From: an uncultured Anaerolineales bacterium
Lineage (GTDB): Bacteria; Chloroflexota; Anaerolineae; Aggregatilineales; Aggregatilineaceae
DNA: 38,995 nt
Reading direction: 5' to 3'
Assembly: GCA_937135955.1 (NCBI GenBank)
Contig: CAKZOB010000070.1
Location: 1 to 38,995, forward strand
Under the pieces are notes generated by a model, which saw only the letters and a list, made by a program, of their open reading frames with translations, ran no database searches and was not told where the DNA came from. This document shows, one piece after another, positions 1-38,995 of the stretch (positions are counted from its first letter, which is position 1; the number at the start of each line of letters is the position of its first letter). The position numbers and the translations under genes were made by a program.

Positions 1-77
1 GTCTTGCCATGGTCAATGTGGCCGATCGTCCCCACATTCACATGGGGCTTCTTGCGCTCAAATTTGCCTTTGGACAT
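1..77 (-). CDS. tuf: Elongation factor Tu, N-terminal fragment (runs off the window)
   Basis: Only the first 25 or so codons are inside the window. They read [20 protein letters not shown] followed by IDHGKT, which is the EF-Tu N-terminus leading into the G1 (P-loop) motif of the GTPase domain. EF-Tu carries aminoacyl-tRNA to the ribosomal A site as a GTP complex. The ATG (complement of 75-77) is preceded by an AGGAGG ribosome binding site about 5 bases upstream. The gene follows fusA after 59 bases on the same strand, in the classical rpsL-rpsG-fusA-tuf order. The P-loop reads GHIDHGK where many bacteria have GHVDHGK, a conservative change. The rest of the gene lies left of base 1. Confidence 0.95.
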
Positions 78-136
78 GATGCCTCCTATCCAGTAACCGC
101 CTCATCGGCGTGCTGCAAGCAAGTGCCAGTGAGCGC

Positions 137-2233
137 TCAGCGCCCGCCGCGGATGATCTGTTCCATCAACGCATCCGGCACCGGCACGTACTTCTCGAAC
201 TCCATGGTGAAGCTACCGCGCCCCTGCGACAGGTTGCGCAGGCTGGTCGCGTAGCCGAACATCTCGCCCAGAGGGGCTTCGGCTTTGATGGCCGACAGGC
301 CGTCGGCGCGTGTTTCCACGCCGCCGATGTTGGCGCGGCGGGCGGATAGATCGCCCAGCACATCGCCTGCGTACTGCTCCGGCACGACCACCTCCACGCG
401 CATGTACGGCTCCAGCAGGATGCCACCCGCGCGCTGCACAGCGTCTTTGAGGGCCATCGAACCGGCGATCTTAAAGGCCAGATCGGACGAGTCCACCTCG
501 TGATACGATCCGTCCACGATCGAGACCTTGAAGCGCACCAGGGGGTAGCCCGCGATGATGCCGCTCTGTGCCGCCTCGCGGATACCTTCTTCCACCGAGC
601 GGATGAACTCTTTGGGAATAGCGCCCCCGATGACTTTGTTCTCGATGATCACATCGTCTTGGGCGTCTTCGGGCAGGGGTTCGATCTCGATGATGGCATG
701 ACCATACTGCCCACTGCCGCCCGTCTGCCGGACGAAGCGACCTTCGCCCCGCGCCCGCTGCGTGATCGTCTCGCGGTACGAGACGCGCGGCTTGCCCACA
801 CGGGCATCTACGTTGAACTCGCGGAACAGCCGATCCACCAACACTTCCAGGTGCAGCTCGCCCATGCCGGAGATCAACGTCTGCCCGGTCTGTTCGTTGG
901 TGCGCACCACGAAGGTCGGGTCTTCCTCAGCCAGCTTGCCCAGGGCCACGCCCATCTTGTCCTGGTCGGCCTTGGTCTTCGGCTCGATGGCGACCGAGAT
1001 GACCGGTTCGGGGAACTCGATCTTCTCCAGCACGATGGGGTGATTCTCCGCCGACAGCGTCTCGCCGGTGAAGGTGTCCTTCAGGCCCAGCGTGGCGGCG
1101 ATGTCGCCTGCGTATACGGCATCTATGTCTTCGCGACGGTCGGCGAACATGCGCACTACGCGCCCGATGCGCTCTTTGCGCCCCTTGGTGGAGTTGAGCA
1201 CCATCGTCCCGGCCTGGATCACGCCCGAATAGACGCGGAAGAACGCCAACCGCCCCACAAAGGGATCGGTGACGATCTTGAAGACCAGCGCGGCCAACGG
1301 CTCGTCGTCCGAAGCCTGACGTTCCTCGATGGCGCCGGTCTTGGGGTTGGTGCCCCGGATGGGCGGAATATCCAGCGGCGAGGGCAACAGGTCTACCACT
1401 GCATCGAGCAGCAACTGCACACCCTTGTTGCGCAGCGCCGAACCGCACAACACAGGGTGCACCGCGCCGGAGATAGTCGCGGCACGCAACGCGGCCAGCA
1501 ATTCCTCGGTGCTGATCGGCTCTTCGCTGAGATATTTCTCGGTCAGCGTCTCGTCGGTCTCGACGATCAGCTCGACCATGTGCTCCCGCGCGGCTTCAGC
1601 TTCCGGCAGAATGTCGGTGGGGATAGAGCGACGCTCAATGGCGGTGCCCAGGTCGTCGCCATAGGTGACCAGTTGCATATTCAGCAGGTCCACAATGCCG
1701 CTGAACGATGGCCCTTCGCCATAGGGAATCTGAATGGGCACAGGGTTGGCGTTCAGCCGCTCGGCGATCATCTTGACACAGCGCCGGAAGTCCGCCCCCA
1801 CGCGATCCATCTTGTTGACGAAGCAGATGCGGGGCACATGATACTGATTGGCCTGCCGCCACACTGTTTCGGACTGCGGCTCAACGCCCGCCACACCGTC
1901 GAAGACCACCACGCCGCCGTCGAGCACGCGCAGGCTGCGCTGCACTTCGGCGGTGAAGTCCACATGACCTGGCGTGTCAATCAGGTTGATCTGATGATCG
2001 CGCCAGAAGGCGGTGACGGCGGCTGCCGTGATGGTGATACCGCGTTCCTTCTCCTGCTCCATGTAGTCGGTGGTCGCCGCGCCGTCGTGCACCTCGCCCA
2101 TGCGATGAATGCGCCCGGCATAGTACAACACACGCTCGGTGGTGGTTGTCTTGCCAGCGTCAATATGGGCGATGATGCCGATGTTGCGGACACGGGCCAG
2201 GTCCAGAGCAGGACCGGCGGCTTTCTTGGCCAT
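137..2233 (-). CDS. fusA: Elongation factor G
   Basis: This 698-residue protein has the usual EF-G length. EF-G is the GTPase that drives translocation of tRNA and mRNA on the ribosome and, with RRF, ribosome recycling. Visible motifs are the P-loop [17 protein letters not shown] near residue 22, the switch II motif DTPGHVDF near 85, and NKMDR near 140 for guanine recognition. Domain II, the domain IV region around [14 protein letters not shown] and the C-terminal domain V ([13 protein letters not shown]) follow. The start [20 protein letters not shown] matches the family N-terminus. The gene sits 23 bases after rpsG and 59 bases before tuf, in the str operon. Its ribosome binding site is weak (AGAAG), suggesting translation is partly coupled to rpsG. 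Confidence 0.97.
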
Positions 2234-2256
2234 GACTTCTACGACGTTTCTCTCAA

Positions 2257-2727
2257 TTACCAGCGATAGTGTGCGAACGCCCGGTTGGCTTCGGCCATAC
2301 GGTGCGTGTCTAGCTTCTTCTTGATGGCATTGCCCTGCTCGGCAGCCGCGTCCATGAACTCGGCGGCCAGCTTTTCGGCAATGTTGCGACCGCTACGGGC
2401 ACGCGCCGCCTGCAACAACCAGCGCATGGCCAGCGACAGAGCGCGACCGGGTTCCACTTCCACGGGCACCTGATAGGTCGAGCCGCCCACGCGGCGCGGC
2501 TTGACTTCCAGGGCGGGGGTGGCGTTGCGGATGGCCAGCTCGAAGATTTCGATCGGGTCGCGCTTGGCGCGCTGCTCGATCAGCTCGAAGGCTTCGTAGA
2601 GCATCCGCTGGGCGACGCTCTTCTTGCCGCCGCGCATCATGCGGTTGATGAACATGGCGACATGGACGTTGTTGTATTTCACGTCCGGTGCCACGGGTCG
2701 TCTGGGAGGTGTAGACCGTCTTGGCAT
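2257..2727 (-). CDS. rpsG: 30S ribosomal protein S7
   Basis: The 156-residue protein is the S7 primary 16S rRNA-binding protein, which nucleates assembly of the 30S head and contacts the mRNA exit and E-site region. Family segments seen are [40 protein letters not shown], a central [14 protein letters not shown] loop and the C-terminal [12 protein letters not shown]. The ATG is preceded by GGAGAGATAGAGG. It lies 20 bases after the rpsL stop and 23 before fusA. In E. coli S7 is the translational autoregulator of the str operon; whether that applies here cannot be told from the sequence. Confidence 0.97.
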
Positions 2728-2747
2728 CCTCTATCTCTCCAGAAAGC

Positions 2748-3185
2748 CTATTTCTTGGCCTGGGTCTTCGCCTTAGGCCGCTTGGCACCGTACTTGCTGC
2801 GGCCCTGCTCGCGCTTGGCCACGCCATCGGCATCCAGCGTGCCGCGCACAATGTGATAGCGCACGCCGGGCAGGTCCTTCACGCGGCCCCCGCGCACCAG
2901 CACCACGCTGTGCTCCTGCAGGCTGTGCCCTTCGCCGGGGATGTACGCCGTCACCTCGATGCCGTTGGTCAGGCGCACGCGCGCGACTTTACGCAGCGCC
3001 GAGTTCGGCTTCTTAGGGGTCATCGTCTTGACCTGCGTGCAGACGCCACGCTTCTGCGGAGAGCCTTTGGGCTGGCGCGTGCGCCGCTGCGTGAACGAGT
3101 TAAAGGTGTACTGCAGCGCCGGTGCCTTGCTCTTCTTGCGCTTCGGCTGACGACCCTTGCGGATCAATTGATTGATAGTCGGCAT
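2748..3185 (-). CDS. rpsL: 30S ribosomal protein S12
   Basis: The 145-residue S12 protein is part of the decoding centre and the classical streptomycin-resistance locus. I start it at [12 protein letters not shown] (ATG at 3183-3185) behind GGAGGCAGGT; an upstream in-frame ATG at 3197 lies inside that ribosome binding site and is rejected. Diagnostic segments are [20 protein letters not shown] and [17 protein letters not shown]. Compared with the E. coli form (about 124 residues) it has an insertion of roughly 13-15 residues between PALQ and GSPQKRG ([16 protein letters not shown]) and a Lys/Ala-rich C-terminal tail. I believe such an insertion is characteristic of Chloroflexota S12, from memory. 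It is the first gene of the str operon. Confidence 0.97.
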
Positions 3186-3411
3186 ACCTGCCTCCATCTC
3201 TAGGCCAGGGCCTTGACCGGTCAGTAGCCCTGGCTTCTTCGCTACGTTAGGCGCGACGACGGGCGCTCACTCTCTGACGCGCCCGTCCTGCTGGCAGAAC
3301 GCGAGGCCATCCAAACAACTAACGGCACGGGTGGCCTCACGATCGAGAACACATCAAATTCGGTCGCCAGCGCCCTGAACCGAGCAGGGTTAGCGCCGCC
3401 TGAGTGAAAAG
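3186..3411 (-). promoter_or_regulatory. str operon 5' leader with three hairpins
   Basis: Between the promoter at 3419-3447 and rpsL lie about 225 untranslated bases. They contain three separate hairpins: GAGGCCA/TGGCCTC (3303-3309 with 3332-3338), a perfect 9-bp stem (3258-3266 with 3279-3287), and GCCAGGGC/GCCCTGGC (3204-3211 with 3227-3234) enclosing the palindrome TGACCGGTCA. The last ends 19 bases before the rpsL start codon. No U-run follows any stem, so these are not simple intrinsic terminators. A role in ribosomal-protein feedback or mRNA stability is inferred only. Confidence 0.5.
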
Positions 3412-3418
3412 CAGGCTC

Positions 3419-3447
3419 ATCTTAGCATCAGGCGGGGGGGCTGTCAA
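3419..3447 (-). promoter_or_regulatory. Promoter of the str operon
   Basis: On the minus strand a perfect -35 box TTGACA (3442-3447) is followed after exactly 17 bases by TAAGAT (3419-3424). The spacer contains a run of seven C residues. The predicted transcription start is near 3412, upstream of rpsL. Confidence 0.75.
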
Positions 3448-3461
3448 GGATGATTCGCTGA

Positions 3462-3831
3462 GGGGTGCGTTTGACGAAAGTTCACGGTCGGCTGATAAGG
3501 CCTCAGACCCGTTCGGATTTGTCGGGTACTGGAACTAACCTGAAATGCACCCACTTTGAGAGGTGCGCGCAAACTGTGACAGGCTGTTTGCTGGGCTGTG
3601 GTTGACCTCACCCCCAGCCTCGCTACGCTCGGCTTGCCGACGCGGGCAGGAGGCGCGAGGCGCGCCAGCGCCGAGCGGGGGTGAGGTCAACGCCTCCGCA
3701 CCGGGCAAACCGCTGAGAACCTCTGCTCGCACTCAGTTTGAGGGGGCACTTCACAACAGTTCACCCCAGAGCGCGGCTTCAGAAATCCGCCTCAGTTCGC
3801 TTGCACTAGTGAACTCAACTGAAATACACCC
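3462..3831. repeat. Composite palindromic repeat, copy 1
   Basis: This noncoding stretch between rpsL and the dehydrogenase gene is built of three parts. Bases 3462-3552 form a 91-bp unit starting GGGGTGCGTTTGA and ending TGAAATGCACCC. Bases 3566-3691 hold a GCAAACTGTGACAGGCTG module and a palindrome whose arms GTTGACCTCACCCCC (3601-3615) and its exact complement (3677-3691) match perfectly. Bases 3742-3831 form a second unit, from GGGGGCACTTCA to TGAAATACACCC. Related copies lie at 6060-6129, 16625-16772 and 31562-31933. No open frame here looks coding. Confidence 0.75.
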
Positions 3832-3939
3832 TCGCTGAGGGGAATGCGTGCCGCCAGGCTGATCCCCGCCCAGAAATATACGTTATACTTGGCGCGTTGT
3901 CTTGGGACAAGTCACTTACCGGAAAGAGGTCATTATATC

Positions 3940-4986
3940 ATGGCAAGAGCGCTCGTTTTCAGTGCTCCCCGCACCGTGGACTATGAAGATTATCCCGACG
4001 ATCTCCTGCCACCGGACGGCGTGCGCATCAAGACCCTGTTTTCGGGCATCAGCGCGGGCACAGAACTGACGCAATATCGCGGCACTAACCCCTATCTGCA
4101 CAAGCGTTGGGATGCCAACACACGTCTGTTTTTGCCCGGCGAAGAGACGACGCTGACCTATCCCATCCGCACCCTGGGTTACGAGGAAGTGGGACAGGTC
4201 ATCGAGCGTGGCGCGGCGGTGGAAGATATCCCGCTGGGAGCATTTATCTTCGGCACCTGGGGACACCGCACCCATCACGTGGCGACGGCAGAATACGCGC
4301 GGGCGCATCTGATGCCTGCCGGCCTGGAGCCAGTGCTGGGCATCTTCTCGCACATCGGCGCGGTGGCGCTCAACGGCGTGCACGATGGGCGCGTGCGCAT
4401 TGGCGAGACGGTGGCCGTCTTCGGGCTGGGCGTGTTGGGGCAGATTGTCGCGCAGGCGGCGCGCCAATCGGGTGCGCGGGTGATCGCTGTGGATTTGCTC
4501 GATGCGCGGCTGGAGACGGCCAGGGCGCTCGGCGCACATGTGACGCTCAACCCCAGCCGCGAGCGCGTCGCCGAAGCGATCAAAGACCTGACGGGCGGGC
4601 GCGGCGCGGATGTGTGCTTCGAAGTAGCCGGTTCGACGGCAGCGCTGCAAGAGGCCATCCGCGCGGCGGCTTATTCGGCGCGGGTGGTGGCAATGGGCTT
4701 CTTCCAGGGCGAGGCGCGCGGGCTGTACCTGGGCGAGGAGTTCCATCACAACCGCATCAACATCGTCTGCTCGCAGATTGGCGGCACCGATCCCGAACTG
4801 CGCTATCGCTGGGACAAGCTGCGGCTGTGGCAGGCGGCGATTCAGCTTCAGGCGGACGGCTTGCTCAACCTGCGCCCGCTGATCACGCACACCGCCCCCT
4901 TCGACCGCGCGGGCGAACTCTTCAGCCTGCTGGATCAGACGCCCGATCAGGTCATGCAGGCCGTGTTGGAATTCCCGGCTCACTGA
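3940..4986 (+). CDS. MDR-superfamily (alcohol dehydrogenase-like) oxidoreductase
   Basis: The start chosen is ATG 3940 (MARALVFSAPRTVDYEDY), 9 bases after GGAAAGAGGT, giving 348 residues; an upstream in-frame ATG at 3844 lacks a site. The protein has a GroES-like N-terminal domain and an NAD(P)-binding Rossmann domain with VAVFGLGVLGQIVAQ near residue 160. The canonical catalytic-zinc residues are absent: the usual Cys position lies in SGISAGTELTQYRG and the GHE motif is GYEEVGQV. The four-Cys structural zinc lobe is also missing. A TATACT box (3884-3889) may be its -10. It lies 14 bases upstream of a Gfo/Idh/MocA gene, so the pair probably acts on one sugar-like or polyol substrate. The substrate is unknown; SGISxGTE also occurs in BchC-type enzymes. 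Confidence 0.85.
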   Translation: MARALVFSAPRTVDYEDYPDDLLPPDGVRIKTLFSGISAGTELTQYRGTNPYLHKRWDANTRLFLPGEETTLTYPIRTLGYEEVGQVIERGAAVEDIPLGAFIFGTWGHRTHHVATAEYARAHLMPAGLEPVLGIFSHIGAVALNGVHDGRVRIGETVAVFGLGVLGQIVAQAARQSGARVIAVDLLDARLETARALGAHVTLNPSRERVAEAIKDLTGGRGADVCFEVAGSTAALQEAIRAAAYSARVVAMGFFQGEARGLYLGEEFHHNRINIVCSQIGGTDPELRYRWDKLRLWQAAIQLQADGLLNLRPLITHTAPFDRAGELFSLLDQTPDQVMQAVLEFPAH

Positions 4987-5000
4987 GCGAGGAGACGCCG

Positions 5001-6011
5001 ATGAACACGCTACGAGCGGGCATTCTGGGCTGTGGCAACTTCGCGCACCGGCACGCGCAGATTCTGACAGCCCTGGCAGAAACCGAGCAGGTGGAGTTGA
5101 TCGCCTTCTGTGACCGCAACGAGTGGAAAGCCCAGGCGTTCGCCGACCAGTACGCCCCTGGGCGCGGCCAGGTGTTCACCGACCATCACACCCTCTTCGA
5201 CCGCGCCGCCCTCGATTTGCTGGTCATCTGCCTGCCACCTTACGGGCACAGCAACGAGGTAGACCTGGCTGCCGAACGGGGCATTCACCTGTTGATCGAA
5301 AAACCCATCGCCCTGCACTCGGAACACGCCTGGCGCATGGTCGAGGCGGCGGAACGCGCCGGCATCAAGACACAGGTGGGCTTTATGTTCCGCTTCGGCG
5401 AGGCGGTGGAGCGCCTGAAAGCACTGCTGGTCTCTGGCGAAGCCGGGCGGCCCGGCCTGATGAGCGGGCGCTACTTCTGCAATGCCCTGCACGCCGACTG
5501 GTGGCGCGACAAACAGAAGTCCGGCGGGCAACTGGTGGAACAGGCCATCCATATTTTCGATCTGTTGCGCTATTTCTTTGGCGATCCGGTCTGCGTCTAC
5601 AGCCGCCAGGAGAACGTCTTTCACCGCGACGTGCCCGGCTACACTGCCGAAGACGTGAGCGCGACGGTGATCAGCTTCCCCAATGGCGCGCTGGGAGTGA
5701 TCTATGCCACCAACGGGGCGATCCCCGGCAAATGGATCGGCGATTACCGCGTGGTAGCGCAGCGCCTGACGGCGGAGTTCAGCAATGCCAACCAGGCGAC
5801 TTTCTACTTCACCGACGACCCGCAACGGGAACCGCTGCTGATCACCTCCGAGCGGGACTTCCGCCAGGCGCAAATGCAAGACCTGTTGCGGGCCATCCGC
5901 ACCGATGGACAAACGCGCACACCCATCCGCGAAGGGGCCAAAACGCTCGACCTGGTGCTGGCAGCGGCGCGTTCCAACGACCTGCGGGCCGAAGTGGCGC
6001 TGTCCTGGTGA
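5001..6011 (+). CDS. Gfo/Idh/MocA family NAD(P)-dependent oxidoreductase
   Basis: The 336-residue protein starts at ATG 5001 after GAGGAG. Its N-terminal Rossmann fold begins with LRAGILGCGNFAHRHAQIL, and the family signature EKPIA (in LLIEKPIALHSE) lies near residue 97. The C-terminal alpha/beta domain carries GGQLVEQAIHIFDLLRYFFG near residue 175, where the conserved His of the GGxxxDxxxHxxD-like motif falls. Members oxidise or reduce sugars, inositols and related hydroxyl compounds with NAD(P). It is 14 bases downstream of the MDR dehydrogenase and likely co-transcribed with it. The paired arrangement suggests two-step oxidation or epimerisation of a carbohydrate, but the substrate cannot be named. 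Confidence 0.9.
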   Translation: MNTLRAGILGCGNFAHRHAQILTALAETEQVELIAFCDRNEWKAQAFADQYAPGRGQVFTDHHTLFDRAALDLLVICLPPYGHSNEVDLAAERGIHLLIEKPIALHSEHAWRMVEAAERAGIKTQVGFMFRFGEAVERLKALLVSGEAGRPGLMSGRYFCNALHADWWRDKQKSGGQLVEQAIHIFDLLRYFFGDPVCVYSRQENVFHRDVPGYTAEDVSATVISFPNGALGVIYATNGAIPGKWIGDYRVVAQRLTAEFSNANQATFYFTDDPQREPLLITSERDFRQAQMQDLLRAIRTDGQTRTPIREGAKTLDLVLAAARSNDLRAEVALSW

Positions 6012-6059
6012 GCGGGTGCGCGATGGACAGGACGCACTGACGACCTCTCTGACCGCGCG

Positions 6060-6129
6060 CTGCCCCCTCAGCTCCGACGCGGGGAGGGGGCAGCGAGGCG
6101 CGCCAGCGCCGAGCGGGGGTGAGGTCAAC
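6060..6129. repeat. Palindromic repeat, partial copy 2, possible terminator
   Basis: CTGCCCCCTC (6060-6069) pairs with GAGGGGGCAG (6084-6093), making a hairpin about 50 bases after the oxidoreductase stop. The following 37 bases (6093-6129) are identical to 3655-3691 in copy 1, ending in GGGGGTGAGGTCAAC. Only one arm of the copy-1 palindrome is present, so this copy is truncated or rearranged. The remaining 6130-6214 shows no gene. Confidence 0.6.
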
Positions 6130-6214
6130 CAAAAGATCACACCTGAGCTTACTTCTGCCCATGGTTCTGCTGGCCGGTTTGAATGCACTCCTCCTGCTTA
6201 GGCCCGCCTCGCTC

Positions 6215-6243
6215 TTGCCAGGGGCGCAGCAGTGCAGTACACT
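6215..6243 (+). promoter_or_regulatory. Candidate promoter of the methyltetrahydrofolate methyltransferase gene
   Basis: TTGCCA (6215-6220) is separated by 17 bases from TACACT (6238-6243). Transcription from it would give a leader of about 110 bases before ATG 6362. I see no recognisable riboswitch in that leader. Confidence 0.4.
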
Positions 6244-6361
6244 CCGCCCGCAGCGTTCTCTGCCTCTCGCAACGAGGCGCTGGGCGTCAGCGTGTTCGCA
6301 GCATCGAACTCTTCGGCTCAAAACCCTCGAACGTTATAAGTAGCAGGAGTGAAGACTTTTC

Positions 6362-7207
6362 ATGCAGACTGTGCTCAAAGGCCCTTCGACCGAGGTCATC
6401 ATCGGCCCCGATCTGCCGATCGTGATGATCGGCGAGCGCATCAACCCCACCGGACGCAAGGTCTTCAGCGCCGAACTCCAGGCGGGCGACCTCAGCCGCA
6501 TCCCGCGCGATGCCCAGGCTCAGGCGGACGCGGGCGCGCGCGTGCTGGATGTCAACGTCGGCGCGGCCAGCGTGGACGAAGTAGCGCTGTTGCCGCAGGC
6601 TGTGCGACTGGTGCAGGAGACGGTAGACCTGCCCGTGTGCATTGACTCGGCCAATCCCGCGGCGCTCGAAGCCGGACTGAAAGCCGCCCGCGGACGCGCC
6701 CTGGTCAACTCGGTCAACGGGGAGGCGGCCAAGCTCAAAGCCGTGTTGCCCATCGTGGCCGAGTATGGCGCGGCGGTGATCGCCCTGTGCATGGACGACA
6801 ACGGCATCCCGACTACGCCGGAGGCGCGGCTGCGCGTGGCCGAGAATATCCTCAATGAGGCGGCTAAGCTGAACATCAAACCGGAAGACATCCTCTTCGA
6901 TCCGCTGGTGATGGCCATCAGCGCCGATCACACCGCCGGCGCGGTGACGCTGGCCACTGCCCGCCTGATCCGGCAGACCCTGGGCTGCAACATGACCGCG
7001 GGCGCGAGCAATGTATCGCACGGGATGCCCGAACGCGAGGTGCTCAATACCGTCTTCCTGGCGCTACTGGCGCACGAGGGAGTCAACGCGCCCATCTGCA
7101 ACCCCCTCACCAACGGGCTGGCCATCCGCGCCATTGACCTGATGCTGGGGCGCGACGAGTGGGGCATGGGCTACATCCGCGCCTACCGCGCCCTGGCGAA
7201 AGCATAG
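6362..7207 (+). CDS. Pterin-binding methyltransferase (AcsE/MetH-type methyl-THF:corrinoid methyltransferase)
   Basis: The 281-residue protein belongs to the pterin-binding TIM-barrel family. It begins MQTVLKGPSTEVIIGPDLP, and VMIGERINPTGRK near residue 22 is characteristic of methyltetrahydrofolate-binding enzymes such as AcsE, MtrH-like proteins and the MetH folate domain. Other conserved parts are DAGARVLDVNVG (with the pterin-contacting Asp), PVCIDSANP, NSVNGE and GASNVSHGMPER. The length equals free-standing methyl-THF:corrinoid methyltransferases and is unlike dihydropteroate synthase, which lacks the GERINPTG motif. AGGAGTGA precedes the start. The role is inferred as transfer of the methyl group of methyl-THF to a corrinoid protein. 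No corrinoid protein or CO-dehydrogenase gene is adjacent. A strong hairpin terminator follows. Confidence 0.85.
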   Translation: MQTVLKGPSTEVIIGPDLPIVMIGERINPTGRKVFSAELQAGDLSRIPRDAQAQADAGARVLDVNVGAASVDEVALLPQAVRLVQETVDLPVCIDSANPAALEAGLKAARGRALVNSVNGEAAKLKAVLPIVAEYGAAVIALCMDDNGIPTTPEARLRVAENILNEAAKLNIKPEDILFDPLVMAISADHTAGAVTLATARLIRQTLGCNMTAGASNVSHGMPEREVLNTVFLALLAHEGVNAPICNPLTNGLAIRAIDLMLGRDEWGMGYIRAYRALAKA

Positions 7208-7239
7208 CGCTGCCCCAGTAGAGGCCATACCAAACAGGA

Positions 7240-7277
7240 AGCGCCCCCTGCGTTCGCCGCAGCGGGGCGCTCTTCTT
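7240..7277. terminator. Hairpin terminator between convergent genes
   Basis: The arms AGCGCCCCCTGCG (7240-7252) and CGCAGCGGGGCGCT (7258-7271) pair almost fully around a TTCGC loop and are followed by CTTCTTT. It lies between the ends of the convergent genes at 7207 and 7304 and could serve both. Confidence 0.7.
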
Positions 7278-7303
7278 TCCAGCTCCCCGAACCCTCTTTG
7301 CCT

Positions 7304-8449
7304 TCAGTTCAGGCGGATGTCAATCCAGTTGGTGCGCCCTGCTTCAACCGTCACTGTGCCCTTGAAGCGCAGCACGTCGTTCTTGCGCACGATCACCTGG
7401 TATTCCCCCGCAGGTAGATCGGCGTAGGTGAAATGCTCGCCGTAATACGGATCGGGGTTGACCGTGTCGTCGGCGTAAGAATAAGCGGTGCGGCTGGGTC
7501 CGCCGTCCGACTGAATGGTGATCGCCACGTCGTACAGGCGATGGCCATGCGCGTCCGTGATACGCCCGGCCAGCGTGCCATGGGTGGGCCAGGGGCGAAT
7601 CCACAGGTCGGGGTTGTAGGTGCGGCCATAGTCGTAGGGATTGCCCAGGCGCACTTCCAGGTGCAGGTGTGCTCCCAGGGCCACCCCTGTCGCGCCCACC
7701 TGCCCGATCTTCTGCCCCTGCTCGACACGCTGCCCCGCCTGTACGTCCACCCGCAACATGTGCCCGTAGAGCGTGTAGAGCGGCTCACCGGTCGGCGCTT
7801 TCTGATCGTGCTCGATCACCACCAGGTTGCCGTAGAAGTCGGTGCTCGGCCCGAACTGCATCACCGAGTCGCTGCCCGCGTAGATCACCCACCCACTGGC
7901 CACGGCCAGAATCGCCGTGCCCAGCGGATTCTGAATATCAATGCCGTGATGCGTCTGGAACTGCCCGCCGCCGGTCGAGCCGTAGGGGTAATTGCGGCTG
8001 GCGTAGTCGCGGATATGGTTGCTGGGGTCGCGGGGGAACGGTCGCCCCAGCCAGTAGTGATCGCGCAGTTCGCCCGTCTGCTCGAATGTGTCGGCGATGG
8101 GTGCGTTGTCCCCGGCGGCCTGCAAAAGGGCCTGCGTCGGGCGCGGCGTGTTGGTGGGGTAAGCGGTGGGCGTCGCCTGCGCGCTGACCAGAAGCACTGC
8201 CAAGGTCGGCGCGACGGTCGTTGAAGCGGTCGGGGTCGGCGTAGCGGAAGGGGACGGGGGGAGTGTCGCTGTGGGCCAGGGCGTCGCCGTGGGGACGCGC
8301 GTCGCCTGCGCCTGGAACGCAATGGCCGTGCCCAGCGTGTCGGTCGTCGGTGAGGGGATGGGGGTAGGGGCTGCGCCATTCCCTGCCTGGCAGGCGGTCG
8401 CCAGGCTCAACAGCGCGGCGATCATCAGCAGCGGCCCTCTGCGTGTCAT
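7304..8449 (-). CDS. M23-family peptidase lipoprotein with C-terminal beta-sandwich domain
   Basis: I start this at ATG 8449 (MTRRGPLLMIAALLSLATAC), which makes a lipoprotein-like signal peptide. A TTG three codons upstream has a better-spaced AAGGAAA, and an ATG at 8521 is also in frame. After the Cys comes a long Thr/Pro/Ala-rich spacer to about residue 110. The LytM/M23 zinc endopeptidase domain follows, with HHGIDI (His and Asp ligands) near 170, YGHM near 230 and HLHLEV (the HxH motif) near 263. Such enzymes cut cell-wall peptides outside the cytoplasm. The last 90 residues (GTLAGRITDAHGHRLYDVAITI onward) resemble a carboxypeptidase regulatory-like beta-sandwich. The lipobox has Ala at -3, so lipidation is probable rather than certain. 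It lies downstream of ftcD, in the same direction. Confidence 0.85.
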   Translation of the reverse strand: MTRRGPLLMIAALLSLATACQAGNGAAPTPIPSPTTDTLGTAIAFQAQATRVPTATPWPTATLPPSPSATPTPTASTTVAPTLAVLLVSAQATPTAYPTNTPRPTQALLQAAGDNAPIADTFEQTGELRDHYWLGRPFPRDPSNHIRDYASRNYPYGSTGGGQFQTHHGIDIQNPLGTAILAVASGWVIYAGSDSVMQFGPSTDFYGNLVVIEHDQKAPTGEPLYTLYGHMLRVDVQAGQRVEQGQKIGQVGATGVALGAHLHLEVRLGNPYDYGRTYNPDLWIRPWPTHGTLAGRITDAHGHRLYDVAITIQSDGGPSRTAYSYADDTVNPDPYYGEHFTYADLPAGEYQVIVRKNDVLRFKGTVTVEAGRTNWIDIRLN

Positions 8450-8558
8450 CACGGCCAACAGTTGTTTCCTTTTCACTCTGTCTCGCGCGGTGCCTGTTTT
8501 TCTGCGCCGCGCCCTGGGCATCTCGGCGGTTCAAAAGCCTTAGAACCTGCCAGCGGCG

Positions 8559-10154
8559 TCAGGCCAGGGCCGCGCGCGCTTCGACGGTCTGCAAGATGGA
8601 CTCGCGCAGGGCGCGCGCGGTCTCTACCAGCGTCGCTACGTCGCGGCGATAACGCGCGGCCAACTGCGGATCGTCCAGCCCGGCGGCGTTGATGCGCACG
8701 TTCAGCGCCGCGCCCTCTACTGCCGCCAGCCCCATAAATACCGCCGTCGCCGCGTCACTGGCCGCGTTGACGTTGCCCTGCGCGGCGACCTGCCCCGCCA
8801 GGCGCATGGCTTCCAGGGCCAGCCGCGCCACTTCCAGCGGCACGTCCGCCGCGCGAATCGTCGCCTCCTGGAGGGCTTGCGAACGGTGGGGATCGTCTTT
8901 CGGCAGACGGGAGGCAGCCAGGACTTTTTCGAAGGCGGCCACGTCCTCGTCTATGGCTGCCAGCAGGCGCGCGCGCAGGTCGGCGGCAGCCGCAGCGACT
9001 GCCTGCATGGTCTGCTCAACTTCCGCGTAGCGCTTTTTGCCCACCGTCAGACGGGCCACCATCTCGGCCAGCGCTGCGCTCAGCGCCCCCGCCAGCGCCG
9101 ACACCGCTCCGCCGCCAGGCGTGGGCGTGCCCGCGGCGACAGCCTCTACGAAAGCCGCCGGCGCGGGGGGCACTGGCTCCACGGCGGGCATGGGACGGGC
9201 GGCGTCCTCCGGCACGGGTGGCTCGGCGGCGATCAGTTCGGCTTCGGCGGCTTCGGCACGTTGAATGCGCATTTCGAGAATCTGATCGGGGACGAACTTG
9301 TCCAGTTGCAGGTACCAGCGCGCCGCCTCGACGAAGAAGTCTTGCGGGGCCAGGCCGATCAACTCGCTACAGGTCACTGTCACGCCGTAACGCGCAGCTT
9401 CGCGGCGGATCATCTCCATCACGCGGGCGACGGGCGTGCGGCGATAGTCGGTGAGGTTCATAGAGACCTGCGCCTGCCCTTCCACCAGGAAGCCTGCCGC
9501 CTTGACATAGCGCAGACCACCGTTGGAATGGCGCACTGCGCGGGCGATCTGATCGGCGATGCGCACGTCGGGCGTGCTCAGGAACACGTTGAAGGCCACC
9601 AGGGGTGCCCGCGCACCGATGATCGTCGCCCCCGCCTTGCCCAGTTCTGCCGGGCCGAAGTCGGGCATCCGCGCCGGGTCGGTGGAAATGACCTCCTTAA
9701 GCTGCTCGTACTGAAAGCTGGCGTTGCGCAGGTCGGCCAGGTTTTGCCGGTCGGGACGGGTGGCGGCGTATTCGTAGAGGTAGACGGGGAGGCCCAGTTC
9801 CTCGCCCACGCGCTGACCCAGGCGGCGCGCGATGGCCACGCACTCGTCCATGGTCACGTCGCGCAGCGGCACGAAGGGCACTACGTCGGTCGCGCCCAGG
9901 CGCGGGTGCTCGCCCTGGTGCTGTGTCATGTCAATCAGTTCGGCGGCCTGCCGGATGGCGGCGAACATGGCCGCTTCGACCGCGGCAGGCGTGCCCGCGA
10001 ACGTCACCACCGAGCGATTGTGATCGGGGTCGCTGGTGATGTCCAGGATGTATACGCCGCCTGCCGAGCGCATGGCGCGGACAATGGCCTCGATCACTTC
10101 CGGACGGCGGCCCTCGCTGAAATTGGGGATGCACTCAACCAGTGGTCGTTTCAT
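8559..10154 (-). CDS. ftcD: Bifunctional glutamate formimidoyltransferase / formimidoyl-THF cyclodeaminase
   Basis: The 531-residue protein starts at MKRPLVECIPNFSEGRR, the family N-terminus; an upstream in-frame start at 10220 adds a non-homologous leader. Residues 1-300 are the formimidoyltransferase (DPDHNRSVVTFAG near 42, HPRLGATDVVPFVPL near 82, with the catalytic-type His). A Pro/Ala-rich linker spans about 305-345. The cyclodeaminase (TPTPGGGAVSALAGALSAAL near 350, GNVNAASDAATAVFMG near 475) completes the protein. It moves the formimino group from formiminoglutamate, a product of histidine breakdown, onto tetrahydrofolate and deaminates it to methenyl-THF, channelling one-carbon units. 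The fused architecture equals that of animal FTCD; in many bacteria the parts are separate. No hut genes are adjacent. Confidence 0.93.
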   Translation of the reverse strand: MKRPLVECIPNFSEGRRPEVIEAIVRAMRSAGGVYILDITSDPDHNRSVVTFAGTPAAVEAAMFAAIRQAAELIDMTQHQGEHPRLGATDVVPFVPLRDVTMDECVAIARRLGQRVGEELGLPVYLYEYAATRPDRQNLADLRNASFQYEQLKEVISTDPARMPDFGPAELGKAGATIIGARAPLVAFNVFLSTPDVRIADQIARAVRHSNGGLRYVKAAGFLVEGQAQVSMNLTDYRRTPVARVMEMIRREAARYGVTVTCSELIGLAPQDFFVEAARWYLQLDKFVPDQILEMRIQRAEAAEAELIAAEPPVPEDAARPMPAVEPVPPAPAAFVEAVAAGTPTPGGGAVSALAGALSAALAEMVARLTVGKKRYAEVEQTMQAVAAAAADLRARLLAAIDEDVAAFEKVLAASRLPKDDPHRSQALQEATIRAADVPLEVARLALEAMRLAGQVAAQGNVNAASDAATAVFMGLAAVEGAALNVRINAAGLDDPQLAARYRRDVATLVETARALRESILQTVEARAALA

Positions 10155-10287
10155 GGCTTCTGACAGCACGGCGCACAGCCTGCCGCGCTTACCTCTTTCT
10201 GTGGACTGCCCGGGTAACAACTTGCAAGCGTAGTAGTGCTACCGCAGGGCAGGTGGTTTGTCAAACTGGGCAGGAAACGGGTCGCGT

Positions 10288-10456
10288 GCAGGATGTGACA
10301 GGCCATTTGCAGCAGTCTGCTGCCCCTCACCCCTCAATCCCCTCGCCCTCGCGACTGCGTCGCGGGGCGAGGGGACTCACTTTCTGTCGCTCAGGCGCTC
10401 CCCTTCGCCCGTGTACAGCCCGCAGCGCGGGAGAAGGGGCCGGGGGTTGAGGGCCA
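10288..10456. repeat. GC-rich dispersed repeat, type A, copy 1
   Basis: A GTGACAGGC module (from 10295) leads into a segment running from CCCCTCACCCCTCAATCCCC to GGGGGTTGAGGGCC, with internal hairpins (CGCGACTGCGTCGCG; CCCCTTCGCCC with GGGAGAAGGGG). Related segments occur at 20610-20765, 27374-27487 and 31801-31950. No coding potential is seen. Bases 10457-10524 show nothing further. Confidence 0.7.
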
Positions 10457-10524
10457 TCGGCTCAAGATGTGGGTAATGATAAGCCGACGCGGAGAGGGGG
10501 CAAGCCGAGCGAAGGAGGCTAGGT

Positions 10525-10563
10525 GTGAGGTAAAGCGGCAAGCGGTTTGATGCAATCCCCCTG
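10525..10563 (-). repeat. Dispersed 39-bp repeat, type D, copy 1 (inverted)
   Basis: The complement of this stretch begins CAGGGGGATTGCATCAAACC and ends TTTACCTCAC. Near-identical copies are at 31562-31600 and 35062-35100 in the opposite orientation. Confidence 0.7.
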
Positions 10564-10983
10564 GGCTGCTACTGCGACAGATTGCCTTATGAGAGAATTT
10601 ATCCGTATAATAAAAGCAGTGGCCGTTGAGCACAGGTGCTGTCTGTCACCCATTGGCAGCTTGCTCTCCAGCAGACCTGCCCTGAGCGCCGCGGGCGTGT
10701 TCGGTCGCGGGGGAGCAAGGAGCATCATACCGCAGCAGACATCGCCCATTGCCAGACTCATTTCATCTTTTCTTGCTTAAGGCTTACTTATAGGGTATGG
10801 TTGTTAGTGCCGATACGATTCTCAAACAGCATGGATAATCCCTCTTAGGCCAGGTTTGCGCCCGGCACGTTACCCTCGACAGTTGGAAAGGAGAGAGTAT
10901 CGCCGCGACGCCATATGATTCCCACGATCTGTTCGGCCCGTTTGTTCCTAGCACGTTTGTACGGAGAGTAGAAGGGAGACAAG
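10564..10983 (+). promoter_or_regulatory. Noncoding leader/promoter region of the solute-binding protein gene
   Basis: No gene is seen in these 420 bases. Two weak promoter-like pairs point at the gene: TTGCCT (10582-10587) with TATAAT (10606-10611, spacer 18), and TTGCTT (10773-10778) with TATGGT (10796-10801, spacer 17). The ribosome binding region GAAGGGAGACAAG ends immediately before ATG 10984. No known riboswitch is recognised. Confidence 0.3.
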
Positions 10984-12639
10984 ATGTTTACCCGCAAGCG
11001 TTATGCCGCTTTTTCATTGCTCATCGCCGTGGTGATGGCCCTCTCGATCGTGGCGGTGCCCGGCGGGGCGAAGGCCCAGGGCTTTCAGCCAATGTCCTAT
11101 TCCGCGCCGGACTGCAGTTACGGGGGCGAATTCTACAAGATCGAAGCGATCGACGAGCTGACCGTCAAGTTCACGCTGTGCTATCCAGACCCGGCCTTCC
11201 CCTCCAAGGTGGCTTTCTCCGCCTTCTCCATCAACAGCGCCGAGTACCTGGAAGCGACCGGCGGCGGCGGTGACCTGGTTGACAAGCCCATCGGCACCGG
11301 CCCGTATGTCCTGGAAGAGTGGAAGCGCGGCGACAGCCTGGTGCTCAAGCGCTACGACAACTACTGGGGCGAGCCAGCCAAGACCGAGCGCGTCGTCTTC
11401 CGCTGGAACTCCGAAGGCGCGGCCCGTCTGACCGAGCTGCAGGCGGGCACGGTGGACGGCATTGACAACCCCAGCCCGGACGACTACGAGAAGATTCGCA
11501 ACGATGCCAACCTGGTGCTCTATGATCGTCCTGGCACCAACATTTTCTACATCGGTTTCAACAACCGCTATCCGCCGCTGGACGACGTGCGCGTGCGTCA
11601 GGCCCTGGCCATGGCCATTGACCGGCAGCGCATCGTGGACAACTTCTATCCGGCGGGCACCATTGTGGCCACGCAGTTCATGCCGCCCACCATCTTCGGC
11701 TACACGCCCGAAGTGACGTGGTATGACTTCGACCCCGAAGCGGCACGCGCTCTGCTGGCCGAAGCGGGCTATCCGGATGGCTTCACCATGGATCTCTACT
11801 ACCGCGATGTGTTCCGCTCCTACCTGCCGGAGCCGGGGCGCGTGGCCGAGGACATTCAGGCTCAGCTCAAGGAGAACCTGAATGTGACGGTCAACATCAC
11901 CGTCATGGAATCTGGCGCGTTCATTGACGCGGCTGACCGTGGCGAATTGCCCGTGCACCTGCTGGGCTGGAACGCCGACTACCCGGACGCCACCAACTTC
12001 CTGGACTATCACTTTGGCGCGGGCGCGTCGGAGCAGTTCGGTGAGAAGTTCCCCGAAATCACCGAGCCACTGCAGAAGGCCGCCTCGATCGCCGATCCGG
12101 CGGAGCGTCTGGTGTACTACCGCCAGGCCAACCAGGCCATCAAGGACCTGGTGCCCATGATCCCGGTGGCGCACGGTGCCTCTGCGACTGCCTTCAAGGC
12201 CACTGTCGAGGGAGCGCACGCCAGCCCGCTGGGCAACGAATACTTCGCCGTGATGCAAATCCCCGGCCAGGACACGTTGGTGTGGATGCAGAACGCCGAG
12301 CCGATTGGCCTCTATCTGGCGGACGAGACCGACGGAGAATCGCTGCGCGCCGGCGAGCAAATCTTTGAGTCGCTGCTCTCCTTCGAAGTCGGCGGCACGA
12401 ATGTCGAGCCGGGTCTGGCCGAGCGCTATGAGGTCAACGACGACCTGACCGAGTGGACGTTCTACCTGCGGCCTGGCGTCACCTTCCACGATGGCTCATC
12501 GCTGGACGCCAACGATGTGGTGATGTCCTATGTCGTGCAGTGGGACGCGGCGCATCCGCTGCATGTCGGGCGCGATGGCAGCTTCACTTACTTCGCTGGC
12601 CTGTTCGGCGGTTTCCTCAACCCGCCTGCGTCCGAGTAA
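10984..12639 (+). CDS. ABC transporter substrate-binding protein, family 5, apparently circularly permuted
   Basis: The 551-residue exported protein has a signal peptide (1-32, ending GGAKAQ). Family-5 binding proteins (oligopeptide, nickel and other ligands) normally run N-lobe, then FHDGxxLxAxDV, then IEAVDDLTVKFTL, then PVGTGPYxxxEW, then the C-terminal part. Here the mature protein begins at the middle: EFYKIEAIDELTVKFTL at 49-65, KPIGTGPYVLEEWKRGDS at 101-118, RQALAMAIDRQRIVDNF near 205. It reaches the usual C-terminus near 425 (GNEYFAVMQ). Only then comes the usual N-terminal segment: DTLVWMQNAEPIGLYLADET at 430-449, PGLAERYEVNDDLTEWTFYL at 475-494, RPGVTFHDGSSLDANDV at 496-512. It stops at GLFGGFLNPPASE. 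All parts are present, in rotated order. No permease or ATPase gene is adjacent. A strong terminator follows. Confidence 0.9.
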   Translation: MFTRKRYAAFSLLIAVVMALSIVAVPGGAKAQGFQPMSYSAPDCSYGGEFYKIEAIDELTVKFTLCYPDPAFPSKVAFSAFSINSAEYLEATGGGGDLVDKPIGTGPYVLEEWKRGDSLVLKRYDNYWGEPAKTERVVFRWNSEGAARLTELQAGTVDGIDNPSPDDYEKIRNDANLVLYDRPGTNIFYIGFNNRYPPLDDVRVRQALAMAIDRQRIVDNFYPAGTIVATQFMPPTIFGYTPEVTWYDFDPEAARALLAEAGYPDGFTMDLYYRDVFRSYLPEPGRVAEDIQAQLKENLNVTVNITVMESGAFIDAADRGELPVHLLGWNADYPDATNFLDYHFGAGASEQFGEKFPEITEPLQKAASIADPAERLVYYRQANQAIKDLVPMIPVAHGASATAFKATVEGAHASPLGNEYFAVMQIPGQDTLVWMQNAEPIGLYLADETDGESLRAGEQIFESLLSFEVGGTNVEPGLAERYEVNDDLTEWTFYLRPGVTFHDGSSLDANDVVMSYVVQWDAAHPLHVGRDGSFTYFAGLFGGFLNPPASE

Positions 12640-12657
12640 GCCTGTCCTCTAGCAAAA

Positions 12658-12695
12658 CAGGGGGCGCTTGCGTGCAAGTGCCCCCTGATTTTTTT
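12658..12695 (+). terminator. Rho-independent terminator
   Basis: CAGGGGGC and GCCCCCTG arms, extended by CTTGC/GCAAG with a small internal bulge and a short GT loop, occupy 12658-12687. A run of seven T (12689-12695) follows. It lies 19 bases after the substrate-binding protein stop. Confidence 0.9.
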
Positions 12696-12716
12696 CGCAG
12701 CGCCTGGTTGCTCTGC

Positions 12717-14366
12717 TTATGAGGTCTGCGCCGAGGACTGGCCCTGCTGAGCGCTCAGCGGAAAGGCCATGCCGAAGACGCTACCCTGTCCTACCCGGCT
12801 TTGCACGAACACGCGCCCCCCGTGCTGCTCGACCACCGACTTGACAATGGCCAACCCCAGTCCCGATCCTTTGACTTCCTGATCTAGAGTCGGCACGCGG
12901 TAGAAGCGCTCGAACAGGCGCGGTTGGGCTTCGGTGGGGATGCCCGGCCCGTTGTCGCACACCTCGATGAACAGGTCTTCGTCCCGCACGTATGCCCGCA
13001 CGGTGATCACCCCGCCCTCCTGGGTGTATTTGTGCGCATTGCTCAACAAATTCATCAGCGCGCGGTACAGCCGGTTCATGTCCCCTTGAATCAGCGGCAA
13101 CGACTCCGGCACTTCGCAGACAAGCGTCTGCTGGCGCTGCTGAACGGCTGGCCGGATATCGGCCACGCAGCGTTCCACCAGGTCGCGCACGTCCACTTCT
13201 TTGTATTGCAGCCCCACGCCGCTTTCGATGTGTTCCAGATTGAGCAGGCTGTCAATCAACGTCTGCATACGGTGTATACCCTGCAGACCGATGTTCACGA
13301 TCTCGGCACAACCTTTCTGCTCGCCGAACTCTTCCCTGAGCATGGTCAGCGCGTTCATGGTCACGCCCAGGGGATTGCGCAGGTCGTGCGCAGCGTCGCG
13401 GATGAAATTGACGCGCGTTTGTTCAGCCTGACGCAGATGCGTCACGTCCTGCACCACCATCACCCAGCCTTCGGCCTGCCGATCGCTCGCCGGTTCCTGA
13501 TATGAATACACTGGCGAGACAATAGCCGACAGGAAACGGCCATCGTCCAAGGGCACCTCGAAGACTGTATTGGCTTCTCTGCTCTCGCTCATGGCCCGGC
13601 GCAGACCTGCCCGTAGCTTGGGATGCAGCGGGGCCTGGCGCAGCGGCAGGCCGACCAGTTCGGCGCGGCGCAGGCCGAAGAGATGTTCGGCAGTGGCATT
13701 GACCAGGTTGATGATGCCGTGATTGTCGGTGGCGATGATGGCGTCGCCTGTGGAATTGAGGATCGCTTCCAGGCGACTGGACTGTTCTTTGACGCTTTCG
13801 TAGAGACGGGCGTTGTCCAGCGCCACCCCCACCTGGTCGGCGATGACGCGCAGCACGCTGATCTCGTCGTCGCCGAAATGATAGGGCTGATGATTCATGA
13901 CACTGAGAATGCCCACCACGCGCCCGCGCGCGTGCATGGGGACCAACGCCATGGCCTGCACCCCCTCGTCGGCGAACTCTGGCACGGCCAGGCGCGGGTC
14001 ACCGGCGAGATCACCGGTGACAAGCACCTCGTCGTTGGCCACCACATAGCCGGACATGCCCTTGCCCAGGGGAATACGCATCGGCTGTGTGACGAAGTCG
14101 CGCCGCCAGCCATGCTGCGCCCGCAAAACGAGTTCGCCCGCTGCCTCATCTACCAGACTGATACCCGCCGAATCTACCGGGATCACCTTGAGAATGGCCT
14201 TCAACGCTGTCTGGAGTGTGATCTGCAAGTCCAGCGACTGACTCACCGCCGCTGCTACAGTGTTCAGGGCCGAGAGCTGATCCACGCGGCGACGAATCTC
14301 TTGCGAGAGCTGCTGATTGCGCTGTAGCAGGCTATCTATATCGGAGGTTTCGGACATCTCAGACAT
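12717..14366 (-). CDS. GAF-PAS sensor histidine kinase, soluble
   Basis: Start ATG 14366 (MSEMSETSDIDSLLQRNQQL) is preceded by GGAG; a GTG at 14393 is possible but lacks a site. The 549-residue protein has an N-terminal coiled coil (about 10-40), a GAF domain (about 45-190, with LGKGMSGYVVAND), a PAS domain (about 200-310, ILNSTGDAIIATDNHGIINL) and a HisKA helix with RDAAHDLRNPLG (His 327). The HATPase_c domain contains NLLSNAHKYT, DNGPGIP and GSGLGLAIVKSVV. There is no membrane segment, so it senses a cytoplasmic cue or works with a partner. No response regulator is adjacent. The ligand is unknown. Confidence 0.92.
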   Translation of the reverse strand: MSEMSETSDIDSLLQRNQQLSQEIRRRVDQLSALNTVAAAVSQSLDLQITLQTALKAILKVIPVDSAGISLVDEAAGELVLRAQHGWRRDFVTQPMRIPLGKGMSGYVVANDEVLVTGDLAGDPRLAVPEFADEGVQAMALVPMHARGRVVGILSVMNHQPYHFGDDEISVLRVIADQVGVALDNARLYESVKEQSSRLEAILNSTGDAIIATDNHGIINLVNATAEHLFGLRRAELVGLPLRQAPLHPKLRAGLRRAMSESREANTVFEVPLDDGRFLSAIVSPVYSYQEPASDRQAEGWVMVVQDVTHLRQAEQTRVNFIRDAAHDLRNPLGVTMNALTMLREEFGEQKGCAEIVNIGLQGIHRMQTLIDSLLNLEHIESGVGLQYKEVDVRDLVERCVADIRPAVQQRQQTLVCEVPESLPLIQGDMNRLYRALMNLLSNAHKYTQEGGVITVRAYVRDEDLFIEVCDNGPGIPTEAQPRLFERFYRVPTLDQEVKGSGLGLAIVKSVVEQHGGRVFVQSRVGQGSVFGMAFPLSAQQGQSSAQTS

Positions 14367-14454
14367 GAAGGCAGCTCCGCCGGCCAGATTCACGATTCAA
14401 CAAGGGTGATCTGCTTTTATCTTAACACGAAACAAAGCAGCTAGCGGATCGTTC

Positions 14455-14569
14455 AGAGACCGTATGAGAAGGCTTGATCGGCTGGGTTACCTCACCCCTA
14501 CCCTCCGCGCGTGGAAAGAGGATTCAGAGCCAAGGGAAACCTGCGCTCACGATCTCTCGAATGGTCTCT
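14455..14569. repeat. 115-bp element with GAGACC-type terminal inverted repeats
   Basis: The left end AGAGACCGTATGAGA (14455-14469) and the complement of 14555-14569 (AGAGACCATTCGAGA) match at 12 of 15 positions. The interior contains a GTTACCTCACCCC fragment like the arms of the composite repeats. The right end touches the TAA stop of the 14569-14904 gene. A second element with the same type of ends lies at 27358-27600. Confidence 0.55.
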
Positions 14570-14904
14570 TACAGGATGCCCAACGCTGCGGCAATGGCCA
14601 GTGCCAGCAAGAGCGATGTCAGCAGCAACATCCAGGCGACCAATCGCCCGCTATCTTGCAACGGGGTCAGCGTCACTTCCTTGACCTCCACTTCGCCCAG
14701 CAGATCTACCCGCACATCCAGGTTGCGATCGCCGCGCGTCAGGCGAGCCATGGTCGGGTTGCGCTCCAGCACTCGCCAGCCGTCGGCCAGGTAAGGGGCT
14801 AGAGCGCGTTGCAGGATGGCCTGGGCCTGTTCCAGCCCGATGGGTTCGATTTCGGGCGGCGGGGTGCGGTTTTCGGTAAGCTCGGTATGGTTTTCGGGCA
14901 ACAT
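14569..14904 (-). CDS. Small protein with C-terminal membrane anchor, unknown function
   Basis: The 111-residue protein starts at ATG 14904 (MLPENHTELTENRTPPPEIE) behind GGAGGGTGA. Residues 25-85 form a compact soluble region (EQAQAILQRALAPYLADGWR; MARLTRGDRNLDVRVDLLGE; VEVKEVTLTPLQDSGRLV). Residues about 87-111 form one hydrophobic helix ending at the C-terminus, giving a tail-anchored topology. I do not recognise a named domain. It is divergent from the 15004 gene across a 99-base spacer and may share regulation with it. Good ribosome binding site and a protein-like composition argue it is real. Confidence 0.75.
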   Translation of the reverse strand: MLPENHTELTENRTPPPEIEPIGLEQAQAILQRALAPYLADGWRVLERNPTMARLTRGDRNLDVRVDLLGEVEVKEVTLTPLQDSGRLVAWMLLLTSLLLALAIAAALGIL

Positions 14905-14907
14905 AGG

Positions 14908-14937
14908 TTCACCCTCCGGGCCTGGATGCGGTATAGT
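14908..14937 (+). promoter_or_regulatory. Weak candidate promoter for the 15004 gene
   Basis: TTCACC (14908-14913) and TATAGT (14932-14937) are separated by 18 bases in the divergent spacer. The -35 box overlaps the ribosome binding site of the leftward gene, so this is tentative. Confidence 0.3.
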
Positions 14938-15003
14938 CTGGGGTCGCAAGACTGATCGGCCAGCATCACCGCTCAGGCCAAATTCGTTGACGGGAGTACT
15001 GGT

Positions 15004-16188
15004 ATGAACAAGTCTAAACGACGTGGCCAGCGTCGGGCCACTCTGCTGGGCGCTTCGCTTGGAGTGATCATCATCGTCACCTTTGTGCTGACCCTGGTTG
15101 CGCCCGACCTGGGCAGCCGCTCTTCCAGCAGCGAGATCGATCCCTTTGCCACGCCGCGCCCCACCGAACTGATCATCCCCACCCCAGACCCCAACCCCCA
15201 ACTGGAAGGGCGGCCTGTCTACATTCACAGCAGCGGGCTGTTCCAGACGTTCATGCCCGCTGGCTCCGATTGGTATGTGGACGAAGGCGAGTCAGTGGGG
15301 GCCAGTGCTGCGGCTCGCGTGGTCATCTCCAGCCCGCAGCGGCTGGCCGTCATCCATAACTATATCCAACCTGGCGTGCAGTACGAAAGTCTGGCGGCGC
15401 TGAGCGAGAACTTCCTCACCGGGCAACACTTTGCCGGAGCCTGGCAGGATTACGATAGCTGGCAGGAGACAGGGCGGCAGGTGACCGATGAGGGCGTGGT
15501 GGTGAACTTTGCGCTGGTGTCGCAGGGGCACGACTATCTGGGCCGTAGCATCGCCCGCCTCTTCGACGACTGGCTCTTCGTCACGCGGCTGGTTGTGCCC
15601 GCCAACAACGCTGTCTTGCTAGACAGGTTGCAGGCGCTGGTCGTGCCCGCCTTCTCCGGCTTCAAGACGCTGCTGGCGCTGCCCGCTGCATGGCCTGCCG
15701 CGATTGATCAGCAGGCTGGGTGGGTGCTCAAGCACCCCACGGGGTGGTCGCAGGTCGCCGGTAGCCCTGGCCGCCCGATGACCTTCCTGCTGGGCACGGG
15801 GAACAACGACGAGCGCGTCCGCGTGTGGACGGAAGCGCAGATACCGCTAGAGTCGGCGGAGGCAGCACGGGCCTGGGCGGAGAACAGCGAGTTGCTGGCG
15901 GCAGAAGAAGTGTTGGGGGCAGAGGCCATTCAGCGCGAGGCAGGGACAGGCTACCTGGTGGCCTATCGCTTCCGCGACCTGGCCGGCGATTTGCACAGCG
16001 GGCTGCTGACGCTGCTCAATGACGAGGCGGGGACGCTGTTCGTGGCCGATCTGCAGATCGATCCGCCGGACGCTTCGCTGTTGGCGGGCGACGAAGTCCT
16101 CGTCGCTTACGCTGAGGCGCGTCAGGCGGTGGCAGAGGGGTTCATCGTGTTGCCTGAGGCAAGCCGGGCGATGGCAGCGGGGTCATAA
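15004..16188 (+). CDS. Membrane-anchored extracytoplasmic protein of unknown function
   Basis: The 394-residue protein has a basic N-terminus (MNKSKRRGQRRATLLGASLG) followed by one hydrophobic segment (about 12-34), consistent with a signal anchor. A Ser/Thr/Pro-rich spacer (about 36-66, PRPTELIIPTPDPNP) follows. The remainder is soluble, with two parts of similar flavour: about 70-210 (SGLFQTFMPAGSDWYVDEGE; DDWLFVTRLVVPANN) and about 230-380 (QQAGWVLKHPTGWSQVAGSP; TLFVADLQIDPPDASL). Each may bind or present a ligand outside the cell. No catalytic motif or named family is recognised. It is divergent from the small tail-anchored gene and convergent with tRNA-Arg. Confidence 0.8.
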   Translation: MNKSKRRGQRRATLLGASLGVIIIVTFVLTLVAPDLGSRSSSSEIDPFATPRPTELIIPTPDPNPQLEGRPVYIHSSGLFQTFMPAGSDWYVDEGESVGASAAARVVISSPQRLAVIHNYIQPGVQYESLAALSENFLTGQHFAGAWQDYDSWQETGRQVTDEGVVVNFALVSQGHDYLGRSIARLFDDWLFVTRLVVPANNAVLLDRLQALVVPAFSGFKTLLALPAAWPAAIDQQAGWVLKHPTGWSQVAGSPGRPMTFLLGTGNNDERVRVWTEAQIPLESAEAARAWAENSELLAAEEVLGAEAIQREAGTGYLVAYRFRDLAGDLHSGLLTLLNDEAGTLFVADLQIDPPDASLLAGDEVLVAYAEARQAVAEGFIVLPEASRAMAAGS

Positions 16189-16222
16189 AAAGCGACCGCC
16201 AGCGATCATCTCGCTGGCGGTC
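16187..16222 (-). terminator. Intrinsic terminator downstream of tRNA-Arg
   Basis: A perfect 12-bp stem (16194-16205 with 16211-16222, arm GACCGCCAGCGA) is followed on the minus strand by a run of five T (16187-16191). It overlaps the stop codon of the convergent plus-strand gene. Confidence 0.85.
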
Positions 16223-16227
16223 AGACC

Positions 16228-16303
16228 TGGCGTGCCTGGAGGGATTCGAACCCCCGACATCTTGCTCCGTAGGCAAGCGCTCTATCCACTGAGCTACAGG
16301 CAC
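16228..16303 (-). tRNA. tRNA-Arg (anticodon ACG)
   Basis: The minus strand folds as a complete cloverleaf: acceptor GTGCCTG with CAGGCAC, anticodon stem CTTGC/GCAAG around loop CTACGGA (anticodon ACG), and T-arm GGTTCGAATCC. The 3' CCA is encoded (16228-16230). ACG is normally edited to ICG and reads CGU, CGC and CGA codons. A consensus-like promoter lies immediately upstream and a terminator downstream, so it is a single-gene unit. Confidence 0.97.
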
Positions 16304-16320
16304 TGGTCAGTTGTGCGCGT

Positions 16321-16349
16321 ATCATAGCATAGCGCCGGGAGCTTGACAA
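16321..16349 (-). promoter_or_regulatory. Promoter of tRNA-Arg
   Basis: On the minus strand TTGTCA (16344-16349) is followed after 17 bases by TATGAT (16321-16326). The predicted start lies about 10 bases before the tRNA. The same -35 sequence and spacing precede tRNA-Val. Confidence 0.75.
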
Positions 16350-16624
16350 GAGCATTTTTCGCCCCACCTGGGGGCATTGCCCAGGTTACGCGGTCGCAGA
16401 CAACTAGGGAATCCTATGCCAGCCTTTCGCTCCACTCATCGGCTATTAGGTCTGCGCGCGGGCACCGGCCTGGGCGGCCAGGATGTTCACCTGTTTGCGG
16501 TCGCTTGCGACCGTGCGGCGTGTGCAAACCGGCGGGTATTTTAGTATCTATCTGTGAATTCGGTTCTGTAGGGGCGCTGCTTGCTGCGCGCCAGGAATTT
16601 AGCGATGTGCCCGCTGCGGAGGGC

Positions 16625-16772
16625 GTTGACCTCACCCCCAGCCTCGCGCGAGCGCCGAGCGGGGGTGAGGTCAACCAAAGCGCAGCAAACAGCCTGTCAC
16701 AGTTTGCTCGCCCCCCTCAAGTCAGGTCTGATGCATTGTCAGCCGACCTTGAACTTTTGTGAGATGCACCCC
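16625..16772. repeat. Composite palindromic repeat, copy 3 (inverted relative to copy 1)
   Basis: The arms GTTGACCTCACCCCC (16625-16639) and its exact complement (16661-16675) are followed by CAGCAAACAGCCTGTCACAG and by a segment ending GAGATGCACCCC at 16772. Read on the minus strand, the order of modules equals copy 1 (3462-3691). Bases 16350-16624 upstream contain other small hairpins (for example GGTCGC/GCGACC near 16500) but no gene I can support. Confidence 0.7.
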
Positions 16773-16846
16773 AAACCCGCGAACGGCTGCATATGGCAGG
16801 CGGTTAGGCGCTACAATAGAACTAAAGCAACTGTGAGGATGAGGCG

Positions 16847-17416
16847 ATGCACGCCTGGCGCAGTCTGTGGCTGATCGGGGCCTTGTTCTCTATAATACTG
16901 GGGGCCTGCGGGGACAAAGAGCAAAGCGCCCCGCCGACCCCGGAGGAGAGTCCGGCCATGACGCTCGAACTGAGCAGCTCGGCCTTTGCCGAAGGCCAGC
17001 CGATTCCCGCCCGCTACACCTGTTCGGGAGAAGACATTTCACCGCCGCTGACATGGCGCGACGCGCCTGCGGGCACGCAAAGCTTCGCGCTGATCATGGA
17101 CGATCCCGACGCACCGCGCGGAACGTGGGTGCACTGGGTCGTCTATAACCTGCCCGCCAGCGTCACCGCGCTGCCCGAAGCGATCCGCTCCGACCGCGAT
17201 TTGCCGGGCGGGGCGGTTCATGGGCAGAATAGCTGGCGGCGCAACGACTACGGCGGCCCCTGCCCGCCCAGCGGCACGCACCGCTACTTCTTCAAGCTCT
17301 ATGCGCTCGACACCGCTCTTGACCTGGCTCCTGGCGCAACTAAAGAAGCGCTGTTGCAGGCGATGGAAGGGCATATCCTGGCGCAGGGCCAGTTGATGGG
17401 CACGTACAAGAGATAG
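16847..17416 (+). CDS. YbhB/YbcL-type (PEBP family) lipoprotein
   Basis: The 189-residue protein begins with a signal peptide ending in the lipobox ILGAC (Cys 21), so it is probably a lipoprotein on the outer face of the membrane. The rest is a phosphatidylethanolamine-binding-like domain: ARYTCSGEDISPPLTWRDAP near 54, the ligand-site motif MDDPDAP with HWVVYNLP near 85-101, and YGGPCPPSGTHRYFFKLYAL near 135-155. Bacterial homologues are small ligand-binding proteins of unclear function; the eukaryotic name Raf kinase inhibitor-like should not be taken as a function. GAGGATGAGG precedes the start, and TACAAT (16812-16817) may be a -10 box. Confidence 0.92.
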   Translation: MHAWRSLWLIGALFSIILGACGDKEQSAPPTPEESPAMTLELSSSAFAEGQPIPARYTCSGEDISPPLTWRDAPAGTQSFALIMDDPDAPRGTWVHWVVYNLPASVTALPEAIRSDRDLPGGAVHGQNSWRRNDYGGPCPPSGTHRYFFKLYALDTALDLAPGATKEALLQAMEGHILAQGQLMGTYKR

Positions 17417-17599
17417 AGCGCTCAGTTTTTAGTGAACAGTTGTCAGTGATCGGCTTTCGGCGCGCTGAAGGGGCAGGGTACGCCGATAGAGAATCGGTGC
17501 TGTCTGCACCCTGCAACGCTGGCGAAGTCTGCCGCGCCCGCCCGATCGCTGTCAACTGATCAGTGAAACCCGCTCTCGCGCACGCTACGAAATGAGGCG

Positions 17600-18523
17600 A
17601 TGATGGACGCATCCCGCTTTCATGGTATGATCCCTCCCCTAGCGACGCCGATGCACGCAGACGGGTCGCTGAACCTGGCCGCAGTGCCCGCGCTGGTAGA
17701 ACATGTGCTGAGCGCTGGCGTGCATGGCATCTTCGCGCCGGGCAGTCAGGGCGAGGCTTACGCTCTGCACGCCGACGAACGCGCGGCAGTGCTCGACGCG
17801 GTATTGGCGGCAGTGAACGGGCGCGTGCCAGTCATTGCCGGAGCGGGCGCCATCGCCACCCGCGATGCCATCGCCTATGCACGCGCGGCAGAGCGGGCCG
17901 GCGCGGACGCCGTCGCCATCATCACGCCCTACTATATCAGCCCGACGCAGGGGGAACTCTACGCGCACTACGCCGACATCGCGGCGGCAGTGTCGCTGCC
18001 TATCTTCGCCTACTCCAACCCTGGGCGCACGGGCGGCGTGCGCATCGAGCCGGAGACACTGGCGCGCCTGGCTGCGGACATCCCACACTTCGTCGGAGTC
18101 AAGGAGTCCAGCGGCGACCTGACGGTCACTGCGGCGATGATTCGCGCCTGTCCGCCGGGTTTCCGGGTCTTCACTGGTCGTGATACGTTGATCTACGCCT
18201 CGCTGTGCTATGGGGCGGCGGGGGCCGTGGGCCTGACGATGAATGTCGCTCCGGCGTGGTCGGTAGCCCTCTATGACGCTTTTCGCGCTGGTGATCACGC
18301 GGGCGCGCGCGCCTGGCAGGAGCGCGTGACGGCTTTGCGCGAAGGGCTGGGGCGCTTCGGCTCGTACCCGGTGGGGGTCAAGGAAGCGCTGGCGATCATG
18401 GGCCTGCCCGCTGGCCCCGCGCGACGGCCCATCCTGCCCCTTGACGAGACACAGCGCGAGGCCCTGCGCGCGTTTCTGGTTGAGTGTGGTGTGCTCCAAG
18501 GGCACGAAATCGCTGCAGACTGA
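17600..18523 (+). CDS. DapA-family (dihydrodipicolinate synthase / N-acetylneuraminate lyase) aldolase
   Basis: The 307-residue TIM-barrel enzyme belongs to the class I aldolase family that forms a Schiff base with pyruvate or a related keto acid. The catalytic Lys is K168 in HFVGVKESSGDL and the conserved Tyr is Y138 in PIFAYSNPGRTG. The substrate-carboxylate loop is GSQGEAYAL (near 48) rather than the GTTGE of true DapA, so lysine biosynthesis is not assured; a keto-deoxy sugar acid or other aldol substrate is equally likely. A second ATG one codon downstream could be used. TGAGGCG precedes it. The MetE-like gene starts 16 bases after its stop, suggesting an operon. Confidence 0.88.
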   Translation: MMDASRFHGMIPPLATPMHADGSLNLAAVPALVEHVLSAGVHGIFAPGSQGEAYALHADERAAVLDAVLAAVNGRVPVIAGAGAIATRDAIAYARAAERAGADAVAIITPYYISPTQGELYAHYADIAAAVSLPIFAYSNPGRTGGVRIEPETLARLAADIPHFVGVKESSGDLTVTAAMIRACPPGFRVFTGRDTLIYASLCYGAAGAVGLTMNVAPAWSVALYDAFRAGDHAGARAWQERVTALREGLGRFGSYPVGVKEALAIMGLPAGPARRPILPLDETQREALRAFLVECGVLQGHEIAAD

Positions 18524-18538
18524 CAAGGAGTATTTGCG

Positions 18539-19579
18539 ATGACCGACTGGCCGCGCCTGGGGACGACGCACCTGGGCAGCGTCCCCTATGCCGACCCGCA
18601 TAGCGTGAGCGAACGCCTGGCTGTCATACTCGACATTCCGGCCTGGGCACAGTTCTCGCGGCGTTCGTTCCGCGAGAACATGTACGTGCAATTCAGCGCC
18701 GCGCTGCCGCGCGTGATGATCGATCCCACTCGCGAGCGCATCTGGGTCAACACCACAGGCGACCTGACGCCCGACCTGGAAGCCTTCTACGCGCTCTATC
18801 TGGAAGACTACGTGGACGCCTTCGCCCTGACACCGGACTACGCGGCGGGCTTCTTCGCCATGCTGGACGTGCTCACTGTGATGCCGGGGACGTGGGCCAA
18901 GGGGCAGGTGACCGGGCCGGTCAGCCTGGGGCTGAGCGTGACCGATCAGGATCGCTACGCCATCCTCTACCACGACCTGCTGGGCGATGTGGTGGTGAAA
19001 ACGCTGGCCATGAACGCGCGCTGGCAGGTGCGGCAATTACGCGCTGTGCGTCCGCAAGTGCTCATCTTCGTAGACGAACCCTACCTGGCCTCGTTCGGCT
19101 CCGCCTATGTGAGCCTGGAGCGCGACGCTGTCATCGCCATGCTCAACGAAGTCTTCGCCGCCATTCACAGCGAAGGGGCGCTGGCCGGGGTACATTGTTG
19201 CGGCAACACCGACTGGTCATTGCTGCTCGATACGTCAGTAGACGTGCTCAACCTGGACGCTTTCGGCTATCTGGAGGCGCTGTCGCTCTATCCGGCAGAG
19301 TTACGCGCCTTCCTGGATCGCGGCGGCATCGTCGCCTGGGGTATCGTGCCCAACAACGAGACGATCCACAGTGTGAGCGCTGGCGATCTGGCCGAGCGCC
19401 TCTGGGACGGGCTGCGTCAGCTCAGCGAACGCGCCGCCGGTCGTGGCGTGTCCATTGCGGCGGAAGACTTGCTGGGGCGCTGCCTGCTTACTCCGAGCTG
19501 TGGCCTGGGGACAGCCTCGCCGGAGGTCGCCGATCAAGTCTACGTGACGTTGACCGCGCTCAAGGAAATCCTGCTGTGA
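18539..19579 (+). CDS. MetE-core / uroporphyrinogen-decarboxylase-superfamily zinc methyltransferase-like protein
   Basis: The 346-residue protein matches the length of free-standing core MetE proteins and has the general UROD/MetE barrel. Candidate zinc ligands are H219 and C221 in GVHCCGNTDW and C321 in LTPSCGLGTAS, matching the HxC...C pattern of cobalamin-independent methionine synthase; E180 lies in FVDEPYLASFG. The N-terminal MetE folate-like domain is absent, as in core MetE enzymes, some of which take methyl groups from corrinoid proteins. It starts with AAGGAG before ATG 18539 and follows the aldolase by 16 bases. Transfer of a methyl group to a thiol such as homocysteine is inferred; the donor and acceptor are unknown. 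Confidence 0.78.
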   Translation: MTDWPRLGTTHLGSVPYADPHSVSERLAVILDIPAWAQFSRRSFRENMYVQFSAALPRVMIDPTRERIWVNTTGDLTPDLEAFYALYLEDYVDAFALTPDYAAGFFAMLDVLTVMPGTWAKGQVTGPVSLGLSVTDQDRYAILYHDLLGDVVVKTLAMNARWQVRQLRAVRPQVLIFVDEPYLASFGSAYVSLERDAVIAMLNEVFAAIHSEGALAGVHCCGNTDWSLLLDTSVDVLNLDAFGYLEALSLYPAELRAFLDRGGIVAWGIVPNNETIHSVSAGDLAERLWDGLRQLSERAAGRGVSIAAEDLLGRCLLTPSCGLGTASPEVADQVYVTLTALKEILL

Positions 19580-19584
19580 CGTCG

Positions 19585-20466
19585 TCAGCTTTCCAGGGCG
19601 CGGTTGGCGGCGAAGTCGGCGGCGAAGTCTGGCGGAATGCGGATCGGCTGGCCGGTCGTCAGATCGATCCATACCCAGGTGACGCTGGCACGGGCGATCA
19701 GCGCCCCGTCGCTGGCGCGCGTGATGGTGTAGTGTCGCACGGCGCTGCTGCGCCTGGGGTGCGAATACCAGGTGGCCAGGATCAGTTCGTCGCCGTAGCG
19801 TGCCGCTTGTTGATATTCGATGCGATAATGACGGGCGACGATGCCGAAACCTGCCGCAAACATGCGCTCCGGTGGCCAGCCATAAGCGGCTGCCACCTGA
19901 ATCCCACATTCTTCCAGATAGACCATGTAGTTGGCGTTGTTGACGTGTCCGGCGGCGTCCAGGTCGTGCCAGGGCACGCGGACGCGCGTGGTGAAGACAT
20001 GGGGTGGCGGGGGTGGAGGCGTGGGGAAGGGGTCGCGCCGCGCGCCCTGGTCGGGCAGTCCGTCGGGAGCGAAGGCGGCGATCATCTCCGGCGGCACGGT
20101 GACCGGGCGCTGTGTGCGCGCATCCAGGAAGACCCAGTCGGTGCTGGCCTGGGCGACCAGCAGATCGTCGCTGGCGCGGCGCAACTCGTAGGCCCGGCGC
20201 GAGCGCACCCGCCGGAAGTCCTGCACCCAAGTCTTGACGATCACCGTGTCGCCGTAGACCAGCGGATGCAGGTACTCGATATCCGTCTCGCGGACGAACC
20301 ATAGCCGTCCCATCTCCCGGTAGCGGGTCACATCGTAGCCCGCCGCCGCGGAGGCTTCCATGGCCGCCTGCTGCATATAGCGCAGATAGTTAACGTGATT
20401 GACGTGCCCGTAGGGATCGCACTCGTAGTGCCGCACCCGAAAGGTCCGCTCGAATACCAGCGGCAT
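19585..20466 (-). CDS. Acyl-CoA/acyl-ACP thioesterase-like protein with two hotdog domains
   Basis: Start ATG 20466 (MPLVFERTFRVRHYECDPYG) follows GGAGGAG, giving 293 residues. Two 4HBT-like hotdog domains are arranged in tandem. The first carries RHYECDPYGHVNHVNYLRYM (about 12-31) and the second RVPWHDLDAAGHVNNANYMV (about 163-182); the Asp in each DP(Y)GHVN or DAAGHVN motif is the usual catalytic residue. A Pro-rich linker (PFPTPPPPPPHVF, near 150) joins them. Double-hotdog proteins include FatA-like acyl-ACP thioesterases, but the substrate is not evident. It is convergent with the MetE-like gene, with only 5 bases between the two stops. Confidence 0.9.
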   Translation of the reverse strand: MPLVFERTFRVRHYECDPYGHVNHVNYLRYMQQAAMEASAAAGYDVTRYREMGRLWFVRETDIEYLHPLVYGDTVIVKTWVQDFRRVRSRRAYELRRASDDLLVAQASTDWVFLDARTQRPVTVPPEMIAAFAPDGLPDQGARRDPFPTPPPPPPHVFTTRVRVPWHDLDAAGHVNNANYMVYLEECGIQVAAAYGWPPERMFAAGFGIVARHYRIEYQQAARYGDELILATWYSHPRRSSAVRHYTITRASDGALIARASVTWVWIDLTTGQPIRIPPDFAADFAANRALES

Positions 20467-20507
20467 GATCGCTCCTCCCACGCTATCCCCTGAGTCAACG
20501 GCTCCCG

Positions 20508-20536
20508 GTTATAGCACGCGGGGGCGCAGCGGACAA
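20508..20536 (-). promoter_or_regulatory. Promoter of the double-hotdog thioesterase gene
   Basis: On the minus strand TTGTCC (20531-20536) is followed after 17 bases by TATAAC (20508-20513), preceded by TGC as an extended -10. The ribosome binding site and ATG 20466 lie about 35 bases further on. Confidence 0.6.
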
Positions 20537-20609
20537 TGCCCGACGGCGCTTCCTCATGGCTCGTCGCGGGTGCGTACAAAGTTGTCAGCGACTTTGCCTC
20601 GCCCGATGG

Positions 20610-20765
20610 CCCTCAACCCCCGGCTCCTTCGCCCGCAGCGCGGGCGAAGGGAAGCACTCGCACAAGAGACAGTAAGTCCCCTCGCCTACAGCGTTGGGAG
20701 AGGGGATTGAGGGGTGAGGGGCAGCAGACTACTGCAAGCTGCCTGTCGCATTTTGCGCGCACCCC
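20610..20765. repeat. GC-rich dispersed repeat, type A, copy 2 (inverted)
   Basis: The segment runs from CCCTCAACCCCCGGCTCC to GATTGAGGGGTGAGGGGCAG and then through the complement of the GACAGGC module to GCGCGCACCCC. It contains a perfect hairpin CCTTCGCCCGC/GCGGGCGAAGG with loop AGC (20626-20650). It fills most of the space between the thioesterase and galT; the remainder shows no gene. Confidence 0.7.
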
Positions 20766-20854
20766 GGGCGCACAGCAGGTAGCACAAACGAACGCGGCTC
20801 AGTACACTTTTCGCAGGTCAACCTTGCCCGGAATGTGCTCGCGAAGGACTGCTC

Positions 20855-21895
20855 ATGTTCGACCCAACGGAACATCCGCACCGGCGTTTCAATCCCCTCA
20901 CCAATGAATGGATTCTCGTCTCACCGCACCGCGCCAAACGACCCTGGCTGGGCGAAGTCGCCAGCCCGCCGCCGGAGACGCGCCCGATCTACGACCCGAC
21001 CTGTTACCTGTGCCCCGGCAATGCGCGCGCCGGAGGGAACGTCAACCCGCCCTACACGGGCACGTTCGTCTTCGACAACGACTTTCCGGCGCTGCTGCCC
21101 GACACGCCCACCGACGAACCGACCGATCACCCCCTCTTTCGTGTGCAGGGCGAACGGGGCATCTGCCGGGTGATCTGCTTCAGCCCGCGGCACGACCTCA
21201 CCCTGGCGCAGATGGAGGTCACCGACATCTGCCGTGTGGTAGACACCTGGGCCGAGCAAACGCTCGACCTGGGGATGCGCGATTTCATCGGCTATGTGCA
21301 GATTTTCGAGAACCGGGGCGAGATGATGGGAGCCTCCAATCCACATCCGCACGGTCAAATCTGGTCTACCATGCGCCTGCCGCGCGAGATTGACAAGGAA
21401 TTGGTGGCGCAGCGCGATTACTACAATGCCTATGGCATCACCCTGCTGGCCGAATATCTGGCCGAAGAGCGTCGTCGCGGGGTGCGCATCGTCTACGCCA
21501 ACGAGCACTGGACGGTATTGGTACCCTTCTGGGCCATCTGGCCGTTCGAGACGCTGCTGATCAGCAACCGACCTGTCCCCAGCATTCCCGCGCTGGACAA
21601 CGCCGAACGGCACGCCCTGGCCGACGCACTGCATCAGATCACCGTGCGTTACGACAACGTCTTTCGCACTCCCTTCCCCTACAGCATGGGCTTTCACCAG
21701 CAACCGACCGACGGCGCGACCTATCCCTTCTGGCATCTGCATGCGCACTTCTATCCGCCGTTGCTGCGCAGCGCGACGATCAAAAAGCATATGGTCGGCT
21801 ATGAGATGCTGGGCACGCCACAGCGCGACATCACCGCCGAGCAGGCCGCTGATCGCCTGCGCCAGCAATCGGACGTGCACTATACCAAAGCCTGA
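20855..21895 (+). CDS. galT: Galactose-1-phosphate uridylyltransferase
   Basis: The 346-residue enzyme exchanges UMP between UDP-glucose and galactose-1-phosphate in the Leloir pathway. The nucleophile motif HPH is at H164-P-H166 in NPHPHGQIW. The zinc-binding residues expected for the family are visible as C50 and C53 (TCYLCPGN), H113 (SPRHDL) and H164. The N-terminal [20 protein letters not shown] and C-terminal [13 protein letters not shown] are also typical. GAAGGACTGCTC precedes the ATG. It leads a run of plus-strand genes that includes galK two genes later. galE and galM are not in the window. Confidence 0.96.
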
Positions 21896-21908
21896 AAGGA
21901 GCGTGCGT

Positions 21909-23429
21909 ATGGTTGCCGACACCCTTCATCGCTCCCGCCTGGTGTGGATTGGGGCCGCGCTGATCGTGCTGGCCGGGGCGGCGCTGCGCTTCTACGACCT
22001 GGGCGGGCCGAGCCTGTGGATAGACGAGGTGTATACCGACATCCTGGCCCATGCCTCGCTGGAAGATACTCTGCTGATCGTGCGCGATCTGGGCAACCAG
22101 GCTCCCCTTTATTACATGCTGCTGCACGCCTGGCCGACCGACTCGGAATTTGCGCTGCGCTCGTTTTCGGCGCTGCTGGGCGTGCTGGGGATCGTGGGCA
22201 CGATCTGGGCGGTCGCGCGGCTGTATCGCTCGCCCTGGCTGGCTCTGGCGGCGGGCGCACTGCTGGCTTTCAACCCCTATCACATCTGGCTGTCGCGCAC
22301 GGCGCGGGTGTATGCGCTGGCCTTTGTGCTGGCGCTGCTGGCCTCCTACGCCTTCCTCAAGCTTTTGCGTGGCGAACGCGCGCGGGTGCACTGGGCGGTC
22401 TTTGTGCTGGCGACCATGGCCGGTTACATCACGCACTACTTCGCGGCGGGGCTGTCCTTCGCCCAATATGTGGTGTTTGGCTTTCTGCTGCGGCGCAAAC
22501 GGGCGCTCTTCCGGCGCTGGATCGGGGCGCAGTTTATCGCCGCGATCCCTCTGTTCGCCTGGATCGTCTATATGCTCCAGGCAGAGACCATCGCGGCTGG
22601 CCTGGGCTGGATTCTCAAGCCGAAGCCCCAGGACGTGCTGCTCACCCTCGGCGCCATGACGGTGGGCACGGGCAACACCATCCCCGCGCTGGCTTTGCCA
22701 GCGACGCTGGTCGCGCTGACCGGCCTCGGCGCGGGGATGCTCTACGCCGCGCGGCATTACCGGACTGAAGCGGACCTGTGGTACTGGTTCTGGCTGGTCG
22801 TGGGGACGCTGGCGCTGGTCTTCGTCATCTCGCACCTGGTGCAACCGCTCTATGTGGATCGCTACTTCGTGGTCATCCTGCCCGCGCTGCTCGTCTTGAT
22901 GTTGCGCGGCTGGATATGGCTGGCCGGGCCGCGTCGCCCCTACTTGGCCGCTGGGGCTGTTGTGCTGGTCTGCCTGACGGGCGTCGCGATCGCGCTGGAC
23001 GTGTTCGACAAAGGTGATCACTACAAGGAAGACTGGCGCGGCGTGGCCCGCTATGTGGTGCAGCATCGGCAGCCCGGCGACGGCATCCTGGCCGCTAACC
23101 CGGTGGAGTTCATCGCCTTCAAGCGCTACGCCGGCGATGAGGAGTTCCCCTATGCTTGGCTGAACGAGACTGGGCCGCAGATAGAAAGACCCTTCGAGGT
23201 GCCAGTGACGCGCGTGTGGATCGCGGTGCGCACTGCCGCGGACGAAACCGGACACCAGAACGAGATCACCCTGACCCGCGCCGCTGAGGGGCCGGTGCCG
23301 CAGAAGTATGTGCCGCAGTGGGTGCGCGCCCGTCATGATCGTCTGCTGGATCAAAAGCTGTTCAACGGGCTGGCTCTGTTCCTGGTAGATACCGGGGCCG
23401 AAGCCGATCAGCTCACCCGCGCGCAGTAA
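21909..23429 (+). CDS. GT-C-type membrane glycosyltransferase (family 39 / ArnT-like)
   Basis: The 506-residue protein starts at ATG 21909 (MVADTLHRSRLVWIGAALIV) after AAAGGAG. It has about 10 or more membrane helices between residues 10 and 370. The first extracytoplasmic loop carries the DE-type acidic motif in LGGPSLWIDEVYTDILAH near residue 40, the place of the catalytic Asp in GT-C enzymes that use polyprenyl-phosphate sugars. SRTARVYALAFVLALLA near 135 is also typical. The soluble C-terminal part (about 380-506) is outside. It would transfer a sugar to protein, lipid or polysaccharide outside the cell; acceptor and sugar are unknown. It starts 13 bases after galT and ends 65 bases before galK. 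Confidence 0.85.
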   Translation: MVADTLHRSRLVWIGAALIVLAGAALRFYDLGGPSLWIDEVYTDILAHASLEDTLLIVRDLGNQAPLYYMLLHAWPTDSEFALRSFSALLGVLGIVGTIWAVARLYRSPWLALAAGALLAFNPYHIWLSRTARVYALAFVLALLASYAFLKLLRGERARVHWAVFVLATMAGYITHYFAAGLSFAQYVVFGFLLRRKRALFRRWIGAQFIAAIPLFAWIVYMLQAETIAAGLGWILKPKPQDVLLTLGAMTVGTGNTIPALALPATLVALTGLGAGMLYAARHYRTEADLWYWFWLVVGTLALVFVISHLVQPLYVDRYFVVILPALLVLMLRGWIWLAGPRRPYLAAGAVVLVCLTGVAIALDVFDKGDHYKEDWRGVARYVVQHRQPGDGILAANPVEFIAFKRYAGDEEFPYAWLNETGPQIERPFEVPVTRVWIAVRTAADETGHQNEITLTRAAEGPVPQKYVPQWVRARHDRLLDQKLFNGLALFLVDTGAEADQLTRAQ

Positions 23430-23494
23430 CCCCGCCGGGCGCGCGCTGCGGTATACTCCCGCCCGTATCAGGCCGTACCGCTGGATAGAGAGCC

Positions 23495-24646
<1,152 letters not shown>

Positions 24647-24652
24647 CAGCCC

Positions 24653-25825
24653 ATGTCCGCTCCGGTTCCTGTTGTTGGGGCTTCGTCCAGGGTGCGCGAG
24701 GCATGGGCCGTCGCGCGCCTCTTTCTGCGCATCGGCACGACGGCCTTTGGCGGGCCAGCCGCTTCCATTGCCCTGATTCGCGACGAAGTGGTCGTGCGAC
24801 GGCGCTGGGTCAGCGAGCAGCAGTTCCTGGATATGGTGGGGGCGGCCAATCTGACCCCCGGCCCGACGGCCAGCAAGGTCGCCATGTACGTGGGACAGGC
24901 GCGCGCCGGTCTGCTGGGGCTGGTGTTGGCCGGACTGGGGTTCATGGCCCCGGCAGTGCTGGTGATGACGATCCTGGCCTGGGCCTATGCGCGCTACCAG
25001 ACCACGCCTACCGTTGGATGGCTGCTCTATGGCATTAAGCCGGTGATCGTCCCCCTGATTGCCCTGGCGCTGTGGGGACTAGGCCGCAAAGCGATCCACA
25101 ACCGCCTCACTGCCGCGGTGAGTGCAGGCGTTTTCGCGCTGACATTCGCCGACTTCAGCCCGCTCAGCCTGCTGATCGGGGGTGGTCTGCTAGTATGGGG
25201 GGTGCAGAACGCAGCCCAGGTAAGCGACTGGGTGCGCCGCCGGGGAATGTTACCCGTTCCCCTGATCGGGGCAGGGTTGCTGGCAGCCTCGACCTCAACT
25301 GGCTTCAGCCCGGCAGCGCTATTCCTGGTCTTCCTGAAAACGGGGGCCATTCTCTACGGATCGGGGTATGTGCTGTTCGCCTTTCTGCACGACGACCTGG
25401 TGAAGCGCTATGCCTGGCTGAGCGAGCAACAACTGGTAGATGCCATCGCCCTGGGCCAGATGATGCCCGGCCCGCTGTCCAGTTCGGCGGCGTTCATCGG
25501 CTATCTGCTTCATGGTGTGCCGGGCACTTTTCTGGCGATCGTCGGTATCTATCTACCCGCCTTCACCATCGTCGCGCTGAGCGCCAGCGCGATCGTGCGG
25601 TTGCGTCAGTCCCGTTGGGCGAGCAGCCTGCTGGACGGCGTCAATGCCGCTGCGCTCGGCCTGATCGGAGGGGTGCTATGGGACCTGGGGCGCGTGGCCT
25701 TCAGCGACGCCTACGCCGTGCTGCTGGGCGGGTTGGCCGCCGTGCTGCTGTGGCGCTTCAAGATCAGCGCGGCGGCGCTGGTGATCTTCGGCGCGGCGAT
25801 GGGTCTGCTGAGTACTCTGTTATGA
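24653..25825 (+). CDS. chrA: Chromate transporter (CHR family), first of a tandem pair
   Basis: The 390-residue membrane protein has the two-domain layout of long-chain CHR proteins. The first CHR half (about 15-195) has IGTTAFGGPAASIALIRDEV and NLTPGPTASKVAMYVG. The second half (about 215-390) has LKTGAILYGSGYVLFAFLHD and QMMPGPLSSSAAFIGYLLHG. About 10-12 membrane helices are apparent. Characterised members export chromate by proton antiport or sulfate-linked exchange, but many homologues are uncharacterised, so chromate specificity is an inference from family. Its start lies 6 bases after galK and its own ribosome binding site is poor. The following gene is a close paralogue. Confidence 0.88.
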   Translation: MSAPVPVVGASSRVREAWAVARLFLRIGTTAFGGPAASIALIRDEVVVRRRWVSEQQFLDMVGAANLTPGPTASKVAMYVGQARAGLLGLVLAGLGFMAPAVLVMTILAWAYARYQTTPTVGWLLYGIKPVIVPLIALALWGLGRKAIHNRLTAAVSAGVFALTFADFSPLSLLIGGGLLVWGVQNAAQVSDWVRRRGMLPVPLIGAGLLAASTSTGFSPAALFLVFLKTGAILYGSGYVLFAFLHDDLVKRYAWLSEQQLVDAIALGQMMPGPLSSSAAFIGYLLHGVPGTFLAIVGIYLPAFTIVALSASAIVRLRQSRWASSLLDGVNAAALGLIGGVLWDLGRVAFSDAYAVLLGGLAAVLLWRFKISAAALVIFGAAMGLLSTLL

Positions 25826-25886
25826 AGCTGACCCGCCAGGCGACGCCCGCTCAGGACAACGTCGTCAGCAGCGGACAGGAACCGCC

Positions 25887-27053
25887 ATGTCTCTTCCGCA
25901 AACCGTGACGGATGCGCCCGCTCCCCGGCGGGGCGACTGGCGCGAGATCGCCCGCGTCTGGAGCGCCTTTCTGTATATCGGCGCGACAGCGTTCGGCGGC
26001 CCGGCGGCGCACATTGCCATCATGCGTCACGAACTGGTCGAGCGGCGCAAGTGGATTTCCGAACAACATTTCCTCGATCTGCTCGGCGCAACCAACCTGA
26101 TCCCCGGCCCCAACTCCAGCGAGATGACCATGCACATCGGCTACGTGCGGGCAGGGCTGGCCGGTTTGCTGGCGGGCGGGATCGCTTTCGTGCTGCCGGG
26201 GATGGTGATCACCCTGGCCCTGGCCTGGGTCTACACCCGTTATGGGACGACCCCTGCGGCGGGCTGGCTGTTGTATGGCATCAAACCGGTCATCATCCCC
26301 CTCATCGTCGCGGCCCTGTGGAGTCTGGGGCGCAAAGCTGTCACCGGCCCGTTGACGGCGCTGGTCGGAGGGCTGGCCCTGGCGTTGTACTTCCTGGGCG
26401 TCAATTTCGTGCTGGTGCTGGTGATGGGCGGCCTGGCGGTTGCTCTGGGTCGCCGGGGTGTGCGGGCGCGGGCGCTGTTCCCGCTGCCCCTGGCAGGCGT
26501 GGGACTGCCCGCTGCCGCCGTCACAGGCAGCTTCAACCTGTTGGCCCTGGCCTGGGCTTTTTTCAAGATCGGCGCGTTGCTCTATGGCTCCGGCTATGTG
26601 CTGTTCGCCTTCATGCAGGCGGAACTGGTCGAACGACACCGCTGGCTGAGCGAACAGGTGCTCATTGACGCCATCGCTGCAGGACAGATGACGCCCGGCC
26701 CGCTTTCTACTACGGCGACTTTTGTGGGCTATCTGCTGGCGGGCGTGCCGGGCGCGTTGATCGCTACCGGCGCTTTCTACCTGCCCGCGTTCGTGGTGGT
26801 CGCCCTCAGTAATCCTCTCATCCCGCGCATTCGCAATTCAAGGTCAGTCTCCAGCGTGCTGGACGGGGTCAATGTGGCAGCGCTGGGTCTGATGGCCGCA
26901 GTGACCTGGGAACTGGGGCGCGCGGCGTTTGTGGATGTCTATGCTATACTGCTAGGGGGATCGGCGGCGTTGCTGCTGTGGCGCTACCAGGTCAGCGCGG
27001 CTGCCCTGGTGATCCTGGGTGCAGCGGGCGGCCTGCTGAGCGCGCTGCTGTGA
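25887..27053 (+). CDS. chrA: Chromate transporter (CHR family), second of a tandem pair
   Basis: The 388-residue protein is a full-length paralogue of the preceding one. The first half carries IGATAFGGPAAHIAIMRHEL and NLIPGPNSSEMTMHIG, the second FKIGALLYGSGYVLFAFMQA and QMTPGPLSTTATFVGYLLAG. Shared segments such as GWLLYGIKPVI are nearly identical between the copies, so tandem duplication is likely. The first half has PGPNSSEM, the form usual in the family, while copy 1 has PGPTASKV. AGGAACC precedes the ATG, 61 bases after the first copy ends. The two copies may form a heterodimer or have diverged in substrate; neither is shown. Confidence 0.88.
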   Translation: MSLPQTVTDAPAPRRGDWREIARVWSAFLYIGATAFGGPAAHIAIMRHELVERRKWISEQHFLDLLGATNLIPGPNSSEMTMHIGYVRAGLAGLLAGGIAFVLPGMVITLALAWVYTRYGTTPAAGWLLYGIKPVIIPLIVAALWSLGRKAVTGPLTALVGGLALALYFLGVNFVLVLVMGGLAVALGRRGVRARALFPLPLAGVGLPAAAVTGSFNLLALAWAFFKIGALLYGSGYVLFAFMQAELVERHRWLSEQVLIDAIAAGQMTPGPLSTTATFVGYLLAGVPGALIATGAFYLPAFVVVALSNPLIPRIRNSRSVSSVLDGVNVAALGLMAAVTWELGRAAFVDVYAILLGGSAALLLWRYQVSAAALVILGAAGGLLSALL

Positions 27054-27125
27054 CTGTGCTCCGGGTTGTTGTGCCCGGAACCTGCCAGACAAGATATCTG
27101 GTCGTGCCAGAAGTGAGGTGAGGCA

Positions 27126-27347
27126 ATGCGTCGGCTGCTGGCCTTTGTCGGGGGAGTCTTGAGCGGGAGCGCCATCGGGACGGCGCTGGCGCTGTTGTTC
27201 GCGCCCTCGTCGGAGCGGAGCATTCCGGCACGGCTGCGCGCCCGTTACCGGCGAGCGTTACAGGCCGGAGAGATCGCCGCCGGGCAGCGCCGCGCCGAGC
27301 TCGAAGCGCAACTGGCAGCGCTCACCCGGCGCACGCCAGAAAGGTAG
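27126..27347 (+). CDS. Small YtxH-like membrane protein
   Basis: The 73-residue protein has one N-terminal hydrophobic segment (LLAFVGGVLSGSAIGTALAL, about 4-25) followed by LFAPSSE and a basic, helical tail. This resembles YtxH/gas-vesicle-like small proteins, in which a Gly-rich helix precedes LLFAPxSG. The ribosome binding site GAGGTGAGG is good. It follows the second CHR gene by 72 bases and may belong to that transcript. No function can be assigned. Confidence 0.65.
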   Translation: MRRLLAFVGGVLSGSAIGTALALLFAPSSERSIPARLRARYRRALQAGEIAAGQRRAELEAQLAALTRRTPER

Positions 27348-27357
27348 CGTCTGGTTA

Positions 27358-27600
27358 GAGACCGTTTGAAAAGCCCCCTCAACCCCCGGCTCCTTCGCCC
27401 GCGCTGCGGGAGAAGGGAAGCACTTGCACAAGAGATAGTAAGTCCCCTTGCCCACAGCGTTGGGAGAGGGGATTGAGGGGTGAGGGGAAACTTGTAGATA
27501 ATGCATAGTCGCGTGCAAAGAGGGGGCTTGATTATGCACTTACCATCTGCTCAGACGTGCGTGGCTGAGGGAGCCGGGAGTGAGGTTTTCAAACAGTCTC
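27358..27600. repeat. 243-bp element with GAGACC-type terminal inverted repeats, containing repeat type A copy 3
   Basis: The left end GAGACCGTTTGAAAA (27358-27372) and the complement of the right end (27586-27600, GAGACTGTTTGAAAA) match at 14 of 15 bases. Bases 27374-27487 are a type A repeat, inverted, very similar to 20610-20722. The right end overlaps the last codons and TGA stop of btuD. No transposase is inside, so it would be a non-autonomous element. Confidence 0.65.
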
Positions 27601-28626
27601 GCGGGGATGCGGCTGACGCAGCGCGGCGATCAGCGCGGCGATGGACTCGTGTTCCTGGCTGTGTTCGCCCCGGTCAATACGCCAGCGGGGCGGGTCGCCT
27701 GGTAGCACAGTCACCTGATACAGCGACGGCGTGCCGTTCTCGACCACCTGATAGCCCTCACGTTCCAGGGCGCGCCGCGTCCACAACGCGGCCAGGCCCT
27801 CGCCTGCCAGCGCCACGTATTCTGTGCGCAGTCTGGTGAGGGTGAAGCTGCCCGTGCTGGGGTCGAAGGCCAGTCCTTCGGCCTGGAAAGTGGCCGCCAG
27901 CGCTCCACTGAGCACCAGGTCTTCGGGCGCGCCGCAGAAGAGCGGGCCGCCGCGCGGCAGCAACCACAATCGGTCGGCGGTGCGCAGGGCGAGATCGAGA
28001 TCGTGGGTGGAGAGTAGAATCGCGCGGCCCGTCAGGCGAGTCAGGGCGCGCAGCACGCGCATGATTTCCACGCGGTTGGGCACATCGAGGAAGGCGGTCG
28101 GCTCGTCGAGCAACATCACCAGTGGTTCCTGAGCCAGCGCCCGCGCGATCATGATCTTCTGGCGCTCGCCGTCGCTCAGCTCCTCCACCAGGCGGGCGGC
28201 CAGCGGCTTGGCACCGACCGTCTCGATGGCCCATCGTACAACGGCCTCGTCGTGTTCGCCCAGGCGACCCGTCCAGTCAGTGTAGGGGTGACGGCCCAGC
28301 GCCACCAGCGCGTAAGCCGTGAGGTGCCCCGCCTCCACCCTCTCGGTCAGCACGACGCTCATACGGCGGGCGCGCTCGCGCGGGTCGAGCGCGACGATGT
28401 CGTCGTCTCCCAGCCGAACCGTGCCCGCCAGCGCCGGTTGCATGGCGGCGAGCGTGCGCAGCAGAGTAGACTTGCCCGCGCCGTTTGGCCCCACCAGGCA
28501 CACCAGTTCGCCAGCGGCCAGTCGCAGCGATAGGCGCTCGGCTACTACTACCGGCGTGCCGTGCTTCCGCGTGTAGCCGATGGTCAGGTCGCGGGCACTG
28601 AGGACAGGAACCGCTGAAACACTCAT
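27589..28626 (-). CDS. btuD: Cobalamin (FecE/BtuD-type) ABC transporter ATP-binding protein
   Basis: Start ATG 28626 ([20 protein letters not shown]) lies 8 bases after the permease stop. The 345-residue protein has Walker [10 protein letters not shown] near 48, the signature LSDGERQK near 150 (Asp where many ATPases have Gly), Walker B LVMLLDEP near 172 and the switch His in [11 protein letters not shown]. About 95 C-terminal residues beyond the ATPase core ([20 protein letters not shown] onward) are unusual for this family and may be regulatory. Cobalamin as substrate is inferred from the riboswitch ahead of the operon. The final codons and stop lie inside the inverted repeat of a mobile-like element. 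Confidence 0.9.
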
Positions 28627-28634
28627 TACGATTC

Positions 28635-29759
28635 TCAGCCAGAGTAAGCCGGGCGGGCACTGCCGCGGCGCAAGATCACCCAGGCGACCACTGGTGCCCC
28701 CAGCAGCGCCGTCACCGCGTTGAGCGGCAGCACGGTCTGTGTGCCGGGCATCTGCGCGATGATGTCGGCCACCAGCGCCAGCAGCGCCCCCAACAGGGCG
28801 CAGGCGGGCAGCAGCAGCCGGTGATCGGACGAGCGGAACAGATGACGGGCCAGGTGCGGCACGGCCACGCCCACGAAGCCAATCGGCCCGCAGAAGGCGG
28901 TGACTGCTCCGGCCAGCACTGCCGCGCTGAGGATGACGGCCAGTCGCACCCAACGCACGTTGACGCCCATCGTCTGCGCGTAGGTTTCACCCAGCAGCAG
29001 GGCGTTGAGCGGCTTGACCAGCGCCAGCCCCAGCATCAGCGCGACCAGGATCACCGGCGCGAAGACGTGTAGCTGACTCCAGGTCACCCCGCCAAAGCTG
29101 CCGAAAGTCCAGTTGATGTACGCCTGAATGCGCTCGGTGATGCTGAAATAGAGCAGCAAGCTCACCAGCGCTGCCGCCCCATAGCCGACCATCAGGCCCA
29201 GGATGAGCAGAGTGGTGCTGCTGTGTACACGCCGCGCCACCAGCAGCATCAGCGTCAGCACTGCGCCCGCGCCCAGGCTAGCCGCCGTCACCAGGCCGAA
29301 GTTACCCAACAGGCCCAACCCGGCCAGCATGGAAGTCGCGGAGACGCCGGCCACGCCGACCGAAAGCACCACCAACGCCACGCCCAGGCTTGCGCCGGAG
29401 TTGATCCCCAGCACGAACGGATCGGCCAACGGGTTGCGGAAGAGCGTCTGCATCTGCAGGCCAGCCACCGCCAGCGCCGACCCGGCCAGCGTCGCCGTGA
29501 TCGCTTTGGGCAGGCGAAACTTGAGCACGATGGTCGTCCAGGTCTTGCGGGCCGGTTCCTCGCCCGCCAGGATTTTGAGCACGTCGCCCAGGGGAATATC
29601 CACCGATCCCAGCGTCAGGCTGAGCACAAACACGCCGATCAACGTCCCCAGCAGCCCCAGCAATGCCAGCCAGCGAATGCCTAGCCGGGGCCATTCGGCG
29701 GAACGGGCCACCTCCGCCGCCGGTGTCTGCGGGATGGGGCGAAGGGTGATCTCGGCCAT
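28635..29759 (-). CDS. btuC: Cobalamin (FecCD/BtuC-type) ABC transporter permease
   Basis: The start chosen is ATG 29759 ([20 protein letters not shown]) after AAGGAG, giving 374 residues. The protein has about 10 membrane helices and FecCD features: [20 protein letters not shown]-like segment (written here [20 protein letters not shown], near 85), [19 protein letters not shown] near 115, [18 protein letters not shown] near 295 and [17 protein letters not shown] near 350. It forms the translocation channel with BtuD and receives ligand from the binding protein encoded upstream. The operon order is binding protein, permease, ATPase. Confidence 0.92.
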
Positions 29760-29771
29760 AGCAAGCTCCTT

Positions 29772-29877
29772 GGAGAGTAGGGAGTAGGGAGAAACAGAGT
29801 GGGCGAAAGGGCACAAGCCGCTGATTGGCGATCGCGCTCTCGCCGCTCTCAACCCCCTACTCCCGACTGCCTACTCC
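29772..29877. repeat. Imperfect inverted repeat between btuF and btuC
   Basis: GGAGAGTAGGGAGTAGGGAG (from 29772) faces CCCTACTCCCGACTGCCTAC (from 29855), an imperfect pair that could fold the btuF-btuC intergenic RNA into a long hairpin. It may be a small dispersed element or an mRNA-stability structure that sets relative expression of the two genes. Confidence 0.5.
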
Positions 29878-29881
29878 TTGC

Positions 29882-31069
29882 TCACTGCAACTGCCGATAG
29901 AACACGAACTCGTGATCGGGCAGCAGTTCCGGGTGGAAGATGGCAATCAGATCGGCCAGAATCCAGTCCGGATGCGCGATGCCGCCTTCGTAGTAGTAGT
30001 TGCCACCGAAGTCGTTCAGATACAGATTGTTACTCCAGACATTGCCGTTTTGGACGGCGGCGAACTCAGCGAAGCGCTCGTCGGCGGCGAGCATATCGTC
30101 TTTGGTGAACCAGTAGCCGCCCGCGTTGACCCAGAAGTCAGCGTCGGCGGCGCGCTCCAGCACCGTCTCAAAATCGAGGGCCATGCTACCCGTGGACTCG
30201 TCGTCGGCCCACAGATACTCCGCCCCAGCGTCGGCCAGCAGATGGGCAGTGTAACTACCGCCACCGGCCATGTACCAGGTGCCTTCCCAGGGCGCGTCCA
30301 CGAAGACGGTGGGACGTTCCTCAACGGAGGCGGCCAGTTCACTAAGCGCCTGATAGTTCTCGACGATCTGACCGAAGATTTCGTCGGCTTTGGTTTCGGC
30401 GTTGTAGAACAGGGCGACGAACTTCACCCACTCGGCGCGCCCCAGGGGAGTCATTTCCAGCCAGTCACCGGCCAACACGACGGGCAGTCCGGCAGCGATC
30501 AGCGCCGGATGGGCGTCGTACTCGGCCAACCCAGAACCAGAGGTGAGGATCAGGCTCGGCTCCAGGTCAATGACGGTCTCCACGCTGACGCCTGAGCCAC
30601 TGCCTACTTCGGTCATCTCGCCCGCTTCGATGCGGCTGCGCACTTCGGGCGTATTCACATAGTCGAACTCATCGTGCCCGATCAGATAGTCGAGCAGCCC
30701 CAGGTCTACGACGAAGGGCAGGTACGTGGTGGCCATGGTCACCAGTGATCCCGCGGGCACTTCGATCACAGCGTCCGCGTCCACATCCTCCGGCGCGGGC
30801 GTGCCGCACTGCACCAGCACGTAGCGAGCCGGATCAGAGCCGGGCCAGGTCTGGTTGACGGTGACCACCTTATAGTGATTGGCGTATTCGACGGAGAAGT
30901 TCTGAGCGTATTCGACGATAGCTTTCTGCGGAAAATAGTCTACGGACGGGTCGTAGGTGTCCACGCAACCAGCGGTCAGGTTGGTGGCCGGTCCCTGCGC
31001 GCTGGCCGGAAGCACTGGCCCGGCCAGGCTCAGCACGAGCAAGACGACAAGCAAACGGCGCGCATTCAT
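29882..31069 (-). CDS. btuF: Cobalamin-type ABC transporter substrate-binding protein
   Basis: Start ATG 31069 (MNARRLLVVLLVLSLAGPVL) follows GGAGG, giving 395 residues with a signal peptide cleaved near PASAQ (about 24). The mature part is a cluster-A-III type (FecB/BtuF-like) binding protein. DADAVIEVPAGSLVTMATTY starts the first lobe, LEPSLILTSG lies near 155, and a long interdomain helix with ETKADEIFGQIVENYQALSE lies near 230-250. The second lobe has AHLLADAGAEYLWAD near 285. It would deliver cobalamin or a corrinoid to BtuCD. No lipobox Cys is visible. The riboswitch at 31341-31479 sits in its leader. Confidence 0.9.
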   Translation of the reverse strand: MNARRLLVVLLVLSLAGPVLPASAQGPATNLTAGCVDTYDPSVDYFPQKAIVEYAQNFSVEYANHYKVVTVNQTWPGSDPARYVLVQCGTPAPEDVDADAVIEVPAGSLVTMATTYLPFVVDLGLLDYLIGHDEFDYVNTPEVRSRIEAGEMTEVGSGSGVSVETVIDLEPSLILTSGSGLAEYDAHPALIAAGLPVVLAGDWLEMTPLGRAEWVKFVALFYNAETKADEIFGQIVENYQALSELAASVEERPTVFVDAPWEGTWYMAGGGSYTAHLLADAGAEYLWADDESTGSMALDFETVLERAADADFWVNAGGYWFTKDDMLAADERFAEFAAVQNGNVWSNNLYLNDFGGNYYYEGGIAHPDWILADLIAIFHPELLPDHEFVFYRQLQ

Positions 31070-31218
31070 AGGGTCTGTTCCTCCACTGCTACTGTGACCA
31101 ACCCTGCAAGTCCGCACCAGTGCCCATGCCCGTCCGTCGCGCGGAATACAGAAGATCAAGACGCCGGAACTGCCCTGACGCCGCCGGCAAGCGTCATAAC
31201 CAGCCGCCCTGTGACAAC

Positions 31219-31247
31219 AAAAAAACCCGACGCGAAGGTCGGGTTCG
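31219..31247 (-). terminator. Intrinsic terminator in the btuF leader (riboswitch expression platform)
   Basis: On the minus strand the stem AACCCGAC/GTCGGGTT (31224-31231 with 31238-31245) is followed by seven T (31219-31225, sharing the stem end). It lies about 95 bases after the cobalamin aptamer and 150 bases before btuF. It is well placed to stop transcription when B12 is bound. Confidence 0.85.
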
Positions 31248-31340
31248 GGAGCACGCAGGCGTTGGCCAGCGCCCGTGCGCTGGTCACAACAGGGAGGCGG
31301 GCGCCGTGCTTCCATCTCCCTCCGCGAGACGATGAAAGCG

Positions 31341-31479
31341 GATAGAGGCGGGCGACCTGGCTTTCCGGCGCGTCTCCTTTAAGGGAGCGTCACCGGATCA
31401 CAGTTGCGGGACAGCGCTGGACTCGCACCAGCTTCGCCTTTAAGCTCTGCCATCCGGGGCGGCGAGCACCTCTACCACT
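31341..31479 (-). ncRNA. Cobalamin riboswitch (B12 element)
   Basis: The minus strand contains the B12-box core: GGTGCGAGTCCAGCGCTGTC, then CCGCAACTGTGA (31397-31435), and the 3' part AAAGCCAGGTCGCCCGCC (31348-31365). The outer helix is formed by GTAGAGG near the 5' end with CCTCTAT near 31341-31347. This matches the pattern known for cobalamin riboswitches. It is followed by an intrinsic terminator and then the btuFCD operon, so high adenosylcobalamin should reduce transport gene expression. Confidence 0.93.
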
Positions 31480-31510
31480 ACGGACAATGCACTTGGTAAG
31501 GCACAGGTGC

Positions 31511-31539
31511 AGCATAGCACGAAACGCGGCGGGCGTCAA
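31511..31539 (-). promoter_or_regulatory. Promoter of the btuFCD operon
   Basis: On the minus strand TTGACG (31534-31539) is followed after 17 bases by TATGCT (31511-31516), which also has an upstream TGC as an extended -10. The predicted start near 31504 is about 25 bases before the riboswitch. Confidence 0.7.
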
Positions 31540-31561
31540 CAAAAAGTGACAGCCAGCCGAC

Positions 31562-31950
31562 CAGGGGGATTGCATCAAACCGCTTGACGCTTTACCTCAC
31601 TCCCAGCCTCGCGCGAGTGCTGAGCGGGGGTGAGGTAAACGCCTCCGCACCGGGCACATCGCTGAGAAGCTTTGCTCGCACTCAGTTTGAGGGGTGCATT
31701 TCACAAAAGCACGGTTTCGGAAATTCGCCTCAGTTCGCTGGCACTCGTGAACTCAACTGAAATGCACCCCAGGCAGAAGCTGGACGGGTGCGCGCAAATG
31801 TGACGGGCTGTTTGCAGCAGTCTGCCGCCCCTCACCCCTCAATCCCCTCTCCCTCGCGACTGCGTCGCGGGGCGAGGGGACTTACTGTCTCTCGCACGAG
31901 CGCTCCCCTTCTCCCGCAGCGCGGGAGAAGGGGCTGGGGGATGAGGGGCA
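31562..31950. repeat. Composite palindromic repeat, copy 4 (modules D, B, inverted-repeat unit, C and A)
   Basis: This noncoding region contains, in order: type D repeat (31562-31600); a palindrome TTTACCTCACTCCC/GGGGGTGAGGTAAA (31591-31604 with 31626-31639); an 80-bp unit with perfect 13-base terminal inverted repeats GGGGTGCATTTCA (31691-31703 and complement 31758-31770); the GTGACGGGCTGTTTGC module (from 31801); and a type A segment (31829-31950) with a perfect 13-bp hairpin CCCCTTCTCCCGC/GCGGGAGAAGGGG (31905-31933). The hairpin may terminate the minus-strand operon that ends at 31957. Confidence 0.8.
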
Positions 31951-31956
31951 CCGCCC

Positions 31957-32721
31957 TCAGGCCAGGCGGATGGCGCGGCGGACGCGCTCGGTGAGGGCGA
32001 CAAAGTCGGGTTGATGGAGCAGTTCCAGGCTGCGCGGGCGTTGCAGGGGAATGGGCACATCGGCCACCAAGCGCGCCGGGCGCGGCCCCATCACCAGCAC
32101 ACGGTCGGCGAGCAGCACCGCCTCCGAAATGCTGTGTGTGACCATCAGCACTGTCTTACGATGGTGCGCCCAAATGCGCAGCAGTTCCTCGCTCATCTGT
32201 TCGCGCGTCAGAGCGTCCAATGAGCCGAACGGCTCGTCGAGCAGCAGCACTTCCGGATCGTGGATCAGCGCCCGCCCGATCGCCACACGCTGCGCCATGC
32301 CGCCGGAGAGCGCCGCCGGATACGTCCCAGCGAACCCTTCCAGGCCGGTCAGCTCCAGCATGGCGCGGGTGCGTTCCAGCCGTTCAGCGGGCGGCAGGCC
32401 AGCCAGTTCCAGCGGCAGCGACAGGTTGCCCGCCACGGTGCGCCATGGCATCAGGTTCGCTTTCTGGAAGACGATCCCCACGCGGCGTTGTGCCCGCGTG
32501 AGGGGTTGCCCGTCGAGCAGCACCCGCCCGCTGGTGGGCGTCAGCAGACCAGCCATGATGCGCAGCAACGTGCTCTTGCCGCACCCGCTCGGCCCCACCA
32601 GGCAGGTGAAGGATTCGCGCGCCAGGCGGAAGGACACGTCATCCAGGGCGGGGACGTCTCCTTCGGGGGCGCGGTAGATGTGAGTGATATGCTCGGCGGC
32701 CAGTATGGCGGTGCTGATCAT
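31957..32721 (-). CDS. ABC transporter ATP-binding protein (nitrate/sulfonate/thiamine-precursor type)
   Basis: Start ATG 32721 (MISTAILAAEHITHIYRAPE) gives 254 residues, the usual length of SsuB/TauB/ThiZ-type ATPases. Walker A is GPSGCGKST near 40, the Q-loop is FQKANLMPWRTV near 85, the signature LSGGMAQRV near 137, and Walker B VLLLDEPFGSLDA near 158. THSISEAVLLADRV near 195 holds the switch His. It is the last gene of a four-gene operon, 23 bases after the substrate-binding protein. The substrate cannot be told from the ATPase. Confidence 0.92.
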   Translation of the reverse strand: MISTAILAAEHITHIYRAPEGDVPALDDVSFRLARESFTCLVGPSGCGKSTLLRIMAGLLTPTSGRVLLDGQPLTRAQRRVGIVFQKANLMPWRTVAGNLSLPLELAGLPPAERLERTRAMLELTGLEGFAGTYPAALSGGMAQRVAIGRALIHDPEVLLLDEPFGSLDALTREQMSEELLRIWAHHRKTVLMVTHSISEAVLLADRVLVMGPRPARLVADVPIPLQRPRSLELLHQPDFVALTERVRRAIRLA

Positions 32722-32744
32722 GCGCCCTGTCCCTGCAGCACGCC

Positions 32745-33773
32745 TCACTGAGGCAGGAAGTCCATGTTGTAGCAGGCACTCAGGTCATCCAGGGGCGCGT
32801 CGAGCAGCCCCGCCTGGATGAGAATGTCCTGCGTGGTCTGCCAGGAATCGGGATCGGTGCGCCCCAATTCGTCGGAACGCCACAACTCAATCGAGTTGAG
32901 CAAGACCTGGCGTTGTGTGTCGTACTGGTCTTCGGGCAGGTCCTTGACGTACTCCGCCACCGCGATTTCGAAAGCGGCGTCGGGATCGGCGATGACATTG
33001 GCGATCCCGCGCTGCAACGCGCGCACCATGCCCCGCACCAGCTCCGGTTTGTCGCGGATGGTCTGCTCGTTGGTGACCAGCCCGTTGGAGACCAGCGCCG
33101 CGTAGTCGGAGACTTCGATCACGTTGACTTCGGTGCACTGTTGCTGAATGGTCAGCGGTTCGTTGGCGATGTACACCACCGAAGCTTCTACCTTGCCCTC
33201 GCAAATGTTCTCCGGCGCAGCGAAGCCAATCGAGCGTAGTTCGCCCAGGTCATCTTCGCTCATGCCGGCGGCGTTGAGCAGCGCGCGCAGCCCCATGTAG
33301 CTGGCCCCCTGCGGGCCGGGGATGCCCACCACCCGGCCTTTGAGGTCTTCGGGTTTGGTGATGTTCAGGTCGGCAGGCGAGACAATCCCCACCGGGAAGC
33401 GGTGATACCATTCGAAGACGTACACCACCGGGCGATCATTCGCGCGTGCCAGAATGACCTGCTCACCACTGATCAGCCCGAACTGCAGGTCGTTGTTGGC
33501 GATGCGCTCCACGCCATCCGCTTCGTTGAAGCTGTTCTCGAAAGCGATATCGATCCCCTCTTCGGCGAAGTAGCCGCGCTCCGCCGCCACATAGACGGGG
33601 GCGAACTGCACACTGGGAATGTAACTCATGAACAGGGTGACTTTGGTCTTGCCGTCGGGCTCTTCGTCTTCGCGCGAGAGCGCATAGGCGACGATGAGCA
33701 AGACAGCCAGGGCCAAGGCGACGCCGGCCAGCAACAGCGCGCGTTGGCGAAAGCGTGAGGCTTGGTCAGGCAT
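32745..33773 (-). CDS. ABC transporter substrate-binding protein, NMT1/THI5-like
   Basis: The 342-residue protein begins with a basic N-terminus and one hydrophobic segment (about 12-31, LLLAGVALALAVLLIVAYAL), so it is membrane-tethered or exported. TKVTLFMSYIPSVQFAPVYV with AAERGYFAEEGIDIAF (about 43-79) is the NMT1/THI5-like start shared by SsuA, TauA, ThiY and RibY. DLKGRVVGIPGPQGASYMGL near 142 is the hinge region. AAGGGAG precedes the ATG. Likely ligands are a thiamine pyrimidine precursor, riboflavin or a sulfonate; no TPP or FMN riboswitch is visible upstream to decide. Confidence 0.9.
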   Translation of the reverse strand: MPDQASRFRQRALLLAGVALALAVLLIVAYALSREDEEPDGKTKVTLFMSYIPSVQFAPVYVAAERGYFAEEGIDIAFENSFNEADGVERIANNDLQFGLISGEQVILARANDRPVVYVFEWYHRFPVGIVSPADLNITKPEDLKGRVVGIPGPQGASYMGLRALLNAAGMSEDDLGELRSIGFAAPENICEGKVEASVVYIANEPLTIQQQCTEVNVIEVSDYAALVSNGLVTNEQTIRDKPELVRGMVRALQRGIANVIADPDAAFEIAVAEYVKDLPEDQYDTQRQVLLNSIELWRSDELGRTDPDSWQTTQDILIQAGLLDAPLDDLSACYNMDFLPQ

Positions 33774-33843
33774 ACAGACACTCCCTTTCTACTCATTAGA
33801 CGGGCGATTGCGCGCTCAAGTTTAGCGAGGATGGCGACGTTGG

Positions 33844-34716
33844 CTAGGGGTGCTCGTTGACACGTTGCCAGCCGAGCAGGATACGCTCCAGCCAGGCCGC
33901 CAGGCCATAGAGGATCAGCGCCAGGGCGGTCAGGGTGAAGACGGCGGCGATGACCAGCGGCGTGTCGTAGGTGCCACGCCCGAAGTTGATCAGGTAGCCC
34001 AATCCCGCGCTGGCACTGACGAATTCGCCGACCACGGCCCCGATCACCGAGAGCGTGGCGCTGACCTTCAGCCCGCCGATGACAATGGGCAGGGCGGCGG
34101 GCAATTCCAGATGCCAGAAGGTTTGCAGCGGCGTGGCTTCCAGCGCGCGCATCAGGTCGCGCAGTTCCGGCGGAATGCTGCGCATCCCGATCACCGTGTT
34201 GACCAGCATGGGGAAGAACACGATCAGCGCGCAGATGATTACCTTGCTGGTCACATCCGCGCCGAACCAGATGATCAGCAACGGGGCAATGGCCACGATG
34301 GGCACCGCCTGCAGGGCCACCAGATAGGGGGTCAGCATATAGGCGACCGGGCGACTTCGCGCAATCAGGTAGCCCAGCCAGAACGCCGTCCACACGCCCA
34401 CCAACAGGCCGGTGAGCACTTCGCGCAGCGTCACCGCTGTATGACGGGCCAGCGCGCCGCTCGACGCCAATCCCCACCAGCGCTCGGCCACGCTCGCTGG
34501 CGAGGGTACGATGAAGGAAGCGTACAGGCCGGAGCGCGCCACCAAGGTCCAGATCGCCAGCAACACCAGCCCAAAGGCCGGTGCCAGCAACACATGCCAC
34601 GGATGGGCGCGTCGGCGTCGGCGCAGGGGCGGCACCACCAGGCTGTCTGCTACAGCCGCCCTATCGCTGTGAGAGCGCTCGTGAGCTTGGCCAGAAACCA
34701 GATGCACATTGTCCAT
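33844..34716 (-). CDS. ABC transporter permease (SsuC/ThiX/RibX type)
   Basis: The 290-residue protein has a basic cytoplasmic N-terminus (about 1-40, PLRRRRRAHPW) and six probable membrane helices. The binding-protein-dependent permease loop EATPLQTFWHLELPAALPIV (about 192-211) contacts the ATPase; the helix before it includes FPMLVNTVIGMRSIPPELRD. HVLLAPAFGLVLLAIWTLVA and FIVPSPASVAERWW near the N-terminus are typical of the nitrate/sulfonate/taurine subfamily. It starts 5 bases after the stop of the DUF2007-like gene and ends 70 bases before the substrate-binding protein. Confidence 0.92.
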   Translation of the reverse strand: MDNVHLVSGQAHERSHSDRAAVADSLVVPPLRRRRRAHPWHVLLAPAFGLVLLAIWTLVARSGLYASFIVPSPASVAERWWGLASSGALARHTAVTLREVLTGLLVGVWTAFWLGYLIARSRPVAYMLTPYLVALQAVPIVAIAPLLIIWFGADVTSKVIICALIVFFPMLVNTVIGMRSIPPELRDLMRALEATPLQTFWHLELPAALPIVIGGLKVSATLSVIGAVVGEFVSASAGLGYLINFGRGTYDTPLVIAAVFTLTALALILYGLAAWLERILLGWQRVNEHP

Positions 34717-34721
34717 GCCAG

Positions 34722-35018
34722 TCAGGATTCCTCATCGCCGGAGGAAAGCTCGTCCCAAGAAAGCGGTTCGGCGTCCAGTAAGGCTCTTGCTTCCAGGTAG
34801 TATGCTTCGGGCACGATGACCTCTACGCCGCCCAGCCGCCCCACTGTCAGCGGGATAGCGCTGCCCGCCGCCTCGCGCAGCAGGAACACAGGAATCCCCG
34901 CACTGCGCAACAATCCGGCGGGGATGGCGGCGGCGGTGAGATCGGGCGCGCGGGCCACGACATACCAGGTATGTTGATCCGGCCCTCGCCTGACAAGAGC
35001 CTGAGACGGGTCAGTCAT
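34722..35018 (-). CDS. Small DUF2007-like protein
   Basis: The 98-residue protein starts at ATG 35018 (MTDPSQALVRRGPDQHTWYV); the ribosome binding site is weak, and an in-frame start further upstream (35078) is possible. The pattern AAAIPAGLLRSAGIPVFLLR then VEVIVPEAYYLEARALLD resembles DUF2007 (putative signal-transducing) domains, whose members have a beta-alpha ferredoxin-like pattern ending in V.VP......A..LL. It ends 5 bases before the permease start and is probably the first gene of the transporter operon. Function is unknown. Confidence 0.7.
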   Translation of the reverse strand: MTDPSQALVRRGPDQHTWYVVARAPDLTAAAIPAGLLRSAGIPVFLLREAAGSAIPLTVGRLGGVEVIVPEAYYLEARALLDAEPLSWDELSSGDEES

Positions 35019-35061
35019 GCGCAGATCATACCGGTTCTGCCTTCGTCCGGCAATGAGGACA

Positions 35062-35145
35062 CAGGGGGATTGCCTCAAACCGCTTGCCGCTTTACCTCAC
35101 CCCCATCCCAGCACACAGCCTGACACGTTTTGCGCGCGCACCCAA
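35062..35145. repeat. Dispersed repeat, type D copy 3 with C-module remnant
   Basis: CAGGGGGATTGCCTCAAACC through TTTACCTCAC (35062-35100) equals the repeats at 31562-31600 and 10525-10563 (inverted). It is followed by CCCCCATCCCAGCACACAGC and CTGACACGTTTTGCGCGCGC, a degenerate, inverted form of the GTGACAGGCTG module. Confidence 0.65.
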
Positions 35146-35214
35146 CCATCGCTTTACCCTGGCAGTTCGCGGTATAATCGCAGGTGGCGGGGAAGAAAAA
35201 TCGGAACGATGGCC

Positions 35215-35243
35215 TTGTCAGCGCCCGGCAACGATGCTATAAT
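35215..35243 (+). promoter_or_regulatory. Promoter of tRNA-Val
   Basis: TTGTCA (35215-35220) and TATAAT (35238-35243) are separated by 17 bases. The predicted start is about 5 bases before the mature tRNA. The arrangement is the same as for tRNA-Arg. Confidence 0.85.
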
Positions 35244-35255
35244 GCGCGCAATCGT

Positions 35256-35329
<74 letters not shown>

Positions 35330-35346
35330 CTCCGATTTTTCAGAAG

Positions 35347-35378
35347 CCGCCGTATTTTGTAGGGCGGTTTTTTGTTTT
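35347..35378 (+). terminator. Intrinsic terminator after tRNA-Val
   Basis: CCGCC (35347-35351) pairs with GGCGG (35363-35367) across an 11-base loop and is followed by TTTTTTGTTTT. It separates the tRNA from the histidine kinase gene at 35398. Confidence 0.8.
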
Positions 35379-35397
35379 GGGGCAACGGACTGACTGA

Positions 35398-37347
35398 ATG
35401 AGACCGGGTCGGCATCTGGATCGCATCCTGTTTTGGCTGCGCTGGCTATTGCTGGCAGGGGTAGCCTTGCCTGGCCCCCTGACCGGTGACGCGCTGGGAA
35501 TCGCTCCAGGCTATCGCGATGAGCGGGTATTGCTGGTGCTGGCAGCAGGCTCAGTCGCCAACTTGTTGCTGGGCGTGCTGAGCCTGGCCGCTCCCCCGCG
35601 CCTGCTCGCTGCGCTGAGCACTCTGCTGGACGGAGCGCTGGCAGGAGCGTTCTATTGGGCCTACCGGGGCGCGGGCACACCATTGCTGGCACTGGGCGCG
35701 GTGGCCATCTTACCCGCGGCCTTCCGCGCTGGTCTGGGGGGTATGCTGCTGGCGCTGCTGCTGGTGACGCTGGCCAGCCTGCCTGGCGCGCTGCTCGACC
35801 CGCTCACCGGGGAGTCGCTTGCTCATTGGGTGCTCAATCTGCTCCTGCTGGGTAGTGTGGGCGCGTTGGGCTGGGCCACACGGCGCAGCCTGCGCGAGAT
35901 GAGCTGGGCGGAGCGGCTGGACGAGGCGCAGCGCCTGCGCGCCGCCCGCGAAAGGGCGCGCGCCATCTACGAGATGGCCAATGCGCTGAGCGCGTCCCTG
36001 GATCACCGCCGCGTACTCGAAGCGGCCCAGGGCATTGGCACGCTGGCCCTGCGCGACGAACTGGGCCCCAACGTGCGTCTGATCAGCGCCGTGCTGCTCT
36101 TCCAGGGGGAGGATCATCTGTTGCGCGTGATCACAGCGCAGGGCCTCACCCGCGCCGATGCCACAGTCGCCGTGCCAGGCAGACAGGGCGTGCTGGGCCT
36201 GGCACTCAACAGCGCCACCCCTGTTTTCGGCGGCGACGGCAACCGCGACCCGGAACTGAGCTATTTCGTCGCCTTTCAAGAGGCCAAATCGGTGCTGGCG
36301 ATCCCGCTGCGGGCGGGCATTGACGTGTACGGCGTGATGGTCTTCGGGGCGGATCGCCCCAACGCCTTCTCCGACGAACATTTGGAACTGATGACGGCGA
36401 TTGGCACACAGTCGGCGCTGGCGCTGCAAAACGCCGTGCTCTACCAGAACCTGTTGCTGGAAAAAGAGCGCATCGTCGAGGTTGAAGAGGACGCCCGCAA
36501 GAAGCTTGCCCGCGACCTGCACGACGGCCCCACACAGACCGTCGCCGCGATCGCCATGCGCATCAACTACATCCGCCGCCTGGTAGAGCGGCAGCCTCAG
36601 CAGGCGCTGGAAGAGCTGTGGAAGATCGAAGAACTGGCGCGCCGCACCACCAAAGAGATCCGTCATATGCTCTTCACGCTGCGCCCGCTGGCCCTGGAAA
36701 GCAAGGGTCTGCTGGCCGCGCTGGAACAACTAGCCGAGAAAATGCGCGACACTTACGACACGACAGTGCTGGTCGAAGGCTCACCCGAAGTCGAGCGCCT
36801 GCTGGACGCCAATGCGCAGGGCGTGCTCTTCTACATCGCCGAAGAAGCCGTCAACAATGCCCGCAAGCACGCGCAGTCCAACCATATCTGGGTACGGCTG
36901 CTGGCTGAAAACGGGGCCGTAGCTGTTGAGATCGAAGACGATGGGGTGGGCTTCGACCTGCAGGCCATGGGGACGGGCTACGAGCAACGCGGCAGCCTGG
37001 GCATGGTCAACATGCGCGAACGCGCCGAACTGATCCAGGGCACCCTGCACATTGACAGCGCCCCCGGCAAGGGTACGCGCATCCGCGTGCTGGTGCCCCT
37101 GAAAGCGAGCGCCGATTCCGGTGAGGAACAGGACGCCGCCCCGCCGCTGGAATTGCAGAGTCAGCGCACGGTTCACCGCACGCCGGGGCGGGGCATCAAG
37201 CCGTTGCCCGCGCAGCGCAAGGGCGCGGAGACGCCGCGCAAACCCATCAACGGGCCACTGCGCCCCTTACCGCCGCGTAGCAGAACTGGCATCCCCAGAC
37301 CTCAGCAGCCGCCCTCGCCCGATGCCGACACAGAAAAGGGGCCCTAG
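35398..37347 (+). CDS. NarL-type (HisKA_3) sensor histidine kinase with membrane domain and GAF
   Basis: The 649-residue protein has about five membrane helices in residues 10-160, a coiled region (about 165-190) and a GAF domain (about 195-350, VLAIPLRAGIDVYGVMVFGA). A HisKA_3 dimerisation/phosphoacceptor segment carries LARDLHDGPTQ (His 375). The HATPase_c domain (about 440-565) has EEAVNNARKHA, DDGVGFD and GSLGMVNMRERA. Such kinases usually pair with NarL/LuxR-type regulators, but none is adjacent. A disordered basic/Pro-rich tail (about 575-649) is unusual. The ribosome binding site is weak and the start is only 19 bases after the tRNA-Val terminator. Confidence 0.92.
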   Translation: MRPGRHLDRILFWLRWLLLAGVALPGPLTGDALGIAPGYRDERVLLVLAAGSVANLLLGVLSLAAPPRLLAALSTLLDGALAGAFYWAYRGAGTPLLALGAVAILPAAFRAGLGGMLLALLLVTLASLPGALLDPLTGESLAHWVLNLLLLGSVGALGWATRRSLREMSWAERLDEAQRLRAARERARAIYEMANALSASLDHRRVLEAAQGIGTLALRDELGPNVRLISAVLLFQGEDHLLRVITAQGLTRADATVAVPGRQGVLGLALNSATPVFGGDGNRDPELSYFVAFQEAKSVLAIPLRAGIDVYGVMVFGADRPNAFSDEHLELMTAIGTQSALALQNAVLYQNLLLEKERIVEVEEDARKKLARDLHDGPTQTVAAIAMRINYIRRLVERQPQQALEELWKIEELARRTTKEIRHMLFTLRPLALESKGLLAALEQLAEKMRDTYDTTVLVEGSPEVERLLDANAQGVLFYIAEEAVNNARKHAQSNHIWVRLLAENGAVAVEIEDDGVGFDLQAMGTGYEQRGSLGMVNMRERAELIQGTLHIDSAPGKGTRIRVLVPLKASADSGEEQDAAPPLELQSQRTVHRTPGRGIKPLPAQRKGAETPRKPINGPLRPLPPRSRTGIPRPQQPPSPDADTEKGP

Positions 37348-37355
37348 CTGGCCCC
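37338..37355 (-). terminator. Possible terminator for the minus-strand sortase region
   Basis: GGGGCC (37338-37343) pairs with GGCCCC (37350-37355), and on the minus strand TTTTC follows. It overlaps the stop codon of the convergent kinase gene. The T-run is short. Confidence 0.4.
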
Positions 37356-37380
37356 TGGGCGTGGCGCAAGAGCAACCGCC

Positions 37381-37659
37381 TTACAGGAAAAACGACAATA
37401 TCACCAGCACAACCATGAAGGCAGCGGCCACCGTAGCCATGTTCTTCAGGTCGGCCAGCACATACGCATACTCGCTGCGCAGGTCCGCCGGACCGCGCGT
37501 CCTGGTTGCCGGGCGAGCTACTGCTTCGGCCACGTGCGCAGCCTGCGCCTGCGCGACGGGCTGCGGCTGCTCCGGCAATTGACCAGCGCGCTGCAATTCA
37601 CGCCGCGCGCGCTCCAGCGTTTCATCGGGCAGATGGGGTCGGCGTACTTTCTTCGCCAT
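37381..37659 (-). CDS. Small tail-anchored protein, unknown function
   Basis: The 92-residue protein has a basic N-terminus (MAKKVRRPHLPDETLERARR), an Ala/Gln/Pro-rich middle, and one hydrophobic helix at the very C-terminus (about 74-92, VAAAFMVVLVILSFFL). AAAGGAG lies upstream, at a somewhat long spacing. It lies 67 bases downstream of the sortase stop in the same direction, and may be co-transcribed. The architecture resembles the tail-anchored protein at 14569-14904, though no sequence similarity is evident. No family is recognised. Confidence 0.65.
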   Translation of the reverse strand: MAKKVRRPHLPDETLERARRELQRAGQLPEQPQPVAQAQAAHVAEAVARPATRTRGPADLRSEYAYVLADLKNMATVAAAFMVVLVILSFFL

Positions 37660-37726
37660 TTACGTTGCCAGTCTCCTTTGCCAAGATCACCTGTTCAGGC
37701 GACCCCCAGTGTACCACAAACAGCCG

Positions 37727-38833
37727 CTAGCGTCCGCTATCTGTCAGCCGCCCGAAGACTACCATGCGCATATTGTCCACCCGGTAGGGATGGCAGGTGA
37801 TCAGCGTGACGATCGGCTCGTTACCCCGTTCCAGGACGCGCACTTCGGTCGGTGCGACCACTTCCTTCTGGAAGACAACGTAAGTATACCAGCGCCCGTT
37901 GTTGGCCTGCACGCGAATTTCGTCGCCCGGTTCCAGATATTGGATGTCGCGGAAGATTTCGCCGTAGATGTCGTTGTGCGCGGTCAAGACCATGTTACCG
38001 TCTTCGCCGGGATTGGCGCTGCCCAGGAAATGCCCGACGCCCTTTTGCAGGCTATACCAGTCGTCGCCGCCGTAGATCGAGGCGTCTACCTGCACGCGCG
38101 GCGTGTTGATGACAATGCGCACGGGGTTGCTCGGCTGCGGCGTGACGCGCTCGGCTCTGGGCGCGGTGAGCTGAGCCATGGCCACCGGGCGAATGCTGGC
38201 AGGCAGCTCCTCCAGGTTGAACGCACCTTCACCACCAGTTACATCCGGGGAATAGTGGCCGCCGGGCAGCACGTAATCCGACAGGCGGACGCTCAATTCT
38301 GGCAGGGGCGTCGGCGTAGCGCGCAGAGCTTCGGCCTCGCGCTGAATATCCGCCGATTTCTGCTCCAGCGCTTCGATCCGGTCGCTTTCCAGGATGATCA
38401 GGTACGCGCCGGCGATCAGCACCGCGATCACGCCCAACACCGCCACAATCTCTACCATCAGCAACAGGCTGTCCCACGCGGCGCGGCGACGCGAGCGGGC
38501 TGGCGCAGACGGCGCTGCTGCTGTCGTCGCGTTCACCGGCTCGGCAGGGCGTGGCGGCGGTGGCGGCAATTCGTCCTCAAAACGCGGCACGTCGTCGGTG
38601 ATGTCATAGGTAACGGGCGGCTCTGGCGGTGGAACATCTTCGGCGGCCTCGTGTTGCTGAGGCGGGGGTGGGGGCGGTTCCGGGGGCGTGTCGAGCGGCG
38701 CAGTCAGCGGCACGCGGCGTCCCTGCGTACCCAGCTTTTGCAGCCGGGCCTGACGGGCTTCGCGCTTACGAATGGCGAGAATGCGCTCCAGTTCTTCGAT
38801 GGATAGCTCGTCAACCGGTCGTCTGTCGCGCAT
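37727..38833 (-). CDS. Sortase-family transpeptidase with long cytoplasmic arm
   Basis: Start ATG 38833 (MRDRRPVDELSIEELERILA) follows AGGA, giving 368 residues. A charged helical N-terminus (10-40) and a Pro-rich stretch (about 45-100, PPEPPPPPPQQHEAAED) lie before a single membrane helix (about 122-147), so this arm is cytoplasmic. A coiled segment follows, and the sortase barrel occupies about 240-368. The catalytic triad is visible as H286 (MVLTAHND), C347 (TLITCHPY) and R356 (VDNMRMVVFG). Sortases attach or cleave surface proteins at LPxTG-like signals; no such substrate gene is in the window. The subclass is uncertain. An extended -10 (TGCTATACT, box at 38896-38901) lies upstream. Confidence 0.9.
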   Translation of the reverse strand: MRDRRPVDELSIEELERILAIRKREARQARLQKLGTQGRRVPLTAPLDTPPEPPPPPPQQHEAAEDVPPPEPPVTYDITDDVPRFEDELPPPPPRPAEPVNATTAAAPSAPARSRRRAAWDSLLLMVEIVAVLGVIAVLIAGAYLIILESDRIEALEQKSADIQREAEALRATPTPLPELSVRLSDYVLPGGHYSPDVTGGEGAFNLEELPASIRPVAMAQLTAPRAERVTPQPSNPVRIVINTPRVQVDASIYGGDDWYSLQKGVGHFLGSANPGEDGNMVLTAHNDIYGEIFRDIQYLEPGDEIRVQANNGRWYTYVVFQKEVVAPTEVRVLERGNEPIVTLITCHPYRVDNMRMVVFGRLTDSGR

Positions 38834-38895
38834 GGAACAAATCCTGCAACTCCAACAAAGCCCTGAAACACTGACACCCTTTGCACGCACCTCTG

Positions 38896-38904
38896 AGTAT
38901 AGCA
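38896..38904 (-). promoter_or_regulatory. Candidate extended -10 promoter of the sortase gene
   Basis: On the minus strand TGCTATACT forms an extended -10 (TATACT at 38896-38901). No good -35 box is seen 17 bases upstream. It lies about 62 bases before ATG 38833. Confidence 0.4.
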
Positions 38905-38919
38905 CGACTCTGATGGGCG

Positions 38920-38995
38920 GCGCGGGCTGCCATAGGTCTGACGGCTGGCCTCATACTCGCGCCGGATCGCTACCAACAACTGCTCGTTGGCTCGC
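38920..38995 (-). pseudogene. IS3-family transposase (OrfB) fragment, truncated
   Basis: Reading leftwards from the window edge the minus strand encodes RANEQLLVAIRREYEASRQT followed by YGSPR. This is the conserved start of IS3 OrfB (the HTH_21 region ahead of the DDE domain, usually continuing as GSPRIHAEL). After GSPR the frame continues into unrelated residues and the upstream region of the sortase gene, so the 3' part of the transposase is missing. The 5' part lies beyond base 38995. It is probably the remnant of an insertion sequence. Confidence 0.7.

Follow-up and report, generated by a model that had tools for sequence, protein, structure and literature searches.

A probable MesB-type core methionine synthase next to a DapA-family aldolase in a Chloroflexota genome with MetH

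The second of two adjacent genes in the DNA shown above, mesB, very probably encodes a MesB-type core methionine synthase. We place the probability of this reading at about 0.83, a joint figure covering the MesB identity of the protein, a mechanism involving zinc, homocysteine and CoFeSP, a role beside MetH, and the status of the upstream aldolase gene as an independent neighbour. The window, meaning the whole stretch of 38,995 nucleotides that was analysed, corresponds to contig 70 in a draft genome of 4.28 Mb (93 contigs, 100% complete). An initial annotation had reported a DapA-like aldolase and a MetE-like open reading frame, both of which were found, at 17600-18523 and 18539-19579; their adjacency was borne out, while the gap between them measures 15 nt (18524-18538) and not the 16 bases given. 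The window protein is regarded as an added member of the known MesB family, and the aldolase-mesB pair as an ordinary one that does not point to a new pathway. An ambiguous pair can in this way receive a plain annotation, in which a member of the Chloroflexota has a MesB methionine synthase as well as MetH. The features discussed below are as follows.

17600..18523, forward strand: DapA-family pyruvate aldolase-like protein, 307 aa (open reading frame; PF00701; TIGR00674; conserved residues)
18524..18538, forward strand: intergenic stretch of 15 nt with a Shine-Dalgarno-like AAGGAG 5' of the second ATG (sequence)
18539..19579, forward strand: mesB, core methionine synthase, 346 aa, proposed methyl-CoFeSP:homocysteine methyltransferase
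19073..19081, forward strand: codons D179-E180-P181, DEP motif aligned with the DEP of MetE
19193..19201, forward strand: codons H219-C220-C221, HxC part of the predicted zinc site
19256..19258, forward strand: codon D240, probable fourth zinc ligand, at the position of Asp236 in the Dehalococcoides mccartyi enzyme
19499..19501, forward strand: codon C321, last cysteine ligand of the predicted zinc site

Identity and predicted active site of the window protein

The core-MetE protein of D. mccartyi CBDB1 (cbdbA481) is 343 residues long, with zinc modelled on His215, Cys217, Asp236 and Cys312, and it is reported to be active with methylcobalamin and homocysteine, inactive with methyl-THF, and encoded in one operon with the genes for SAM synthetase and SAHase (Deobald 2020; PMC7005905). 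In a further study, the D. mccartyi family was designated MesB, with a membership cut-off of 130 bits (about 29% identity) to characterised MesB; it was found with the Wood-Ljungdahl pathway, its gene lying near SAM synthetase/SAHase genes, and Chloroflexales relatives were described that lack the zinc ligands and carry FSHG, YCDQ or YREQ in their place (Price 2021; PMC7857596). The latter study gives as accessions A0A0V8M4G6 (MesB), METE_METTM (MesA), Q8TUL3 (MesC) and Q6F6Z8 (MesD). D. mccartyi is reported to lack MetH and MTHFR (PMC7005905; PMC7857596). Within the literature collection that was searched, MesB as a methionine synthase with the Wood-Ljungdahl pathway gave only Price 2021 (PMC7857596) for the years from 2021 on, and Anaerolineae with the Wood-Ljungdahl pathway and methionine synthase gave, judging by titles, nothing on this enzyme.

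As the MesB reference we used a protein from a 1.36-Mb single-contig Chloroflexota genome (G080), recognised by published features alone: when read from the first ATG it has 343 residues, with H215, C217, D236, C312 and W69, and in a sister genome with the same neighbourhood (G067) SAM synthetase and SAHase genes were detected nearby with Pfam. Against this Dehalococcoides-type protein the window protein reaches 246.7 bits (38.3% identity over 326 residues), and against two further proteins of the same Dehalococcoides-like genus 250.9 and 256.4 bits, with 38-40% identity to the three. It resembles the D. mccartyi enzyme in length (346 versus 343 residues), in its HCDC ligands, in the absence of a folate N-terminal domain and in its co-occurrence with the Wood-Ljungdahl pathway. 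The two cases differ in that the window's host has MetH, MTHFR and an AcsE-like pterin protein, and in that mesB lies beside a DapA-like aldolase gene here and near MetK and SAHase genes in D. mccartyi. A chance open reading frame can be discarded, since 16 of the 61 genomes of the order, the source genome included, hold a match to the MetE-like protein at 1e-80 or better.

A maximum-likelihood tree was built from 68 rows, of which 65 differ from one another; in it a starred branch (98/94) separates the window protein and 50 other rows from 17 low-scoring homologues, with the Dehalococcoides-type proteins falling on the window's side. The window protein is placed among 19 rows, a starred group to which relatives from the same order belong, and it has a longer terminal branch than its closest relatives. 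The protein of a congeneric genome (G002), whose end is broken, was left out of alignments A1 and A2, the second of which comprises 36 of the best 80 relatives.

The protein is a single domain without the folate-binding N-terminal half of MetE, residues 1-346 matching the C-terminal half, and canonical MetE was ruled out on this basis, one domain of 346 aa taking the place of the tandem two-domain arrangement with its folate domain. General models recognise the family poorly: Pfam gave no match for the window protein, the NCBIfam methionine synthase model matched it weakly (23.1 bits against a cut-off of 258), and Meth_synt_2 was matched by one of 15 family members, at 0.0019. Profile alignment with hhalign gave a thin sequence match between the family and MetE (22% over 189 columns, probability 89, E 2.2e-6), with the DEP motif, the histidine and the cysteine aligned. 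The PF01717 loci L037-L040, intended as outgroups, were used in this MetE profile alignment; they are unmatched by the MesB profile and absent from the ligand survey described below.

Searches of the PDB sequences with phmmer, using the protein, and with hmmsearch, using a 15-row profile, found no relative, so that structure prediction was needed. The AlphaFold model (pLDDT 93.6, from a 37-row alignment) has as its top PDB structural matches MetE and MesD-type proteins at Z 21.8-25.2 (MetE up to 25.2), followed at Z 19.1-20.4 by UROD (up to 20.4) and a Methanosarcina mazei methyltransferase, which we take to be MtaA. These last matches would suit a UROD-type or MtaA-type member of the superfamily, a reading that is nonetheless barely credible: the MetE and MesD-type structures score higher, no URO-D match occurs at E 0.1 in any of the 15 family members, the MetE profile match aligns the key residues, and the MesB score is 246.7 bits, the published cut-off being 130. 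On the same evidence UROD membership was ruled out. The earlier label, MetE-core/UROD-like, is right as to the MetE core, and its second half applies to the fold (Z 20.4, against 25.2 for MetE) and not to the sequence; placement among UROD proteins, which had been named as a refuting outcome, did not come out.

The zinc site of the window MesB most likely consists of H219, C221, D240 and C321, all of them invariant in the 15 aligned rows. The three residues singled out in the initial annotation (H219, C221 and C321) are all correct, and the probable fourth ligand, D240, itself invariant in 15 of 15 rows, had been missed. MetE shares the fold, the DEP motif and the pattern of the zinc site, with Glu as the fourth ligand where the window protein has Asp. 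The homocysteine-binding residues of MetE include Ser433 and Asp599. In the profile alignment D179 of the DEP motif aligns with the DEP of MetE; S14 is invariant (15/15), but it lies outside the part aligned to MetE, and its likeness to Ser433 is by motif alone. In the alignment with 36 relatives, the window protein deviates at 4 of the positions where the remaining rows show 90% conservation, a figure that ranges from 0 to 20 for the other 36 rows.

Distribution and link to the Wood-Ljungdahl pathway

The family profile matches 85 of 400 genomes of the phylum. No score lies between 216 and 274 bits, and this break separates 41 high-scoring genomes (270 bits or more) from 44 low-scoring ones. 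Acetyl-CoA synthase is present in 38 of the 41 high scorers versus 11 of the other 359 genomes, and in none of the 44 low scorers; Fisher's test for its association with high-scoring MesB gives 1e-39, with kinship ignored. Within the order, the enzyme occurs in 14 of 16 mesB carriers versus 12 of 45 other genomes, a weak match in G033 (9.9e-4) not being counted as a carrier. G009, a draft that is 89% complete, carries mesB without acetyl-CoA synthase or a strong CoFeSP match. Obtained from more Chloroflexota genomes than before, these results are in line with the reported association of MesB with the Wood-Ljungdahl pathway.

The ligand strings follow the same division. HCDC was read in all 14 relatives, in 78 of the 80 named loci (the exceptions being the broken G002 copy and a fragment at a contig end) and in all 29 of the high-scoring phylum loci L139-L167. 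Three high scorers have no detectable acetyl-CoA synthase, of which G427 and G214 keep HCDC and G441 reads QSDA. Among the low scorers, the ligands were read in 17 of the 44; HCDC is lacking in 15 of the 17 and present in two, which are without acetyl-CoA synthase. These two low scorers, the three high scorers just named and G009 sit less well with the overall pattern. The strings FSHG and YCDQ occur among them as published, and the Chloroflexales MesB-like proteins without ligands have thus probably been recovered in this group. Although these proteins are homologous to the window protein and come from the same phylum, the window protein and its genome have what the low scorers mostly or wholly lack, namely HCDC and acetyl-CoA synthase respectively.

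Gene context was surveyed, with 7-kb flanks where the contig allows and at 100 bits or more, for the best 80 of 353 named relatives; the loci of the relatives and those of the named set overlap in part, the same genomes appearing under two labels. Wood-Ljungdahl-type genes lie near 26 of the best 80 loci, in Chloroflexota, Acidobacteriota, Auribacterota, Zixiibacteriota and LCP-89. CODH, acetyl-CoA synthase or CoFeSP genes are present at 15 of the 26, and the other 11 have only a CooC-type ATPase, an AcsE-like gene or RACo, where "CooC-type" is our presumptive label for a MinD-like P-loop family in Pfam. Near 27 other loci of the best 80, without overlap with the 26, lie genes for SAM synthetase (MetK), SAHase or MTAP-type proteins, and the remaining 27 have neither kind of partner nearby. 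The same Wood-Ljungdahl and SAM-cycle queries matched at none of 11 control loci around aldolase genes distant from mesB, and they gave no match inside the window, a point that speaks against the MesB reading. Taken with the MesB score, the HCDC ligands and the co-occurrence with acetyl-CoA synthase, this context bears out the suggestion in the initial annotation that core MetE proteins are linked to corrinoid methyl donors.

A separate observation concerns acetyl-CoA synthase, where inteins lie directly before A-cluster-type cysteines; this looks more novel than the mesB pair.

The neighbouring aldolase gene

The upstream gene product matches Pfam DHDPS (PF00701) at 1.4e-73 and barely passes the TIGR00674 equivalog model of NCBIfam (206.4 bits against a cut-off of 206.15), below which its orthologues in G001, G003, G004, G005, G009 and G015 fall. 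The GSQGE loop noted earlier is present at residues 48-52; among the 15 orthologues it reads GSQGE in 12 and GSQSE in three, and the GTTGE-type loop, which we take to be the motif of lysine-pathway DapA, is absent from them and present in the G019 protein L186. Three residues are kept in all 15 orthologues, K168, presumably the Schiff-base lysine, and Y138 and R143, to which we assign the catalytic roles known from DapA. At position 112, which we equate with the second tyrosine of the DapA catalytic triad (Tyr107 of E. coli), the window protein has Y and 12 of the 15 orthologues have F. None of the order's 61 genomes has a DapB C-terminal domain, which was detected in 11 of 14 controls, although a very divergent DapB might escape such a search. 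Likeness to the DapA superfamily therefore extends to the kept catalytic residues and the bare TIGR00674 pass, while the GSQ[GS]E loop, F112 in 12 of 15 orthologues and the missing DapB domain set the protein apart and make a lysine role unlikely; lysine-pathway DapA was rejected as an identity, the changed loop and the absence of DapB_C standing against the marginal equivalog score.

Since the 15 nt between the aldolase stop and the mesB start hold an AAGGAG, the two genes are likely to be co-transcribed in the source genome. Across the 61 genomes of the order, aldolase orthologues (E 1e-60 or better) occur in 15, which all belong to the window's family and make up 15 of its 18 genomes. Within this family the aldolase is present in 6 of 7 mesB carriers versus 9 of 11 non-carriers (Fisher p = 1), and it lies near 3 of the best 80 related loci. 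On this pattern of co-occurrence we rejected the idea that aldolase and mesB form a two-gene system, and the proposal that the pairing might mark a new thiol-methylation route is not supported; a lack of co-occurrence with the aldolase had been named in advance as a refuting outcome, and this is what was observed.

Aldolase and mesB adjoin each other in the source genome (G000), G002 and G005, and are separated by one hydrolase gene in G008; these four genomes represent three genera, with 60-71% identity between genera. In G004 the same ABC transporter and PEBP genes precede the aldolase gene and mesB is absent; the G015 aldolase gene lies between the PEBP and hydrolase genes, with mesB elsewhere beside CODH/ACS genes. 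The same type of alpha/beta hydrolase is found beside mesB in G008 and G009 and beside the aldolase gene in G008 and G015. In the free mesB tree the aldolase-adjacent genes are scattered, but a single clade stays acceptable (p-AU 0.119), so that one ancestral linkage could account for the four cases, which need not be independent. Their closeness is probably an inherited gene order, and the aldolase looks like a separate enzyme of the DapA type, part of the usual gene content of this bacterial family and a neighbour of mesB at the family level. It should no longer be read as a clue to a pathway.

It has also been considered that mesB of this family moved away from the Wood-Ljungdahl genes into a small operon shared with the aldolase gene and, in part of the family, with an alpha/beta hydrolase gene, forming a second, MetH-independent module for methionine synthesis or thiol methylation. 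In such an operon the product of the aldolase could be a keto-acid precursor, such as a 4-hydroxy-2-oxoacid leading toward homoserine and homocysteine, or the acceptor thiol for a MesB of changed specificity. We regard this operon reading as very unlikely.

Role in the host genome and alternative readings

Contig 47 of the host encodes CODH, acetyl-CoA synthase, CdhD, CdhE, RACo and MTHFR, with matches to the CdhD family (CoFeSP) at 9.2e-87 and 6.4e-35, and a pterin-binding protein on this contig is taken by its position to be AcsE. Contig 54 encodes a five-domain MetH of about 1,200 aa, made up of homocysteine, pterin, activation and two B12 domains, together with a protein in which a homocysteine methyltransferase is fused to MTHFR; no MetE-type protein (PF01717) was found in the genome. 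With MetH, MTHFR and the Wood-Ljungdahl genes present, the host is not without a standard methionine synthase, contrary to the setting suggested by the initial annotation, whose proposed check for metH and metE is thereby answered; production of methyl-THF and use of MetH are therefore possible in principle. The same combination is usual in the order, where 15 of the 16 mesB carriers have the MetH activation domain and all 16 have MTHFR.

Under the MesB reading, Zn2+ would be bound through H219, C221, D240 and C321 and would activate homocysteine as a zinc thiolate. The methyl donor would be a methylated corrinoid protein, most likely the CoFeSP encoded on contig 47 (CdhD/CdhE, also termed AcsD/AcsC), from whose CH3-Co(III) the methyl group would pass to homocysteine. 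Relative to methyl-THF, MesB would draw off the methyl group one step later, from the corrinoid protein, and beside a complete MetH it may provide a second, supplementary route to methionine and SAM. From homology, ligand residues, host pathway genes, co-occurrence and gene context, all of which were observed, we infer zinc binding, homocysteine as the substrate, CoFeSP as the donor and the co-transcription proposed above. The presence of MetH may render mesB redundant, and the fact that MesB usually stands alongside MetH in this order raises a modest physiological question, namely why both are kept.

The fate of the gene within the genus bears on this question. Of its five genomes two have mesB, intact in the source genome and broken in G002, where homology ends at about residue 285-286, before the last zinc ligand; G002 is a draft metagenome bin, and the break may stem from faulty assembly. 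No mesB was found in G001, G003 and G004, two of which have a completeness of 80% and 91%. For mesB, dN/dS calculated from the 285 codons in common with G002 is 0.026/0.278, or about 0.09, which clearly indicates purifying selection; the same comparison gives 0.026/0.497 for the aldolase and 0.019/0.332 for PEBP, the ratio for mesB being slightly higher. Relaxed constraint, suggested by a 300-codon value of 0.053/0.311 that included codons past the G002 break, was rejected, the effect being mostly gone over 285 codons. Patchy occurrence together with purifying selection leaves room for a dispensable role and does not demand one.

With these data two further readings can be weighed. In one, mesB is a remnant being lost in the genus since MetH supplies methionine, perhaps still made but of little importance. 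One intact copy among five genomes, a second that is broken and three genomes without a match are what such a loss would leave; yet the frame is open with all ligands and motifs kept, the constraint is little below that on the aldolase and PEBP, the broken copy comes from a draft bin, and two of the three genomes lacking mesB are incomplete. We consider this remnant reading a shade less probable even than the operon reading above. In the other, which is unlikely though less so than the remnant or the operon reading, the protein is a methyltransferase of the MesB fold with a shifted role, using another corrinoid donor or a thiol other than homocysteine, its substrate being supplied or used by the aldolase and sometimes by the alpha/beta hydrolase. 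The closeness of aldolase and mesB in four genomes of three genera, the recurrence of the hydrolase type beside either gene, and a MetH that makes a second homocysteine methylase dispensable all favour it. Against it stand the nearly equal frequency of the aldolase in family genomes with and without mesB, its rarity at the best related loci, the acceptability of one ancestral linkage for the paired cases, and the window protein itself, which keeps all ligands and departs at 4 positions conserved at 90% in the others.

Inteins and an Apparent Fusion in Acetyl-CoA Synthase

In the genome to which the window belongs (G000) and in related Chloroflexota, the genes for the acetyl-CoA synthase (ACS) of the Wood-Ljungdahl pathway are split by inteins, which occur at two insertion sites.

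L207:888-6299, minus strand: intein-bearing ACS of G000, on contig 47, outside the window (further loci: L208-L212 and L215)

Both sites lie immediately N-terminal to a cysteine of an apparent A-cluster motif, the first before Cys546 in CTLC and the second before Cys632 in CGC, with residue numbers following the intein-free protein of locus L024. An intein has been detected at the first site in G004 and at the second in G000, G002, and G244, while G003, G014, and G032 carry inteins at both, the second intein of G014 being cut by the contig end. Pfam searches of the G000 copy matched LAGLIDADG_3 at 45.6 bits, as well as Intein_splicing at 34.7 bits, slightly below the cut-off of 35.8. In one paper retrieved for inteins together with acetyl-CoA synthase, the relevant passages deal with GyrB and DnaE inteins.

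A single open frame encodes both ACS and CdhD, the small subunit of CoFeSP, at L207 (888-6299, minus strand), L208, L209, L213, and L214, and appears to represent an ACS-CdhD fusion. This frame comprises 1803 aa in G000, intein included, and 1247 and 1227 aa in the intein-free versions of G022 and G028, respectively. In G032 (L212), CdhD is separate from ACS.

Proteins Encoded Beside CODH and mesB

Two further proteins are encoded in the related clusters, in the vicinity of the genes for CODH and for the core methionine synthase MesB.

L024:10398-10799: protein with a heavy-metal-associated domain (counterparts at L021, L025-L028, and L031)
L172:4430-4903: its counterpart in G000
L024:7662-9053: protein of 463-465 aa upstream of mesB (also at L025, L027, and L028)

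The first of these, with a length of 130-157 aa and a domain score slightly above the cut-off, is encoded directly 5' of the CODH gene in the listed clusters, often with mesB on its other side, and is possibly a metal chaperone serving the cluster. The gene for the 463-465-aa protein adjoins mesB, directly upstream, in four genomes from one family; its L024 copy had no match in Pfam or NCBIfam.

A mesB copy is also present in G002, a genome of the same genus.

L018:5491-6696: mesB copy of G002

Its product is 94% identical (269/285) to the MesB of the window as far as residue 285, beyond which the sequence is unrelated and the last zinc ligand is absent; either the gene is truly truncated or the draft is misassembled at this point.

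Lysine Synthesis in the Order

None of 61 genomes surveyed from this order yielded the DapB C-terminal domain, which was found in 11 of 14 control genomes, and lysine is therefore probably synthesized by another route in these organisms.

Other Genes in the Window

10984-12639: family-5 solute-binding protein
24653-25825 and 25887-27053: tandem pair of genes from the chromate-transporter family

The solute-binding protein matches its profile as two stretches, the main one placing profile positions 63 to 365 at residues 48-348. To the eye, the sequence past this stretch resembles the usual start of such proteins, and a circular permutation may thus be present. The chromate-transporter-family pair follows galT, a membrane-protein gene and a galactokinase gene, with the membrane protein showing a weak PMT_2 match.
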